DNA of 64,000 nucleotides from Saccharococcus thermophilus (GTDB lineage: Bacteria > Bacillota > Bacilli > Bacillales > Anoxybacillaceae): contig NZ_JAASRS010000001.1 of the NCBI RefSeq assembly GCF_011761475.1, positions 2,914,001 through 2,978,000 of the forward strand, written 5' to 3'. A model generated the notes under the pieces. That model worked only from the letters and a program-made list of their open reading frames with translations. It was not told where the DNA came from and ran no database searches. A program made the translations under genes and the position numbers. Below are positions 1 to 64,000 of this stretch, one piece after another; positions within the stretch are counted from its first letter, which is position 1, and every line of letters begins with the position of its first letter.

Positions 1-249
1 ATTGCGGCCGATTTGGATTTTTTCCGGAAACATAATATCCGGCATGACCATAAAGGCAAGCGCCGTTTTTTCGCCGATTTTCATGCGCAAAAACGTGCGG
101 TACAGCCAGTTTTTTACCGCTAAAAACGGCGTGTAGCGCCCGATTTGAATGATGATCACGTTTTTGAACACTTTCCAAAACGACACGGTTTTATAAATTT
201 GCCATAGAGAATTGGCTCCTGATACCGGATATTTCGTCGTCCGTCTCAC
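1..249 (-). CDS. yvoF: YvoF-like left-handed beta-helix acyltransferase (N-terminal part, runs off the window)
   Basis: The first 83 codons of an acetyltransferase resembling B. subtilis YvoF (hexapeptide-repeat family). The visible part reads GTG-start MRRTTKYPVSGANSLWQIY, then a hydrophobic stretch (VFKNVIIIQIGRYTPF) and the conserved RTFLRMKIGEKTALAFMVMPDIMFPEKIQIGRN. The hexapeptide repeats begin only beyond the window edge. The GTG start at 249-247 follows the ppaX stop by 3 bp, so it is the last visible gene of the hprK-lgt-yvoD-ppaX-yvoF run. The natural substrate is not known to me. The family call is sound from the N-terminal match, but the gene is cut by the window. Confidence 0.8.
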   Translation of the reverse strand, partial: MRRTTKYPVSGANSLWQIYKTVSFWKVFKNVIIIQIGRYTPFLAVKNWLYRTFLRMKIGEKTALAFMVMPDIMFPEKIQIGRN

Positions 250-252
250 CCG

Positions 253-894
253 TTATTCCACTCCTACAATCGTCAATAAATCGCTCATTTTTTCCAGCAT
301 AAAATCCGGTTCATATTGTTCCAAATACTCCCGGCCTTTAATCGTCCACGCTACTCCCGCTGTTTTTGTGCCAGCGTTTTTTCCTGCCAAAATATCGTGA
401 TAATTATCGCCGACCATTAACGCTTCATCCGGCGTTGATTGCAGCAAGTCCAGCGCTTTATAAATCGGCTCCGGGTCCGGTTTTGCATGTTTGACATCAT
501 CAAGACCGATGACGCAATCAAAAAACGGCGCAAGGCGTGTTTTTTTCAGTCCCATCACCGCCGTTTGATGGATTTTCGTCGTTACGACCCCAAGGCGGAA
601 CCCGTGCTGGTGCAGTGTTTTGATCGTTTCATACACCGATTCAAATTCGCGAATGAGCGCGTCATGGTTTGCAAGATTGAATGCGCGATATGTATCAACC
701 ATTTCTTGGGCGCGCGACGGATCCAACGCGTGAAACGTTTCATACAGTGGAGGACCAATAAACGGCAAGACGTCCTCGCGTTTATATTGGCCTGGATAAT
801 ATTTTTCTAGCGTATGCAAAAACGACTGAATAATCAGTTCATTCGTATCAACTAATGTTCCATCGAGATCAAATAAAATGGTGCGAATTGTCAT
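253..894 (-). CDS. ppaX: Pyrophosphatase PpaX (HAD superfamily)
   Basis: A 213-residue HAD-family hydrolase. Motif I is FDLDGT at about residues 8-13 (D9 nucleophile, D11). VVTTK near residue 104 fits motif II, KPDP near 137 supplies the motif III lysine, and GDNYHD near 160 is motif IV. In B. subtilis PpaX hydrolyses the pyrophosphate made when HprK dephosphorylates HPr(Ser-P), which explains its place downstream of hprK. The ATG at 894-892 overlaps the yvoD TAA by one base, indicating translational coupling. The open frame extends upstream, but that stretch lies inside yvoD and lacks family similarity. Length is normal (about 215 residues). Confidence 0.93.
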
Positions 895-1829
895 TATGCG
901 GCTTCCTTTCTTTTTATTTCTATGACACGATTCCAAATGAAACCGACAAACATTGTCAGCACAATCGCGGTAGCAAGGCGAATGCATAACAGCGACCAAA
1001 CCGGGATGCCAAGTGGAACAAACACAAGTGTGTCTTCCACGACCGCATGGCAAGAGACGAGAAAGATAAAGGCCAGCGTAAGGTCATGCTTCGATACCCC
1101 GTCTTCTCTCACCGCCTGGATCATCACGCCTGCGCCATACGCGAGCCCGAACACAAGCCCGGCCGCCAATGTCAATGAAGTGTTTTCCTTCATGCCGAGC
1201 GCTTTTGTCACCGGGGCCAGCCATTTAGAAAACGCATGAATCCACTTTCGCTCTTTCAATATTTGAATGGCCATCATCAGCGGAATAACGATCAGCGCCA
1301 ATTGCACAATGCCAAGGCACGCTTTTTTCACGGCGGCAAACAAGATCGCTCCCCAGCTTGTCAGCTGCTCCGGCAAATTCGATACAAAACCGTATTGCGC
1401 CGTTTCGCTCCCCCCATGCCAAAGATGATGGATCAATAAAGCGGACAAAAGCGCCAGCCCGATGCGAACAATAACCATTAGCACAATACTCATGCCGGTT
1501 CGCGACGCGACGGTCGACTCGATGAGCAAGTTATGAGAAAAAGAAAGCATGACCGCCAAAATCAACACTTCTTTTACCGTTAAGTGCAGTGTCAGTATGG
1601 CGCCAATTCCAGCGTACAAGTTCAATAAATTGCCGAGCACAAGCGGAATCGCCGCATCCCCCGGCAAGCCAATCCATTTCATCAACGGCGCAACAAGCTG
1701 GATAAGCCATTGCAATACCGGTGTGTGCTGCAAAACCGATACGATCAACGTAATCGGAAAAATCACTTTTCCAAGCGTCCACGCCGTTTGTAAGCCAACG
1801 AAAAACCCGCGCCGCAATATGCCAACCAT
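894..1829 (-). CDS. yvoD: YvoD-like nucleoside-recognition (Gate) domain membrane protein
   Basis: A 311-residue polytopic membrane protein of the nucleoside recognition/Gate domain type, equivalent to B. subtilis YvoD by position and size. It has two related halves. Each carries a [13 protein letters not shown]- or [13 protein letters not shown]-like segment followed by several hydrophobic helices, which is the inverted-repeat plan of Gate proteins. It lies in the hprK-lgt-yvoD-ppaX run, 17 bp downstream of lgt and overlapping ppaX by one base. The transported or sensed substrate is unknown. The location suggests only co-expression with lgt and hprK. Confidence 0.8.
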
Positions 1830-1845
1830 CTCTTCCTCTCCTTTG

Positions 1846-2655
1846 CTAATCGTTATACCGCTCCTTCGCTAATCCTGTCATTCTGCGAAATGCCCATAAA
1901 CATACCGAAAGGACAATGAGCACAACCGAAACGACTTGCGCAATGCGAAGGTGGCTTGTCAACATCAAACTATCGGTACGCATTCCTTCGATAAAAAACC
2001 GGCCGATCGAATACCAAATCAAATAGCTGAGAAACAATTCTCCGCGCCGCAAATTGACGCGCCGCAGCCACAGCAGCAACAAAAAGCCAGTAAAATCCCA
2101 CAGCGACTCATATAAAAACGTCGGATGGTAATATTGGCCGTTAATATACATTTGGTTAATAATAAAATCCGGCAAATGCAAGTTTTCAAGAAACTGCCGC
2201 GTTACCGGACCGCCATGCGCCTCTTGGTTCATAAAATTGCCCCAGCGCCCGATCGCCTGCCCTAAAATAATGCTTGGCGCCGCGATATCCGCCAGTTTCC
2301 AAAAGGAAAGACCTCTTTTTTTCGCAAACACGATGCTGGTAGCAACCGCGCCGATCAATCCGCCGTGAATGGCAAGGCCGCCTTCCCAAATTTTCGGAAT
2401 TTCCGATATATGTTTCGAATAATAATTCCACTCAAAAATCACGTAATAGGTGCGCGCGCACAGAATCGCGATGGGCACGGCGAACAAGACAAGGTCAACA
2501 AACGTTTCTTTCGCAAGCCCGCGCCGAACCCCTTCTCTTGTCGCTAGCCATAATCCGATCAATACCCCTGTTCCGATAATAACTCCATACCAATAAATCG
2601 TAATCGGACCGAGATGTAAAAAAACGCGGTCTAACGGCTGAATCGTCGAATCCAT
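1846..2655 (-). CDS. lgt: Prolipoprotein diacylglyceryl transferase
   Basis: Lgt, 269 residues, an integral membrane enzyme that moves the diacylglyceryl group of phosphatidylglycerol to the lipobox cysteine of prolipoproteins. The family signature [14 protein letters not shown] is at residues 136-149 and GGLAIHGG at about 92-99. About seven hydrophobic helices are visible. It starts 18 bp after the hprK stop and is followed 16 bp later by yvoD. Length and gene order match B. subtilis. One visible client in this window is the lipoprotein cytochrome CccB. Confidence 0.96.
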
Positions 2656-2673
2656 CGATTCTCCTCCTAACTA

Positions 2674-3609
2674 TTATTCGTAATCGTGTTCCCCATCTTC
2701 AATCGCATCGGTCAAGCGCGCAGAAAACTCTTCTGCGGCGTTGACTCCCATCCGCTTCAAACGGAAATTCATCGCAGCGACCTCGACAATGACGGCAAGG
2801 TTTCTTCCCGGGCGAACCGGTATTGTCAATTTCGGCAATTCCGTATCCAAAATTTTTACTTTTTCTTCTTCGAGGCCAAGACGGTCATATTGTTTATTCG
2901 GATCCCAAAGTTCTAGATCAATCACTAGCGAAATGCGTTTATGCGTCCGTACCGCACCGGCGCCAAATAATGTCATCATGTTAATAATGCCTAACCCGCG
3001 AATCTCCAGCAAATGCTCAATTAATTCCGGCGCGCTGCCAACTAACGTATCTTCATCTTCCTGGCGGATTTCGACACAGTCGTCCGCGACAAGACGATGG
3101 CCGCGCTTGACTAGTTCGAGAGCCGTTTCACTTTTGCCGACCCCGCTTTTTCCAGTAATTAATACCCCGACGCCGTAAACGTCGACCAACACGCCGTGCA
3201 CCGCCGTTGTCGGGGCGAGTTTGCTCTCCAGATAATTCGTCAACCGGCTGGAAAGACGAGTCGTTTTCATTGTTGAACGCATCACCGGCACCGACTGCCG
3301 CTCGGAAGCTTCAATCAGCTCCGGCGGAACTTCCAGCCCGCGCGATATGATAATTCCCGGCGTAATATCCGTACAAAGCCGCTCCATTCTTACTTTTTTC
3401 TCTTCAAGACTTAGTGTTTCATAAAACGACAGCTCTGTTTTGCCTAATAACTGAATGCGTTCAGCCGGATAATAAGCAAAATAGCCTGCCATTTCAATGC
3501 CAGGGCGGGACAAGTCGCTTGTCGTAATCGGGCGGTAAATGCCTTCCGCACCGCTGACTAACTCTAACTGAAATTTTTCGATAATGTCTTTTGTACGCAC
3601 TTTCGGCAT
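2674..3609 (-). CDS. hprK: HPr kinase/phosphorylase
   Basis: HprK, 311 residues, phosphorylates Ser46 of HPr and Crh and also dephosphorylates them; it controls carbon catabolite repression. Walker A GKSGVGKS lies at residues 153-160. The capping region ADDCVEIRQ follows near 175, and the HprK signature [20 protein letters not shown] starts at 201. The chosen start ([13 protein letters not shown]) matches the family N-terminus. The frame is open further upstream, but that part has no family similarity and crosses the terminator of the preceding gene. It is the first gene of the lgt-yvoD-ppaX-yvoF run. Confidence 0.96.
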
Positions 3610-3689
3610 GTCGGCATTCTCCCCTTTCTTTGTCTTTTTCCATTTTAGCACTTTTCTTGCTTGCATTGAACGAAAACATCGCCGCAAAC

Positions 3690-3713
3690 AAAAAGAGGCA
3701 GAAACCTCTTTTT
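3690..3713 (-). terminator. Rho-independent terminator downstream of yvlD
   Basis: A perfect 9-bp stem (AAAAAGAGG / CCTCTTTTT) with a 6-base loop lies between the yvlD stop and the hprK start. The minus-strand transcript ends in U residues. It separates the yvl genes from the hprK run. Confidence 0.8.
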
Positions 3714-3727
3714 GTTCCGCCCCTAAT

Positions 3728-4087
3728 TTATTTTTGCCGCAACGGCTCAATAATCGCTTTTTGAATAAGCAAATGGAAAAAGGAAAGCACGATCGAAGCC
3801 AGCAGCGCGGTGCCAAACCCGTTGATTTCAAATGCACTGCCCATCAGCGCCGCGGTCATCTTCAACGTAATGGCATTAATCACGAACAAAAATAATCCCA
3901 TCGTTAAAATCGTCACTGGCAGCGTGAATAAAATTAAAATCGGACGCACTACCGCATTTAAAATTGCTAAAATCATGCTGGCGATAAAAGCGGCACCGAC
4001 GCCGCTAAAATGAATCGAATCAAAATATCCGTCAATGGCTATTAACAGCACCGTATTCACAAATACACCAATTAACCAATTAAGCAT
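3728..4087 (-). CDS. yvlD: YvlD-like phage-holin-family membrane protein
   Basis: A small membrane protein of 119 residues from the internal start MLNWLIGVF. The open frame extends 8 codons upstream, but MLNWL fits the family N-terminus. Four hydrophobic helices are visible, and the motif [22 protein letters not shown] is typical of this family (phage holin family 4/YvlD). In B. subtilis it belongs to the yvlABCD cluster linked to cell-envelope stress. Here it follows yvlB directly and yvlC (a PspC-type gene) is missing between them. Function beyond envelope association is not established. Confidence 0.8.
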
Positions 4088-4120
4088 GTTATCACCATCT
4101 TTTTTTATCATCGCTTCCCG

Positions 4121-5200
4121 CTACTGATCGCCGCCTCCAGCCGCATACAGGGAAACGGATCCTGCTTTGGATTCCGCATAAATATGAAATGGCGGCTTTG
4201 CACTATTTTGACATTGAAAACGAATCGCTTTTTGCGCGGTTTCTTGCTTTTCTTCCACTAAAAATGCGTTCGGATGGCGGCACACCAATCCGCCCAGGTT
4301 CGTTCTCATTTCTCCTTCCAAGCATATATCGCGCGGCAGCAGCAACGTAATGTCTCCCGTTACCGTTTTTCCCGTCACGACTCCATCTTCCCTTTCCATC
4401 GCGTACGCAATTGCGCCGCTAAACGTCCGCAGCCGCGCATAACGATAATGGCCATCGAGCTTAATTTCTCCATGAATCGTTTCCGCTTCCACTTCCTCGA
4501 ACGTGTTGCGTTCAAGGACGATCGCCCCATTGGCCGTTTCCAACTCCGCCTCCTTGCCGGCAAGGCGGTACAGCATCATACTCCCATTCACGTTTTTAAT
4601 GTGCAGCTTATCGGTGTGAACGTCTTCTATATTTATATTGCCATTAAGCAAGCGAAATTTTGCGTCTTGAATCGATGTTTTCGGGATATAAATGATAACA
4701 TCCGTCTTCATAAACGGCTTGGAAACGGAAAAGCGTAAACACCCATCCCGCACAAGAAAGACCGCTTCTTCGATAAAAGCGCGGCGCGCTGCATCTGCCG
4801 ATTCCGAACGATACACTTTCGCTTCACATTCAACGCGGACCTCTGCTTGGTCCCATGGTATCATCTTTATATTTCCATTGGCAATATATACATCTATTTC
4901 CCGTAGCTTGGCGTCGCTTTGTTGAAAAATATGCTTTACTTCAAACGCATTGGCAAATTGGAAATCAAATTCTTTTACCTTTTTGACGGCCATATCGAAA
5001 AAGTCCACGAGTTTTTCTTTAAGAGAGGCCATTTTGATCGAATGATGCTTAGCGTCCGCATACGGTCCGGACGTATAGGACGATGTGGAAAAGCCGTTAT
5101 CGTTCTTTTTTTGATCTAACTGCTCCAGCAGCAGCAACGCTTCTTCCACCGTCAGCTTTCCTTCTTTGACCATGTTGAGTATGCGCTTTTTCTCTTCCAT
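4121..5200 (-). CDS. yvlB: YvlB-like DUF4097 putative adhesin-fold protein
   Basis: A 359-residue protein with a short N-terminal helical region (MEEKKRILNMVKEGKLTVEEA, a SHOCT-like bihelix) followed by a long repetitive beta-rich DUF4097 domain. Repeats such as NGNIKMIPW, NGNINIEDV, NGSMMLYRL and GEIKLDGHY recur about every 20 residues, as expected for a beta-helix or beta-prism. The ATG at 5200 is preferred over one six codons upstream because GGGGAG ends 6 bases before it. The homologue belongs to an envelope-stress cluster; the biochemical role is unknown. Confidence 0.78.
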   Translation of the reverse strand: MEEKKRILNMVKEGKLTVEEALLLLEQLDQKKNDNGFSTSSYTSGPYADAKHHSIKMASLKEKLVDFFDMAVKKVKEFDFQFANAFEVKHIFQQSDAKLREIDVYIANGNIKMIPWDQAEVRVECEAKVYRSESADAARRAFIEEAVFLVRDGCLRFSVSKPFMKTDVIIYIPKTSIQDAKFRLLNGNINIEDVHTDKLHIKNVNGSMMLYRLAGKEAELETANGAIVLERNTFEEVEAETIHGEIKLDGHYRYARLRTFSGAIAYAMEREDGVVTGKTVTGDITLLLPRDICLEGEMRTNLGGLVCRHPNAFLVEEKQETAQKAIRFQCQNSAKPPFHIYAESKAGSVSLYAAGGGDQ

Positions 5201-5221
5201 GGAAAGCTCCCCTTCCATTCC

Positions 5222-5554
5222 TTATTTTAGCACTTGGATGCCTTTAATAATATTCCAAATGACCACAACCAAGTTGACGATCCCCGCTGCAATAAAACCA
5301 AGCCATACTAGGCCGCTGCCGACCAAAACTGACACGTCGCTGCCTCCCCCTGTCCATCCAGTAAAAATAGCGGTAACGATAAACAACAAAATGGTCGCGG
5401 CTGGAATCAAGTGGGAAAGCAGCGCTTTTTTTGCATGGTGTTTCACTTCCGGGTGATCGGTGACAAAGTAAACAACAATCGGAAAGATGAACCCGGCAAA
5501 GAAAATGCTGAAGTAGCATAAGGACGCAAGCACTTTATTGGAATTCACCAACAA
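5222..5554 (-). CDS. DUF4870-type small membrane protein (YvlA-like by position)
   Basis: A 110-residue membrane protein with three hydrophobic segments (residues about 8-30, 45-66 and 78-104). The loop DHPEVKHHAKKALLSHLIP resembles the conserved loop of DUF4870 proteins. It is the first gene of a three-gene yvlA-yvlB-yvlD-like unit and ends 21 bp before the yvlB start. Function is unknown. The yvlA assignment rests mainly on position. Confidence 0.65.
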   Translation of the reverse strand: MLVNSNKVLASLCYFSIFFAGFIFPIVVYFVTDHPEVKHHAKKALLSHLIPAATILLFIVTAIFTGWTGGGSDVSVLVGSGLVWLGFIAAGIVNLVVVIWNIIKGIQVLK

Positions 5555-5632
5555 ATTCCTCCTTTTGTTCTATATGATTTATATACGGCGGCAATGCAGA
5601 AAAGTTTCGCCGGACATACGGTCGAAAAAAAA

Positions 5633-5662
5633 AAACGGCAAAGGCTTATGCCCCTGCCGTTT
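5633..5662 (-). terminator. uvrA terminator overlapping its stop codon
   Basis: Stem AAACGGCA / TGCCGTTT, with the uvrA stop codon (5648-5646) in the loop, followed on the transcript by a run of about 11 U (A-tract 5625-5635 on the plus strand). The right arm encodes the last uvrA codons, so the terminator overlaps the coding sequence. Confidence 0.85.
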
Positions 5663-8510
5663 CATACAGTGTCCGCATGCGCTCGCGGTCGCGTTCCAAT
5701 ATCGGTTTTAAATAGCGGCCGGTGTAGGAGTTTTCTGCTTCCGCCACCTCTTCCGGCGTCCCCGTTGCCACAATTTGTCCGCCATGTTCGCCGCCTTCTG
5801 GGCCAAGATCGATAATGTAGTCCGCTGTTTTAATGACATCGAGATTGTGCTCAATGACAAGAACGGTATCTCCGTTATCGACTAAGCGCTGCAATACTTT
5901 CAATAAACGGGCAATGTCGTCGACGTGAAGGCCGGTCGTCGGCTCGTCCAAAATATAAAGCGTTCGCCCGTTCGAGCGGCGATGCAGCTCCGCCGCCAAT
6001 TTAACGCGCTGCGCTTCCCCGCCGGATAATGTCGTTGCCGGCTGCCCGAGCTTCATATACCCGAGCCCGACATCATAGAGCGTCTGCAGTTTCCGTTTAA
6101 TTTTCGGGATATTTTCGAAAAACTCCAGCGCATCTTCCACCGTCATCTCCAGCACTTCGGCAATATTTTTTCCTTTGTACGTCACTTCAAGCGTTTCGCG
6201 GTTGTACCGCTTGCCATGGCATACTTCACACGGAACGTACACATCCGGCAAAAAGTGCATTTCAATTTTAATAATCCCGTCACCATGGCACGCTTCACAT
6301 CGTCCGCCTTTCACGTTAAAGCTGAACCGGCCTTTTTTGTATCCGCGCACTTTTGCTTCGTTCGTGGCGGCAAACACTTCGCGAATATCGTCAAACACGC
6401 CGGTATAGGTCGCCGGGTTCGAGCGCGGCGTCCGTCCGATCGGCGACTGGTCGATGTCGATCACTTTTTCTAAATGCTCCAGTCCTTTGATCGCTTTATG
6501 TTCGCCCGGTTTTGCTTTGGCGCGTTGCAGTTTTTGCGCCAGCGCCTTATATAAAATTTCGTTGACGAGCGTGCTTTTTCCCGAACCGGATACACCGGTG
6601 ACCGCGACAAACGTGCCGAGCGGAATTTTCACCGACACGTTTTTCAAATTATTTTCTTTCGCGCCGACAATCTCTAGCCATCGTCCATCCGGCTTGCGCC
6701 GTTCGGCCGGAACCGGAATAAACTTTTTCCCTGACAAATATTGTCCGGTCAGCGAATTCGGATTGTCCATCACCTCTTGCGGCGTCCCGGCGGCGACAAC
6801 TTCCCCACCGTGAATACCGGCACCCGGTCCGATATCAATTAAATAATCGGCAGCCAGCATCGTATCTTCGTCATGCTCGACGACGATCAGCGTATTGCCG
6901 AGATCACGCATGCTTTTGAGCGTCGCGATCAGGCGGTCGTTGTCGCGCTGATGCAGGCCGATCGACGGCTCGTCCAAAACGTACAGCACCCCTGTTAGCC
7001 GCGAGCCGATCTGCGTCGCCAGACGAATGCGCTGCGCCTCCCCGCCGGAAAGCGTCCCGGCGGAACGATTCAGCGTCAAGTAATCGAGGCCGACATTTTT
7101 TAAAAAGCCGAGCCGTTCACGTATTTCGCGCAAAATGAGATGGGCGATTTTCTGTTCTTTTTCGCTCAGCGTCAAATGATCGAAGAACTCGAGCGCCTCC
7201 GTGACTGACAACGCCGTTACTTCGCCGATATGTTTGCCGCCGACAAGAACGGCAAGGCTTTCTTTTTTCAAGCGGTTTCCTTTACAAGTCGGGCATGGCT
7301 GCTGTGCCATATATTTTTCCATTTGTTCGCGGATGTAATCAGAGCTTGTTTCACGGTAGCGGCGCTCCACATTCGGAATAACCCCTTCAAAAGCGATATA
7401 TTGCTCGCGGACTTGCCCGAAATCGTTCTGATAGCGAAAGTAAATTTTCTCACCGCCGCTTCCGTACAAAATTTTATCGAGCTGCTCTTTCGGCAAATCT
7501 TTCACCGGCACATCCATGTCAATGCCATAATGATTGCACACCGCTTCCAACAGCTGCGGATAATATTGCGAGCTTTGCGGCTCCCACGGCGCAATCGCAT
7601 GTTCGCGCAACGTCAGTTCATCATTTGGGATGACTAAATCCGAATCCACTTCGAGCTTCGCGCCAAGCCCGTCGCAGTCCGGGCAGGCGCCGTACGGACT
7701 GTTAAACGAAAACAGGCGCGGCTCGAGTTCGCCAATCGAAAAACCACAGTACGGGCAGGCATGTTTTTCGCTAAATAGCAGTTCCTCCTGCCCAATGACA
7801 TCAATCAGCACCTTTCCATCAGCCAGCTTCAGCGCCGTCTCCAACGAATCGGCCAGCCGCGAAGCGATGCCTTCTTTCATCACGATGCGGTCCACTACCA
7901 CTTCAATCGAATGCTTTTTGTTTTTTTCCAGTTCAATGTTTTCGGTGAGCTCCCGCATTTCTCCATCAATGCGCACGCGTACATATCCTTGTTTGCGAAT
8001 ATCTTCAAGCGTTTTGGCGTGCGTCCCTTTCCGTCCGGACACGATCGGAGCGAGAATTTGCATTTTCGTCCGCTCTGGATAGGCAAGAAGGCGGTCGACC
8101 ATCTGCTCGATCGTTTGCGACGTAATTTCAATGCCGTGTTCCGGACAAACCGGACGGCCAATGCGGGCAAACAAAAGACGCAAATAATCGTAAATTTCCG
8201 TCACCGTTCCGACGGTCGAACGCGGGTTGCGGCTTGTCGTTTTCTGGTCGATCGAAATCGCCGGCGATAGCCCTTCAATCGCATCCACATCCGGCTTATC
8301 CATTTGCCCCAAAAATTGCCGTGCGTACGCCGACAGCGATTCGACGTAGCGCCGCTGGCCTTCCGCGTAAATCGTATCAAAAGCAAGCGACGATTTTCCT
8401 GAGCCGGAAAGCCCCGTCAAAACGACGAGCTTGTCACGGGGGATTTCGACGTCAATATTTTTTAAATTATGAGCTCTTGCTCCTTTGACGATGATTTTAT
8501 CGGTTGCCAT
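5646..8510 (-). CDS. uvrA: Excinuclease ABC subunit A
   Basis: UvrA, 954 residues, the damage-sensing ATPase of nucleotide excision repair. Two ABC modules are visible. The first Walker A is GLSGSGKS at residues 33-40, with its signature [12 protein letters not shown] near the middle. The second Walker A is GVSGSGKS, with signature [12 protein letters not shown] near the C-terminus. Zinc-binding cysteine sets CPYC...CPDC and CEAC...CEVC are intact. It lies 10 bp downstream of uvrB, so it is co-transcribed and probably SOS-inducible from the uvrB promoter. Length is that of the family. Confidence 0.98.
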
Positions 8511-8520
8511 AGACTGATAA

Positions 8521-10500
8521 TCATCCTTCCGCTTTTAACTCGAAAATAATGTCGCGCAGCTCTGCAGCCCGTTCGAAATCCAACGCTTTGGCTGCCTCTT
8601 TCATTTCTTTTTCCAAATCGGCAATCAGCTTTTCCCGTTCTTTCTTTGTCATCTTGCCGTAAGACGGTTTCGCGTCGTATGTTTCTTTTTCTTCCGCGGC
8701 GTACGTCGCGCGGATGACATCGCGAATTTCTTTCTTCACCGTCTGCGGCACGATGCCGTGCTCACGGTTATACGCCTCTTGAATCGCGCGGCGCCGTTTT
8801 GTTTCATTAATCGCAATTTCCATCGATTTCGTAATCGTATCCGCGTACATAATGACATGGCCATTCGCGTTTCTTGCTGCGCGGCCAATCGTTTGGATCA
8901 GCGAACGTTCGGAGCGCAAAAACCCTTCTTTATCTGCGTCCAAAATGGCGACAAGCGATACTTCCGGAATATCCAATCCTTCCCTTAACAAGTTAATCCC
9001 AACGAGCACATCATATTTGCCGAGCCGCAAATCGCGAATGATTTCAATGCGCTCCAGCGTTTTAATTTCCGAATGCAAATACGCCACTTTAATGCCGACT
9101 TCTTTCAAGTAATCCGTTAAATCTTCGGCCATTTTTTTGGTCAGCGTTGTCACGAGCGTGCGTTCATTCCGTTTGATACGTTCCTGAATTTCCCCAATTA
9201 AATCGTCGATTTGCCCTTCAATCGGGCGGACGTCAATCGTCGGATCCAACAGCCCGGTCGGGCGAATAATTTGTTCGACGACTTCCGGGCTATGTTCGAG
9301 CTCATATGGGCCAGGAGTGGCGGAAACATAAATAATTTGATTGATTTTTTGTTCAAACTCCTCAAACGTTAACGGGCGGTTATCGAGCGCAGACGGCAGA
9401 CGAAAGCCGTGATCGACAAGCACTTGCTTGCGCGCCCGGTCCCCGTTGTACATGCCGCGGATTTGCGGCAAGGTCACATGCGACTCATCCACGATAATCA
9501 AAAAATCATCCGGAAAGTAATCGAGCAGCGTATACGGCGTCGAACCTGGCGGACGGAGCGCCAAATGGCGGGAGTAGTTTTCAATTCCTGAGCAAAAGCC
9601 CATTTCCCGCATCATTTCTAAATCATAGCGCGTCCGCTGCTCGAGCCGCTGCGCTTCCAGCAATTTTCCCTGCTCTCTCAATTCGCGCAGCCGTTCTTCC
9701 AATTCTTTTTCAATGTTTTCAATGGCAATGCGCATTTTTTCTTCCCGCGTGACGAAGTGGGATGCCGGAAAAATCGCGACATGCTCTCTCTCAGCGATCA
9801 CTTCGCCTGTCAAGGCATCCACCTCGCGAATGCGGTCAATTTCATCGCCAAAAAACTCGACACGGATGCAATGCTCGTCCCGTGAAGCTGGAAAAATCTC
9901 GACGACATCGCCGCGGACACGGAACGTTCCGCGCTGAAAGTCAATGTCGTTTCGTTCATATTGGATGTCAACTAAGCGGCGCAGCAAAGCATTCCGTTCG
10001 ATTTCCATTCCGACGCGCAGCGATACGACGAGCTCACGGTATTCTTCCGGCGAACCTAAGCCGTAAATGCACGACACACTAGCGACAATAATGACGTCGC
10101 GTCGTTCAAACAGCGCCGATGTGGCCGAGTGCCGCAATTTATCAATTTCATCATTAATCTTCGCGTCTTTTTCAATATACGTATCCGTCTGCGGCACATA
10201 CGCTTCCGGCTGATAATAGTCATAATAGCTGACAAAATATTCTACAGCGTTGTTTGGGAAAAACTCTTTTAACTCGCTGTACAATTGCCCTGCCAGCGTT
10301 TTATTATGGGCAATGACAAGCGTCGGTTTGTTTACCTCTTTAATTACGTTCGAAATCGTAAACGTCTTTCCCGTTCCCGTTGCACCTAACAGTGTTTGAT
10401 GTTTGACGCCGTTGCGAATTCCCTCGACTAATTTGGCAATCGCCTTCGGCTGATCTCCTTGCGGCTGATACGCCGATACTAATTCAAAACGGTCTTTCAC
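8521..10500 (-). CDS. uvrB: Excinuclease ABC subunit B
   Basis: UvrB, 659 residues, the DNA-loading helicase-like subunit. Walker A GATGTGKT is at residues 39-46. The beta-hairpin region ([18 protein letters not shown]) and helicase motif VI region ([12 protein letters not shown]) are present. A C-terminal UVR motif ([20 protein letters not shown]) can bind UvrC. The GTG start at 10500 is placed by GGAGG 8 bases upstream. A LexA-like box and an extended -10 lie in the 158-bp gap behind csbA, as expected for an SOS gene. Confidence 0.98.
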
Positions 10501-10535
10501 CGATTGGCCCTCCTGTTTTTTTCATCTTATTTTTC

Positions 10536-10586
10536 ATTGTAGCACATTGTTAAGAAAGATGCATAAAAAATGCGAACTTATATTCG
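10536..10586 (-). promoter_or_regulatory. uvrB promoter with LexA (SOS) box
   Basis: On the minus strand, CGAATATAAGTTCG (10586-10573) is one substitution from the Bacillus LexA/DinR pattern CGAAC-N4-GTTCG. An extended -10 (TGCTACAAT; TACAAT at 10541-10536) lies 31 bp downstream of it, about 36 bp before the uvrB GTG. No good -35 is visible, which fits an extended -10 promoter. Confidence 0.6.
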
Positions 10587-10617
10587 TTCCAAAAGAGAAA
10601 GTCGTTTCCAACGGAAA

Positions 10618-10648
10618 ATGGCGAACAGCACTTTCCGCCATTCGCCAT
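10618..10648 (-). terminator. Hairpin between csbA and uvrB, possible attenuator
   Basis: ATGGCGAA (10618-10625) and TTCGCCAT (10641-10648) form a perfect 8-bp stem just downstream of the csbA stop. No tight U-run follows, so it is a weak terminator at best. Confidence 0.35.
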
Positions 10649-10658
10649 CTCCTCTTGC

Positions 10659-10880
10659 TTATTTCTTTAACCGCTTTACCATTTTCTCCGCGTATAAAAA
10701 GCCAACTGTCGTCGAAACGATATCGGCTAAAATCTCATGCAGCTCATCCGTATATCCTTTAAAATAGGAAGCAACGAGCAACGCGACGGTCAATAATGTT
10801 CCAACATAATGGTTGTACGTCACACGGGTAAATAATAGGACGAGCAAACATGGTACGATTAACGCCAAAATAAACCACAT
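10659..10880 (-). CDS. csbA: CsbA-like small membrane protein
   Basis: A 73-residue membrane protein that reads like B. subtilis CsbA: LLFTRVTYNHYVGTLLTVALL matches the CsbA core VVLFTRVTFNHYVAIALTAALL-type segment. Three hydrophobic helices are visible. In B. subtilis csbA lies directly upstream of uvrB-uvrA and is a sigma-B-dependent gene of unknown function; the same order holds here. A sigma-B promoter was not clearly seen in front of it. It ends 158 bp before uvrB. Confidence 0.85.
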   Translation of the reverse strand: MWFILALIVPCLLVLLFTRVTYNHYVGTLLTVALLVASYFKGYTDELHEILADIVSTTVGFLYAEKMVKRLKK

Positions 10881-10896
10881 ATGAAAAACCCCTTAT

Positions 10897-12072
10897 TTAG
10901 ACGGCTTCCGATGCCCAATTTTCTCGCTCTTTCACAAACAGCAAGCCAAGTTCATGATGTTCATCCTCATATAGCGCTCCTTGGACGAAACGAACTTCTC
11001 CTTCTTCATCGACTACTTCTAATTTACAAAACGCACGGTTCCGTTGCAACGCTTCGTAAAACTCGGCTTCTGTTTTTACCGGTATTCCGTTTGCTTTCAC
11101 AATCACGTCACCGATTTGCAGCGCCATTTTTTCAGCCTTCGAATGTGGAAGAACGCCTAAAATGACCAGCCCTTGTTCCCGTTTCGCAAAATAAGGAGGC
11201 TGCGAGCGGTCTTGGCGATGCTGGAAAAACGCCAGCCATTCCCTGCCAAAGAAGGCCAGCGCAACGGCTACAACCGCCAGCGGCACATACCAGTAGCTAA
11301 CGATGGCCAACACACTAACAACGGCTGCCAAAAGCAGCACTCTCTGCCCGGCCAGGCGCACCGACACATTCGGCAGCATCCCTTGCATACGCTGGGAAAA
11401 TCCAAGCAAAAACGGAACAAGCATCAACGAATAAGCACCATCTCCTGCCGGAAACAACGGCCACCAGGAAAGCGGAGATGGAAGATCCCCGGTTACCGGA
11501 AGCAGCACCGGAACAAGCCAAAGCCGCTGGGACCAATGTTCGCCGACCGTTAACCCGCGCTTGCTTGTCGCCAGCTGTGGCGAGGTTTCCGCCGCGCCGT
11601 TGCGTAAAATGAGCCATGCCTCTACAAACAACAATAACGCAAGCAAAATAGCGAGCACCGTCATATTCGTCCCGCTAAGTCCCGGAAAAAATCGCTGCAG
11701 GGCGGGCCGATGGCCAAATAGGCTGATGATAAAAAAGGCAAGCCCGATCGTATACGCTGGGGAAAGCAACCGCATTTGCATCGTGAAGCCGATTGCGATC
11801 GTCACAAGCGCAATGAGCAAAATCGTGTCGCGCGGAACCACCATGCCGACCATCACCGCTACCAATGACAAAACTGCTCCGGCGGTGAGGCCGTTTCGCC
11901 AAAAAAATTTGCTTTCCTGAAACATGTCATAGACGCGAATATGAAAATGGCTTCTTTCCCGCCTTACTCGACGCCATCCGACAACAAGCGCCAGCGCGAT
12001 CCCGTAGTAAAACAATGGCTGCATCCATAGACGCCCAATGCCACGGAGCGCTTCCCATCCCCATACTGACAT
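10897..12072 (-). CDS. minJ: Division-site topological determinant MinJ
   Basis: A 391-residue protein with about eight hydrophobic helices in residues 10-285 and a C-terminal PDZ domain. The PDZ contains GLVILGVLPHSKAEKMALQIGDVIVKANGIPV. In B. subtilis MinJ bridges DivIVA and MinD at the division site. Gene order (minJ upstream of csbA-uvrBA and downstream of ctpB-ftsEX) matches B. subtilis, except that racA-like and ykoST-like genes are inserted here between ctpB and minJ. Length is close to the B. subtilis protein. Confidence 0.88.
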   Translation of the reverse strand: MSVWGWEALRGIGRLWMQPLFYYGIALALVVGWRRVRRERSHFHIRVYDMFQESKFFWRNGLTAGAVLSLVAVMVGMVVPRDTILLIALVTIAIGFTMQMRLLSPAYTIGLAFFIISLFGHRPALQRFFPGLSGTNMTVLAILLALLLFVEAWLILRNGAAETSPQLATSKRGLTVGEHWSQRLWLVPVLLPVTGDLPSPLSWWPLFPAGDGAYSLMLVPFLLGFSQRMQGMLPNVSVRLAGQRVLLLAAVVSVLAIVSYWYVPLAVVAVALAFFGREWLAFFQHRQDRSQPPYFAKREQGLVILGVLPHSKAEKMALQIGDVIVKANGIPVKTEAEFYEALQRNRAFCKLEVVDEEGEVRFVQGALYEDEHHELGLLFVKERENWASEAV

Positions 12073-12306
12073 ACCGCCATCACCTCGCTAGTTCGCGATT
12101 CTTTATCTACTATTCTACCAAATCGCCTAAATAAATCCTATGCCGGCATGCATATTTTTTTCAACATCTTTTGCCGACCACTGGCGGATTCTTCCGCATA
12201 ACCACTTTCTTTGCCAAATCGACACTAGTTTTGTCAAGGAGAAAGGAATTTCTCTCTTAGATGGAAAATGATATAAAATAGAACGAAATAAGGAGGAATC
12301 GTGAAA

Positions 12307-12825
12307 ATGGAATTAAAAACAAGCAGTGTCGCGGAACGTCTTGGCGTATCGCCAAAAACGATTCAGCGCTGGGCAAAAAAATATAACGTCCCATGCCGCA
12401 AAAATGAATTCGGCCATTACGTCTTCGATGCCGAAGCCATCGCCTTGCTCGAACAGATTAAATTTGAGCAAAGCGCCACAGTAGAACCATATACCCGCCG
12501 CGAACAAAAAGAGAAACCACAAGATACGTTCTCCGCCGACGCGTTGTTTCAAACGTATGTTGAACCGCAGCTTGAACAGTTTACCTCCCGCCTCCAACAG
12601 ATCGAACACAAGCTCGATCAAAAAGCCGATGAAGTCGTTTCCGTCCAGCTTCTCCAGCATCGCCAAGAACTCGAAGAACTGGCCTCCTATCTTCGCGCAC
12701 TCGAGCAGCGAATTGACCATTTAGAAGAAAAGATGAATAAAAGCCAACAAGCCAGCACAGAAGAAAAAGGCAAACAAAAACCGAAGCGCCGCGGTCTCCG
12801 CCACATTATGGGTCTATTTGTATAA
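12307..12825 (+). CDS. racA: RacA-like chromosome-anchoring protein (MerR-type HTH plus coiled coil)
   Basis: About 172 residues. The N-terminal MerR-type helix-turn-helix (SSVAERLGVSPKTIQRWAKK, residues about 5-24, then FGHYVFDAEAI) is followed by a coiled coil (about 75-150) and a basic C-terminus (KGKQKPKRRGLRH). This is the plan of RacA, which binds centromere-like sites and tethers origins to DivIVA at the poles during sporulation. AGGAGG lies 10 bases before this ATG; a GTG two codons upstream has only 4-base spacing. It is divergent from minJ, another DivIVA partner, which is a suggestive setting. Confidence 0.7.
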   Translation: MELKTSSVAERLGVSPKTIQRWAKKYNVPCRKNEFGHYVFDAEAIALLEQIKFEQSATVEPYTRREQKEKPQDTFSADALFQTYVEPQLEQFTSRLQQIEHKLDQKADEVVSVQLLQHRQELEELASYLRALEQRIDHLEEKMNKSQQASTEEKGKQKPKRRGLRHIMGLFV

Positions 12826-12832
12826 TAAACGT

Positions 12833-12882
12833 CCTTCTCTCTTTTCCCTTTTCTAATTAAAAAGAGAGAAGGATCTTTTTTT
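12833..12882 (+). terminator. racA terminator
   Basis: A 13-bp stem CCTTCTCTCTTTT / AAAAGAGAGAAGG followed by ATC and seven T, 7 bp after the racA stop. Confidence 0.88.
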
Positions 12883-12904
12883 GAACCGAAACCTCGACGC
12901 GTTT

Positions 12905-12999
12905 CCCTTCTAGAATGCGAAGCATGTAGGATGGGTACGGCTGTATTTAAGACATGGATACCCCGACTAGAATCTTTGATTAGTCAGGGGAGGTTCACA
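12905..12999 (+). mobile_element. Orphan right end of an IS200/IS605-type (IS1341/TnpB) element
   Basis: No coding frame. The stretch ends in a hairpin (CCCCGACTA at 12960-12968 with TAGTC-A-GGGG ending at 12991) followed by AGGTTCAC. The complete TnpB element at about 52.7-54.2 kb ends in the same arrangement: a hairpin with arms CTCCCACCTT / AAGGTGGGAG and then AGGTTCAT. This suggests the terminal palindrome and cleavage region of a different IS605-type element whose tnpB is absent. The left limit is a guess. The rest of the 319-bp gap (12826-13144) holds the racA terminator and an AT-rich stretch with TATAAT at 13096 that may be the promoter of the next gene. Confidence 0.5.
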
Positions 13000-13144
13000 A
13001 AAACTTCCTTCACATCTTCTTCACCTATTTTTTATCATTTTTTAATAATCGTTATTTATAATGAACCGTGTTTTCGTTCTTTTTCGTTATTTGTTATAAT
13101 AAACGGTGTTTTACTGAAGCCGTATGAAAAGGAGCGAAAGAACG

Positions 13145-14815
13145 ATGGAGCGGAACGAACGAGTTGCTATAGGAATTGCGATACTTCTTTTAGCTATTTA
13201 CCTTTCTCCGCTTTATATACTAGGGGAAAATGCGCATATTCGAGTTCATGACAACATGGATTCGAACATCGCTTGGTATAAAGTGCTGACGCGGAGCGGT
13301 GAGCTGTTCGGCCCGATTAACGCAACGATTCCGCAAGTGATTAATGGCCTTCCGCGCAACGCGTTCGGCACCGAATTCAGCGGCATCGTTTGGCTCCATG
13401 CGCTGTTTCCTTCGATGGTAGCTTATGCGCTTAGCCAGACGATTACCCGCGTTTTTGCGTTCATTGGCATGTATTTATTGTTAAAGCGCCATTTCCTGCC
13501 CGCGAAAGAGTCCTATCTCATTCGCGTCGGCGCATCATTGGCATTCGCGCTTACTCCGTTTTGGCCGTCCGGCATGTTAAGCACCCTTGGCATGCCGCTG
13601 GCGCTATGGTCCTTTTTAACGATCCGAAAAGGCGAAGCGACATGGAAAGAATGGCTCGTCCTTGTGCTCCTGCCGTTTTACGCGAGTTTCGTGCTTGGCT
13701 TTTTCTTTTTCCTTACCGCCATGGCACTGCTGTGGTTGCGTGACGTCATCGTCCGCAAACAATGGAACTGGCCGTTTTTTGGCGCGATCGCATTGATGAC
13801 AAGCGTGTTTCTAGCGATTGAATATCGGCTCGTTTATTCACTCGTATTTGGAGAAGAACCAACGAGCCGAAACGAATTTCTCTCTTCGAAGCTTAGTTTC
13901 TTCCAGTGCGTGCAGCTGACGTTCAAAAACTACTTGCTCGGCCATACGCATGTGATGACCGTTCATACGTATGTCATTCTGCCTATCTTATGGATCGCTT
14001 TCTTTTTTGCTTTGGCTAAACGAAACGAAACGCTGGAAAAACGATTTCTTTTCCTATTCGTGCTCAATTTTGTCTTGTCGACATGGTATGCGTTTTGGTT
14101 TTATAAAGGATGGCAGCCGCTAAAAGAGCGTTTTTCACTATTAAATACGTTTAATTTCGCCCGGTTTCACTTTTTGCGGCCAATGGTGATCTATTTAGAT
14201 TTTGCGTTAGCGCTGCAAATTCTTTGGAAGCGGGGAATAAAGTGGCAACGCGTGGTCCCCGTCGCCCTGGCGCTGCAGCTATTGATTCTTGGCGGTTTTA
14301 ATGAGGAGATTCGCTATCGTCTTATTGGATCACCGTCATTTAAAGAATTTTACGCCGAACACTTGTTTAATGAAATCAAAAACTATATCGGCAAACCACA
14401 AAGTTCATATCGCGTCGCAAGCGTTGGGCTTCATCCAGCCATCGCGCAATATAATGGATTTTATACGCTTGATACGTATAACAATTTTTATCCGTTATCA
14501 TACAAGCATCAATTTCGCAAAATCATCGCCAAGGAGCTTGATAAAAGCCCGGTTCTGAAAGATTATTTTGACCATTGGGGCAACCGCGTCTATCTGTTTT
14601 CTGCGGAACTCGGGAAAAACTATATGTTCCGCAAAACATCTCATAAAAAAATTCATCATTTCGATATCAATACGAAAGTGTTTAAGCAGATGGGAGGACG
14701 CTATATTTTCTCTTCCGTCCCAATCATGAACGCGAAACAAATTCATCTTCGTTTGTTAAAAACGTTTAGCGATCATGAATCCGTTTGGAAAATTTATTTA
14801 TACGAAGTGGAATGA
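13145..14815 (+). CDS. YkoS-like polytopic membrane protein (DUF6044-type)
   Basis: A 556-residue integral membrane protein with about ten hydrophobic helices up to residue about 385 and a soluble C-terminal domain of about 170 residues. Its plan, with an acidic first loop (HDNMDSNIAWYK), recalls GT-C-like membrane glycosyltransferases or mannosyltransferase-like proteins such as B. subtilis YkoS. The ATG at 13145 has AAGGAG 10 bases upstream; an earlier ATG lacks a site. It ends 14 bp before a GT2 glycosyltransferase, the same pairing as ykoS-ykoT, so both probably modify a lipid or envelope polymer. The substrate is unknown. Confidence 0.6.
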   Translation: MERNERVAIGIAILLLAIYLSPLYILGENAHIRVHDNMDSNIAWYKVLTRSGELFGPINATIPQVINGLPRNAFGTEFSGIVWLHALFPSMVAYALSQTITRVFAFIGMYLLLKRHFLPAKESYLIRVGASLAFALTPFWPSGMLSTLGMPLALWSFLTIRKGEATWKEWLVLVLLPFYASFVLGFFFFLTAMALLWLRDVIVRKQWNWPFFGAIALMTSVFLAIEYRLVYSLVFGEEPTSRNEFLSSKLSFFQCVQLTFKNYLLGHTHVMTVHTYVILPILWIAFFFALAKRNETLEKRFLFLFVLNFVLSTWYAFWFYKGWQPLKERFSLLNTFNFARFHFLRPMVIYLDFALALQILWKRGIKWQRVVPVALALQLLILGGFNEEIRYRLIGSPSFKEFYAEHLFNEIKNYIGKPQSSYRVASVGLHPAIAQYNGFYTLDTYNNFYPLSYKHQFRKIIAKELDKSPVLKDYFDHWGNRVYLFSAELGKNYMFRKTSHKKIHHFDINTKVFKQMGGRYIFSSVPIMNAKQIHLRLLKTFSDHESVWKIYLYEVE

Positions 14816-14829
14816 GAGGAGGAAAAATG

Positions 14830-15822
14830 ATGAACAAGCCGATTTTGACGATTGTCGTTCCTTGTTATAACGAAGAAGAAGTCTTACCGAAAACGGCAAA
14901 AGAGTTAACAAACGTGCTGGAAAATTTATTGGAAGACGGGTTAATCGCAATCGGAAGCAAAATCATGTTTGTTGATGACGGAAGCAGAGACCGTACGTGG
15001 GAGTTGATTGAACAAGAAAGCGAACAGAATCCGTTTGTCACCGGCGTGAAGCTGTCGCGCAACTTTGGCCATCAAAAGGCGCTGCTCGCCGGACTGGAAA
15101 CGGCAAAACAAGATTCCGACTGCGTCATTTCCATCGACGCCGATCTGCAAGATGATATTTCCGTCATTCGCGAATTTGTCGTGAAATACCAAGAAGGATA
15201 TGACATCGTTTACGGTGTGCGGCGCAGCCGGGATACCGATACATGGTTTAAACGGGCAACCGCACAATGGTTTTATCGTTTCATGCAAAAGTTAGGCGTC
15301 CAGCTAGTATACAACCATGCCGATTTCCGCTTAATGAGCAAGCGGGCGCTCGAAGAATTAAGCCGCTATCCGGAAGTCAATATTTTCCTGCGCGGAATGG
15401 TGCCGCTGCTTGGTTTTCGGTCGACGCAAGTACTTTATGATCGTAAAGAACGTTTTGCGGGTGAATCGAAATATCCACTCAAAAAAATGCTGGCGTTTGC
15501 TTTCGATGGCATTACGTCATTTAGCGTCGCGCCGATTCGCTGGATCACGTTCATCGGTTTTATCGCCTTCCTTCTCAGCAGTGTCGCCGGCATATACGCA
15601 CTCATTGTGAAGTTGCTCGGCCATGCTGAATCGGGCTGGACGTCGCTGATGATTTCCTTGTGGTTTATCGGCGGCTTGCTGCTGATCGGAATCGGCCTCA
15701 TCGGGGAGTATATCGGCAAAATTTATCAAGAAGTAAAGCGGCGACCGCGGTTTACGATTGAAAAAGTATTGCGTTCCCCGTCGCTTTCGTCTCTATCGGA
15801 AAAAGAAAAAGTGCGGCTATGA
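14830..15822 (+). CDS. GtrB/DPM1-like polyprenyl-phosphate glycosyltransferase (YkoT-like)
   Basis: A 330-residue family 2 glycosyltransferase. The N-terminal GT-A domain shows TIVVPCYNEEEVLP, the nucleotide-binding FVDDGSRDRTWE and the metal-binding ISIDADLQDD. Two hydrophobic helices follow at about residues 235-260 and 270-295 (IRWITFIGFIAFLLSSVAGI and LWFIGGLLLIGIGLIGEYIG), as in bactoprenol glycosyltransferases. The second of two adjacent ATGs is chosen because GGAGG ends 7 bases upstream. It probably loads a sugar onto polyprenyl phosphate for use by the preceding membrane protein; this is inference from the pairing. Confidence 0.78.
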   Translation: MNKPILTIVVPCYNEEEVLPKTAKELTNVLENLLEDGLIAIGSKIMFVDDGSRDRTWELIEQESEQNPFVTGVKLSRNFGHQKALLAGLETAKQDSDCVISIDADLQDDISVIREFVVKYQEGYDIVYGVRRSRDTDTWFKRATAQWFYRFMQKLGVQLVYNHADFRLMSKRALEELSRYPEVNIFLRGMVPLLGFRSTQVLYDRKERFAGESKYPLKKMLAFAFDGITSFSVAPIRWITFIGFIAFLLSSVAGIYALIVKLLGHAESGWTSLMISLWFIGGLLLIGIGLIGEYIGKIYQEVKRRPRFTIEKVLRSPSLSSLSEKEKVRL

Positions 15823-15871
15823 ATACGTGTCGGTTGCTTAATGCGGGAATTTTATACGGTATTTAATGAAA

Positions 15872-15911
15872 AACAAAACGGGCAGCGCCCCTTGGCGTTG
15901 CCCGTTTTGTT
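15872..15911. terminator. Bidirectional terminator between the glycosyltransferase gene and ctpB
   Basis: An 18-bp stem (AACAAAACGGGCAGCGCC / GGCGTTGCCCGTTTTGTT, one G-T pair) with a 4-base loop, flanked by A-rich and T-rich sequence. It serves both convergent genes. Confidence 0.88.
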
Positions 15912-17357
15912 TTATTCAAATAACACTTTCATCGCCGTTTTTAATTGTACATCATGATCCTTGTCACGAATGGCATCCATTATTTTGGACTGCAGCACTT
16001 CGGCGGTGTTTTTATCGATTTTTCCGGTTTGCGGAAGTTTATTTGCTTTTTGGAACGCTTTGACCGCCGCCTCTGTTCCTTTGCTGAAGTAGCCGTCCGT
16101 GCGGCCTGGATCAAAGCCAAGCCCTTTTAACATTTGCTGGGCATTTTTGATTTGCTCATTGTTCATATCAAACGACAGCGTTTTTTCAATATGAAGCGGA
16201 CTGACATGGAAGTAATCAGGCTGCTTGACTACGACGTCCGGCTTAATTCCTTTTTTATGAATCCAGTGGCCATCCGGCGTCAGCCATTTATACAGCGTTA
16301 ATTTAATGTTGCTGCCATCTCCCATTGGAATTGCCTGCTGTACCGTTCCTTTTCCGAACGATGTTTCACCGACAAGCTTATATCCCCCTGCTTCTTTCAT
16401 GGCGCCAGCTAAAATTTCCGAGGCGGAGGCGCTGCCTTTATCAATTAACACGACAATCGGATACGGTTTTTTCTTCGGTAAATCAGAATAAAACCGCTGT
16501 TTATCGCCATTGCGCTCCTCGATTTGCACATACGGTTTATCTTTCGGAATAAACTGTTTTAAAATTTCCTCGACGCTTTGCAAATAGCCGCCTGGATTGC
16601 CGCGCACATCAATGATTAGCCCGTTGATATGCTCCGCTTCTAATTTCGCTAATTTCTTTTTAAAATCTTGCGCCGTATTTTCGGAAAACGACGTTATTTC
16701 CAAATAGCCGACTTTTTTGCCGTTGTACGTTTTAACAGAATCATAAACCGTTTCAATCGGAATTTCGTCGCGGACGACCTTTACTTTAATCACGTCTTTT
16801 ACGCCAGGACGGAGAATATCCAATTGCACGGTCGTTCCTTTTTTGCCGCGGATTTTCAACACAGCATCATATAAATCAAGCCCTTCTAAGCTTTGGCCAT
16901 TCACCCGTAAAATTTGATCGTTTGGCTTTAATCCCGCTTTTTCTGCCGGCGAATTTTTAATCGGAGCGACAATCGTGACTTTTCCGTCAATCATGCTGAC
17001 TTCGGCGCCGATTCCTTCAAAAGAAGAGTCAAGCGACTCAGTAAATTGTTTCGTCGTTTCTTCATCCATATAGACAGAATACGGGTCATTCAGCGTGTTG
17101 ATCATTCCTTGAATGGCGCCTTGGATCAGTTTCTTATCATCTACTTTCTCCACATATCGATCTTTAATCAGTTCATACGCTTGCTCGACTTTCTTCAACT
17201 CTTTCTCATCCGCATTGGTAAAAGTTTGATCTGGCGCAACCATCGTTATATCCCGATTGCTATCAGGCGCTGCAAGCTGCATGCCCGCATAAGTTCCACC
17301 GGCACCGACTAACATCGATAAAGCCATTAGTACTGCTACTGTTTGTTTCTTCACCAT
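15912..17357 (-). CDS. ctpB: Carboxy-terminal processing protease CtpB (S41 family)
   Basis: A 481-residue secreted or membrane-anchored serine protease. A signal/anchor helix covers residues 5-28. A PDZ domain spans about 105-195 (EGIGAEVSMIDGKVTIVAPIKNSPAEKAGL region). The S41 core has DKGSASASE with S309 as nucleophile and TSFGKGTVQ with K336. A C-terminal peptidoglycan-binding domain (about 405-470, LGFDPGRTDGYFSKGTEAAV) follows. In B. subtilis CtpB cleaves SpoIVFA to start the sigma-K checkpoint. GAGGAGG precedes the ATG. The sigma-G promoter known in B. subtilis could not be assigned here. Confidence 0.93.
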   Translation of the reverse strand: MVKKQTVAVLMALSMLVGAGGTYAGMQLAAPDSNRDITMVAPDQTFTNADEKELKKVEQAYELIKDRYVEKVDDKKLIQGAIQGMINTLNDPYSVYMDEETTKQFTESLDSSFEGIGAEVSMIDGKVTIVAPIKNSPAEKAGLKPNDQILRVNGQSLEGLDLYDAVLKIRGKKGTTVQLDILRPGVKDVIKVKVVRDEIPIETVYDSVKTYNGKKVGYLEITSFSENTAQDFKKKLAKLEAEHINGLIIDVRGNPGGYLQSVEEILKQFIPKDKPYVQIEERNGDKQRFYSDLPKKKPYPIVVLIDKGSASASEILAGAMKEAGGYKLVGETSFGKGTVQQAIPMGDGSNIKLTLYKWLTPDGHWIHKKGIKPDVVVKQPDYFHVSPLHIEKTLSFDMNNEQIKNAQQMLKGLGFDPGRTDGYFSKGTEAAVKAFQKANKLPQTGKIDKNTAEVLQSKIMDAIRDKDHDVQLKTAMKVLFE

Positions 17358-17530
17358 TGTTTCCTCCTCACCCTATGCCATACAGGAAAGGCACCACACC
17401 ATAGGCCGTGCGATGCCTTGTATTTTCATCATATGACCGGCTTGTACCTAATATGATTGCATTTGCGTTCTCTGCATTATTAGTTTACACGCTCACCGCC
17501 ATTTTCTCAACTCATATGGGTTGGAAAAAA

Positions 17531-17570
17531 AACAAGCACCACCCGCCAAATGGCAAGTGATGCCTGTTTG
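17531..17570 (-). terminator. Terminator of the pirin-like gene (minus-strand specific)
   Basis: A 13-bp stem in which two mismatches become G-U pairs only in the minus-strand RNA (AAACAAGCACCAC / GTGATGCCTGTTT on the plus strand), followed by about nine U. The wobble pattern sets the direction. Confidence 0.75.
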
Positions 17571-17571
17571 A

Positions 17572-18276
17572 TTATGGCAAATCAATCAGCATAAAACGCG
17601 CTCCTTGTTTAGACGCAATGTCAAGGACAGGAGTTTCAGTAATACGCGCGGAATCGCGCTTATGCAACGTTGTTTCCCCATTCAGCGTAAGCTCGCCTTC
17701 AATGACAAATAGAAAAATTCTTCTCCCTTCCGGCTGTGTAAACGTAAGCTCTTTTCCTGCTTCCAAGTCAGAAAGATAAATCGTTAAATCTTGGTGGATA
17801 TGGGCAATTTCCGGCGAGGAAGGATGTTTGGCCACGATGGGAAGCAACGCGTTTTTCATTTTTTCTACATCAAACGTCGTCCGTTCGTACGATGGCGTTA
17901 ACCCGTTGACTTCTGGCAAAAACCAAATCTGCAAAAAGTTTACCTCTTCTGTCGCCGACGGGTTCACTTCTGAATGAATAATGCCTGTACCGGCCGACAT
18001 CCGCTGCACGCCGCCAAACGTCGTCGTCGCGGTATGGCCTGCGCTGTCCTCGTGTTTCAAATATCCTTTTAGGACAATCGAAACAATTTCCATTTCTCGA
18101 TGGGGGTGCGCGCCAAAGCCGCGCAGTGGCGCGACAAAGTCATCGTTTAAGACGCGCAGCGGGCCAAACTGAACATTGTTCGGATCATAATAGTCGCCGA
18201 ATGAAAAACTATGATACGTTTTTAGCCACCCGTAATCAGCATGATAGCGGGATTCGGCAGGGTAAACCTTGATCAT
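17572..18276 (-). CDS. Pirin family protein (YhhW-like cupin)
   Basis: A 234-residue bicupin. The metal-binding motif GFGAHPHREMEIVSIVLKG (residues about 50-68) and the second set HSEVNP near 100 match E. coli YhhW, a pirin with quercetinase activity. The conserved N-terminus YGWLKTYHSFSFGDYYDPNNV is present. The start MIKVYPAESR fits the family; the ATG seven codons upstream is only 2 bases from a GGAG. It is the second gene after doxX, 28 bp downstream, behind a promoter with an MhqR-type palindrome. That suggests a role in quinone or electrophile stress. Confidence 0.85.
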   Translation of the reverse strand: MIKVYPAESRYHADYGWLKTYHSFSFGDYYDPNNVQFGPLRVLNDDFVAPLRGFGAHPHREMEIVSIVLKGYLKHEDSAGHTATTTFGGVQRMSAGTGIIHSEVNPSATEEVNFLQIWFLPEVNGLTPSYERTTFDVEKMKNALLPIVAKHPSSPEIAHIHQDLTIYLSDLEAGKELTFTQPEGRRIFLFVIEGELTLNGETTLHKRDSARITETPVLDIASKQGARFMLIDLP

Positions 18277-18304
18277 CCTTCCCATTTCTCCTTTCATGGA
18301 TCAT

Positions 18305-18709
18305 TTACCGAAAAAGAATGGTATCTAGCGCATATTGTCCTGGACCGATAAGCGCAACGCCAATAGCCACCACAATAATGGCAAGATTATACTCATAGCC
18401 ATTTTGGGTTATCCAATATCCGTTTGGACCATGCACTTTCACAATAGCCACTATCATCGATACGACCATAAATAAAGCGGCAAGCGGAGTCCATAAACCA
18501 AGAGCAAACAAAATACCGCCGACTAGTTCGCCTGCCCCTGCCGCAAAGGCCATCACCTTTCCTGGCTTTAATCCGATCGACTCCATCCATCCTGCCGTTC
18601 CTTGCAGCCCGTGTCCTCCGAACCAGCCAAACAACTTTTGTGCGCCGTGTCCGGCAAACGTCAATCCAAATACGAAACGGATTAATAATAATCCGATACT
18701 AGCCATCAT
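18305..18709 (-). CDS. DoxX family membrane protein
   Basis: A 134-residue membrane protein with four hydrophobic helices and the DoxX pattern: LLLIRFVFGLTFAGHGAQKLFGWFGG at the N-terminus and AGAGELVGGILFALGLWTPLAAL in the middle. In B. subtilis, DoxX-type genes (for example catD) lie in quinone-stress operons under MarR/DUF24 regulators. It has its own strong promoter and operator just upstream, and GGGG 8 bases before the first ATG. The partner gene downstream encodes a pirin. Confidence 0.85.
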   Translation of the reverse strand: MMASIGLLLIRFVFGLTFAGHGAQKLFGWFGGHGLQGTAGWMESIGLKPGKVMAFAAGAGELVGGILFALGLWTPLAALFMVVSMIVAIVKVHGPNGYWITQNGYEYNLAIIVVAIGVALIGPGQYALDTILFR

Positions 18710-18747
18710 GATACATACCCCTTTCCAATTTATCTTTATTTAATAAT

Positions 18748-18793
18748 TCTCGAATTCGAGATAATTATAAAACAGAGATGTATATACTGTCAA
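18748..18793 (-). promoter_or_regulatory. doxX-pirin promoter with MhqR-type operator
   Basis: On the minus strand TTGACA (18793-18788) and TATAAT (18769-18764), separated by 18 bp, form a near-consensus sigma-A promoter. Directly downstream is a perfect 14-bp palindrome, TCTCGAATTCGAGA (18748-18761), within ATTATCTCGAATTCGAGAAT. It resembles the MhqR box of B. subtilis quinone-resistance operons. An operator at the start site predicts repression by a MarR-type regulator encoded elsewhere. Confidence 0.75.
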
Positions 18794-18799
18794 CAAAAA

Positions 18800-18828
18800 A
18801 AACCGAGCGGTGTTTCGCCGCTCGGTTT
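18800..18828 (-). terminator. Terminator of the M23 peptidase gene
   Basis: An 11-bp perfect stem AAACCGAGCGG / CCGCTCGGTTT, then an A-rich plus-strand tract giving a U-run in the minus-strand RNA. Confidence 0.87.
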
Positions 18829-18841
18829 GACGGTTAAAAGA

Positions 18842-20176
18842 TTAATTAATATAGTCAAGTGGATTGACCGCGTTCGTTTTCGCAGGGTTCCACTCCCCGC
18901 GATGCAGTTCGAAGTGAAGGTGAGGTCCTGTCGTTTCACCGGTATTGCCCATATAGCCGATGAGCTGTCCTTTATGAACACGCTGTCCTTCGCCGACAAG
19001 GCGCGCATCAAGGTGCGCGTATACCGTTGTGTATACTTGGCCGTTGATGACATGCGTGATGAAAATAACATTTCCGTAGCTGCTAGATAAATAGGAACGG
19101 AACACATATCCGTCCGCTGCTGCCACCACAGGGACGACAGGCGCGGTCTTGCCGATATCGATTCCCGGATGGAACTCGTGATCCATACTACGATAACCAA
19201 ATCCGGATGTAATCGGACCGTTCGCTGGTCTCATAAACACGCCGCTGGTAACTGGCGGAACGTTCGAACTAGCGGAATCGCCGCTATCCTCATGCGTGCT
19301 TCCGACAGACGCAGGAGCAGAATATGTATGTTGCGGCTGAGATGCATGTCGTGGTTGAACAGCCGCTCTTTGTCTCGCTTGTTCCTCAGCACGTTTTTGC
19401 TCCTCTAGCTGCTGGAGCTGCATTTTTACGGCTGCTTCCTGCTTTTTCAGCAATTCCTGTTCTTCTTGGAGCGCCATTTTTTTATCTTCATGTTCTTGCT
19501 CTTTTTGCTTCAACTGAGCCATTAGACGGTTTTTCTCGTCCATTTGTTGATTTAATTGTTGTTGCAGCTGCTGTAGCTCTTGTAAATTTTCTTGCAGTCG
19601 GTTTCTTTTTTCCGTCAGTTCGCTTTCTTTTTTCTCCTTTAGCGCCTTATCTTCTTCCTGCTCGCGAATAATTTGTTTGTCGGCCTCGAAAAGCGTTGTC
19701 ACCGCACTCATGCGGTCAATAAAATCGCTGAAGCTTTGCGCCCCAAGCAATACGTCTAAATAGCTGATCACTCCGCCGCTTTCTTGCAAAGAACGAATGC
19801 GTTCTCTTAAGATCTCATTTCGTTTTTCAATACGCGCTTGTACTTCGGCAATCTCTTGTTTCAATTTCTCGATATCTTGTTCCGTTTGGTCAATATCTGC
19901 TGTTAAATCACGAATTTTTCCGCTCGTTTCTTCCACTGCTAAATCCAGTTTTTTAATTTCTTCGGAAAGCTCTTTTTGCTTGGATTGAAGCTTTTTAATC
20001 TCTTGATCGGCATTATTGATTTTCTCTTGAACGGTAGACTGCTTCGCACGAATGTCGTTAATCGCGTCCCGCTTTGCTTGAATATCGCGGTCGCTTACCG
20101 CGCCTGTGAAGTGCGGAAAAGCGCCGAAACTCAACGCCGCCGCCGTGACAACGGCCATCACTTTCCTTTTTTTCAT
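18842..20176 (-). CDS. EnvC-like murein hydrolase activator / M23 peptidase with long coiled coil
   Basis: A 444-residue secreted protein. It has a signal peptide (MKKRKVMAVVTAAALSFGAF...), a long coiled coil at about residues 30-260, a Ser/Pro-rich linker and a C-terminal M23 LytM domain. In the domain, HPGIDIG, a conserved HxH-type element HLHFELHRG and the YAHLDARLVGEGQRVHKGQ stretch are visible. It sits directly downstream of ftsX. The coiled coil and location suggest a hydrolase or activator gated by FtsEX; in B. subtilis FtsEX controls CwlO. The start follows the signal peptide; an ATG three codons upstream is possible. Confidence 0.85.
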   Translation of the reverse strand: MKKRKVMAVVTAAALSFGAFPHFTGAVSDRDIQAKRDAINDIRAKQSTVQEKINNADQEIKKLQSKQKELSEEIKKLDLAVEETSGKIRDLTADIDQTEQDIEKLKQEIAEVQARIEKRNEILRERIRSLQESGGVISYLDVLLGAQSFSDFIDRMSAVTTLFEADKQIIREQEEDKALKEKKESELTEKRNRLQENLQELQQLQQQLNQQMDEKNRLMAQLKQKEQEHEDKKMALQEEQELLKKQEAAVKMQLQQLEEQKRAEEQARQRAAVQPRHASQPQHTYSAPASVGSTHEDSGDSASSNVPPVTSGVFMRPANGPITSGFGYRSMDHEFHPGIDIGKTAPVVPVVAAADGYVFRSYLSSSYGNVIFITHVINGQVYTTVYAHLDARLVGEGQRVHKGQLIGYMGNTGETTGPHLHFELHRGEWNPAKTNAVNPLDYIN

Positions 20177-20205
20177 CCTAATCATTCCCCTCTCCCTTGT
20201 TTCTA

Positions 20206-21099
20206 TTAAACTTTCAAAAATTTACGGACAGACATCATGCTTCCCCAAACGCCGATGCATGCCCCGACAAGCAATAACAGCAAGCTAATCTCCCACATAA
20301 ACGGATGAAATGGAAGAAGCTCTAAAAACGGAATCGTAATTTTCGGTTCAAAAAATTTCCAAATATTATAATAAACGATAGAAATCGCGGCGATCGGGAA
20401 AAGCGCGCCGATGACTCCAAGCCACAGCCCTTCTAAAAAGAACGGCCAGCGAATAAAACCATTGGTCGCGCCTACTAATCTCATAATCTCAATTTCACGC
20501 CGCCGCGCAAAAATCGTGATTTTAATCGTATTGGAAATGAGGAACATCGCGGTAAACAACAGCCCGATGATGAGCACAAACCCGATATTGCGCGCCACCC
20601 TCAACGTGCTGAATAATTTTTCCACTTGGCCTTGGCCGTAATTCACTTTATGGACAAACGGAAATTTCTCAATTTTCTTCGCTACCTTGATCGTATCGAC
20701 TGGCTTGGCCGTTTTCACCACATATACGTCGCTTAACGGATTGTTCTGTTCAAATAAGCGAAATGAGGAACCTTCCTCACCAAAACTTTTAATTAAGTTT
20801 TTCAATTCTTTATCCTTCGAGGAATATTGGACTTGCTTTACTTGAGGGATCGCCTCGATCTTTGCGCGCAACGCCTGTTTATCCTGCTCCGTTGCCGTTA
20901 AATCAATATGGACGCGAATCTCGACATCATCCTCAACTTTTTGCGCAAAATGGTTCATATTAAACATGATCACTAAGAACACGCCGACTAATAGCAATGT
21001 GACCGTCACCGCGCTGATAGAAGCAAACGTCATCCAGCCGTTGCGGCCAAGACTTTTGACGCTTTCCCGTACATGGCGTTTCAGGGTATTAAGCCTCAT
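20206..21099 (-). CDS. ftsX: Cell division ABC transporter permease FtsX
   Basis: FtsX, 297 residues, the membrane part of the FtsEX complex that controls peptidoglycan hydrolases. One N-terminal helix (about 22-45), an extracellular domain (about 50-160) and three C-terminal helices are visible; FARRREIEIMRLVGATNGFIRWPF is the conserved cytoplasmic coupling segment. The ATG at 21099 overlaps ftsE by 11 bp, the usual arrangement. The start follows the family N-terminus MRLNTLKRHVRESVKSL. Confidence 0.95.
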   Translation of the reverse strand: MRLNTLKRHVRESVKSLGRNGWMTFASISAVTVTLLLVGVFLVIMFNMNHFAQKVEDDVEIRVHIDLTATEQDKQALRAKIEAIPQVKQVQYSSKDKELKNLIKSFGEEGSSFRLFEQNNPLSDVYVVKTAKPVDTIKVAKKIEKFPFVHKVNYGQGQVEKLFSTLRVARNIGFVLIIGLLFTAMFLISNTIKITIFARRREIEIMRLVGATNGFIRWPFFLEGLWLGVIGALFPIAAISIVYYNIWKFFEPKITIPFLELLPFHPFMWEISLLLLLVGACIGVWGSMMSVRKFLKV

Positions 21100-21775
21100 A
21101 GCCGTATTCCCCCTTCGCCTCGTCGCGGACGATTTTTCCATTTTCGATGGCGATCACACGACGGCGAATCGTATTGACAATTTCGCGGTTGTGCGTCGCC
21201 ATGACGATCGTCGTGCCACGGTTATTAATTTTCTCAAATATTTCCATAATCCCCCATGATGTTTCTGGGTCTAAATTTCCTGTCGGCTCATCGGCGATCA
21301 CAATTTTCGGAGAGTTGACGATCGAGCGCGCAATGGAAACGCGCTGCTGTTCCCCGCCGGAAAGCTCGTTTGGATAGGAGCGGACTTTATGTTTTAAGCC
21401 GACTAATTCCAGTACTTCCATCACTTTTTTGCGAATGACTTTCGGTGACTCCTCAATTACTTCCAAAGCGAACGCTACATTTTCATATACCGTTAGCTTG
21501 GGAAGCAATTTGAAGTCTTGAAATACGACGCCAATATTCCGGCGCAACAATGGAACTTTACTGTCTTTTAATTTTGCGAGATTTACTCCGTTCACCATGA
21601 TCGTACCGCTTGTCGGTTTTTCTTCACGGTACATCATTTTCACAAACGTCGATTTTCCCGCGCCGCTAGGCCCAACGACATAGACAAATTCTCCCTGTTT
21701 TATGCGAACGTTAACGCCATTTAACGCGACAACCCCATTCGGATATGTCTTATATACATCCTGCATTTCGATCAT
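21089..21775 (-). CDS. ftsE: Cell division ATP-binding protein FtsE
   Basis: FtsE, 228 residues, an ABC ATPase. Walker A GPSGAGKST lies at about 36-44, signature LSGGEQQRVSIAR near 137, Walker B IVIADEPTGNLD near 160 and the H-loop in MATHNREIV near 193. It pairs with FtsX to gate a peptidoglycan hydrolase, probably the M23 protein two genes downstream. The 200 bp upstream hold its promoter region and the cccB terminator. Confidence 0.97.
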   Translation of the reverse strand: MIEMQDVYKTYPNGVVALNGVNVRIKQGEFVYVVGPSGAGKSTFVKMMYREEKPTSGTIMVNGVNLAKLKDSKVPLLRRNIGVVFQDFKLLPKLTVYENVAFALEVIEESPKVIRKKVMEVLELVGLKHKVRSYPNELSGGEQQRVSIARSIVNSPKIVIADEPTGNLDPETSWGIMEIFEKINNRGTTIVMATHNREIVNTIRRRVIAIENGKIVRDEAKGEYGYEA

Positions 21776-21927
21776 TTTTAATCACCTAGTCTCATTGTCT
21801 TTGTTGTCATCCCTCGAGCTGTTTCGTCTCATTTCGAACATATTATACAAAATTCCGCAACGTTTATTATAACATCATTTCGAAAGTTGTAATTTTACAT
21901 TTATATTTCAAATACATTACATAAACA

Positions 21928-21959
21928 AAAGCCCGGCCCCGACAAGGGAACCGGACTTT
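21928..21959 (-). terminator. cccB terminator with duplicated arm
   Basis: Stem AAAGCCCGG / CCGGACTTT (one G-U pair on the minus strand). The arm sequence ACCGGACTTTA occurs twice in tandem (21950-21960 and 21961-21971), so the hairpin can form with either copy. Confidence 0.7.
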
Positions 21960-21975
21960 AACCGGACTTTAGTCC

Positions 21976-22305
21976 TTATTTTTTGGACGCAAGCCATTCT
22001 GCAACTTTGTCCACATCTGCGCCTTTAATCACACCGGCTGGCATGCCGCCGCGTCCATTTTCAATAATCTTTTTAATTTCATCTTTCGAATATTTGCTTC
22101 CGACTTTTTGTAAGTTTGGCCCGACATTGCCTGATAAATCTTTCCCGTGGCAAGAAGCACAGTTTTGTTGGAAAATTTGCTCTGCTGCTGCAGTATCCCC
22201 TCCGCCCTTATTGGCATTGTTGTTATCCGTTGCATTGTTGCCGCCGCCACAGGCTGCAAGCGCTAGCGAAGCACCAAGAAATACAGTAGCAAGTTTCCAT
22301 TTCAT
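21976..22305 (-). CDS. cccB: Membrane-attached cytochrome c551 (lipoprotein)
   Basis: A 109-residue c-type cytochrome. The lipobox LAAC places the acylated cysteine at residue 19. A low-complexity Asn/Gly linker (20-38) follows, then heme motif CASCH (C49, C52, H53). M88 in GGMPAG is the likely axial ligand. In B. subtilis CccB carries electrons on the outer face of the membrane. It lies between yvjA and ftsE as in B. subtilis. Maturation requires Lgt, also encoded in this window. Confidence 0.93.
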
Positions 22306-22364
22306 CAGTGAACTCCCCCTATTGAAAAGTAATCCACGTTTATTATAACCGATTTCTCCAAAAA

Positions 22365-23225
22365 TTACGCACGCTTGAAACCTTCACCGAGCACTTCCGA
22401 TGCGTTCGTCACCACGACAAACGCTGATGGATCAATGTTTTTGACCAATTGTTTCAATTTTGTGAACTCCGATTGCTGCACAACACACATCAACACCGGG
22501 CGCTCGTGCTCCGTATAGCCGCCATAGGCCGGCAGTTTGGTAACCCCGCGGTCAATTTCGTGCAAAATGGCCTGGCGCACCTTTTCTTCTTCATTCGTAA
22601 TAATCAGCGCCATTTTCGAATAGCCGAGGCCGACTTGGACTAAATCGATCGTTTTGCTTGTCACATAAAGGCCAATAAGCGCATATAGCGCCCGCTCAAT
22701 ATCAAACACAAACGCCGCCGTTAAGACGATCAGCCCATCAATTAAAATGACACACATCCCAAGCGACAACCCTGTATATTTATGGATAATTTGCGCCGCT
22801 AAATCCGTTCCGCCCGTCGACGCTTTGCCGCGAAAAACGATGCCAAGCCCAAGGCCGACGCCAATGCCGCCAAACAGCGCGCCCAGTAATGGATTATGAG
22901 TGGCTGGTTCAATTCCTTTCGTTACATACACGACAAATGGCAAAAACACCGTTCCGACAAGCGTTTTTATGCCAAACTGCCGGCCAAGCAGCACGACTCC
23001 CGCAATAAATAACGGAATGTTCAGCGACCACTGGACATAAGCCGGCTGCCATCCAAACAACGCATAGGTGATCGTGCTAATACCGCTTACCCCACCAGAA
23101 GCGACGCGGTTTGGCAATAAGAAAACGTTAAACGCTACCGCGACGATGGCAGAGCCAATCAATATGTACACATATTCCATGACAAGTTCCATCTTTGGGT
23201 GTCTAGACCGACTTCTTCTTCCCAT
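22365..23225 (-). CDS. yvjA: YitT/DUF161 family membrane protein (YvjA)
   Basis: A 286-residue membrane protein with about six hydrophobic helices, including [17 protein letters not shown] and [19 protein letters not shown] typical of the YitT family. A C-terminal soluble DUF2179 domain (about 210-286, [19 protein letters not shown]) follows. The ATG at 23225 is placed by GGGAGG 8 bases upstream; the frame is open earlier without a site. It lies between prfB and cccB as in B. subtilis. Function is unknown. Confidence 0.88.
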
Positions 23226-23323
23226 TTGCCAAACCTCCCATGTGAGTATAGCACGCCCATTCCCGCAAGTAAATGACAGCCGAATAAAGCGATAACGTGT
23301 TAAAGTTAGTTTACACAAAAAAA

Positions 23324-23355
23324 GCATCTACTATCGAACGAGCGATAATAGATGC
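23324..23355 (-). terminator. prfB terminator
   Basis: A 13-bp stem GCATCTACTATCG / CGATAATAGATGC (one G-U pair on the minus strand) followed by a run of U, 10 bp after the prfB stop. Confidence 0.82.
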
Positions 23356-23364
23356 CTTTTCGTT

Positions 23365-24469
23365 TTATTTTAGTTTTGAACGCAGATAAGCGTCAATAAA
23401 GATATCGATCTCGCCATCCATCACCGCTTGCACGTTTCCGACCTCAACATTCGTGCGATGGTCTTTGACAAGCGAGTAAGGATGGAATACATACGAACGA
23501 ATTTGGTTTCCCCAGCCGATTTCTTTTTGTTCGCCGCGAATTTCGGCAAGCTCGGCTTGCTGTTCTTCCAGTTTCTTTTGGTAAAGCTTTGCTTTTAACA
23601 TGTTCATCGCTTTTTCGCGGTTTTTAATTTGCGAGCGCTCGGATTGACATGTGACGACAATGCCGGTCGGAAGGTGGGTGATGCGCACCGCCGAATCGGT
23701 CGTATTCACGTGCTGCCCTCCGGCGCCGCTCGAGCGGTACGTGTCAACTTTAATCTCTTCCGGACGGATTTCAATTTCAATATCATCATCCATCTCCGGC
23801 ACGACTTCACAAGAAACGAACGACGTATGACGGCGGCCGGACGCGTCAAACGGCGAAATCCGCACAAGCCGGTGCACGCCTTTTTCCGCCTTTAAATAAC
23901 CGTAGGCATTATGGCCTTTAATTAAAAGGGTAACGCTTTTAATACCTGCTTCTTCCCCAGGCAAGTAGTCCAGCGTTTCGACCTTAAACCCTTTTTTCTC
24001 CGCCCAGCGCGTATACATTCTTAGCAGCATCGAAGCCCAGTCTTGCGATTCCGTGCCGCCCGCGCCAGGATGCAGCTCTAAAATCGCGTTGTTTTTATCA
24101 TACGGCTCGTTTAATAAGAGCTGAAGTTCAAATTCGCTAAAGTCTTTCGTCAATTTTTTCGCTTCCGCGACCAGCTCCTGCTGCAAATCTTCATCCGGCT
24201 CTTCTTTAATCAATTCGTACGTGACTTCTAAGTTTTCAAAGCGCTCTTGCAAAGCTTCAAATTCGCTCACTAAATCTTTCAGCGCATTGGACTCCGCAAT
24301 CACCGTCTGCGCTGCTTTTTGATCGTCCCAAAAGTTTGGCGCGGCCATTTGTTCTTCTAACTCACGAATGCGCGCCTGTTTCGCTTCGAGGTCAAAGAGA
24401 CCCCCTTATTTCCGCTAATCGCTTAGCCATTTTTTCTAATTCCTGTTTAATTTCAATTAAATCAATCAT
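23365..24469 (-). CDS. prfB: Peptide chain release factor 2, with programmed +1 frameshift
   Basis: RF2, 367 residues after a +1 shift. A short first frame reads [20 protein letters not shown] and continues IRGSL to an in-frame TGA. Shifting +1 at CTT-TGA gives [22 protein letters not shown] and the full protein. The second frame alone lacks the N-terminus. The GGQ motif ([14 protein letters not shown]) and the SPF-type recognition segment ([11 protein letters not shown]) are intact. RF2 reads UAA and UGA, so low RF2 promotes the shift (autoregulation). The start has GAGGTG 8 bases upstream; a second ATG lies three bases before it. Confidence 0.95.
24392..24406 (-). promoter_or_regulatory. 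prfB programmed frameshift site
   Basis: On the minus strand AGGGGG (24406-24401) is followed by TCT, then CTT-TGA-C (24397-24391). This is the standard prfB slippery CTTTGAC with an internal Shine-Dalgarno-like stimulator at the usual spacing. Confidence 0.95.
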
Positions 24470-24548
24470 CATGCCTTCACCTCGTTACTTTATTGTACTG
24501 AACTTTTCCATTCTCGCCAATGGGCTCATGCCCCGTTTTCGCGCAAAA

Positions 24549-24576
24549 CAAAGTGAGAGGAAATCCCCCCACTTTG
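24549..24576 (-). terminator. Probable secA terminator
   Basis: A 7-bp stem CAAAGTG / CACTTTG with a 14-base loop, followed on the minus strand by TTTTG. The U-run is short. Confidence 0.55.
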
Positions 24577-24585
24577 CCGTTTTCA

Positions 24586-27099
24586 TTATGCGTTTTTCCC
24601 GCAGCAATGTTTATACTTCTTGCCGCTGCCGCAAATGCAAGGGTCGTTGCGGCCGATGCGCACCGCCTTGCGGTACGGTTTCCGCTTCGTCTCCCCTTCT
24701 CCTTCTTTCGGATGAACCGCTTCGCCTTTCGCTACTTCCTGGCGCTCGAGATTGCTATGAATTTCGGCTTTCATAATATATCTTGCCACTTCTTCTTCAA
24801 TGGAAGCGATCATGTTTTCAAACATCGCATACCCTTCCATTTGGTATTCGCGAAGCGGATCCACTTGTCCATATGCGCGCAAGTGAATGCCTTGGCGCAG
24901 CTGTTCCATCGCATCGATATGATCCATCCATTTCATATCGACGGCACGAAGAACGATGACGCGTTCAAATTCGCGCATTTGTTCCGGCGGAATTTGCTGT
25001 TCTTTTTCATCATAGCGCGCTTTTACTTTTTCCCAAATAAGCTCGATCATTTCTTCCGGCTCTTTGCCGCGCAAATCATTGATCGTTACATCGCCTTCCG
25101 GCAACAGGTTGGCATTGACGTAATCAATGATTCCTTTTAAATTCCATTCTTCCGGAAGCTCTTCTCTTGGCGTATGCGCGTTGACCACTCGCTCAATGAC
25201 CGATTGAATCATTTTTTCGATAATGCCGCGCAAGTTGTCGGAGTCAAGCACTTCATAGCGCTGGCGATAAATGATCTCACGCTGTTCGCGCAATACGTCA
25301 TCGTATTGAAGGAGCTGTTTGCGCGCATCGAAGTTGTTGCCTTCGACCCGTTTTTGCGCCGACTCCACCGCTTTTGTCACCATTTTGCTTTGGATCGGCT
25401 GCGAATCGTCCATACCTAGGCGGTCCATCATTGCCATTAAGCTTTCCGAACCAAAGCGGCGCATGAGTTCATCTTCGAGCGACAGATAAAACTGCGATAC
25501 CCCTGGATCGCCTTGGCGTCCGGAACGGCCGCGCAGCTGGTTATCGATCCGCCGGCTTTCATGGCGCTCCGTACCAATAACCGCCAAACCGCCGAGCTCT
25601 TTCACTCCTTCACCGAGCTTAATGTCGGTACCGCGCCCGGCCATGTTCGTCGCGATCGTCACCGCGCCTTTTTGACCGGCTTGGGCGATAATTTCCGCTT
25701 CTTTCGCATGGTTTTTCGCGTTCAACACATTATGCGGAATGCCGCGTTTTTTCAACATATCCGAAAGCAATTCCGACGTTTCAATCGCCACCGTCCCAAC
25801 GAGCACCGGCTGCCCTTTCGCATGACGTTGCGCGATATCTTCCACTACGGCGCGGAATTTTCCTTCCATCGTCCGGAAAATCAAGTCCGGACGGTCTTCG
25901 CGAATGACCGGCTTGTTCGTCGGAATAACAATGACTCGCATGTTATAAATATTGCGGAATTCTTCTTCTTCCGTTTTTGCCGTCCCCGTCATTCCCGCCA
26001 GCTTTTCGTACATGCGGAAATAGTTTTGGAACGTGATCGTCGCGAGCGTCATCGATTCGTTTTGAATTTCGAGCCCTTCTTTCGCCTCGATCGCCTGATG
26101 CAATCCATCGCTGTAACGGCGTCCATGCATTAAGCGCCCGGTAAACGGGTCGACGATGACGACTTTGCCGTCTTCGACGACATAATCGACATCCCGCTGC
26201 ATCGTCACGTGCGCTCTTAGCGCCAAGTTAATATGATGGTTGAGCGTCACATGCTTTAAGTCGAATAAGTTATCAATGCCAAACGCTTTTTCCGCCTTCG
26301 TAATCCCTTCTTCGGTCAGCTGCACGCTTTTTGTCTTTTCATCGTACGTATAGTCGACATCTTTTTTCAACGTGCGCACAAACGCATTCGCCTGGATATA
26401 CAGCTTTGTCGATTTTTGCGCCGTACCGGAAATAATGAGCGGCGTCCGCGCTTCATCAATTAAAATTGAGTCGACCTCGTCAATAACTGCGTAGTAAAGC
26501 GGGCGCTGCACGATATGCTCTTTATAAAGCACCATGTTATCGCGCAAATAGTCAAAGCCGAATTCGTTGTTCGTGCCATACGTAATATCGGCATTATACG
26601 CCGCTTGCTTTTCTTCGCGCGACATGCCGCTTAAGTTCAAACCGACGGTCAAGCCTAAAAACTCGTACAGCTTGCCCATCTCGGTCGCGTCGCGGGTTGC
26701 CAAATATTCGTTGACCGTCACGACATGCACGCCTCTTCCCGTCAAGGCATTCAAATAAACCGGCATCGTCGCCGTCAGCGTTTTTCCTTCCCCTGTCTTC
26801 ATTTCCGCGATATCGCCCTCATGCAGAACGATACCGCCCATAATTTGCACTTTATATGGATATAAGCCAAGGACGCGCTTTGCCCCTTCGCGCACGACGG
26901 CAAACGCTTCAACAAGAAGATCGTCAAGCGATTCGCCTTGTTGATAGCGGGCTTTAAACTCCTCGGTCTTTTGTCGCAACTGCTCATCCGATAACTTTGC
27001 CATTTCTGGTCCAAGCGCATCGACTTGGTCCGCGATCTTTTCTAAACGACTCAGGTGGCGTTTGTTTGGATCAAACACCTTTTTCAATACTCCAAGCAT
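24586..27099 (-). CDS. secA: Preprotein translocase ATPase SecA
   Basis: SecA, 837 residues, the motor of the Sec export channel. Walker [12 protein letters not shown] is near residue 102, [19 protein letters not shown] near 208, the second motor fold includes [13 protein letters not shown], and [10 protein letters not shown] is the conserved motif VI region. The C-terminal zinc tail [13 protein letters not shown] is intact. Length matches B. subtilis SecA. It lies between hpf and prfB as in B. subtilis. Confidence 0.98.
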
Positions 27100-27288
27100 A
27101 GAAAACGCTCCTTATTTTTCAATAGAATCACTAATTTACATCATATCATGTACACGAATGGGTGACAACTCAGACGCCGGAAACGGGAGAGGAGGAAAAT
27201 GTGGAAAAGAAAAAGATGAATGGAAAACGGAGATCCCCTCATTCTTGCGATGTCATTTTTTCGTTCTCCCTCCTATCCGACAGGAAAA

Positions 27289-27317
27289 CATCCCCTGCCG
27301 AAAGCCAGCAGGGGATG
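27289..27317 (-). terminator. hpf terminator
   Basis: A perfect 10-bp stem CATCCCCTGC / GCAGGGGATG with a 9-base loop, followed by TTTTCC on the minus strand, just after the hpf stop. Confidence 0.85.
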
Positions 27318-27322
27318 AAGGA

Positions 27323-27883
27323 TCAGTTCGCTTCAATTAAGCCGTATTTCCCGTCTTTGCGGCGGTAGACGATGTTTGTACGGTTCGTTTCCGCGTTGGT
27401 AAAGATGAAAAAGTTATGGCCAAGCAAATTCATTTGCAAAATCGCTTCTTCGCTGTTCATCGGTTTTAAGCTGAAATGTTTCGTACGGACAATTTCAAAT
27501 TCTTCTTCCTCATTCTCCTCTACTACTGGAGCATTGTTTTGCGCTACAAGTACTTGTTTTACTTCTTTTTCTTTATTGCGATCACGCAATTTGCGGTTTA
27601 CTTTCGTTTTATGCTTGCGGATTTGTCTTTCTAATTTATCGGCAACTAAATCAATGGCCGCATACATATCATCATGGCGTTCTTCCGCCCGAAGCAACAA
27701 ATGCGGCATTGGAATCGTCACTTCGATTTTTCCTTGTTTATCGTTATATACTTTTAAATTCACATGAACATGAACATCTTCCGTGTAATCAAAATATCTT
27801 TCCAATTTCCCGATTTTTTTCTCCACATACTCACGCAACGCTGGAGTTACTTCGATGTTTTCCCCGCGAACGTTATAGATCAT
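27323..27883 (-). CDS. hpf: Long-form ribosome hibernation promoting factor
   Basis: A 186-residue long HPF (YvyD). The N-terminal domain (about 1-95, MIYNVRGENIEVTPALREYVEKK) binds the ribosome. A variable linker rich in Glu (about 118-128) leads to the C-terminal dimerisation domain (about 130-186, VRTKHFSLKPMNSEEAILQM) that pairs two 70S ribosomes into 100S dimers. The upstream region shows overlapping sigma-B-like and sigma-H-like promoters, matching the known stress and stationary-phase control of yvyD in B. subtilis. Confidence 0.96.
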   Translation of the reverse strand: MIYNVRGENIEVTPALREYVEKKIGKLERYFDYTEDVHVHVNLKVYNDKQGKIEVTIPMPHLLLRAEERHDDMYAAIDLVADKLERQIRKHKTKVNRKLRDRNKEKEVKQVLVAQNNAPVVEENEEEEFEIVRTKHFSLKPMNSEEAILQMNLLGHNFFIFTNAETNRTNIVYRRKDGKYGLIEAN

Positions 27884-27917
27884 TGCTGACCCCCCTTTTA
27901 ATTAAACTATATTCTAT

Positions 27918-27951
27918 ATTCTACAATACCCATGAAAACCCTGCTTGAATC
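27918..27951 (-). promoter_or_regulatory. Overlapping sigma-B- and sigma-H-like promoters of hpf
   Basis: On the minus strand GATTCA (27951-27946), 14 bp, GGGTAT (27931-27926) resembles a sigma-B promoter. GCAGGGTTT (27944-27936), 11 bp, GTAGAAT (27924-27918) fits the sigma-H pattern with one mismatch. Both lie 35-70 bp before the hpf ATG. Confidence 0.65.
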
Positions 27952-28007
27952 GGCAAAATGTTTTTGAAGATTTTGTGAAAGAGTAAAAAAATGTGATAAT
28001 ATCTACG

Positions 28008-28015
28008 TAGAAAAT
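28008..28015 (+). repeat. Target-site duplication, left copy
   Basis: TAGAAAAT directly abuts the left end of the IS256-family element; the same 8 bp follow its right end at 29449-29456. Confidence 0.75.
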
Positions 28016-28121
28016 GATGATGTATAAAATTTTGTGTAAAGCATTTTACTAGATCAAAATAAAAAAGGTAGGGTATTCTCTGATTGAACCCAAACATTCC
28101 AGAGAAAGGAGAACCCTACCT

Positions 28122-29288
28122 ATGTCTAAAAGTATACCGAATGTCGACTGGGCAAATCAACTGGAAAGTGTCATTCGTCAGTTTGTAAAGGAAAAATTAG
28201 AACTGATCATGCGGGAAGAAATCAAGAATTTCCTCGAAATAGAACAGGCCGGAACATCAAATATGAGAAACGGCTACTATCAACGAAATCTAGATACGCA
28301 ATATGGCCGGATTGAAGGTCTTTTGGTCCCTAGAGACCGAAACGGAGAATTTCAAACACAGTTGTTTGCCCCTTACCAACGGCACACCGGCTGGCTGGAG
28401 GAAGCAATCATTAGGATGTACCAAAGTGGCATGAGTACACGGGAAATTGGCAAGTTTATCGAACGAATTCTAGGAAGCACCTATTCTCCTGCGACGATCA
28501 GCCGTATTACCGATGTCGTGAAGGAAGACATCGAGAAATGGCACACTCGTCCACTGCACAAGCGTTATTCCGTCTTATATTTGGATGGTTTATACGTAAA
28601 ACTTCGTCGCGAAACCGTGGAGAAAGAAGTCATTTATGTGGTGTTAGGGGTGAACGAAGAAGGATATCGCGAAATTCTTGATTTCTTTGTGGGAGGACAA
28701 GAAAGCGCCTATGTATGGCAGGAAATTCTTCAACACCTCTACCAAAGAGGCGCCAAGGAAGTGCTTCTGGGCATATTCGATGGACTACCAGGGTTGGAGG
28801 AAGCCTTTAAGGCGGTTTATCCGAAAGCCGATGTGCAGCGTTGTGTCGTTCACAAAGTCCGTAACACGCTCCATCGTGTTCGGAAAAAAGACCAATTTGA
28901 AGTGGCCGAGGATCTCAGGCTGATTTATCGCGCGCCGAATAAGGAGATGGCGTTACAGATGTTTCAACAGTTTGAGTCGAAATGGTCAAGCAAGTATCCG
29001 AGAGAAGTTCAATCTTGGGCCAATGAGTTGGATGTCCTCCTTACATTTATGGATTATCCAAGCAGTATTCGAAGTGTGATTTACACGACGAATGCCATTG
29101 AACGAACGATCAAGGAGATTCGGAAACGTCTAAAGCCGATGAACAGTTTGAATAGTTTAGAAGCCGCTGAAAAAATCGTATATTTGACCATTCAAGATTT
29201 TAATGAGAAATGGGCAGGGCGAAAGTTGCGAGGATTTGCCGAAGCACAGGAAGCCCTCGAGCGAATGTTTGAAGAACGTTATCATTAA
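28122..29288 (+). CDS. IS256-family transposase
   Basis: A 388-residue DDE transposase of the Mutator-like IS256 group. D155 (LYLDGLYVK), D220 (GIFDGLPGLEEAF) and E327 (TTNAIERTIKEIRKR) are the expected catalytic residues, and CVVH at 241-244 is the conserved C-x2-H. The frame is intact and of full length. The start ATG lies behind GGAG and a hairpin that may cover the ribosome-binding site. Confidence 0.95.
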   Translation: MSKSIPNVDWANQLESVIRQFVKEKLELIMREEIKNFLEIEQAGTSNMRNGYYQRNLDTQYGRIEGLLVPRDRNGEFQTQLFAPYQRHTGWLEEAIIRMYQSGMSTREIGKFIERILGSTYSPATISRITDVVKEDIEKWHTRPLHKRYSVLYLDGLYVKLRRETVEKEVIYVVLGVNEEGYREILDFFVGGQESAYVWQEILQHLYQRGAKEVLLGIFDGLPGLEEAFKAVYPKADVQRCVVHKVRNTLHRVRKKDQFEVAEDLRLIYRAPNKEMALQMFQQFESKWSSKYPREVQSWANELDVLLTFMDYPSSIRSVIYTTNAIERTIKEIRKRLKPMNSLNSLEAAEKIVYLTIQDFNEKWAGRKLRGFAEAQEALERMFEERYH

Positions 29289-29329
29289 CCAAATACTGTA
29301 AATAAACAAAATAGGGGGATTCTCCCTTT

Positions 29330-29365
29330 CCACACAGGAGACTGAATATTCAGTCTCCTGTGTGG
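29330..29365 (+). repeat. Perfect 36-bp palindrome downstream of the IS256 transposase
   Basis: Two perfect 18-bp arms (CCACACAGGAGACTGAAT and its complement) with no spacer, inside the element 42 bp after the transposase stop. It probably forms a transcription terminator or a cruciform; no U-run follows. Confidence 0.8.
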
Positions 29366-29448
29366 AGGAAACTAGTTCCCTATTCATTCCAAATCCATTT
29401 CAGAGAAACCCTACCCCCATTATATTACACAAAATTCTTGACGGTACC

Positions 29449-29456
29449 TAGAAAAT
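29449..29456 (+). repeat. Target-site duplication, right copy
   Basis: TAGAAAAT, identical to 28008-28015. Confidence 0.75.
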
Positions 29457-29509
29457 ACATCCTTATTTTCACGAATTTGAATCAAATTTATTGGTCGAGG
29501 TGCGGCAAT

Positions 29510-30303
29510 ATGCGAAAAATACATATTTCTGAGGCAAAAAGCGGCGACATTCTTGCCGCTGATATCTTCGGAGTCAACGGCGCGATTCTGCTACCAAGAG
29601 GAGCGGCGCTAACAAACCAATACATCCGCTCGCTGCAAATGAAAGGGATTCAATATATTTGCATTAACGACGAACAGACAGATGATATCGTCCCGCATCC
29701 GCAGTCCAACGATCCAGCAACAAACAATGAAAAAAATGTATGAAACGATAGCGGCATTGGTCGAGCAACAAAACTAGCAAGCCGTTGACCGAAGAGGAAA
29801 AAGATATTCTCCGCCGCCATACTTTTTTCGGCTTCGAGCTTCTGCGGCGCCAGCGCAACATTTCCCTATTTTCCGCCCACTGCGCGCTCCAGCATCATGA
29901 GCGCTATGACGGAAGCGGCTATCCGCGCCAGCTGGCGGGAGAAGAAATTCATGAATATTCGCGCATTGTGGCCATCGCTGACGTGTTTGACGCGCTCACC
30001 TCGGCGCGCTACCATCGCAAACAATATTCACCGCATGAAGCGGCCGAATATTTATGCGCGGCCGGCGGCGTTTTCGACTATGAATTAATTAAACTATTTC
30101 TCTCGTACATCGCCATTTACCCAATCGCCACTACGGTCGTGTTAAACACCGGGTACATTGGGGTTGTGTCGCAAGTATTCCCAGACTTTCCGCTGCGGCC
30201 AGTCGTGCGCGTCATTAAAGATCCGTACGGCGAAGAACTGAAAAGTCCGTACGAAATCGATTTGCGCAAAGAAATTAATGTGACAATCGTCAAAGCCGTG
30301 TAA
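29510..30303 (+). pseudogene. Broken HD-GYP domain cyclic-di-GMP phosphodiesterase gene
   Basis: The first piece (MRKIHISEAKSGDILAADIF..., 77 residues) is the N-terminal domain common in Bacillus HD-GYP proteins and stops at 29743. A second piece in another frame begins about 29770 (KPLTEEEKDILRRHTFFGFELL) and runs to 30303 with HHERYDGSGYP intact. The section between, which should carry the HD of HDxGK and about 100 residues, is missing. The gene thus has an internal deletion plus frame changes and cannot make an active enzyme. The IS256 copy ends 54 bp upstream and probably removed its promoter. Confidence 0.82.
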
Positions 30304-30340
30304 AAAACACCGAGCCCCACGCCACGGGACTCGGTGTTTT
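30304..30340. terminator. Bidirectional terminator between the HD-GYP pseudogene and the fliT-side gene
   Basis: Stem AAAACACCGAG / CTCGGTGTTTT extended by CCC/GGG, with A- and T-rich flanks, between convergent genes. Confidence 0.85.
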
Positions 30341-30732
30341 CATTGCTCCACATATCGCTTCAACAGTTGGGTGATGGTCATCTTCCACGCTTGAAACGCG
30401 GGGGAAAGATGTTGCTCGACAATACGTTGCTTCAAGTTCGTATCGCCAAAATTCCCATCTAATTGATACGCCTCTTCGAGCACATCGGAAAAGAGCCGCA
30501 AGTGATGGACGATGTCCGTTTCCTCGGCAAATAGCTGGCATAAATGTACGTTTGTCGTACCAATCTGGGCAAACGCCGCAAAAATATCGGCCAGCACCTC
30601 GTCCCCTTGCGTCCGCTCGTAATTCACAAAGCTTTCTTCAACATAAGCAAACCCTTCCTCAATCGTATCCAAAAGCTCCACGTATTTTTGCACCATTTCG
30701 AGTTGTGGAGTCGTTAACGAAATCATTTGCAT
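30340..30732 (-). CDS. Unidentified 130-residue protein at the end of the fliD-fliS-fliT operon
   Basis: A mostly helical, acidic protein (MQMISLTTPQLEMVQKYVELLDTIEEGFAYVEESF...) without signal peptide or membrane segment. It follows fliT by 6 bp and ends at a terminator, so it belongs to the flaG-fliD-fliS-fliT operon. I do not recognise the family with certainty. The helical make-up and position suggest a flagellar chaperone-like or regulatory protein; that is inference only. Two ATGs, two codons apart, are possible. Confidence 0.7.
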   Translation of the reverse strand: MQMISLTTPQLEMVQKYVELLDTIEEGFAYVEESFVNYERTQGDEVLADIFAAFAQIGTTNVHLCQLFAEETDIVHHLRLFSDVLEEAYQLDGNFGDTNLKQRIVEQHLSPAFQAWKMTITQLLKRYVEQ

Positions 30733-30738
30733 CCCAAC

Positions 30739-31092
30739 CTATCGTTTTTTATCGTAAAACATTCCGTCTATTGCTAAAGACTGCCCATACGGATTCACGT
30801 AATGATGATTCGCTATTTTCTTCTGGCGAATCATCGTTAAATCGCGCTGAATTTGCCGCTTCAGCTCCCGCAACTGCGCATCAATTTCTTGATTCCAAAG
30901 CACGATTTGTCTGCCAAGGCGCTGTTCTTCCTCACTATACGGCGGACGAAGCTCCCGTAACAGCTCCTCCCGTTCGGCAAGCAGCCGCTTGATCGTTTCA
31001 ATCGTCTCCCCGCGCTTTTCTGCCTGAACAGGCGCGCACACGAGATCACGCAGCTCTTTCGTCAAATGAAATAACTCGGTCACGACGCTCAT
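30739..31092 (-). CDS. fliT: FliT-like flagellar chaperone
   Basis: A 117-residue helical protein whose place directly after fliS (one-base overlap) and size match B. subtilis FliT. The middle is charged coiled coil (EKRGETIETIKRLLAEREELLRELR). FliT acts as export chaperone for the cap protein FliD. Sequence in this family is poorly conserved, so the call rests on position, size and helical content. Confidence 0.75.
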   Translation of the reverse strand: MSVVTELFHLTKELRDLVCAPVQAEKRGETIETIKRLLAEREELLRELRPPYSEEEQRLGRQIVLWNQEIDAQLRELKRQIQRDLTMIRQKKIANHHYVNPYGQSLAIDGMFYDKKR

Positions 31093-31493
31093 TACGCCTG
31101 CCCGCCTTGCGCGTATTGACGCTGCCGATTAATTTGAATCACTTGCTTCCACGTATCGCGAAACTCGGTCACATACCCTTCGACTTCATCCAAAATTGCC
31201 GCGTCGTTTTTCACGTTCGCTTCGACAAGCCGACGGTAAATGTAATCGTACATGAGCATCATCGATTTCGCTACGTCATATTCCATATTCAGCGTCACCA
31301 TCAGCTCTTGAATAATGTTTTGCGCCTTGATCAAGTTTTCGTTTCGCGCGGAAATATTGTTTTCTTCGATCGCTTTGCGCGCTAGTTTAATAAACTTTAA
31401 GCAGCCGTTGTATAACATCAATGTCAGCTCGCCTGGCGACGCCGTCTGCACCGCGTTCGTTTGGTAGTTTTGATACGGATTGTTCGTTGCCAT
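31092..31493 (-). CDS. fliS: Flagellin export chaperone FliS
   Basis: FliS, 133 residues. The N-terminal NPYQNYQTNAVQTASPGELTLMLYNG is the family hallmark (YxxxxV...SPxxLxxMLYDG). Four helices follow. It binds the flagellin C-terminus and prevents early polymerisation. Its client gene hag is not found next to flaG in this window. It lies 20 bp after fliD and overlaps fliT by one base. Confidence 0.96.
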   Translation of the reverse strand: MATNNPYQNYQTNAVQTASPGELTLMLYNGCLKFIKLARKAIEENNISARNENLIKAQNIIQELMVTLNMEYDVAKSMMLMYDYIYRRLVEANVKNDAAILDEVEGYVTEFRDTWKQVIQINRQRQYAQGGQA

Positions 31494-31513
31494 TTATCTC
31501 ACTCCTTTACCAA

Positions 31514-33064
31514 TTATCGGGCGCCTCCGCCAAAGGCGTTCATAAGGTACGTGGCTTGTGAATTCGCGTTATTAATCGCTTCCTCCATCGCCGTAAACTC
31601 CCGCCAATAGCGGTCTTCGACGTCTTTGAGATGGTCTTCAAAACGTTTAATTTGGTCGTTAATATCATTTAAATCGCGGCCAATCGCAAACTGCTGGTTC
31701 GTCCAAAGCGTATTCCCGGCTTTTTGTTCAATTTTGCCGATCGTATCTTTGATTGTATCACGTAAACGGAGGGCGATCCCTTTTTCGGAGTAACTAGTTT
31801 TTGTCTTATCATTGGTGTTGTAGTTATTAAATAGTTGGTAAATTGCATCCGGATTTTCTTGGATTTTCCCGCGAAGCTTTGCCTCATCAATAATTAGCTT
31901 ACCACCATCTAGGTAGTTAGGAGAAGTAGTAATACCAATTTCTGTAAGTTGGGAAAATCCACTGGCAATATTAGAACCTTCCACTTTTGTGTAAAGGTCC
32001 ATCCGCATCTTGCTTAGACCGCTCGATAAAATCGAATCGCCGCGCAACAGACCGCTTTTCGCTTTTTCTTCCCAAAGCTCAATTTGCTTGTCCGTCATCG
32101 CTTGTTTTTGTTCATCGGTAAGCGGCGGATAATCACGATAGCGTTCTTCTTTCAGCTTGGCGTTGATTTTGTCGATTGTGTCGTTGTATTTGTCGACAAA
32201 TCCTTTAATTGCGTTAAACATCGCGTCCGTATCAGTTGATGTGGTAATCGTTGCCGTTCCCTTGTTTTTCAGCGTATACGTGACACCGTTGATCGTAAAT
32301 GTATTCGTAGAACGACTTGTTGTAAAACCGTTGATTGTAAATTGTGCATCAGTTCCCGCAATGAAGCTATCTTGTGCGTTAACATTCCCATCACCGTTGG
32401 TATCCTCAAGTTTACGTCCATTAGCAGCATTGGTAAAGCCCAGCTTTTGAAAAAATGCAGCCGTAATATCGTCACCAATAACTAAGCTTGCTTTTGACCC
32501 AGTATCTTTCTTTGTGATAACAATTTTACCTGTCTGCGTATCCCGGAACACTGTAACCCCTAAGTTAGGATCATTATTTAACTGAGAAATGACAGAATCC
32601 AGTGTAGCACCGGCTTTTACCGTAATCGTCACCGGATTGGTGGCAGGGGGATTCCCATCGCCGTTAGTAACATTGATAGTCAACGTTGTATCCGTATCAA
32701 CGGTTATACTATCTACACGATCCGCGGAAATCCAAGTCGCTGATGTCGCAATTTGCGTTACGTTTATCGTTGTACTTATATTCGCAGCCGAAGCATTAGC
32801 TGTTGCACTTACCACGCTGTCATCAGAGCTTTCGGCCTTCTTTTTTAACATATTGCTTTGCAATGTTAAATTGTTGAAAATATAATTGTCCAAATCTTGA
32901 AGTAACGTATTCATTGAACGGTAATCATCGCGCTGCCACTCTAAAATTTGCTTTTTTTGATACAATTTATCGAGCGGCATCCGCTCCGCTTTCATTAAAT
33001 CACTGACCATTTTGTCAATGTCCATTCCACTCGCAAGACCACTAATATGCATCGTACTTGCCAT
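31514..33064 (-). CDS. fliD: Flagellar filament cap protein FliD
   Basis: FliD (HAP2), 516 residues. The N-terminus MASTMHISGLASGMDIDKMVSDLMKAERMPLDKL is the family D0/D1 segment. The middle (about 90-290) is Thr/Asn/Asp-rich and variable, as in exposed cap domains. The C-terminal helices (about 440-516) end in NNANSQATYLMNAFGG. The ATG at 33064 is preferred to the GTG two codons upstream because GGTGAG sits 5 bases before it. It follows flaG by 15 bp. Confidence 0.95.
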   Translation of the reverse strand: MASTMHISGLASGMDIDKMVSDLMKAERMPLDKLYQKKQILEWQRDDYRSMNTLLQDLDNYIFNNLTLQSNMLKKKAESSDDSVVSATANASAANISTTINVTQIATSATWISADRVDSITVDTDTTLTINVTNGDGNPPATNPVTITVKAGATLDSVISQLNNDPNLGVTVFRDTQTGKIVITKKDTGSKASLVIGDDITAAFFQKLGFTNAANGRKLEDTNGDGNVNAQDSFIAGTDAQFTINGFTTSRSTNTFTINGVTYTLKNKGTATITTSTDTDAMFNAIKGFVDKYNDTIDKINAKLKEERYRDYPPLTDEQKQAMTDKQIELWEEKAKSGLLRGDSILSSGLSKMRMDLYTKVEGSNIASGFSQLTEIGITTSPNYLDGGKLIIDEAKLRGKIQENPDAIYQLFNNYNTNDKTKTSYSEKGIALRLRDTIKDTIGKIEQKAGNTLWTNQQFAIGRDLNDINDQIKRFEDHLKDVEDRYWREFTAMEEAINNANSQATYLMNAFGGGAR

Positions 33065-33079
33065 GTTCACTCACCACCG

Positions 33080-33445
33080 TTAAATTTTTTTATCAACAAT
33101 CAAGCCGACAAATTCCATCATCGCCGCGTACATATCCAATAGCTTTTTCGGCGGAATTTCGCGAATGACCTCATTTGTCCGCTCGTCAATAATTTGTACG
33201 TAATATTCCTGTAACTCGTCATGCAACTTAAACTTTAGCGTTGTATGGCTCGGTTGTAGAAATTCGTTCAAGCCTTTGACGACTTCTTCCAGCTTTTCTT
33301 TCGGGATTTCTTGCTGCGGAGTTCCGAAGGTGTTGGTATCATTCTGATTCTGTGTTGGCGATGGTATCATGTTGCTGGCTTTTTCCTTGTGAACATTCTC
33401 ATACAAATAAGAAAGAGAATGGGAAGAAACCCGCTCCACCGTCAT
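33080..33445 (-). CDS. flaG: Flagellar protein FlaG (YvyC)
   Basis: A 121-residue FlaG-family protein. The C-terminal half carries the hallmark LKFKLHDELQEYYVQIIDERTNEVIREIPPKKLLDMYAAM; the N-terminal half is low-complexity. In B. subtilis it is yvyC, first gene of yvyC-fliD-fliS-fliT and next to hag. Here hag is absent upstream and an orphan nuclease-like gene follows instead. A sigma-D-like -10 lies 38 bp before the start. Confidence 0.9.
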   Translation of the reverse strand: MTVERVSSHSLSYLYENVHKEKASNMIPSPTQNQNDTNTFGTPQQEIPKEKLEEVVKGLNEFLQPSHTTLKFKLHDELQEYYVQIIDERTNEVIREIPPKKLLDMYAAMMEFVGLIVDKKI

Positions 33446-33482
33446 TGCGCTCGCTCCTTTGCATGAACACTATCTATGTTTT

Positions 33483-33490
33483 ATATCGGA
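33483..33490 (-). promoter_or_regulatory. Sigma-D-like -10 element in front of flaG
   Basis: TCCGATAT on the minus strand differs in one base from the flagellar sigma-D -10 GCCGATAT. At 15 bp upstream there is TCAC rather than TAAA, so the -35 is poor. Confidence 0.45.
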
Positions 33491-33598
33491 TGGTAGTAGG
33501 GGATTGTGAAGGGGGAGAAAAAGGAAATAACAAAAATCAGGAAGGTAATTTCAAAATTTGAATATCCCCTTTGTTATCCTCCTAGCCTTTTGACAAAT

Positions 33599-34306
33599 TC
33601 AGTAACAATCAGAACGATGAACATTAATCCACATCCCCTTACTAATCAAAAGGGACACAATTCTGCGAAACCCTTTTTCCCGAAAATCATCAGGCATAAT
33701 GGCAATAAACTTGTAGTCTTTCAACGACTGAAAAAATTCCATTTTTCTATCCGCTTTTTCGGTATATGCTTTATAACGAATCGAACCATACAAACCAAAA
33801 TACTCTATTACGAATTTCCGGTGATTTTGATAGATAACCCAATCAGGAATATATACTTCCTCATACCGATTGTTCATAAAGCGCTGGCTTTCTCTCTCTA
33901 CTTTTGCCGAAATGATGGCCTGAACTAAAAAATTATGGATCGCCAACTCTTCTTTTGAATCACACAATTGTCCGTCAATCCCAACTAGCAAATTAAATTC
34001 CTCAGGCTGAAATGTATGTTCGGGGAATGATTCCATAATCCAACGATAAAATTTACTATCATAATGCCGATCCACCATACTGATAAATCTCGGGAAATGC
34101 TTCCGAAAGTATGCTCGATTTAAAAGAGGTAACGATTCTTTGCTAATCTTTCTCTTTTCACAAAAAGTTCTTAATGCTTGTACTCTATTCTCTTGAGAGT
34201 GCCAATATTGATTTGGTACGCGCTGAAACTCGGTGATGTCATATTTACCCGGAAAAACAGCGTTAACAATTTCGATTGGCGAACCGTTATATCTCACATT
34301 TCGCAC
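33599..34306 (-). CDS. Orphan PD-(D/E)XK nuclease-like protein
   Basis: A 235-residue protein I cannot assign to a named family. The C-terminal half has a pattern typical of restriction-endonuclease-like folds: SKEELAIHNFL (E119/E120 in a helix), YIPDWVI (D155), FVIEYFGL (E168) and, further on, Y-x4-K. The VIEYFG form is seen in several helicase-linked or stand-alone nucleases. The N-terminal half (1-110) is of unknown fold, with basic stretches that could bind DNA. No signal peptide or membrane helix. It stands alone between flaG and an IS element, with an AT-rich leader, and looks like an acquired gene. A role in DNA defence or mobility is inference. Confidence 0.6.
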   Translation of the reverse strand: MRNVRYNGSPIEIVNAVFPGKYDITEFQRVPNQYWHSQENRVQALRTFCEKRKISKESLPLLNRAYFRKHFPRFISMVDRHYDSKFYRWIMESFPEHTFQPEEFNLLVGIDGQLCDSKEELAIHNFLVQAIISAKVERESQRFMNNRYEEVYIPDWVIYQNHRKFVIEYFGLYGSIRYKAYTEKADRKMEFFQSLKDYKFIAIMPDDFREKGFRRIVSLLISKGMWINVHRSDCY

Positions 34307-34358
34307 CCTAACAAGGTCAAAACAAAGGATTTTTTATTTAGTTTTTCAGAATAACTTT

Positions 34359-36115
34359 TTGACCAACACAACGAGCGATGGCAATCCTTTTTTTACCATC
34401 GCTGGTCGTTCCGTATCACGTTACACGTAGATGCTCTCATCCATGCCCAATCCCTGCAGAATCCTTCGCTGATCAGGGGTAAGGGAGCGATCCAGTGAGC
34501 GTTGGATGCGCCCATCCGGCAGCTTGAACAGGACGACGTTCACATATTGAAACAGCTGAAAAATCGCCTGTCCCGTCGGCCGGGTCAGCTTGCGGCCTCC
34601 AGGACCCTTCAACGGGTGTTCTGGAGTAATAAACTGACGCACTCGGCGCTGAAAAACGCGGTAAATAGCCAAGGCCAACAGAAACAAATAGCCTAATACT
34701 GCGACCCGTTCTGGTTTTTTGACGTAAATCTCATCCGTGAAAAACGGATCTTTCAAAAAAGCGAAGTTCATTTCCACCGAGATCTGCCCTTTATACAGCT
34801 TCAAGATCTCTTGGGCATCCATGGGTTGGCCCTTCCATTCCTTCGGAACGGTCGTGACAAGGACAAACCGGGACGCTTTCCGTCTCGCCTGTTCCCACGC
34901 GTCTTGGTCGAATTCGACGTCAAGGTGCAAGAAATACAGCGTCTCCACCTCGGGTTCCGCCCCTTTTTTCGGCCGTCCGCGCCGTTTTTTCAGGCGTACG
35001 ATCTCTTCGACCGCGGCCTCAACCCGATGAAACCGGGGGCGAAGGGACGCCTTGAGGGACGCCAAGGCTTGTTCGGCATCTTCCCGGCAGGAGAAGGGGT
35101 GACGCTCCCAACGGGCTTGTTCCTCGCGAAGAAGCTCCGCTTCTTTGGTTCGTTCTTTTTCAAGCGTCTTTCCTTTTCGCTGGTCGAGCGCGCTCGATTC
35201 AACAACGATCAGCCGAACGGGGTGGCCTTCATACGTCGAGGCCGTTTCCCATACCCGGTACGTGGCGCCGTTTCTCTCCGCCAACGTAAAGGGATCGCTC
35301 CACGTCGTGTCCTCAGCATCCGCTTCGGCCAGCGCGGTTTTCACGATCCGGAGCGACGAAGGGCCTCTGGTGATCAAAAAGGCGTTGGCCGCTTTGGTTT
35401 GCGCCAGGGTCTCTTTCGTCATCGCGGCGGAATCGGCCACGTAAATCCATTCGTCTTCGATTTTGGCCTGCTTCAGCTGTTCATGGACACGAGACAGCAC
35501 CTCGGGATTCCATGTTTTATCGGGCAGGTTGCCATCGTGCACATCGCCGTAAAACGGGATGCCGTCCTCGTTGCCGACCAGTCCGAAACCGATCTGTTTT
35601 TGCCAACGATGATGGCGGTTGTAGCCATGTGTGATTTGTAAGGCCTCTAACGAGGCCGATTCATACGCGCCGTAAACGGTCTTGTCCGTCGTATCGGCGT
35701 GGAAGGCTCGGAGGGAAAGGCCTTCTTTTCGATAAATATGAATCAAGCAAGTGCTGATGACGTTGTGAATGCCAGCCTCATACAGGCGATCGAGATGACG
35801 GGCCAACGCATCGTCGTTCAACCAGGAAGGATGGAGATCGGGACGGATGAGTTTCTCACAATCGACCTCCTGAGCCCAATGTTCCAAGTGAACAAGGGCT
35901 TGCCGGCCGTCAAACACATTGTAGAGGATGGCCTGAACGGCATCGCTGACTCGCGTTTGGCACTGCGGATCGACGGGCACGAGATGGTCAATCAATTGAG
36001 GCAGACCCAGTTTCTTGAATAGGGCACTTATTATATTCAAATAAGAATTGCGATAGACCTTTTTGACTTGAACGTTCATAAGTGAAAAACTCCTTTACGT
36101 TCCTTGTGTGTCAAG
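34359..36115 (-). mobile_element. IS4/IS1634-type insertion sequence (ends approximate)
   Basis: One long transposase gene with short flanks. Candidate imperfect inverted ends are TTGACCAACACAACGAGCG (34359 on) and TTGACACACAAGGAACG (complement of 36099-36115); they need a two-base gap. No target duplication was found and the flanks belong to different loci (a nuclease gene on one side, a truncated bshB2 on the other). This suggests recombination rather than simple insertion. A hairpin CGATGG / CCATCG near 34375-34400 follows the transposase stop and may be its terminator. Confidence 0.65.
34421..36079 (-). CDS. IS4/IS1634-family transposase
   Basis: A 552-residue DDE transposase. AFHADTTDKTVYGAY (near residue 125) and IYVADSAAMTKE (near 215) supply the two aspartates. 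The C-terminal stretch with QISVEMNFAFLKDPFF resembles the YREK-like glutamate region of the IS4 group. A central insertion rich in Arg/Lys/Glu (about 300-370) is typical of the long IS1634 branch. The frame is intact. Confidence 0.88.
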   Translation of the reverse strand: MNVQVKKVYRNSYLNIISALFKKLGLPQLIDHLVPVDPQCQTRVSDAVQAILYNVFDGRQALVHLEHWAQEVDCEKLIRPDLHPSWLNDDALARHLDRLYEAGIHNVISTCLIHIYRKEGLSLRAFHADTTDKTVYGAYESASLEALQITHGYNRHHRWQKQIGFGLVGNEDGIPFYGDVHDGNLPDKTWNPEVLSRVHEQLKQAKIEDEWIYVADSAAMTKETLAQTKAANAFLITRGPSSLRIVKTALAEADAEDTTWSDPFTLAERNGATYRVWETASTYEGHPVRLIVVESSALDQRKGKTLEKERTKEAELLREEQARWERHPFSCREDAEQALASLKASLRPRFHRVEAAVEEIVRLKKRRGRPKKGAEPEVETLYFLHLDVEFDQDAWEQARRKASRFVLVTTVPKEWKGQPMDAQEILKLYKGQISVEMNFAFLKDPFFTDEIYVKKPERVAVLGYLFLLALAIYRVFQRRVRQFITPEHPLKGPGGRKLTRPTGQAIFQLFQYVNVVLFKLPDGRIQRSLDRSLTPDQRRILQGLGMDESIYV

Positions 36116-36119
36116 GATT

Positions 36120-36627
36120 CATTCGACATCGGAACGAAAAAATCCTCCCGATTTTCGTCGAGAGGGTGCGAAATGTGAGATGTAAAGCAATCGGCATCGG
36201 CGATTTGCGCTTACTCGGCTACCGAGATAAAACGGTAGAATTTGAGGATGAAGAATTGCTTGCTGACCGGATCGGAGAAATTGTTGCGGAAACAAATCCA
36301 TCGCTTGTCATTACGTTTTACCCTGGCTATAGCGTCCACCCGGATCATGACGCATGTGGTGCCGCTGTTATTCGCGCCCTCAAGCGCCTTCCGAAAGACA
36401 AGCGTCCTACCGTTCATTGCGTCGCGTTTGCAAAAAACTGTGAACAAGATTTAGGAAAGCCAGATGTCATCCGTGACGTCAGTTCGTTCATCGAGAAAAA
36501 ACTTGCTGCCATCCAAGCGCACCGCTCGCAAACCGAAGGATTGATGAAAGCGGCGAAAAAACGCGGCGGCGACGCGTTAGAATGGCTGAAGACCGAGCGG
36601 TTTTGGACGTATAAATGGGATGATTGA
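36120..36627 (+). pseudogene. bshB2: Truncated bacillithiol deacetylase gene (bshB2/yojG remnant)
   Basis: The frame reading CKAIGIGDLRLLGYRDKTVEFEDEELLADRI... to FWTYKWDD matches the C-terminal three quarters of BshB2 (YojG), a PIG-L family zinc deacetylase; HPDHD is kept. The N-terminal part with the zinc-binding PHPDDE is lost at the IS end. About 20 codons near the junction are scrambled. No matching N-terminal piece is on the other side of the IS, and the usual partner yojF is absent. The enzyme would be inactive; bshB1 elsewhere may cover its role in bacillithiol synthesis. Confidence 0.82.
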
Positions 36628-36629
36628 AC

Positions 36630-36667
36630 AACAAGCAACTTTCTCCATAGCGGGAAGGTTGCTTGTT
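36630..36667. terminator. Terminator after the bshB2 remnant
   Basis: Stem AACAAGCAAC / GTTGCTTGTT with inner CTTT/GGAAGG pairing, right after the stop codon. Confidence 0.7.
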
Positions 36668-36678
36668 CCATATTTCTA

Positions 36679-36916
36679 TCAGTCTATTAATTCACCTTTC
36701 CATACGGTTACTGCTGTCCAGACAGTCCCACTCTATCATGATTGACTTCTACTTTGACTACTCCTCCTCTTTTCGACGCCTGATAAAATTCATTTCCGCC
36801 GCTACCTTTTGCATCCATTCTTCTGGCATTGGGGCAGAAAGAAGACAAACAGCAGCCGGGTTTCCACTGAACCGCTCGTTCGTAAACGCATCTACAACAT
36901 AAATTGGGATCGTCAT
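36679..36916 (-). pseudogene. PhzF-family isomerase remnant
   Basis: The start reads MTIPIYVVDAFTNERFSGNP, continuing AAVCLLSAPMPEEWMQKVAAEMN, a clear PhzF N-terminus with the conserved SGNPAAVCLL. About 200 residues are then missing. Shifting frame, the sequence continues YQASKRGGVVKVEVNHDRVG and then LSGQAVTVWKGELID, the typical PhzF C-terminus, but with one base lost inside SGQA. Both ends of one gene thus survive around a large internal deletion plus a frameshift. The natural substrate of the intact enzyme is unknown. Confidence 0.8.
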
Positions 36917-36938
36917 CCTACTCTTCCTTTCACCTAAT

Positions 36939-37556
36939 TTATTCTTTTATCACATTCTCCAGCAGCTGTTCAAACTCCTCTTCCCAATTCCCCCTCTTCC
37001 GAAATGATTCATCAGCAATTGTTTTAAATAATTTTTTTCTTTTTTGTTCATCGTGCACATTTTGTAAAATCCATTGCCGACATTCGTAAAGAAAATCGAT
37101 ATACCGTCCGTAGTCATCATCGTACAGTCCCTCAAGATGGCGACGGATTTGCTGCGCGATGGTCGGGCTTGCCCCGCCTGTCGAAATCGCAATCGTCAAT
37201 CTGCCGCGCCTTACGACCGCAGGAACATGAAAATTGGACCGTTCTGGGTCGTCGACGATATTAAGCAGCTGGTAGGGCTGTGCGGCGTTCGCTACAGCTT
37301 CATTGACATCTCGATCGTTTGTGGCGGCAATGACGATGAACGCCCCGACAATATCGTCAGGAGAAAACGTTTTTTGTCGCCAAATAAGTTCTCCAATTGC
37401 TACTAACTGTTGAATCCCCGTTGTAATCGTGGGAGCCACGACTGTAATTTTTGCCTTTGCTTCGAGTAATCCATGAATTTTCCGTTCCGCCACCTTTCCG
37501 CCGCCGATGACGACAACGTGTTGATTTGCGATATTTAACATAACCGGATATCCCAT
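36939..37556 (-). CDS. Precorrin-2 dehydrogenase (siroheme synthesis, YlnF/SirC-like)
   Basis: A 205-residue NAD-dependent enzyme that oxidises precorrin-2 to sirohydrochlorin. The Rossmann motif HVVVIGGGKVAERKIHGLL is at about residues 13-31, and AISTGGASPTIAQQIRRHLE near 120-140 is the dimerisation/active-site segment of the Met8/CysG-N family. The start MGYPVMLNI is the family start; the longer open frame upstream crosses a terminator. It is not next to other siroheme or sulfate genes, unlike B. subtilis ylnDEF. Confidence 0.85.
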   Translation of the reverse strand: MGYPVMLNIANQHVVVIGGGKVAERKIHGLLEAKAKITVVAPTITTGIQQLVAIGELIWRQKTFSPDDIVGAFIVIAATNDRDVNEAVANAAQPYQLLNIVDDPERSNFHVPAVVRRGRLTIAISTGGASPTIAQQIRRHLEGLYDDDYGRYIDFLYECRQWILQNVHDEQKRKKLFKTIADESFRKRGNWEEEFEQLLENVIKE

Positions 37557-37573
37557 ACGAATTTCCCCTTTAT

Positions 37574-37607
37574 AAAAAACGGCCGTGTAGAAATCCACGG
37601 CCTTTTT
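37574..37607 (-). terminator. Terminator of the charged secreted-protein gene
   Basis: Stem GGCCGTG / CACGGCC extended by A/T pairs, with a U-run on the minus strand, between that gene and sirC. Confidence 0.75.
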
Positions 37608-37617
37608 CTTCATTATA

Positions 37618-38220
37618 TTATCTTTGCGTCGCTTCTTGAATCCATTTTGCCAACCGTTCATTTTCTTTTTTCATATGATCGAGCCATTGCGGCAATAATC
37701 TAGCCATTGCCTCTTTATCATTTTCTTTCATCGCTTTATATGTTTGATGATGAAGCTCGCGTAGTTTTTGTTTTTCTTCTTTGGACATCCACTTTTTCCG
37801 TTTATGTAATTGCTTCAATTCTTGCTTAAATTGTTCTTTCGTTATTTCTTTGTTTGCGAGGCGGTCAATCAATCGATCGAGCGCTTGTTCTCGCTTTTGC
37901 TTCATCTCTCGGCATTTTGCTTTTAACGCTTTTTTCACTTGTTCATCTTGCAGTTTTGCCCGTAGTTGTTTGCGCTCATTCAGAACTTTTTTCCATTCAT
38001 CCACTTGGTCTGGCGTATATTGTTTAACTATTTCCATCCATTTTTGTTCGTCGAGCTTTCCGTGCTTGAACATATGCTCAAAAAATGAATGCCCCATAGC
38101 GTGGTTCGCTTTGATAACACTGCCTTGTTGCGTCGAGTCGGAAGCCTGATTGGCTGCCAATACTCCTGTCGGAATGGACAGCATCAAAGCAGTCAGGAAA
38201 GAAATCCATGTTTTTCGCAT
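37618..38220 (-). CDS. Secreted, highly charged helical protein of unknown function
   Basis: About 200 residues. A signal peptide (MRKTWISFLTALMLSIPTGVLAA) is followed by an almost entirely helical, Lys/Glu/Gln-rich region (for example KQELKQLHKRKKWMSKEEKQ). One cysteine is present. It recalls DUF2680/Spy-like envelope proteins, but I cannot assign a family. A GTG start three codons upstream (38229) is possible; neither site has ideal spacing to GGAG. A decayed reading frame lies just upstream and ends at its start. Confidence 0.65.
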   Translation of the reverse strand: MRKTWISFLTALMLSIPTGVLAANQASDSTQQGSVIKANHAMGHSFFEHMFKHGKLDEQKWMEIVKQYTPDQVDEWKKVLNERKQLRAKLQDEQVKKALKAKCREMKQKREQALDRLIDRLANKEITKEQFKQELKQLHKRKKWMSKEEKQKLRELHHQTYKAMKENDKEAMARLLPQWLDHMKKENERLAKWIQEATQR

Positions 38221-38221
38221 C

Positions 38222-38400
38222 TTACTCACACTCTCCTTTTTCCATTTGTTTTAGCGTTAACCGTTGAAAAGCTCCATCTGCTAATACGACGACAATTTTT
38301 GTTCATCGAAAAACCTTTTTCCAGCCGCACCGCTTCTTTTGCACCCATCAGAGCAGGAATGTCATTCACCAGCTCCACCTCTATTTTCCCCAATTTTCCA
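38222..38400 (-). pseudogene. Small decayed reading frame upstream of the charged secreted protein
   Basis: Two frames on the minus strand look protein-like and adjoin: KIEVELVNDIPALMGAKEAV then RLEKGF, and after a frame change IVVVLADGAFQRLTLKQMEK ending GECE-stop near 38222. They would join near 38300 with a small indel. No start with a good ribosome site is seen. I do not recognise the family. Confidence 0.35.
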
Positions 38401-38428
38401 TATTCCTTTCATATAAATAAAAAAAGAA

Positions 38429-38450
38429 CTTGCTGTTCTTTCACAGCAAG
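38429..38450 (-). terminator. Terminator of the DUF1992 gene
   Basis: Stem CTTGCTG / CAGCAAG with an 8-base loop; the plus-strand A-tract 38416-38425 gives the U-run. Confidence 0.75.
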
Positions 38451-38462
38451 CGGTGCCATCGA

Positions 38463-38837
38463 TTATCGGAATTTCTCATCAATTCGCCGTTGATAGTCGC
38501 GCAATGCTTGGGAATTGGTTTTATTGCGCTTTTTCATGAGCGCATTCCAGCGCAACAATTTTTCATTTAGCTTCTTCTTCCATTTCTCTTTTTCCTTTTC
38601 ATCTTCACAGCAGCTCAATAAATCTTCCAATGTCATCAACTCTTTTTTTAACTCGACTTCCTCAGAGACATAGCCGGCGTTTTTTAACATCAAATAACCG
38701 AGTCGCAAGTCTTCGGGAATATGGGACAAATCCTCGAGTTCAAGCGGTTTTCCAAATCCAGGAAGATTGTCAAACTCTCCGTTTTTCATCGCTTCGCGAA
38801 TTTTATCTTCCGCTATTCTCCAAAAAATATCCATCAT
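38463..38837 (-). CDS. DnaJ-homologue-subfamily-C-like DUF1992 protein
   Basis: A 124-residue soluble protein. The N-terminal MDIFWRIAEDKIREAMKNGE and the following FDNLPGFGKPLELEDLSHIP form the DUF1992 signature (AE.KI..A...GEFDNLPG.GKPL). The rest is helical and charged. The function of the family is not known to me. The ATG overlaps the stop of the upstream EAL gene by four bases (ATGA), so the two are co-translated. Confidence 0.85.
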   Translation of the reverse strand: MMDIFWRIAEDKIREAMKNGEFDNLPGFGKPLELEDLSHIPEDLRLGYLMLKNAGYVSEEVELKKELMTLEDLLSCCEDEKEKEKWKKKLNEKLLRWNALMKKRNKTNSQALRDYQRRIDEKFR

Positions 38838-40621
38838 TTCATCTCCTGTATACGCAATTCGTTCCGCTGCTGCCTGCGCAGAAAGTTGAGAAACGCTTCA
38901 TACGGCAACGGCGGGGCAAAATAATATCCTTGCGCCTCATCACAGCGTTTATCTCTTAAATAGGCCGCTTCCGTTTTCGTCTCTACTCCTTCGGCGAGCA
39001 CCTTTACGCCAATATTATGCCCGAGACGAATAATCGCCGGTAAAATCGCATCTTTTTTTCCTTGAATATTTCGAACAAACGAACGGTCAATTTTTAAGCG
39101 GTCAATCGGCAAATCGGTTAAATAACTGAGCGAGCTATAGCCTGTGCCAAAATCGTCCATGCTGATCGTAACGCCGATCGCTTTCAGTTTGGTTAAAATC
39201 GCGATCGCCTGCTCTGTATCCATCGCCATCCGCTCCGTAATTTCCAAATCTAAATGATGTGGTGGCAGCCCCGTCTCCTCAAGCAGCCTCGCCAGCTTAT
39301 CGACAAAACGGCGGTTTTCAAACTCATACGGAGATAAATTGACGGATACCGATAAGTTAGGAAAGTATTCCAATAATTGTTTTGTTTGCTGGCAAGCGGT
39401 ACGAATCACCCATTCGTTAATCGGGATAATAATGCCTGTTTGTTCGGCGACAGGGATAAATGTATAGGGGGATATAATCCCTTTTTCCGGGTGGTTCCAA
39501 CGAATTAGCGCTTCCATGCCGGTAACGGTACCGCTATCTAGCCGAATTTGCGGTTGGTAATAAAGTTCAAATTCCCCTTTTTCCAGTGCGCGTCTCAATT
39601 CTCTCTCCATAGCGATCTTTTCGTGAAGCACGTGGGCCATTGGTTCCTCAAAAAACAAAAATTCGCTTACTACCTTTTTCCGAGACCGATATCTCGCAAT
39701 ATCTGCTTTTCGAATTAATGTTTTTGAGTCCATTCCATCCTTCGGATATAAACTAATGCCAATTTTTATTGTAACATATAATTCAAGGCCATCTACCACA
39801 ATTGGTTCATCAGCAATTTCACTAAACTGTTTAGCAACCATTTCCGCTTTTTCTTTCGTGCTTTTGGACAAAATCGCAATAAATTCATTGCCGCTCCATC
39901 TTCCTAACAACACATTTTCGTCGCTTCGTTTTTTCCATTCCGTTACGATTTGCAGCAGCACTTGATCACCTACGGCATATCCGTAAAAATCGTTAATCGT
40001 CTTCATCCCGCTAATCTCAAGAAACATAATGGCCACTTCTTCATGGCGAGAAGATGCCTCCTTAATATTTTTCGTAATGGCATGATGGATTGCTTCTTTA
40101 TTGGGCAATCCGGTTAAATCATCATGTGTGGCCATATAGCGCATTCTTTCTTCACTTTTCTTCCGCTCTGTAATATCGCAAATCACTATGACATTTACCT
40201 TTCCGCCGTCATAGTCATACTTGTGTTGCACGATTTCCGCCGGAAAAACGGTACCATCTTTCCTCCGCAGTTGAACTTCATAGCGTTCTTCCTGCCCATC
40301 ATCATGCTCCATTTTCTCTAACGAACCGGCGACCATTAAATCGCCAATCGGCAAATGGATCAGCTCACTTTCCACATATCCAAGCAACTGACAGGCAGCG
40401 CGGTTTGCCTCCATCACTTTGCCGTGCGCATGAACAATAATTCCTTCCATGGTCATTTCCACTAACCGTTTAAATCGATTTTCGCTTGCTTCTAATTCCC
40501 GCTTATATTTTTCCAACGATTTTCGTTCTACTCGGGCGTATATCGCCAACAAATACATCCCTTCAAAGACAAGAAAAACGAGAAAACTCATCCATAATAT
40601 ATATTCGATTTCTTTCGACAT
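38834..40621 (-). CDS. Membrane PAS-GGDEF(degenerate)-EAL cyclic-di-GMP phosphodiesterase
   Basis: A 595-residue protein: one membrane helix (about 8-28), a short coiled coil, a PAS domain (about 45-155), a GGDEF-type domain (about 160-325) and an EAL domain (about 335-590). The GGDEF active site is degenerate: SGNEF at 243-247. The EAL domain keeps MEALIRW (E370), NLSPYEFEN, EITE, DDFGTGYSSL and EGVET, so it should hydrolyse c-di-GMP. The altered GGDEF may act as a GTP sensor; this is inference. It is the first gene of a unit with the DUF1992 gene. Confidence 0.9.
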   Translation of the reverse strand: MSKEIEYILWMSFLVFLVFEGMYLLAIYARVERKSLEKYKRELEASENRFKRLVEMTMEGIIVHAHGKVMEANRAACQLLGYVESELIHLPIGDLMVAGSLEKMEHDDGQEERYEVQLRRKDGTVFPAEIVQHKYDYDGGKVNVIVICDITERKKSEERMRYMATHDDLTGLPNKEAIHHAITKNIKEASSRHEEVAIMFLEISGMKTINDFYGYAVGDQVLLQIVTEWKKRSDENVLLGRWSGNEFIAILSKSTKEKAEMVAKQFSEIADEPIVVDGLELYVTIKIGISLYPKDGMDSKTLIRKADIARYRSRKKVVSEFLFFEEPMAHVLHEKIAMERELRRALEKGEFELYYQPQIRLDSGTVTGMEALIRWNHPEKGIISPYTFIPVAEQTGIIIPINEWVIRTACQQTKQLLEYFPNLSVSVNLSPYEFENRRFVDKLARLLEETGLPPHHLDLEITERMAMDTEQAIAILTKLKAIGVTISMDDFGTGYSSLSYLTDLPIDRLKIDRSFVRNIQGKKDAILPAIIRLGHNIGVKVLAEGVETKTEAAYLRDKRCDEAQGYYFAPPLPYEAFLNFLRRQQRNELRIQEMK

Positions 40622-40977
40622 AAATGATCACCGTCATCTATGGATTCGACTTCTTTATGAACATTATAGAAAGATTATTTCCGCCATTCTTCCCCACCTC
40701 ATTCCTATTCGTTCGACAGTTTACGACAAAGTATATATACATTTTATTACATAAATATTTTATTTGAGTAAATTGTATGATAGGATTTCTTTCTTTTTAT
40801 TAATACAAAAGCACTAAATGAAAACAAAATTTATACGAGGAATTAGGACTAGCCTATATATTTGTAACTTTTCTGTAATATTATTTAATTCAACTGTAAA
40901 AAAAAGAGGTATTTCCTTTGCTATACTAGAGTCAGATTGAGTCGAATCGGAAAATTTTTTGTCGGGGGTTTAGGGAA
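40622..40977. promoter_or_regulatory. Intergenic region with extended -10 promoter for the NlpC/P60 gene
   Basis: A 356-bp AT-rich gap between divergent genes. On the plus strand TGCTATACT (TATACT at 40922-40927) is an extended -10, about 50 bp before the ATG. No clear -35. No coding frame or RNA gene was recognised; nothing else stands out. Confidence 0.45.
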
Positions 40978-41430
40978 ATGAAAAAAATGGTCGCATTGGT
41001 TTCACTATCCGTTTTAGTTCTATTTTCCTCCTTATTTGTAAACACTTCCAATACCGAAGCAGCAGGAAACAAGCGATTGCTAATTGCTGAAGCGAAAAAA
41101 CTGATTGGCACCCCATACCGATATGGCGGAACTACACCAAGAGGATTCGATTGTTCTGGGTTTGTTTACTATACGCATAAAAAAATCGGGATCATCTTGC
41201 CCCACTCTGCTAGATTGATGTATCAAAAAGGAAGAACCGTATATAAATCAAACTTAATGCCGGGCGATTTAGTATTCTTTAATACATCGAAAGGCAAAAG
41301 CGGCGTCTCCCACGTGGCTATATACATAGGAAACAATCAAGTGATCCATGCTGTTTCCAAAGAAGTAAAAATTGACAGTTTAAATAATCCTTATTGGAAG
41401 GTAAGATACGTTGGAGCAAAACGATTATAA
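40978..41430 (+). CDS. Secreted NlpC/P60 cell-wall endopeptidase
   Basis: A 150-residue exported protein. A signal peptide (about 1-28, ending NTEAA) is followed directly by a single NlpC/P60 domain. C59 (GFDCSGF), H112 (SHVAIYIG) and H124 (VIHAV) form the expected catalytic set. No LysM or SH3 binding domains are present, unlike LytE or LytF, so its wall targeting must come from elsewhere. Enzymes of this family cut the D-Glu-meso-DAP bond in peptidoglycan stems. It neighbours an MreBH-like gene; in B. subtilis MreBH positions the NlpC/P60 enzyme LytE. Confidence 0.9.
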   Translation: MKKMVALVSLSVLVLFSSLFVNTSNTEAAGNKRLLIAEAKKLIGTPYRYGGTTPRGFDCSGFVYYTHKKIGIILPHSARLMYQKGRTVYKSNLMPGDLVFFNTSKGKSGVSHVAIYIGNNQVIHAVSKEVKIDSLNNPYWKVRYVGAKRL

Positions 41431-41439
41431 GGAAACAAG

Positions 41440-41491
41440 AAAAACTCTCTAGCATATTAAGTAAGCGTGCTTAATATGTAGGGAGTTTTTT
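41440..41491 (+). terminator. Terminator of the NlpC/P60 gene
   Basis: A long imperfect stem AAAAACTC..CATATTAAG / CTTAATATG..GAGTTTTTT ending in six T. Confidence 0.85.
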
Positions 41492-41507
41492 CATTTAAAA
41501 AAAAGCG

Positions 41508-41528
41508 GCCCTCCCAGCATAGGAGGGC
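41508..41528 (-). terminator. Minus-strand terminator without an assigned gene
   Basis: A perfect 7-bp stem GCCCTCC / GGAGGGC followed on the minus strand by CGC and eight U. It faces left, but no confirmed minus-strand gene lies upstream (41531-41837). The 407-bp gap 41431-41837 holds this hairpin, the previous terminator and a possible minus-strand ORF of 20-28 codons (stop near 41606). Confidence 0.6.
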
Positions 41529-41837
41529 ATCTATATATTCATAGGGGATCGGGGGAATACTTGGAAAACTTTACGCTACTATTCATTTCCCCTTTTTTGT
41601 TATTTTATACATAGAAAGAAAAAAATTTTTCCTCTCAATCGTTCAAAAATTTTTCTTGTTCCCATAGTAACACCACCTATCGACATATTTTCCCCTTTTT
41701 CGTCTTTTACCGTCATAAAAGAAACAATGATATCGAAAATTATATATGTAGGAATAAGACTGTTTATCTGATTCAAACTGTTGCTTGCACTCTCTATAAA
41801 GTTTGAATCCATTCTTGGATAAAGGCAGGTGTTGAGC

Positions 41838-42845
41838 ATGTTTGCTTCTTCGGAAATTGGGATTGATTTAGGAACGATGAATATACAGCTATATAGTAAA
41901 AATAAAGGCATTGTTTTTAACGAACCAGCAGTGATTGCTTATGATATTCAAACGAACGAAGTGCTGGCGATTGGCAACGAGGCAAAAGTGATGATCGGTA
42001 AAACCCCAAATCACGTCGAAACGATTTATCCATTAAAAAATGGGGTGATTGCTGATTTTGACAAAGCGGCAACGATGCTCAAACAAGTGTTGAAACTTGC
42101 CGGCAAACGGATCGGTTTTTCGGTCAAAAAACCAAATGTCGTTATCAGCGTCCCATTTCACGCTACTTCCGTAGAACGCCGTTCTTTTTATGAAATCGCC
42201 AAGCACTGTGGCGCGAAGCAAGTACACTTAATTGAAGAACCAGTTGCCGCGGCGATCGGCGCTGACTTGCCGGTCGATGAGCCGGTGGCCAATGTCGTCG
42301 TCAATCTAGGCGCTGGTAAGACGGAAGCGGCAATTATTTCGTTTGGCGGAGTCGTTGCCTGCCAGTCGCTTCGTGTCGGTGGTAATCAGCTAGATGATGA
42401 TATTATCCAATATGTAAGGCAACATTATAACTTGTTAATTGGCGAGCAGACAGCGGAACAAATTAAAATCGAAATTGGCCATGCTCCTGGCATCCATGAA
42501 GAACGAACCATGGTCATTCATGGCCGCGACTTGGTGACCGGTTTTCTAAAAGCGGTGACGTTGCGTTCTACAGAAGTGCAAAAAGCCATCGAAGAATCGC
42601 TTTTCCAAATTCTTGGCGCTATCTGTACGGTACTGGAAGAGTGTCCGGCGGAACTGAGCGGTGATATTATTGACCATGGCATTGTGTTAACCGGCGGCGT
42701 CGCCCTTCTTCACGGAATCGAACATTGGCTCAGTTCCGAGCTGCATGTTCCCGTTTATACTGCTCCTAATCCTATTGAAGCGGTGGCGATCGGCACCGGA
42801 AAAGCCCTTCAGGCCGTACCAAAACTAATAAGCGCCGCTCCATAA
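41838..42845 (+). CDS. MreBH-like bacterial actin with altered nucleotide-binding motifs
   Basis: A 335-residue MreB-family protein closest in feel to B. subtilis MreBH ([39 protein letters not shown]). Phosphate-1 IGIDLGTMN (7-15) and E134 are kept. The phosphate-2 loop, normally DIGGGTTEVA, reads [10 protein letters not shown] (156-165), so its aspartate and threonine are replaced. The adenosine motif LTGGGALL is LTGGVALL. The protein may bind ATP weakly or not hydrolyse it. AGG lies 8 bases before the ATG. MreBH guides the wall hydrolase LytE in B. subtilis, and an NlpC/P60 gene is the upstream neighbour here. Confidence 0.85.
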
Positions 42846-42862
42846 AACATCTTTCTATGGAG

Positions 42863-42899
42863 AAACCCCGCGTTACTGCAAATGTAATGCGGGGTTTTT
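42863..42899 (+). terminator. Terminator of the MreBH-like gene
   Basis: Stem AAACCCCGCGTTAC / GTAATGCGGGGTTT followed by TT and G. Confidence 0.85.
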
Positions 42900-42970
42900 G
42901 TTGCTTGGGCTGGTTTCATGGCTATGAAATTTTATGAATGTATTCTCCCTGTTCGGTCCTTCTCACAGCG

Positions 42971-44647
42971 TTATGGAACCATCCATGATAAAACATGAGA
43001 CTGCAAAAATACGAGGATGCCAATCAAAATAATTAAGAAAATACTATGTTTGACTGTAAATCGGAATAAATCGGATTCCTTGCCCGTTAATCCAACCGCC
43101 GCACAAGCGACCGCAATCGATTGCGGCGAAATCATTTTCCCAACCACTCCACCGGAAGAGTTTGCCGCCAATGCTAAAACCGGATCCATGCCGATCGATG
43201 TCGCCGTTACCTTTTGCAAGTTGCCAAATAATAAGTTCGAAGACGTATCGGAGCCGGTAATAAACACGCCAAGCCATCCTAAAATCGGCGAGAAGAATGG
43301 GAACAACGACCCTGTTTTAGCCAGCGCCATCCCAAGTGTTGTGCTCATGCCGGAAGCGTTGGTGACATAGGCAAAGCCGACCACCGAAGCGATTGTAATA
43401 AGTGGGAACCTTAATTCGACCAACGTTTCAATAAATGTACGCCCCCAATCTTTCCAAGACATGTTGACAATAAATTTCGTTACAACCGCCGCCAACAAGA
43501 TCGCCGTACCGGCTGCGCCGAGCAATTCTAATTTATATACCGCGGCAATTGGCTGGCCGCTTGCATTAATGATTCTATTATTCAATCCCGGTACTGCCGG
43601 CATAAATGTCAGATGGTAGCCAATTGTGTTGACCAGCTTTAACAGCCCATTTGTTCCCTCATAATGCCCGGTCAACGCCGCTTTTACTTGCGGAATTCCC
43701 CATAAAGAAATGAATACCGTCAGCACTAAAAACGGAGACCATGCTTTAAATACTTTCCCGCCCGCATAGGCAACACGATGCGCTTGCGAAGCGGCCGCCA
43801 CTTCCGATTCGGTTGCAAAGCGGTAGGTACTTTTCGGCTTCCAATACTTTAAAAATACGGCAAGGGCAAATAGCGAAATTAAGGCGGATAAAATGTCCGG
43901 AAGTTCAGGACCTAAAAAGTTAGAAGAGAGATATTGTGTAAGGGCGAATGAAACACCGGAGACAATAATTGCCGGCAGAACTTCCACCGTTCTTTTCCAT
44001 CCAGCCATAATAAGCACAAGGTAGAACGGAATAAATATGGATAGAAAAGGCAATTGCCGCCCTACCATTTTGGAGATTTCCGTCGCAGGAATCCCTGTTG
44101 GCCCTTCCATCGAGATAATCGGGATTCCGATCGCCCCGAAGGCAACTGGAGCAGTATTGGCAATCAAACAAATTCCCGCCGCATACAGCGGATTAAACCC
44201 TAATCCGACAAGCAGCGCAGCGGAGATCGCTACCGGCGCCCCGAATCCGGCAGCCCCCTCTAAAAACGCTCCGAATGAGAATGCGATCAACAGTGCTTGC
44301 AGACGGCGGTCTTCGGTGATCGACGTCACCGAATTACGGATCACATCAAAATATCCTGATTTCACGGTCAGTTTGTATAAAAAGACAGAAGTAATAATAA
44401 TCCATCCAATCGGCAACAGCCCATAAACCGCCCCTTGCGTCACGGACATGACAGCCATTCCCACTGGCATTTTGTAAGCGATTACAGAAATAACTAACGC
44501 AACAATTAATGTCGTAAGCCCGGCGATGTGCCCCTTCATTCGTTTAACAGCGAGAGCCCAGAAGAAATACACGATTGGAATGAGTGCAACGATGGCAGAT
44601 AGCCATAGATGATCGGCAATTGGCGTAAAATCTTGTTTCCACTGCAT
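42971..44647 (-). CDS. lutP: L-lactate permease
   Basis: A 558-residue transporter with 13-14 hydrophobic helices, of the LctP/LldP lactate permease family. Characteristic segments are AFSFGAFLEGAAGFGAPVAI, PTGIPATEISKMVGRQ and FITGSDTSSNLLFGNLQ near the C-terminus. It imports L-lactate for the LutABC oxidase encoded 1.2 kb away. It is divergent from lutR, and its leader carries a LutR operator next to a probable cre site. GGGGAG precedes the ATG. Confidence 0.95.
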   Translation of the reverse strand: MQWKQDFTPIADHLWLSAIVALIPIVYFFWALAVKRMKGHIAGLTTLIVALVISVIAYKMPVGMAVMSVTQGAVYGLLPIGWIIITSVFLYKLTVKSGYFDVIRNSVTSITEDRRLQALLIAFSFGAFLEGAAGFGAPVAISAALLVGLGFNPLYAAGICLIANTAPVAFGAIGIPIISMEGPTGIPATEISKMVGRQLPFLSIFIPFYLVLIMAGWKRTVEVLPAIIVSGVSFALTQYLSSNFLGPELPDILSALISLFALAVFLKYWKPKSTYRFATESEVAAASQAHRVAYAGGKVFKAWSPFLVLTVFISLWGIPQVKAALTGHYEGTNGLLKLVNTIGYHLTFMPAVPGLNNRIINASGQPIAAVYKLELLGAAGTAILLAAVVTKFIVNMSWKDWGRTFIETLVELRFPLITIASVVGFAYVTNASGMSTTLGMALAKTGSLFPFFSPILGWLGVFITGSDTSSNLLFGNLQKVTATSIGMDPVLALAANSSGGVVGKMISPQSIAVACAAVGLTGKESDLFRFTVKHSIFLIILIGILVFLQSHVLSWMVP

Positions 44648-44693
44648 AAACCATTCTCCCCTTTGTTTAAGAATTTAATCAATGTCTCCCACC

Positions 44694-44776
44694 CTATAAC
44701 GTTTCCATAGTCATCAGATGACCGGATAATATAGTTATCTGAGTCAAATTATAGTGAGAGTAATCGAAAAAGACAA
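44694..44776 (-). promoter_or_regulatory. lutP promoter with LutR operator and probable cre
   Basis: On the minus strand TTGTCT (44776-44771), 17 bp, TATAAT (44753-44748). Downstream is the palindrome GTCATCTGATGAC (44722-44710), also found before lutA. Next to it is ATGGAAACGTTATAG (44708-44694), which matches most of the CcpA cre consensus. The rest of the 326-bp gap up to lutR is AT-rich with no gene. Confidence 0.75.
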
Positions 44777-44973
44777 TAGTCATTTTTCAATTTTTTGAAA
44801 TTTCTATGTTTTAATCAAAAATTCCTATGGCACAGAAAAGCACTTGTTTCCTCCGCATTCGATGTATAATATAAACGATATGAAACGTACAAATAAAAAA
44901 TATGCTGGCAAATTTATCAATAGTTAAGAAAGAGTGCAAAAATATCTAGTTTGCGCGTATCGAGGTGAATACA

Positions 44974-45708
44974 TTGAATTTTAAACGCATTAAGACAAAA
45001 AAAATTTATGAAGAAGTAGCAGAAGCGATTTTTGATATGATTAAAACCGGCGCATTAAAACCGGGAGATAAATTGGATTCTGTCCAGCAGCTTGCCGAAA
45101 AGTTTCAAGTGGGACGGGCCGCGATCCGTGAGGCATTGACCGCGTTAAAAGCAATGGGATTGATCGAATTAAAACACGGAGAAGGCACTTATGTGCGTGA
45201 ATTTGACCCGACAGTGCTTACCTTCCCGCTCTCGGTAGCAGTATTGATGAACAAAGAAGATGTTTGGCATTTGCTTGAAGTTCGCAAGCTTCTCGAAGCC
45301 GGTGCCGCTTCTTTAGCCGCGCACAAACGGACGGAACAAGATTTAAATGCGATGGAACAAGCGCTTCACGAGATGCAGGAAGGCATCGGCAACGACGAGC
45401 TTGGCGAAAAAGCAGATCTTGCTTTTCATATGGCCGTCGCAGCCGCTTCCCATAATCCGATTTTAGTCAGCTTGATGAATAGCGTATCGGAAATGCTGAT
45501 TGAAACGATGCGGGAAACACGGCGGATTTGGCTGTTTTCGAAGCAGACAACGACGGAGAAACTTCTTCAGGAACATACCAACATCTTCGAAGCAATCCAA
45601 GAGAAAAACGCCGAGGCCGCCCGAGAGCGAATGCTCCAGCACCTGACCAACGTAGAAAACATCCTACAAAAATATATATTCCCGATAAGTACTCAGCAAA
45701 ACAACTGA
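44974..45708 (+). CDS. lutR: GntR-family regulator of lactate use LutR
   Basis: About 244 residues. The N-terminal winged helix-turn-helix (KIYEEVAEAIFDMIKTGALK, then LDSVQQLAEKFQVGRAAIRE) is of the FadR subgroup, followed by an all-helical FCD ligand domain with typical His/Asp residues (DLAFHMAVAAASHN). A TTG start at 44974 is preferred: GAGGTG ends 6 bases before it. The GTG three codons upstream is itself part of that site. It lies between lutP and lutABC and should repress both from matching operators until lactate is present. Confidence 0.88.
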   Translation: MNFKRIKTKKIYEEVAEAIFDMIKTGALKPGDKLDSVQQLAEKFQVGRAAIREALTALKAMGLIELKHGEGTYVREFDPTVLTFPLSVAVLMNKEDVWHLLEVRKLLEAGAASLAAHKRTEQDLNAMEQALHEMQEGIGNDELGEKADLAFHMAVAAASHNPILVSLMNSVSEMLIETMRETRRIWLFSKQTTTEKLLQEHTNIFEAIQEKNAEAARERMLQHLTNVENILQKYIFPISTQQNN

Positions 45709-45719
45709 GTGCTTTTTTT
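45690..45719 (+). terminator. lutR terminator overlapping its stop codon
   Basis: Stem ACTCAG / CTGAGT with loop CAAAACAA, then GC and seven T. The hairpin is formed by the last lutR codons and its TGA. Confidence 0.82.
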
Positions 45720-45767
45720 ATTGACAAAAATTGCATCAAAATCTACTTCTATTCTCTGAAAATAGTA

Positions 45768-45797
45768 TATAATTAATACAAAGGTCATCAGATGACC
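45768..45797 (+). promoter_or_regulatory. lutABC -10 and LutR operator
   Basis: TATAAT at 45768-45773 is followed 9 bp later by GGTCATCAGATGACC (45783-45797), a 7-bp inverted repeat around one base. The arm sequence equals the lutP operator. The position covers the start site, so binding would block transcription. Confidence 0.8.
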
Positions 45798-45839
45798 TGC
45801 TTACCTCGGTATACACCATGATGTGAAAGGGGATTTACG

Positions 45840-46556
45840 ATGAAAGTTTCCTTGTTCGTCACCTGTCTCATCGATTTGTTCTATACGAACGCGGGAAAAG
45901 CAACGGTAGAACTGTTGGAACGGTTGGGCTGCGAAGTTGATTTTCCCGAAGCGCAAACATGCTGCGGACAACCCGCTTACAATAGCGGTTATGTGAAAGA
46001 GGCAAAAGAAGCGATGAAACATATGATTCGCACATTTGAACACGCGGACTACATAGTTACTCCTTCTGGTTCCTGTGCGGCTATGTTTAAGGAATACCCG
46101 CATATTTTCCGCGGCGATCGCGAATGGGAGCCAAAAGCGAAAGCACTGGCTGCGAAAACGTATGAACTTACGCAATTTCTTGTTGACGTGCTGAAGGTAG
46201 AAGACGTCGAAGCTAAGCTCGAAGGGCGCGCCGCTTACCATACGTCATGCCATATGACACGTCTGCTTGGCGTCAAAGAAGCGCCTTTCCGATTATTAAA
46301 AAACGTAAAAGGGCTCGAACTCGTTCCATTGCCGAATGCCCACCAATGCTGCGGATTTGGCGGAACATTTTCCGTGAAAATGGGGCCGATTTCCGAACAG
46401 ATGGTGGATGAAAAAATTAAGCATATTGAAGAGACGCAAGCAGATTATCTAATCGGTGCCGATTGCGGATGTTTAATGAATATCGGTGGGCGCATCGAGC
46501 GGCAAGGAAAGCCGATTAAAGTCATGCACATTGCTGAAGTGTTAAACAGCCGATAA
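45840..46556 (+). CDS. lutA: Lactate utilisation protein A
   Basis: LutA, 238 residues, a (Fe-S)-oxidoreductase subunit of the LutABC complex that oxidises L-lactate to pyruvate. It has two CCG domains: [15 protein letters not shown] near residue 40 and [13 protein letters not shown] near 170, each with accompanying cysteines (TCLID, SGSCAAM, TSCHMTR). It is the first gene of lutABC, 43 bp after the LutR operator, and is followed 17 bp later by lutB. Confidence 0.95.
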
Positions 46557-46573
46557 AAGGAGGGAATTGGCAT

Positions 46574-48022
46574 ATGCCAATGAAAATAGGAAATCAAGGA
46601 TTCTGGGAGCGAGTAGAGACAAACCTTCATAACCAATTTATGCGCGGTGCGGTAGCCGGTATGCAGGACCGTGGGTACGAAAGACGGATCGGAGTTACGA
46701 AAGAGCTCGGAAACTGGGAAGAATGGCGCTCTCTCGGCGAGGAAATTCGCCAGCATACCCTAGAAAATTTGGACTATTATTTAATGCAGCTGAGTGAAAA
46801 CGTTGCCAAACGCGGGGGCTATGTCTTTTTCGCGCAAACGGCGGAAGAAGCAAACGAGTACATCCGCAATGTCGCCATCCACAAAGGGGCGAAAAAAATC
46901 GTGAAATCGAAATCGATGGTAACGGAGGAAATTAACTTAAATCCTGTGCTAGAAGCAATCGGCTGTGAAGTGATTGAAACAGACCTTGGCGAATACATTT
47001 TGCAAATGGATGATCATGATCCTCCATCACACATCGTTGGTCCTGCCCTTCATAAAAATAAAGAACAAATTCGTGACGTTTTCCGCCGCAAACTCGGCTA
47101 CCAAAAATCAGAAAAACCGGAGGAGCTGGCGCTTCATGCCCGGGAAACGCTGCGCCGCGAATACCTTACCGCCGATATCGGCATTACCGGCTGCAATTTT
47201 GCCATCGCCGAGTCCGGATCGATTACATTGGTGACAAATGAAGGAAATGCCGATTTAGTGACGTCGCTGCCAAAAACACAGATTACCGTCATGGGAATGG
47301 AGCGCATCGTGCCAACGTTTGAGGAAATGGAAGTGCTTGTCAGCATGTTGACGCGCAGCGCGGTCGGGCAAAAATTAACGAGCTATATTACCGTATTAAC
47401 CGGCCCTCGCGATGAAGGAGACGTCGACGGTCCGGAAGAATTTCATCTTGTGATTGTCGATAATGGCCGTTCCGCCATCCTTGGCACGGAATTTCAACCC
47501 GTATTGCAATGTATCCGCTGCGCAGCTTGTGTCAACGTCTGCCCAGTGTACCGTCACATTGGCGGGCATTCCTACGGCTCCATTTATTCTGGACCGATTG
47601 GAGCTGTCCTATCACCGTTGTTAGGCGGATATGACGATTATAAAGAGCTGCCGTACGCCTCCTCCCTTTGCGCAGCCTGTACGGAAGTTTGCCCGGTTAA
47701 AATTCCGCTTCATGAATTACTGCTAAAGCACCGCCAAGTTATTGTCGAGCGGGAAGGAAAAGCGCCGGTAGCGGAAAAACTGGCCATGAGGGCGTTTCGG
47801 TTAGGAACCTCTTCACCGTTTCTCTATCGATTCGGCTCGAAAGTCGCGCCAGGCGTCTTGGCACCATTTACGAGCGATGACCGCATTTCTAAAGGTCCTG
47901 GTCCGCTGAAGGCATGGACAGAAGTCCGGGAATTCCCGGCGCCGAATAAAGAACGATTCCGCGACTGGTTCCGTGAACATCAAAAAGGAGGCAACAGCAA
48001 TGAAAACCGGAGCGATTTATAA
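46574..48022 (+). CDS. lutB: Lactate utilisation iron-sulfur protein B
   Basis: LutB, 482 residues. An N-terminal LUD domain (about 60-295) is followed by two 4Fe-4S sites: [20 protein letters not shown] (near 310) and [13 protein letters not shown] (near 360). A DUF3390 tail follows. It should pass electrons from lactate oxidation to the quinone pool. It overlaps lutC by 23 bp. Confidence 0.95.
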
Positions 48023-48722
48023 CCGCGACGCTTTTTTACAAACGATTGCCGACCGGCTCGGGCGGCCGCGCCGTGTATCAGGCATATCCCGTCCGCACTG
48101 GAAGCATCAGCCGCAATGGACGGTGTTTGAAGGCTACAGCCAAGACGATTTATTGGCCGTGTTAAAAGAACAATGCGCACTCATTCACACACAGTACGTG
48201 GAAACAACATGCGACGAGCTAGTGGAAACGGTAAAGCAAATCGTTGCCCAATACGGGGGCGGTCCGGTTGTCACGTGGGATGACCCGCGCTTTGACGAAT
48301 ACGGATTAACTAGCTTGCTGCGCCGCGAATGGCCAAACGAAAACGTGGAGGTTCACATCTGGGACACTAAGCTAGGCAGAAAAAATATCGATTTTGCCGA
48401 AAAAGCAAACGTCGGCATTACATTTAGCGACATTACGCTGGCTGAATCAGGAACGGTCGTACTGTTTAGCGGGAACGGAAAAGGACGCACCGTCAGCTTT
48501 TTGCCAAAAACATATATCGCCATCGTCGCCAAAAGCACGGTTGTGCCGCGCATGACCCAGGCCGCTGCTTACATCCATGAACAAATTGAAAAAGGGCAGC
48601 TCGTCCCTTCGTGCGTCAACTTTATTACAGGCCCAAGCAACTCGGCCGATATTGAAATGAATTTAGTCGTCGGGGTTCATGGACCGATGAAAGCGACTTA
48701 TGTGGTCGTTACCGACCGTTAA
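48000..48722 (+). CDS. lutC: Lactate utilisation protein C
   Basis: LutC, 240 residues, a LUD-domain protein of the lactate oxidase complex. The segment [14 protein letters not shown] near the C-terminus and [20 protein letters not shown] in the middle are shared with the LUD domain of LutB. The start ATG at 48000 has AAGGAGG 8 bases upstream, inside lutB. It ends the operon at a strong terminator. Confidence 0.94.
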
Positions 48723-48739
48723 CATATCGTTCCCAATAC

Positions 48740-48776
48740 GAAAACGGGCATGTCCGATAGGAACACGCCCGTTTTT
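48740..48776. terminator. Bidirectional terminator after lutC
   Basis: Stem AAAACGGGC-TGT / ACA-GCCCGTTTTT between convergent lutC and a dehydrogenase gene. Confidence 0.85.
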
Positions 48777-49707
48777 AATATCCTTTTTCGATATCTACTC
48801 GATTGAAAAGCGGCTCATTATTCTCGATTCGCCGCAACGTTTGCAAAAAGCAGTCCACCGCTTCCTCCACCGATGTCAGCGCGGCGATATGCGGCGTAAT
48901 AATGACGTTTGGATGTTGCCATAACGGCGATGTCGGCGGCAATGGCTCCTCTTCCACCACATCTAAAATAGCAAGACGAATATGGCGGTTTTCCAGTGCG
49001 CTCCATAACGCCACTTCGTCTACCGTTGCCCCTCTGCCGACATTGATGAAGCAAACATTATTTAAAAGTGAAAAAAACCTTTCGTCAAACAGATGATACG
49101 TTTGTTTTGTCAGCGGAAGTGCGGCAATAATCCAATCTGCTTTTGGCAGTACCTCTTCCGCCTGCGTGACGGAAAACACTTTGGAAAAGTGAGGCTTTTG
49201 CCGTCCACTTAATGAAATACCGATTGGCGCAACGCCAAACAGGCGCAGGTGGCGGGCAATCTGCTGTCCAATCTCGCCCGTTCCATAAATGACAACACGC
49301 TGCGTCCGCAGCAACGTTGGCGCGACCGGCTTCCATTGCCGCTGGGATTGATACCATCCATATACATCATGGCATTGTAAATCCCGCAGCATATAGCTAA
49401 GGCAATATTCGCTAATTTGTTCGCCAAACGAGCCGATCGTCCGCGTCAGGACCACATCTTCTTTCCACTCCCGGTTCCATAAAAACGCATCGACCCCGGC
49501 GCCAAGTGAGTGAACCCAGCGAATATTGCCAAATTCAAAGGATGGAACCGGCCGAAAGCCGACATACGCATCCGCCCAAAAAAAATCATCACGGCAAACC
49601 GCTTCTTCCGTGACAAATCGGAAGTTTTTATCCGGTCGCTTTTGTTGCAGCAATTTTGCCATCTCCGCATACAGCCTTCCGGTCACCAAAATATTGCCGA
49701 TCTTCAT
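48775..49707 (-). CDS. D-isomer-specific 2-hydroxyacid dehydrogenase
   Basis: A 310-residue NAD(P)-dependent oxidoreductase. The Rossmann motif is VVIYGTGEIGQQIA near residue 140. The catalytic set is R in NVGRGATVDE (near 232), E in VVEEEPLP (near 260) and H in ITPHIAAL (near 280). The shortened N-terminal catalytic domain resembles glyoxylate/hydroxypyruvate reductases (GhrA type). The substrate cannot be read from sequence. It is convergent with lutC and alone in its transcription unit. Confidence 0.85.
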   Translation of the reverse strand: MKIGNILVTGRLYAEMAKLLQQKRPDKNFRFVTEEAVCRDDFFWADAYVGFRPVPSFEFGNIRWVHSLGAGVDAFLWNREWKEDVVLTRTIGSFGEQISEYCLSYMLRDLQCHDVYGWYQSQRQWKPVAPTLLRTQRVVIYGTGEIGQQIARHLRLFGVAPIGISLSGRQKPHFSKVFSVTQAEEVLPKADWIIAALPLTKQTYHLFDERFFSLLNNVCFINVGRGATVDEVALWSALENRHIRLAILDVVEEEPLPPTSPLWQHPNVIITPHIAALTSVEEAVDCFLQTLRRIENNEPLFNRVDIEKGY

Positions 49708-49760
49708 TGCTGTTTTTCTTTCCCTCCCATCCGCGGATAGAGAAAGAATTATTTTCCTCC

Positions 49761-50447
49761 TTAGGCAATCCTTCCTTCCTTGCTTTCCGCTTTTTTATTG
49801 GCCACATATCCCACAGCTAATACGAAAATGGTTAATCCTACGGTAATCGCGTAAGTGAGCGGCCCTTCCTGAAGATGAAGAAGACGCATAAATCCTTCAT
49901 CTTCCATCACCATTTTTCCACCCGTCCATGCTAAAATTCCCGATCCGACATAGGTGATCCAGCGATATTTTTCCATTACCTTCATAATGGCTTTCGAACC
50001 GAAAATCATAATCGGAATACTGACGGTCACACCGAAGGCAATCATGCCGATATGCCCTTCTGACGCTCCCGCCACCGCCACAACATTATCCAAACTCATT
50101 ACCGCATCGGCGACGATAATCGTCATAATCGCTTTCAACAAGCGGTCGGATGACTGAATATGCGCTTCTTCCTCCTGTTCAATCAGCACTTTATAGGCAA
50201 TCCACAGAAGCAATAGCCCGCCTGCTAAATGAACGAATGGTATTTTTAGCAAAAAGACAATGACAGCGGCAAATAAAATACGCAAGAGAACCGCGCCGCC
50301 TGTCCCCCAAAAAATCGCTTTGTTTTGCTGATGCTTCGGCAGCCTGCGGGTTGCCATTGCGATGACCACGGCATTGTCGCCGGATAAAATTATATCAATC
50401 GCAATAATTTTCAATAATGCCAGCAACGCCTCCGAAGAAATTGTCAA
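49761..50447 (-). CDS. TerC-family membrane protein (possible metal exporter)
   Basis: A 228-residue membrane protein with seven hydrophobic helices. IDIILSGDNAVVIAMA and VADAVMSLDNVVAVAGASEG carry the two conserved acidic motifs (SGDNA, SLDN) of the TerC/YjbE family. Relatives in B. subtilis export manganese to exoenzymes. A TTG start at 50447 is chosen: GAGGTG ends 7 bases before it and MTISSEALLALLKI fits the family. No yybP-ykoY manganese riboswitch was seen in the 184-bp leader. Confidence 0.82.
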   Translation of the reverse strand: MTISSEALLALLKIIAIDIILSGDNAVVIAMATRRLPKHQQNKAIFWGTGGAVLLRILFAAVIVFLLKIPFVHLAGGLLLLWIAYKVLIEQEEEAHIQSSDRLLKAIMTIIVADAVMSLDNVVAVAGASEGHIGMIAFGVTVSIPIMIFGSKAIMKVMEKYRWITYVGSGILAWTGGKMVMEDEGFMRLLHLQEGPLTYAITVGLTIFVLAVGYVANKKAESKEGRIA

Positions 50448-50582
50448 ATAAACGCACCTCTTCTCTTCTTTCGCCGCTATTGATCTTCTCATCATTCACA
50501 GCTTGTCTTTCTTTCATCTTACCCTAAATATTTCTAGTCATCAACTTGCCAGTTCTTTCTTTACCTCTATAAAAAATAAAAA

Positions 50583-50612
50583 GCAAGCTGCCAGTAAATC
50601 TAGCAAGCTTGC
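50583..50612 (-). terminator. hutH terminator
   Basis: Stem GCAAGCT / AGCTTGC followed on the minus strand by a U-rich run (plus-strand AAAAAATAAAAA), 20 bp after the hutH stop. Confidence 0.75.
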
Positions 50613-50631
50613 GGTGCAAAAGCGAATCTCT

Positions 50632-52158
50632 CTATTTCTCTTTTGACGAATATTGGCTCGCCTTCCACCAAAACGTCTCATCTATCTGCTTTAGCCATTG
50701 CGCTATAGCTTCGATGTCGCTGGAAAATACACGGTCATGGATAATGGACGGTACGATTTTGCGCGCTTCTTCATAAAACTGCCGCGTCTTTGTCGCCATT
50801 TTTTCCACGCCGTGATACTCGGCCGCCTGCAATGCACAAATCAGTTCAATCGCCAACACCCGCCTTGCGTTTTGTACAATCGCATAAGCGTGACGAGCCG
50901 CAATCGTCCCCATGCTGACATGGTCTTCTTGATTGGCCGATGATGGAATCGAATCGACGCTGGCCGGATGGGCGAGCGTTTTGTTTTCCGAGACGAGCGC
51001 TGCCGCTACATACTGCATAATCATCGCACCTGACTGCAAGCCCGGCTGCGGGCTTAAAAACGGCGGTAAATCATTTAATTGCGGATTGACAAGCCGCTCA
51101 ATGCGCCGCTCCGATATGTTGGCCAGTTCCGCTACGGCGATTTTCATAAAATCCATCGCCAAGGCAATCGGCTGGCCATGAAAGTTTCCTCCTGAAATAA
51201 CGTCGGCGCCATCGTCAAAAATAAGCGGATTATCAGTGGCCGCATTGATCTCGATTTCTAATTTTTCTTTGACATAATCAAGCGCCTGCCACGATGCCCC
51301 GTGCACTTGCGGAATGCATCGAAGTGAATACGCATCTTGCACGCGCAATTCTCCTTGTTTCGTCGTTAGTTGGCTGTCAGCCAAATAACGACGGATGCGC
51401 ATAGCGACATCGATTTGCTGCGGAAATCCGCGGGCAACATGAATCCGCTCATCCAACGCATCGATTATGCCGCGCAGCCCTTCCATCGTCATCGCAGCAA
51501 TCAGCTCGCTTTCATATGCCAGCTTCTCCGCTTCGATATAGGCCACCACACCCATCGCCGTCATCGCCTGCGTCCCATTAATCAACGCCAGCCCCTCTTT
51601 TGCTTTCAGCGTAATTGGGGCGATTCCTTCTTTTGACATCGCTTCCAACGCTGGCATTCGCTTTCCTTGATAAAACACTTCCCCCTCTCCCATTAACGTG
51701 AGGGCTAAATGGGCAAGCGGCGCCAAATCCCCGCTGGCTCCGAGCGAACCTTGCTGCGGAATGACGGGATGAATATGCGCATTCAGCAAATCCAATAGCC
51801 GCTCGATCACAACCGGCCGAACCCCCGAATACCCTTTTAATAAGGCATTCGCCCGCAGCAAAAGCATCGCCCGCGACACCTCTTTCGGAAACGGCTCACC
51901 GACTCCGCACGCGTGAGAATGAATTAAATTGACTTGCAGCTGTTCGACGTCATTGGCGCCAATCAGCACATCGCTAAACTTACCAAACCCGGTATTAATT
52001 CCATAAACGATTTGTTGCTTCGCGACGATGTCCTCGACTGCTTTCCGGCTCCGTTCCACCGCTTTCATGCTTTCTTCTGAAGCAATGACGAGTTCGCTAT
52101 GATAAAGAACTCTCTTCACTTCTTCGATCGTTAATGTATTTCCGGTTAATACGACCAT
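50632..52158 (-). CDS. hutH: Histidine ammonia-lyase
   Basis: HutH, 508 residues, deaminates L-histidine to urocanate. The MIO prosthetic group forms from A141-S142-G143 in [25 protein letters not shown] (52-61) and [14 protein letters not shown] are further active-site segments. Length equals the B. subtilis enzyme. It follows hutP across a HutP-controlled terminator. Notably hutU, hutI and hutG do not follow: a terminator and an unrelated TerC gene come next. Confidence 0.97.
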
Positions 52159-52191
52159 TTTATCTCCGCTCCTTTTTCGTAAAAATCAAAA

Positions 52192-52258
52192 AGGAGGCTG
52201 GCGCTGTGAATATGGGATGTCACAGCATTCAGCCTCCTACTAAACTCATCGCTATAGG
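52192..52258 (-). promoter_or_regulatory. hutP-hutH antiterminator leader
   Basis: On the minus strand a two-part stem AGGAGGCTG..GCTGTG / CACAGC..CAGCCTCCT (52238-52192) runs into TTTTTGATTTTT, a strong terminator. Just before and overlapping its 5' arm are NAG triplets (TAGCGATGAGTTTAGTAG). HutP binds such NAG repeats with histidine and Mg, so the site should allow hutH transcription only when histidine is present. Confidence 0.85.
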
Positions 52259-52260
52259 CT

Positions 52261-52710
52261 TTATATATGATTGATTCCTAATCCGACCGTCTCATGCTCC
52301 AACCCGCGAATCGGCGCGCCAATCGTCCCGTACAAAGCGACAGCAATCCACTCCCCTTCCGCCGCATTTTCATATGGCATCCCTCTGACGACAGCGAAAC
52401 GAAGGCCGACCGTTCTCATTAAATCTCCTAGCTCCACTTGTCCCCTCGTTACGCCTTGCACCGCTTCGACGACCGCATGATAGAGCGCGTGCATTTCCCG
52501 ATACAGCCCACCGTCGACGATATGGTTGCGCTTTGCCGCCGTTTCAATCGCGGCAACAATTTTTTGCAGCTCCATCGAGCCGACTTTTCCTTTGCAATAA
52601 CGCCATGATAAGTGATCCAAAAGCCTTGCGATCTCCAATTCTTCTTCCTCGTCGAGCATCGCCAGCAATATGGCGTTTCGTCCGATTCGCGCTTTTGCCT
52701 CTTTTAGCAT
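52261..52710 (-). CDS. hutP: Hut operon antiterminator HutP
   Basis: HutP, 149 residues, an RNA-binding hexamer activated by L-histidine. [41 protein letters not shown] and [13 protein letters not shown] match B. subtilis HutP; the metal-binding histidines in MHALYH are kept. The ATG at 52710 has AAGGTG 9 bases upstream; an ATG four codons earlier is only one base from it. The TnpB element starts about 25 bp before this start codon, so the natural promoter now lies 1.5 kb away. Confidence 0.95.
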
Positions 52711-52735
52711 GTGGTCATACACCTTTTATTTTAAC

Positions 52736-54233
52736 ATTTTTCCCGAGAAGTCTCCCTTCCTCTAAACGGAGTGAAGGAGGGAGAGGAATCGGGAAGTTTT
52801 TGATTCCCAAAAACGAACATATGTGCTATAATCAAACCATCCATCAAACAAAGAAAGAAGGGATTCTCATGCTTCGGGGCCAAAAAGTGTTCTTCCGGGC
52901 ATCGAAAGCGGATTTGGACCGATTGTACGCCTGCAATCGCGAATCCGCCCGTGTTTGGAATGAATGTCTTCGATTGGCGAAGGAACATTTTCTCCAATAC
53001 GGCCGTTGGATTACCAAAAGCGAACTGCAAAAACAAACGAAAAGAAAGTTCCATCTTCACAGCCAATCGATTCAAGCTGTCTGCCACAAATACCTCTTCG
53101 CAAGACAATCTTCTCACCACGCGATTCAGCAAGGATATCCTGCTCGCTACCCTTACAAGAAAAAGAAGTACTTCCCAACGAAATGGGCGAAAGACGGTTT
53201 CAAAGTGTATGAAAACGGAAAAATTGAACTCTCCATGGGCATTCATCACGGAAAACGGGAAAAGCCGATCGTCGTGTATGCGTCGCATCTGCCAAAAGGA
53301 ACGATCAAAGAAATCGAATGCTGCTTTGATCATGGTCTCTATCTTGCGGTGACGTATGAAGATGGACAAAAGGCAACAGCGTACAAACCGAACTTCTCCG
53401 TCGGAGTCGATCTTGGAGAAGTACACACCATCGGTGCGTTTTGCGAAACCGGGCAAGCCCTCCTCATCACGGGAAGAAAAATACGCTCCCTTCACCGGCT
53501 GCGGAATAAAAAACTGGCAGAGATCCAGCGACTTCAATCGAAATGTCAAAAAGGATCCCGTCAATGGAAAAAGTATGAGAGAGCGAAACAATACGTGTTG
53601 TCGAAATCCGAAAGACAGCTGCGGGATGCGCTCCATAAAACGACCAAACAGTTTGTCGACTGGTGCCGTGCCCAATCGGTTTCCGATGTGTACATCGGAA
53701 ACATCGAAGGAGTGCAGCGAAACACGAGAAAGAAAAAGCGGTTAAGCCGCAAACAAGCGCAAAAGCTCTCAAATTGGTCATTTGGGAAAGTGAAGCAGTA
53801 TCTCACTTATAAGCTGGCTCCACATGGCATTCGCTTGCATGAAATCAAAGAGTCGTATACAAGCCAGACATGTCCTGTCTGCCAAAAGAGAAAAAAAGTG
53901 TCTTCCCGCCTGTTTGTGTGCCGGTGTGGGTATGAGGAGCATCGTGACGTTCACGGCGCGAGAAATATCTTAAGCAAAGCGCTGCATGGCACCTTCAAAC
54001 ACTGGAACGTACAAACGAAGCTGATGTATCTACGGATTGCGTAAGCAAGAAGTAGTAGAAGGGTTGGACCGCCCCATCGGTGTAGTACGATGTTGCTTAC
54101 TGGACCCATCGGGAAGTCTTCCGATGCATTCATCGAGTGGAAGGAGACTGCCTTCTTCTGCGCAGAAGCTTCTTCGATGGAGATGGTAAGAAACTCCCAC
54201 CTTTTCATGGAATGAAGGTGGGAGAGGTTCATT
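52736..54233 (+). mobile_element. IS200/IS605-type TnpB element (IS1341 group), no TnpA
   Basis: The left end, just after TTTAA (52731-52735), carries the palindromic stretch CTCCCTTCC ... GAAGGAGGGAG (52752-52782). The right end has a perfect 10-bp hairpin CTCCCACCTT / AAGGTGGGAG and then AGGTTCAT (ending about 54230). No direct repeats flank it, as expected. It carries tnpB only and so needs TnpA from elsewhere to move. It sits between hutP and its probable promoter. Exact end bases are estimates. Confidence 0.8.
52869..54044 (+). CDS. tnpB: RNA-guided endonuclease TnpB
   Basis: A 391-residue TnpB. The RuvC-like site is complete: D181 (VGVDLGEVH), E280 (IGNIEGVQ) and D360 (EHRDVHGARN). The zinc ribbon has C335, C338, C351 and C353 (CPVC...CRCG). 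AAGAAGGG precedes the ATG at 52869; the frame is open upstream through the element end. TnpB uses an omega RNA from the element right end to cut matching DNA beside a short 5' motif, helping keep the element in place. All active-site residues are kept, so it may be active. Confidence 0.92.
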   Translation: MLRGQKVFFRASKADLDRLYACNRESARVWNECLRLAKEHFLQYGRWITKSELQKQTKRKFHLHSQSIQAVCHKYLFARQSSHHAIQQGYPARYPYKKKKYFPTKWAKDGFKVYENGKIELSMGIHHGKREKPIVVYASHLPKGTIKEIECCFDHGLYLAVTYEDGQKATAYKPNFSVGVDLGEVHTIGAFCETGQALLITGRKIRSLHRLRNKKLAEIQRLQSKCQKGSRQWKKYERAKQYVLSKSERQLRDALHKTTKQFVDWCRAQSVSDVYIGNIEGVQRNTRKKKRLSRKQAQKLSNWSFGKVKQYLTYKLAPHGIRLHEIKESYTSQTCPVCQKRKKVSSRLFVCRCGYEEHRDVHGARNILSKALHGTFKHWNVQTKLMYLRIA

Positions 54234-54250
54234 TTTCTAAGAATATTGTA
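53960..54250 (+). ncRNA. Predicted omega RNA (reRNA) of the TnpB element with guide
   Basis: By analogy with other TnpB elements, the RNA scaffold comes from the 3' end of tnpB plus the right end. Pairing blocks are visible: CATCGGGAAGTCT with TTCCGATG (about 54108-54126), GCAGAAGC / CTTCTTCTGC near 54150, and the terminal CTCCCACCTT hairpin. The guide would be the bases after the element end (about 54234-54250, TTTTCTAAGAATATTG), which match the host flank. Limits are approximate. Confidence 0.5.
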
Positions 54251-54274
54251 TCGTTTATTTTCTTGTCTTGTCAA
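54245..54274 (-). promoter_or_regulatory. Displaced hutP promoter
   Basis: On the minus strand TTGACA (54274-54269), 18 bp, TACAAT (54250-54245), a near-consensus sigma-A promoter pointing to hutP but separated from it by the TnpB element. The rest of the 360-bp gap after tnpB (54045-54404) is the element right end plus AT-rich sequence with a TGATATCA palindrome (54361-54368) before the next gene. Confidence 0.7.
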
Positions 54275-54404
54275 TTTATTTTTACCATATTTTAACAAGT
54301 TAATATGCTAACAAATTATCAAAATAAAGGAAATAAAAAATTTATATTTATTTCAAAATGTGATATCATTTTAATATAAATTCGATATTAAAGGAGCGAA
54401 GTAA

Positions 54405-55250
54405 ATGAAAGAAACAAAAGCATGGTATATGAATGGATTTATCGGGATTGTATGCATCGCCATCCTTGCCGCCGTAGCGCTGCTAAGCGCATTGCACGAG
54501 CAAATCGTTATTGCCGCACTGTTCCTTGTCGTCGCAGCCGTTTTTGCTACCGGCATTACGATTGTGCAGCCGAACCAGGCAAAGGTAGTTATTTTCTTTG
54601 GACGCTATTTAGGGACGATTCGCGACAGCGGGCTATTTCTCACTGTCCCGCTCACCATCCGGCAAAACGTTTCCTTGCGCGTGCGCAACTTCACCAGCAG
54701 TAAATTAAAAGTGAACGATGTACAAGGAAACCCGATTGAAATTGCCGCCGTGATTGTATTCCGCGTCATTGATTCTGCTAAAGCCGTGTTTGATGTCGAT
54801 CGTTACGAAGAGTTTGTCGAAATTCAAAGTGAGGCGGCGATCCGCCATGTCGCGACGAAATATCCATACGATACGTTTGGCGATGAAGATGAAATTACGC
54901 TACGAGGAAACGCCGATGTCATTTCCAATGTGCTCGCTGCCGAGCTGCAGGAGCGGCTGCGCGTGGCGGGAGTCGAAGTGATGGAAGCACGCCTTACCCA
55001 TCTTGCCTACTCCCCGGAAATTGCTAGCGCCATGCTCCAGCGCCAACAAGCGGCCGCTATTTTAGCAGCGCGGAAAAAAATCGTCGAAGGTGCGGTCTCT
55101 ATGGCGCAAATGGCGATCGAGCAACTTGACAAAGAGGGAATTTTGGAGTTAGATGATGAACGAAAAGCCAATATGGTCAACAACTTAATGGTCGCTATTG
55201 TTTCCGAACGGGCGACCCAGCCGGTCATTAACACCGGCAGTCTATATTAA
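54405..55250 (+). CDS. SPFH/Band 7 domain membrane protein
   Basis: A 281-residue protein. Two close N-terminal hydrophobic helices (about 12-30 and 35-54) are followed by an SPFH domain: [26 protein letters not shown] begins it, and [21 protein letters not shown] is its C-terminal helix. SPFH proteins form rings that organise membrane microdomains or hold proteases. AAAGGAG precedes the ATG. A ribbon-helix-helix gene follows after 15 bp, and the upstream TGATATCA palindrome may be its operator. The specific role is unknown. Confidence 0.85.
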
Positions 55251-55265
55251 TGGTTGTGGAGTGCT

Positions 55266-55454
55266 ATGGCAAAAAAGAAAAATTTCCCTCTTCGCATGGA
55301 CCCGGCTTTGTATGAAGTCATCGAACAATGGGCGCAAGACGAGTTTCGCAGCGTCAACGCCCATATTGAATTTTTATTGCGCGAAGCCGCTAAACAAGCC
55401 GGACGGCTAAATAAGCGGAAAAGAAAAAATGATCCAGGTGTGGAAGGAAGCTAG
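55266..55454 (+). CDS. Small ribbon-helix-helix (Arc-like) DNA-binding protein
   Basis: A 62-residue protein, MAKKKNFPLRMDPALYEVIEQ and on, then WAQDEFRSVNAHIEFLLREA. A beta-strand (FPLRMD) and two helices form an Arc/MetJ-type fold; the C-terminus is basic. It lies 15 bp after the SPFH gene and ends at a terminator that overlaps its stop. It probably regulates its own operon or acts with the SPFH protein; the partner function is unknown. Confidence 0.78.
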   Translation: MAKKKNFPLRMDPALYEVIEQWAQDEFRSVNAHIEFLLREAAKQAGRLNKRKRKNDPGVEGS

Positions 55455-55490
55455 CGTTTCGGCATCTCGAACGCTAGCTTCTTTATTTTT
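55447..55490 (+). terminator. Terminator of the SPFH operon, overlapping the stop codon
   Basis: A 12-bp perfect stem GAAGCTAGCGTT / AACGCTAGCTTC, then TTTATTTTT. The stop TAG lies in the left arm. Confidence 0.87.
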
Positions 55491-55726
55491 CAGTCATGGC
55501 TATTTTCCAAAAGAATACAATGATAACAGAGCCTATTTCTCAGTGAAATGAAGAATAAAACAATTCCTGTCTTCTTAATGATCATATGCACAGCTAAAAT
55601 GCAATCTACTTATTCGTTCGCCCAAGATGCGAACGGATATCGTCATAAATGAAACACCCAACTTCATCACATATACGAACGAAGACTATCTACATGCCAT
55701 CAAGCAAAGCGAAAAGGGGGAATTGG

Positions 55727-58054
55727 ATGGCTATCGGTAAAAGCGTTATTCGCAAAGACGCATGGGACAAAGTGACCGGAAGAGCCAAATACACGAACGA
55801 TTTCAAAGAAAAAGGCATGCTCCATGCCAAACTCGTTACAAGTCCGTACGCCCATGCTCGCATTCGCGCGATCGATACCGAAAAAGCGCGCGCCTTTCCC
55901 GGCGTGCGCGCGATCATCACCGGCGAAGGGCTGCCGCTGACAGGAGAAGACTTGCGCGACCGTCCTCCTATCGCCTTTGATAAAGTGCGCTATCATGGCG
56001 AAGTCGTTGCCGTCGTCGTCGCCGATACAATTGTACAGGCAGAAAAAGCGGCCAACCTTGTTCATGTCGTCTATGAGCCTCTCCCTGCCATCGGCAAGCC
56101 AAGCGAAGCGCTAAAAGAAGGAGCTCCCCTTATCCATGAACAGCTAGGAAGCTACCAAAAGAACGAACATACCTATCCCGAACCGAATACAAACATCGCT
56201 CATCGCACCAAAATCCGCAAAGGCAATATAGAACAAGGCTGGGCGGAAAGCGACGTCGTTGTAGAAACAAGCGTGGCCTTTTCTCCTTCTGACCACGTGG
56301 CAATAGAAACGAGATGTGCTACTGCAGAAATTCTCCCCGATGGCAACATTATCATTTCCGCTTCCTCCCAGTCGCCATTTATGATTAAAAAGCTCATTCA
56401 TTCCTACTTTGGCGAAGATGTCGGCAACATTATCGTCCACACTCCGCTTGTCGGCGGAGCGTATGGCGGAAAAACGCCTGTGCAGCTGGAACTTCTCGCC
56501 TATCTGGCATCAAAAGCGGTGGGGGGAAGAAAGGTCAGCATCTGGAATACAAGGGAAGAAGATATGATCACCTCCCCAGTCCATATCGGCCTAGAAGCCA
56601 CCGTCAAGCTCGGCGCCACAAAAGACGGCTATATCAAAGCGGCGGAAATTCTGTTTTTATTTGATGGCGGCGCCTATTCTGATAAAGCGATCGATGTCAG
56701 CCGCGCCGCTGCCGTTGACTGCACCGGACCGTATCATATCGAAAACGTCTGGTGTGATTCGTTATGCGTCTATACAAATCATCCGTATGCCACCCCATTT
56801 CGCGGCTTTGGCCATAGCGAACAAGCTTTTGCTATCGAACGGGCCATTGACTTGCTTGCCGAAAAGTTAGGCATGGACAAATGGGAATTGCGGCGGAAAA
56901 ACGCGATTCGCCTTGGCCATACTACCCCGACGCAAGTGCCGTTAAACCGCAGCAACATCGGCGATTTGCCAGCCTGCCTCGATCGTTTGCGCGAGCTAAT
57001 GGAATGGGACGAATGGCAGCGCATCGAAATCGATGCTTATACCGTGCGGGTGAAAGGCATCAGCTGCGCGTGGAAAACGTCCACGATTGACCCCAATGCC
57101 AGTTCCGGTGTCATTTTGACATTTAATCCCGACGGAAGCGTCAATGTCATCTCTGGCGTCGTTGAAATCGGAACCGGAACGAAAACGATCCTCGCCCAAA
57201 TCGTTGCCGAGAAATTAAAAATGGACGTCAACGATGTCCACGTCAAAATGGACATCGATACGCAAACGACCCCTGAACATTGGAAAACGGTCGCAAGCCG
57301 GGGAACCTTTATGGCGGGAAGGGCGGCGCTCGAAGCGGCGGACGATGCCATCCGCCAGCTAAAAGCGATCGCGTCTTGCGTGCTCCGCGCATCGGTGGAA
57401 GATTTAGAAGTTGGCTACGGAAAAGTATTTTTGCGCGATGACCCTAGCATCTATATTCCGGTTAAAGACATCGCCTACGGCTACAAATATCCAAACGGCA
57501 ATGCGATCGGCGGGCAAATTATCGGACGGGGAAACTATATTTTGCGCCACTTGACCCCGCTCAACAAAGAAACGGGCGCGGGCAAACCGGGACCGGAATG
57601 GACGGTCGGCGCGGAAGGAGTGGAAATTGAATTCAACCGCCGCGACTATACGTATAAAATCCTCAAAGCGTTTGCCGTCATTGATATCGGCAAAGTGCTC
57701 AACCCGAAAGCCGCACTTGGGCAGGCGATGGGGGCAATGAGCATGGGACTGAGTTTTGCGAGCCGCGAAACGTTTTTATTTGACCGCTACGAACGTGTGC
57801 TAAATCCGCAATTGCGCACTTATCGACCCATTCGCTTCGGCGAACACCCGGAATATATTGTGGAGTTTATCGAAACACCGCAAATCGATGCGCCATACGG
57901 GGCCCGCGGCGCCGGCGAACACGGGCTGATCGGCATGCCGGCCGCATTGGCAAACGCTTTGTCGCTCGCCGCCGAAGTGCCGCTCAATGAACTGCCGCTG
58001 ATCCCTGAGCTGATTTGGCGGAAAAAGAAAGGTGACGTTCATGGCTCCATTTGA
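55727..58054 (+). CDS. Xanthine-dehydrogenase-family molybdenum-binding subunit
   Basis: A 775-residue large subunit of a molybdenum hydroxylase. It begins with GKSVIRKDAWDKVTGRAKYT and contains QSPFMIKKLI-type and VGGAYGGKTPVQLELLA cofactor segments. PFRGFGHSEQAFAIERAID follows, and the catalytic glutamate is in GARGAGEHGLIGMPAA near the C-terminus. The CO-dehydrogenase active-site loop (AYRCSFR) is absent, so it is not a CO oxidase. GGGGGAATTGG precedes the ATG. The substrate (purine, nicotinate or other heterocycle) cannot be read. It overlaps the next subunit gene by 14 bp. Confidence 0.9.
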   Translation: MAIGKSVIRKDAWDKVTGRAKYTNDFKEKGMLHAKLVTSPYAHARIRAIDTEKARAFPGVRAIITGEGLPLTGEDLRDRPPIAFDKVRYHGEVVAVVVADTIVQAEKAANLVHVVYEPLPAIGKPSEALKEGAPLIHEQLGSYQKNEHTYPEPNTNIAHRTKIRKGNIEQGWAESDVVVETSVAFSPSDHVAIETRCATAEILPDGNIIISASSQSPFMIKKLIHSYFGEDVGNIIVHTPLVGGAYGGKTPVQLELLAYLASKAVGGRKVSIWNTREEDMITSPVHIGLEATVKLGATKDGYIKAAEILFLFDGGAYSDKAIDVSRAAAVDCTGPYHIENVWCDSLCVYTNHPYATPFRGFGHSEQAFAIERAIDLLAEKLGMDKWELRRKNAIRLGHTTPTQVPLNRSNIGDLPACLDRLRELMEWDEWQRIEIDAYTVRVKGISCAWKTSTIDPNASSGVILTFNPDGSVNVISGVVEIGTGTKTILAQIVAEKLKMDVNDVHVKMDIDTQTTPEHWKTVASRGTFMAGRAALEAADDAIRQLKAIASCVLRASVEDLEVGYGKVFLRDDPSIYIPVKDIAYGYKYPNGNAIGGQIIGRGNYILRHLTPLNKETGAGKPGPEWTVGAEGVEIEFNRRDYTYKILKAFAVIDIGKVLNPKAALGQAMGAMSMGLSFASRETFLFDRYERVLNPQLRTYRPIRFGEHPEYIVEFIETPQIDAPYGARGAGEHGLIGMPAALANALSLAAEVPLNELPLIPELIWRKKKGDVHGSI

Positions 58055-58874
58055 GATTACTTATCATCGCCCTCGCTCCATTGAAGAAGCGGTGCGGCTG
58101 TTTGACACCTTGCAGCAGCAAGGCAAAAAGCCGCTGTATTACGGCGGGGGAACAGAAATTATTACGCTCTCCCGCCTCCATCTTGTCACCACTGATGCGG
58201 TCATTGATATTAAACATATTCCTGAATGCCGCGCACTGGAAGCAACCGAGCACGAACTTGTGCTCGGGGCGGCATTGTCGCTAACCACATTAGAAGAGGC
58301 CAATCCATTTCCACTCTTGACGAAAGCGGCGAGCGAAGTCGCCGACCGGACGGCACGCAACCAAATCACCCTCGGCGGCAACATTTGCGGGCAAATTTTT
58401 TACCGCGAAACGGTATTGCCGCTTCTGCTTGCTGACAGTCAAGCAGTCATTGCCGGAAAAGACGGCGTAAAACAGTGCAGCATTCACGATGTCTTTCAGC
58501 AGCACATTCAGTTAAAACCCGGACAATTTCTCGTACAATGGAAAGTGGACCGTTCCTTCGCATCACTGCCCTATTTCCATCGCAAGCGCCGCAAGCAAGG
58601 CGAAGTCGGATACCCGCTTGTCACCGCCGCCGCCATCAAAAAAGACGGGCAAATCTGCGTGGCACTCAGCGGCGTGTGCCCGTTTCCGTTCCGTTCCAAA
58701 GAGGTGGAAGAGCGGTTAAACGCGCGCCATCTCTCCGTGCATGACCGCATCGAGGGAGCGATCGAAGCACTTCCGCGTCCCATTCTAGACGATATTGAAG
58801 GATCGGCAGCGTACCGTCTGTTTGTGCTCAAACAAATGCTTTTCGATATGATCGACGAGCTGGGAGGGGAGTAA
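58041..58874 (+). CDS. Xanthine-dehydrogenase-family FAD-binding subunit
   Basis: A 277-residue medium subunit. YYGGGTEII near residue 35 and NQITLGGNICGQIFYRETVLPLLL near 105-128 are the FAD-binding motifs of the CoxM/PucC family. AGGTG lies 6 bases before the ATG inside the preceding gene. It passes electrons from the Fe-S subunit to the acceptor. It is followed 3 bp later by the [2Fe-2S] subunit gene. Confidence 0.9.
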   Translation: MAPFEITYHRPRSIEEAVRLFDTLQQQGKKPLYYGGGTEIITLSRLHLVTTDAVIDIKHIPECRALEATEHELVLGAALSLTTLEEANPFPLLTKAASEVADRTARNQITLGGNICGQIFYRETVLPLLLADSQAVIAGKDGVKQCSIHDVFQQHIQLKPGQFLVQWKVDRSFASLPYFHRKRRKQGEVGYPLVTAAAIKKDGQICVALSGVCPFPFRSKEVEERLNARHLSVHDRIEGAIEALPRPILDDIEGSAAYRLFVLKQMLFDMIDELGGE

Positions 58875-58877
58875 ATC

Positions 58878-59354
58878 ATGGAGGCCTCAACCAAATGTGA
58901 AATGAAATTGCTAGTAAACGGGGAAACGAGGTCCGTCATCGCCCGCCAAGGCGATACATTGCTATTTGTTCTCCGTAACGAACTCGGCCTCACCGGGGCA
59001 AAGCCTGGCTGCTTAAACGGCGATTGCGGCGCCTGCACCGTATTGGTCGACGGAACGCCAATCAAATCGTGCATGATGCTTGCCATCGAAACGGTTGGAA
59101 AAGAGATTACTACGATCGAAGGGCTTCATAACACCCCAATTCAGCGGGCGTTTGTCGAACATTTTGCCTTCCAATGCGGCTACTGTACTCCCGGCTTTAT
59201 TATGAATGCCCATGCCTTGACGGAAACAAAACCCGACGCCGATGACGCCACCATTCAAGAATGGCTCGAATCAAATATTTGCCGCTGCACCAGTTATCAG
59301 GAAATCGAAGCGGCGGTGAAGGAGGTGTTAAAGCAAAACCGGACAACCGAATAG
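58878..59354 (+). CDS. Xanthine-dehydrogenase-family [2Fe-2S] subunit
   Basis: A 158-residue small subunit. The plant-type ferredoxin cluster ligands are in GCLNGDCGACTVLVDG (residues about 44-59, with a fourth Cys in SCMM), and the second cluster in FQCGYCTPG and NICRCTSY. It completes the large-medium-small operon, which ends at a strong terminator. No molybdenum-cofactor maturation gene is in the window. Confidence 0.92.
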   Translation: MEASTKCEMKLLVNGETRSVIARQGDTLLFVLRNELGLTGAKPGCLNGDCGACTVLVDGTPIKSCMMLAIETVGKEITTIEGLHNTPIQRAFVEHFAFQCGYCTPGFIMNAHALTETKPDADDATIQEWLESNICRCTSYQEIEAAVKEVLKQNRTTE

Positions 59355-59369
59355 TTTTTTCTAGCCTCG

Positions 59370-59414
59370 AAAAGCGACTTTCCCTTTATCGTTGGAAGGG
59401 ACAGTCGCTTTTTT
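59370..59414 (+). terminator. Terminator of the molybdenum hydroxylase operon
   Basis: Stem AAAAGCGACTTTCCCTT / AAGGGACAGTCGCTTTT with one mismatch or bulge, ending in six T. Confidence 0.85.
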
Positions 59415-59482
59415 ACGTCCATTGCAATATCGTTGTTCTTTGTCTTCTTGACTATATTTTTCCAAATACATCCTATTGCTTA

Positions 59483-59517
59483 TTGACAAAATCTAACGTT
59501 AACGTTAATGTTATATT
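59483..59517 (+). promoter_or_regulatory. MerR-type operator and promoter of the regulator-exporter operon
   Basis: TTGACA (59483-59488) and TATATT (59512-59517) bracket TAACGTTAACGTTA (59494-59507), a perfect 14-bp palindrome followed by TAATGTTA, so the 6-bp unit TAACGT recurs three times. The 23-bp spacing exceeds the 19-20 bp usual for MerR promoters, so the true -10 may differ. Confidence 0.6.
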
Positions 59518-59567
59518 TACGGTAGCAACCTTTATTACCATAAATAAGTAAAGTGAGAGGACCAAGG

Positions 59568-59999
59568 ATGAAGCGATTCAAAATTGACGACGTCGCCAAA
59601 GAAACAGGATTAACAAAGCGGGCGATCCGCTACTATGAAGAAATCGGCTTAATTAAACCTCCTGAACGCAGCGAGAAAGGAACGCGCCTGTATACAGAAG
59701 AAGATATTGAGCAATTAAAAAGAGTGATTGCGGCCCGTGAAGTATTAGGGTTTTCCCTGCAAGAGCTGCAGCATTTTTTAACGCTGAAAGAAAAGATCGA
59801 ATCCCATCGTTTTGAATACCGCAACGCTAGCGAACAGGAGGAAAAAAGGCAAGAGCTCGAACATGTTGCTGCCAACCTTCGCAAGCAAATCGATATGCTT
59901 GAAGAGAAAATGAAAAAAATGACCCAGTTCAAAAAAGAGCTGGAACAAATGGAACAACGAATTCAAGCGATTTTAAACGAAGAAAGGAGAGGATCATAA
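59568..59999 (+). CDS. MerR-family regulator (YfmP-like)
   Basis: A 143-residue MerR protein. The winged helix (KIDDVAKETGLTKRAIRYYEEIGLI, then KGTRLYTEEDIEQLKRV) is followed by a long coiled coil (about 80-140). No cysteine metal site is seen in the C-terminal part, so it may sense an organic compound. The start MKRFKIDD fits the family; GAGAGG lies 7 bases upstream. Its TAA overlaps the MFS start by one base. The pair resembles B. subtilis yfmP-yfmO. It probably controls its own operon. Confidence 0.82.
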   Translation: MKRFKIDDVAKETGLTKRAIRYYEEIGLIKPPERSEKGTRLYTEEDIEQLKRVIAAREVLGFSLQELQHFLTLKEKIESHRFEYRNASEQEEKRQELEHVAANLRKQIDMLEEKMKKMTQFKKELEQMEQRIQAILNEERRGS

Positions 60000-61156
60000 T
60001 GGAGGAAGGAAGACAGACACGGGCACGATGGATTACCGTATTTGCGACATTTTTAGCGTTTATGGGAATCGGGATTGTCGACCCGATTTTGCCGGTGATT
60101 GCCGAAAGCATCGGAGCGACTCATTGGCAAGTGGAAATGCTGTTTACTGCATACATTTTTACGATGGCAATCATGATGATTCCATCTGGAATGATGGTTA
60201 GCCGTATAGGAGACAAACGGATGATGGCAATCGGGCTTAGTATCGTTACCGTTGTTTCCTTATTGTGCGGCTTATCCAATACGATTCCGCAATTATCCAT
60301 TTTCCGGGCTGGATGGGGGCTTGGCAACTCGATGTTTTTTGCTACCGCGATGACGTTATTAATTGCGTTAACGCCACAAGCAAACACTGCCGTAGGCCTT
60401 TACGAAGCAGCCATCGGCCTTGGGATGGCAGGCGGCCCGCTTGTCGGCGGTCTTCTCGGTCAGCACTCATGGCGATACCCATTTATTGGAACGAGCATTT
60501 TCATTTTTATCGCACTTCTTCTTGTCGTCTTTTTTGTCTATGATCCGAATAAAGGAAAGCCGAGAAAAGTAGTCGGCATGAAAGAAATGCGGCATTTATT
60601 AACATTCCCGCCTTTTTTGAAAGGCGCAATCGGCGCAATGCTGTATTACTATGGTTTTTTCGTCGTGCTTGCGTATTCGCCGTTAATCATCGGGCTTTCA
60701 GCGATTCAAATCGGCTTTGTCTTTTTCGGCTGGGGGCTTTGCCTTGCCTATGGTTCTGCGATTCTTGCACATCGTTTAGAAGAAAAGTATACACCAAAGC
60801 AAATTTTGCCTTATAGTTTATTGCTGTTCGCTGTATTTTTGCTTCTGCTATTTATAACGCAAAGCACCTGGTTGATGATCGTTCTTATTATTTTATCTGG
60901 CCTTGTTTCTGGTTTAAATAACGCCTTGTTCACCAGCTATGTCATGGACGTTTCTCCGTACGAACGTGGAATGACGTCTGGAATGTACAACTTCGTCCGC
61001 TGGATGGGCGCTGCGATTGCCCCTGTGCTATCGGGGGTGATCGGCCACTCCATTTCCGCCAAAGCGCCATTTATGGTGGCGATGGTGCTAGCGTTAATTG
61101 CCTTTGCCTTTCTCAGCTTGCGTAAACAACAACCGTCCGTTACCCAAACAAATTAA
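59999..61156 (+). CDS. MFS exporter (YfmO-like)
   Basis: A 385-residue major facilitator with 12 hydrophobic helices. GIGIVDPILPVIAESIGA at the first helix, SRIGDKRMMAIG as motif A loop, and GLGMAGGPLVGGLLG as motif C (typical of exporters) are visible. It is translationally coupled to the MerR gene and probably exports a toxic compound recognised by it. The compound is unknown. Confidence 0.85.
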   Translation: MEEGRQTRARWITVFATFLAFMGIGIVDPILPVIAESIGATHWQVEMLFTAYIFTMAIMMIPSGMMVSRIGDKRMMAIGLSIVTVVSLLCGLSNTIPQLSIFRAGWGLGNSMFFATAMTLLIALTPQANTAVGLYEAAIGLGMAGGPLVGGLLGQHSWRYPFIGTSIFIFIALLLVVFFVYDPNKGKPRKVVGMKEMRHLLTFPPFLKGAIGAMLYYYGFFVVLAYSPLIIGLSAIQIGFVFFGWGLCLAYGSAILAHRLEEKYTPKQILPYSLLLFAVFLLLLFITQSTWLMIVLIILSGLVSGLNNALFTSYVMDVSPYERGMTSGMYNFVRWMGAAIAPVLSGVIGHSISAKAPFMVAMVLALIAFAFLSLRKQQPSVTQTN

Positions 61157-61158
61157 GA

Positions 61159-61193
61159 CTGATTTTAGGTGGAAACTTTCCACCTAAAATCAG
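61159..61193. terminator. Palindrome between convergent MFS and lysine dehydrogenase genes
   Basis: A perfect 17-bp stem CTGATTTTAGGTGGAAA / TTTCCACCTAAAATCAG around one base. Strong hairpin without a clear U-run; probably a two-way terminator. Confidence 0.7.
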
Positions 61194-61201
61194 CCTTCTG
61201 T

Positions 61202-62359
61202 TCATTCTTTTACATATTGTTTTTCTTTAATCACTACTCCTCGCTTTTCCATTTCCTTGATGTAAATGTCTCCTGGAACGATTTGCTCCGGCGGATAAAC
61301 TCCACGTTTTTGAATGACTCCTCTCCCGATCATTTGCGCGACGACCGAAATCGTATTGGCGGTGGTCCGCGCCATCGCTGTTACGTTGTTTTTACGGTCT
61401 TTAAACGTTGCCGTTTCATATTCCAAAACCGTTTCTTTGCCGTTTTTGACTCCACCAACAATGACCCGCAATAGCACGACATCCTCTTTATCTTTTAAAT
61501 CCAAGAGCGGCGATAAAACCGCTAAAAGCACGTCGCGCGGCTTCACTTTTTGTCCTTTTACTTCCACCTCGTAATCGTTTCTTGTCAAATTCAAATCGAC
61601 GAGCAGTTTAAATTTTTCCGCGTGCCCAGGGTAGCGGATCGTTTTATATTCCAGGCATTCCAATTGCGGATAAGAGTGGGACAAGGTGGACGTTCCTCCT
61701 GATGTATGAAACGCCTCCAACGGGCCAAATTGATCAAAATAAATCGTTTCTACTTCCGATAACGACGCGACTTCTTGCTTTTTCCCATCGCGAATAATGA
61801 GAGACGGATCGGTATAATGATCAAGCAGCCCCTCTAGCGAAAATACATGGTTGTATTCGAGTGGCGGTTCCGGGCGTACAGGAATTCCGCCGACATATAG
61901 TTTGATCGATTTTAACTCATCTAATTTGCTCGCTCCGTACCCTGACAAAATATTGATCATTCCCGGTGCGACTCCTAAATCCGGAATGATCGTAACACCG
62001 GCTTGTTTGGCGTTTTCATTTAATTGTAATACCCTGTCGGTAATATGATCGATATGCCCCCCTAAATCAACGGAATGCACACCGACTTCGATCGCCGTTT
62101 TCGCTACGATTTCATTAAAACGATAAAATAACGCGTTAACGACCACATCATGCTCGCGCATCAGCGCGGCCAACTCTTTTTCATTCGCCGCATCCACTTG
62201 CTTTGCTTCTATTTTGCTAGAATACAATTGTTGACAAGCTTTCTCCGCCTTTTTGCGATCGACATCGGCTAAAGTGACGGCGGAAACCGCCTCGCTTTGC
62301 ACTAAATCGCGCGCCGCCTCTTTTCCCATCAGTCCAGCTCCAAGCACCAACGCTTTCAT
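61202..62359 (-). CDS. L-lysine 6-dehydrogenase (saccharopine dehydrogenase family)
   Basis: A 385-residue NAD-dependent enzyme. The N-terminal Rossmann motif is [34 protein letters not shown] and [20 protein letters not shown] lie in the middle. It reads like the LysDH known from Geobacillus stearothermophilus, which deaminates L-lysine at the 6-amino group to 2-aminoadipate 6-semialdehyde. It is 26 bp downstream of an aldehyde dehydrogenase gene that would take the next step. A saccharopine reductase role is less likely given this context. Confidence 0.82.
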
Positions 62360-62385
62360 CGTATCTCCCTCCTTGTTCTTTTATG

Positions 62386-63867
62386 TTATTCCTCGACATC
62401 GATTTGCGCCCGTTGCAATTTGCCGCTGAAATCAATATAAACGCTTCTCCATTCGGTAAACACATCGAGCGCCGCGACGCCAGAGTCGCGATGGCCGTTC
62501 CCCGTTCCTTTTGTGCCGCCAAACGGCAGATGAATTTCCGCCCCGGTCGTGCCGGCATTGACATAGACAATGCCCGTATCTAAATCGCGCATCGCTTGAA
62601 ACACTTTGTTCACGTCTCTTGTAAAAATAGAACTAGATAATCCATAATCGACGCTGTTGTTGACAGCGATTGCTTCTTCTAAACTGCTTACCGAAATAAT
62701 CGAAACAACCGGACCGAAAATTTCTTCCCGCGCAATGCGCATCGTTGGCTGGACATCCGTAAAGAGAGTCGGAGCATAATAATAGCCTTTTTGATGCTCT
62801 CCATCCCGCAAAATATAACCCCCGGTTAATAGCTTTGCACCTTCTTCCTTGCCGATTCGCACATAACGGTCAATTTTTTGCAACGCTTCTTCATTAATGA
62901 CCGGTCCGACTTTGACGTTTTCGTCCAATCCGTTTCCAATCGTTAATGTCTTCATTGCTTCTAGCAATCTATTTTCTAATTCTTCCTTCACCTTTTCATG
63001 AACAATGACGCGGCTGCATGCCGTACATCTTTGTCCTGACGTACCAAACGCGCTCCACAAAATGCCTTCTACCGCTAACGATAAATCGGCGTCATCCATG
63101 ACAATGACCGCATTTTTTCCGCCCATTTCTAGCGACACTTTTTTCAAGTGGCGTCCGCATTTTTCGGCAATCATTCGCCCGACTTCGTTTGACCCGGTAA
63201 AGGAAATAACTTGCACGTCTGGATGCTCTACCAACGCATTTCCTGTCGTTGGGCCATCGCCGTGAACGACGTTGAACACCCCTTTTGGCAATCCTGCTTC
63301 TTCGAATATTTTGGCCAGCTCCTGTGCCATAAATGGTGTTTCTAACGCCGGCTTCCATACAACCGCATTGCCGGCAACAATGGCCGGGAACGATTTCCAT
63401 GTCGCAATCGCAATCGGAAAATTCCATGGAGTGATGATGCCAACAACTCCAACTGGCACGCGAACGCTCATCGCAAATTTATCTTTTAATTCCGAAGGAG
63501 TCGTGTCGCCAAATAACCGTCTTCCTTCTCCGGCCATATAAAACGCCATGTCAATTCCTTCTTGCACTTCCCCGCGTGCTTCCTCGATCACTTTTCCCAT
63601 TTCTTTGGTTAACAGCCTAGCGAGCTGTTCTTTTCTTTCTTTTAATAAATAGCCGACTTTATATAACACTTCCGCCCGCTTTGGCGCTGGTACAAGCGCC
63701 CACCGTTTTTGCGCGGCCTTCGCCGCTTTTACCGCTTCATCAACATCCGCTTCGATCGAAACCGTCACTTCTCCAATCGCTTCTCCGTTTGCCGGATTAA
63801 TCACCGGAGCAAATTGCTTGCTAATCGATGCTTTCCATTCCCCATTAATAAAATTCAATGCTTTCAC
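62386..63867 (-). CDS. Aldehyde dehydrogenase, probably 2-aminoadipate-semialdehyde dehydrogenase
   Basis: A 493-residue NAD(P) aldehyde dehydrogenase. TPWNFPIAIATWKSFPAIVAGN is the conserved Asn region, SLEMGGKNAVIV holds the general-base glutamate, and FGTSGQRCTACSR the catalytic cysteine. REEIFGPVVSI is also present. The GTG start at 63867 has AAGGAGG 10 bases upstream. It forms a unit with the lysine dehydrogenase, so its likely job is oxidation of 2-aminoadipate semialdehyde to 2-aminoadipate; the substrate is inferred from that neighbour. Confidence 0.85.
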   Translation of the reverse strand: MKALNFINGEWKASISKQFAPVINPANGEAIGEVTVSIEADVDEAVKAAKAAQKRWALVPAPKRAEVLYKVGYLLKERKEQLARLLTKEMGKVIEEARGEVQEGIDMAFYMAGEGRRLFGDTTPSELKDKFAMSVRVPVGVVGIITPWNFPIAIATWKSFPAIVAGNAVVWKPALETPFMAQELAKIFEEAGLPKGVFNVVHGDGPTTGNALVEHPDVQVISFTGSNEVGRMIAEKCGRHLKKVSLEMGGKNAVIVMDDADLSLAVEGILWSAFGTSGQRCTACSRVIVHEKVKEELENRLLEAMKTLTIGNGLDENVKVGPVINEEALQKIDRYVRIGKEEGAKLLTGGYILRDGEHQKGYYYAPTLFTDVQPTMRIAREEIFGPVVSIISVSSLEEAIAVNNSVDYGLSSSIFTRDVNKVFQAMRDLDTGIVYVNAGTTGAEIHLPFGGTKGTGNGHRDSGVAALDVFTEWRSVYIDFSGKLQRAQIDVEE

Positions 63868-63941
63868 AATCCAGCTTCCTCCTTGTCATTTGTTTTCTAT
63901 AAAAAATTTATGCATCTACTATCATGGCTATTATGCAAATG

Positions 63942-64000
63942 TTTACCGAGAATTCGAGCGCTTTCGCAACTCGTCGATCGTCGCGGTCACGGAAATTTGG
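63942..64000 (-). CDS. C-terminal end of an unidentified gene (runs off the window)
   Basis: The last 18 or so codons of an open frame entering from the right edge, reading QISVTATIDELRKRSNSR-stop. Too short to identify. It lies 74 bp upstream of the lysine-degradation genes on the same strand and could be their regulator or another pathway gene. Confidence 0.4.

Follow-up and report, generated by a model that had tools for sequence, protein, structure and literature searches.

The window analyzed here is the whole stretch of 64,000 nucleotides from Saccharococcus thermophilus, corresponding to G000:C1:2914001-2978000 in a genome of 3.15 Mb (G000 being this genome). Two genes on its plus strand delimit the spacer considered below: the upstream ORF (12301-12825) encodes a MerR-type HTH protein (PF13411, 5.6e-10), and the downstream ORF (13124-14815) encodes a DUF6044 protein (PF19510, 1.9e-249). 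The MerR-like gene is followed on the same strand by a terminator-like hairpin (12831-12874) and a T-tract, together occupying 12831-12884. The RNA fold of this hairpin has -19.7 kcal/mol (z -4.1, reached by none of 200 shuffles); it is missing from our terminator scan, its 14-nt loop exceeding the loop limit of 8 used there. The TTGA at 12881-12884, which is the target of the insertion described below, comes from TTTTTTTGA, the end of the T-tract.

Parts, boundaries and insertion site of the element

The segment 12885-12998 (plus strand) is a complete 114-bp element, in which an IS605-type left end (LE) is fused to a right end (RE). The LE tip ACCGAAACC starts at 12885, immediately after TTGA. 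The LE hairpin CCCTTCTAGAATGCGAAGCATGTAGGATGGG at 12905-12935 (plus strand), recognized by its predicted fold and by homology, reads CCCTTCTA-GA-ATGC-GAA-GCAT-G-TAGGATGGG, and its last three bases overlap the segment derived from the right end. The fusion junction lies at 12929-12938 (plus strand) and joins GGAT to GGGTAC in the window, sister copies having GGATGAGTAC there. The right-end-derived segment (12933-12998, plus strand) corresponds to the last 66 nt of a TnpB omega-RNA scaffold; it contains the RE hairpin CCCCGACTAG...TAGTCAGGGG at 12961-12990, supported by the RNA fold and by compensatory changes of the helix in tnpB-linked relatives, and the RE tip AGGTTCAC at 12991-12998, with GGTTCAC found shortly 3' of the tnpB match in all 18 loci inspected. 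The two hairpins make near-terminal palindromes, one at each end, and six nucleotides of the LE tip are complementary to the RE tip (TGAACC / GGTTCA), TGA of the former being target bases. With 114 bp the element is too short for a transposase gene; a 106-aa ORF at 12931-13251 extends beyond the element and is a mechanical ORF.

The orthologous spacer of Parageobacillus caldoxylosilyticus NBRC 107762 (G001, contig C75) is empty. There TTTTGA runs directly into AAAAACTTCC, whereas in the window TTTTGA is followed by ACC...TTCAC and then by AAAAACTTCC, so that the comparison is two-sided; written with the flanks, ...CTTTTTTTTGA + AAAAACTTCCTTAACATC at the empty site stands against ...CTTTTTTTGA + ACCGAAACC...GGGGAGGTTCAC + AAAAACTTCCTTCACATC in the window. 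The element therefore comprises 12885-12998, 114 bp, and stands 3' of TTGA without a target duplication. The empty site has the same terminator-like hairpin and T-tract, and the plus-strand bases 12999-13014 (AAAAACTTCCTTCACA), which occupy the position of a would-be guide, are ordinary host flank common to it (AAAAACTTCCTTAACA beside TTTTGA).

Six relatives have the left flank of this spacer: in four of them (G001, G003, G011 and G016) both gene flanks are present and the element is not, and two (G002 and G008) have other insertions. The same spacer (window positions 12880-13060) was hit in three genomes, the hits being the window element and the insertions of G002 and G008. The G002 spacer carries a reverse miniature copy that resembles the family of the tnpB element at 54.2 kb in the window and lies inside a longer insertion, and the G008 spacer has an apparent tnpB element ~60 bp downstream.

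TTGA precedes the LE in 13 of the 14 LE-bearing copies inspected, a count that leaves out further weak LE matches; the exception, L108, has TTTA. At the site of the sister copy L011 (see below) only the left flank aligns in the six relatives: TTTGAA is found without the element in G001, G002, G008 and G011, and the left flank does not run into TTTGAA in the other two, G003 and G016. The site of another sister copy, L107, was not used to set boundaries, because G002 shows differences there beyond the element itself.

Homologous copies and the cognate tnpB element

A search of the same genome with window positions 12880-13040 found eight other places: the right part was matched at 5384, 1516060, 1554796 and 44800, the left part at 1553027 and 2425003, and the two remaining matches were weak and short. 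The right-end identity to four other places in this genome is 88%, 88%, 87% and 81%, and one of these is located directly 3' of an open tnpB. It is this homology, and not the motif or the fold, that identifies the RE hairpin and tip as a genuine IS605-type right end: the GGGGAGGTTCAC motif, allowing up to two mismatches, has four matches in the window with 2.4 expected by chance. A second apparent LE tip near 20.34 kb (minus strand) was rejected, since it matches over a 15-mer and the remainder of the element is absent. Among 41 genomes of the family, element matches at E 1e-4 or better are found in four: all three of this genus (the present genome, G001 and G002) and G016, where the match is the left end only.

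The LE-RE fusion, TTTAGGATGAGTACAGCTG with slight variation and GTAGGATGGGTACGGCTG in the window copy, occurs in the window, at G000:C1:5384 (L011), at G001:C33:1091 and at G002:C1:2319389. The window copy, L011, L106 and L107 are four copies of one fusion with the same junction (alignment A2), and they occupy four unrelated sites, their flanks (~280 bases per side) having no similarity. Alignment A2 also reveals a one-base deletion in the conserved core of the window copy, AAGACATGG for AAGACAATGG; in L011 the left hairpin is partly deleted. Two shorter forms were found at G002:C1:1602253 and, as a ~60-bp form, at G000:C1:2425003. In the latter (L014, G000:C1:2425003-2425057) GGGGAGGTTCAC follows the LE hairpin immediately. 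Two solo right ends, at G000:C1:1516060 (L012) and G001:C69:238-377, retain more of the scaffold, with 70 and 68 bits, respectively; L012 has unrelated bases in place of the 5' strand of the main core helix.

The matches at 1553027 and 1554796 frame an open tnpB of 465 aa (L010, at 1.553 Mb of G000:C1) that has the same LE and RE; the L010 element also contains a tnpA remnant on the other strand. The retained segment of the window copy is 87% identical to the right end of L010 over 62 columns, and 12905-12935 shares homology with the left ends of L010, L104 and L103 (tnpB elements) and of L105 (a tnpA element), elements of G001 and G002 included. NCBIfam assigns the 465-aa protein to guided_TnpB (111 bits against a cut-off of 100); three Cas12f sequences in the PDB resemble it weakly at the sequence level, and it has a 94% identical counterpart in G001 (L104). 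Its translation contains the motifs DLG, FEYLG and DLNAS, which we take to have the RuvC role. As read from the translations, the TnpB proteins of L010 (889-2286) and L104 have no CxxC...CxxC zinc-finger cysteines between FEYLG and DLNAS; for the TNB domain this TnpB reaches 24.2, short of the Pfam cut-off of 26.3, unlike the TnpB at 52.9-54.0 kb of the window with 75.4.

In this genome the search for Y1 transposases recovered no intact copy: its five rows, from four places, are each truncated or interrupted by stops. Any mobilization must therefore be past or have had another source. A Y1 tnpA frame in G001:C71, situated behind the same LE type, is open across the Y1 domain (84 aa of it profile-scanned). 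The search of this genome for Y1 transposases gave no tnpA hit near the window tnpB copy at 52869-54044. This copy and those at G000:C1 2293113, 1255534, 1250145 and 2540636 are five tnpB ORFs with family scores of 170-176 bits, probably copies of one element type.

The first-pass annotation of the window had described 12905-12999 as an orphan IS605-type right end lacking both tnpB and a left end. The hairpin followed by AGGTTCAC is indeed there, and it matches the right end directly 3' of the open tnpB in this genome as well as others in relatives. The annotation was to be given up if no such sequence lay 3' of any tnpB gene in related genomes; since similar sequence stands there, it holds on this point. 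The left end had been overlooked: its hairpin opens the very interval described, its tip lies further upstream, and the coordinates have to be moved to those defined by the empty site. The layout had been likened to that of the tnpB element at 52.8-54.2 kb, and the order of hairpin and AGGTTCA at the right end is the same, but the tip there reads AGGTTCAT; the stems differ, in agreement with the assignment to another element type. The TnpB of the 52.8-54.2 kb element matches OrfB_IS605 and the TNB domain over the cut-offs.

The guide-RNA scaffold and the part retained

With a threshold of E 1e-40, the tnpB protein search of 397 genomes of the order had matches in 14 genomes, our own included. 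Of the 23 places found, the 18 that reach the 3' end of tnpB were examined, the five others being fragments lacking this end. Alignment A1 (18 rows) omits L117 and L129, near copies of L128 and L122, and includes L104 and L103 from G001; alignment A3 (17 rows) is A1 without L135, which has an internal deletion. Several rows of both alignments come from behind broken or partial tnpB copies, and the shared end of the rows is partly by construction, because each was trimmed where GGTTCA first occurs downstream of tnpB.

The consensus of the 17 sequences in A3 has 38 pairs, with 97.0% of cells paired (32-44% in slid versions) and 43 cells changed on both sides versus 11.7 in shuffles (0 of 500). 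In these 17 scaffolds behind tnpB genes or remnants, three long-range helices link the 3' part of tnpB to the RE: GAAC/GTTC, CNTTGTCTT/AAGAYAANG (with a 2-pair extension) and TAGY/RCTG. Within this three-helix subset two pairs are changed on both sides, which was reached by 142 of 500 shuffles, and there are seven such cells, which was reached by none. The covariation of the subset is modest, so that support for the long-range helices comes from sequence conservation, the slide controls and a few compensatory cells, not from strong covariation; part of their region is also protein-coding.

Homology of the miniature starts at A1 column 163, which by reading of the alignment is A3 column 94, and the tnpB-derived 5' strands of all three long-range helices are therefore lost. 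The window copy has both strands for 11 of the 38 A3 pairs (the RE hairpin), only the 3' strand for 22, and neither strand for five.

The covariance-model search covered 12 loci (37,470 bases). Complete scaffolds scored 134.9 (L104), 133.2 (L103) and 127.9 bits (L010), high values that are by construction for L010/L113, L104 and L103, because all of these are in the model alignment. The miniature copies L011, L106 and L107 had 44.8, 42.9 and 40.5 bits, respectively, and the shorter L108 had 39.0 bits; the window copy had 22.6 bits (E 0.0021 in 37,470 bases, E 0.18 in the 3-genome search). The other scores were 70.1 bits for the solo RE L012, 26.0 for the tnpA element L105, 19.2 for the ~60-bp L014 and 16.8 for the solo RE L013.

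The local RNA fold of the RE stretch is unremarkable (z -1.2). As DNA, the whole window element folds no more stably than its shuffles (z -1.2), and the minimum-energy structure of the sister copy L107 contains a different hairpin in the LE region, the expected LE hairpin being absent (z -1.7). Because the folds are no better than shuffles, we did not use folding energy as evidence for a functional RNA. The Rfam scan of the window at gathering thresholds identified no family, and the promoter scan identified no promoter-like site inside the element; the two found start at 13009 and 13020, downstream of it, and are no more than expected by chance. Exact matches to TTGA plus the guide in viral contigs (one collection) numbered zero.

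A complete omega-RNA scaffold (133 bits) is present in P. caldoxylosilyticus at L103 (G001:C86, about 29990-30870), together with both ends and a wrecked tnpB that has a large internal deletion and a frameshift. The tnpB at G001:C121 is open over 465 codons translated. L103 is a better candidate for a trans-acting guide RNA than the window element. A wider proposal, which we consider very unlikely, is that this TnpB family is served by protein-less elements, the C121 TnpB using the C86 scaffold in trans. Dead elements would then go on protecting the sites they occupy, and the miniatures, the window element among them, would represent a final stage, either inert or decoys to which TnpB binds but which give it no guide.

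Origin of the element and relation to known systems

We are highly confident that 12885-12998 is a decayed non-autonomous miniature IS605-type element (PATE/MITE) that has lost its core and is probably neither mobile nor a working guide RNA. It fits the PATE kind (palindrome-associated transposable elements, the IS605-type counterpart of MITEs), terminal-only, fused versions of IS605-type transposons, for which the original report proposes repeat-mediated deletion of the core (PMC3119063). An IS605-type transposon with tnpA and tnpB would have lost everything between the LE hairpin and the last ~66 nt of the RE. The resulting unit would keep the DNA hairpins and terminal sites required by a Y1 transposase, and a TnpA from elsewhere could thus act on it, peeling it out as a single strand and pasting it 3' of TTGA. 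The window copy would have landed behind the terminator-like hairpin of the MerR-like gene and decayed afterwards. Past mobilization in trans by TnpA is suggested here by analogy with the ISDra2 mechanism. Against this explanation, independent deletions via the same microhomology could in principle yield an identical junction; the broken Y1 transposase copies of this genome and the DNA folds of the window element and L107 also weigh against it.

Alternatively, a full tnpB element might have lost its core at this very site, the miniature form never having moved. IS605-type elements with deleted cores have been described from Haloquadratum (PMC3119063) and the window copy is degraded, but the same junction is found at four unrelated sites in three genomes and the orthologous site is empty in G001, which makes this origin highly improbable. 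The position between two co-directional genes and the presence of a GC-rich hairpin would also be compatible with a host regulatory structure, either an extra terminator or a 5' element of the DUF6044 gene. However, no T-tract follows the RE hairpin, and the structure is absent from the orthologous spacer in G001; with both gene flanks lacking the element in G003, G011 and G016 as well, and with different insertions in G002 and G008, the probability of a host function seems negligible.

The first-pass annotation had suggested a possible stand-alone guide RNA, with a guide at about 13000-13016 (the would-be guide is 12999-13014) and a TnpB encoded elsewhere as partner. In this reading the transcribed element hands the 465-aa TnpB the guide in trans, the target being TTGA-flanked copies of the empty site. 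A TnpB encoded elsewhere would indeed be the partner, and the cognate 465-aa tnpB ORF is open in the genome; the right-end identity of 87% (62 columns) and the geometry of guide and TTGA, which is proper for the empty allele, agree with such a role. The predicted RNA fold pairs AACCUC of the LE with GAGGUU of the RE, which could provide an alternative closing stem; the window copy is still recovered by the covariance model at E 0.0021 in 37,470 bases; and protein-less omega-RNA 'ghost loci' are described for Fanzor (PMC10432273). The RNA, however, would be without its original core: only the RE hairpin (11 of 38 pairs) is two-stranded, the pseudoknot-like and core helices having lost their original 5' strands, and in ISDra2 the pseudoknot and stem 1 involve nucleotides -116 to -86 of the 116-nt scaffold (PMC10097598). 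The score of 22.6 bits (E 0.18 across the three genomes searched), the single base missing from the conserved core, the lack of an internal promoter-like site combined with a terminator-like hairpin directly upstream, and the lack of an exact viral target in the one collection also argue against it, and we regard a stand-alone omega RNA as extremely unlikely. Since the guide RNA is kept only in part, the window element is probably an ordinary decayed relic rather than a working guide, and it is probably neither transcribed nor functional at present.

In summary, what looks like a stand-alone guide RNA can be accounted for by a miniature transposon made of two fused ends, and candidates of this kind can be checked simply by asking whether the 5' strands of the scaffold core, which are located inside tnpB, survive. 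The analysis also defines both ends, the target TTGA and a model of the scaffold for a Bacilli TnpB family, the member of which found here is without the zinc-finger cysteines.

Our search of the literature on TnpB/IS605 miniature elements found no published description of this particular element and no publication joining TnpB, omega RNA and MITE. A paper on IS605 stem loops in Borrelia plasmids (PMC2775950) may be a further precedent. The element resembles the PATEs of Haloquadratum walsbyi (PMC3119063) in its IS605-type ends, which carry palindromes near the termini and have been joined through core loss, in the absence of target duplication and of coding capacity, and in its occurrence at several sites; most tnpA copies are disrupted there, too. 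It differs from them in its bacterial host (Parageobacillus), the TTGA target, another parent element and the long RE segment kept. Moreover, the same source defines PATEs as lacking terminal inverted repeats, whereas here the LE tip together with target bases is complementary to the RE tip (TGAACC / GGTTCA).

The Fanzor ghost loci (PMC10432273) likewise are element ends without a nuclease gene, but the omega RNA is present there, whereas its core is missing from the window element. With ISDra2 of the IS200/IS605 family the element shares insertion 3' of TTGA(T) without duplication, the ISDra2 target being TTGAT (PMC8612924), as well as palindromes at both ends, an RE forming the 3' end of the guide-RNA scaffold and a flank in the place of the guide (PMC8612924 and PMC10097598); unlike ISDra2, it carries neither tnpA nor tnpB, and its scaffold is reduced to the 3' part. 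In the scaffolds aligned here, the GAAC/GTTC helix recalls the ISDra2 pseudoknot, in which -5U to -3C pair with -103A to -105G (PMC10097598).
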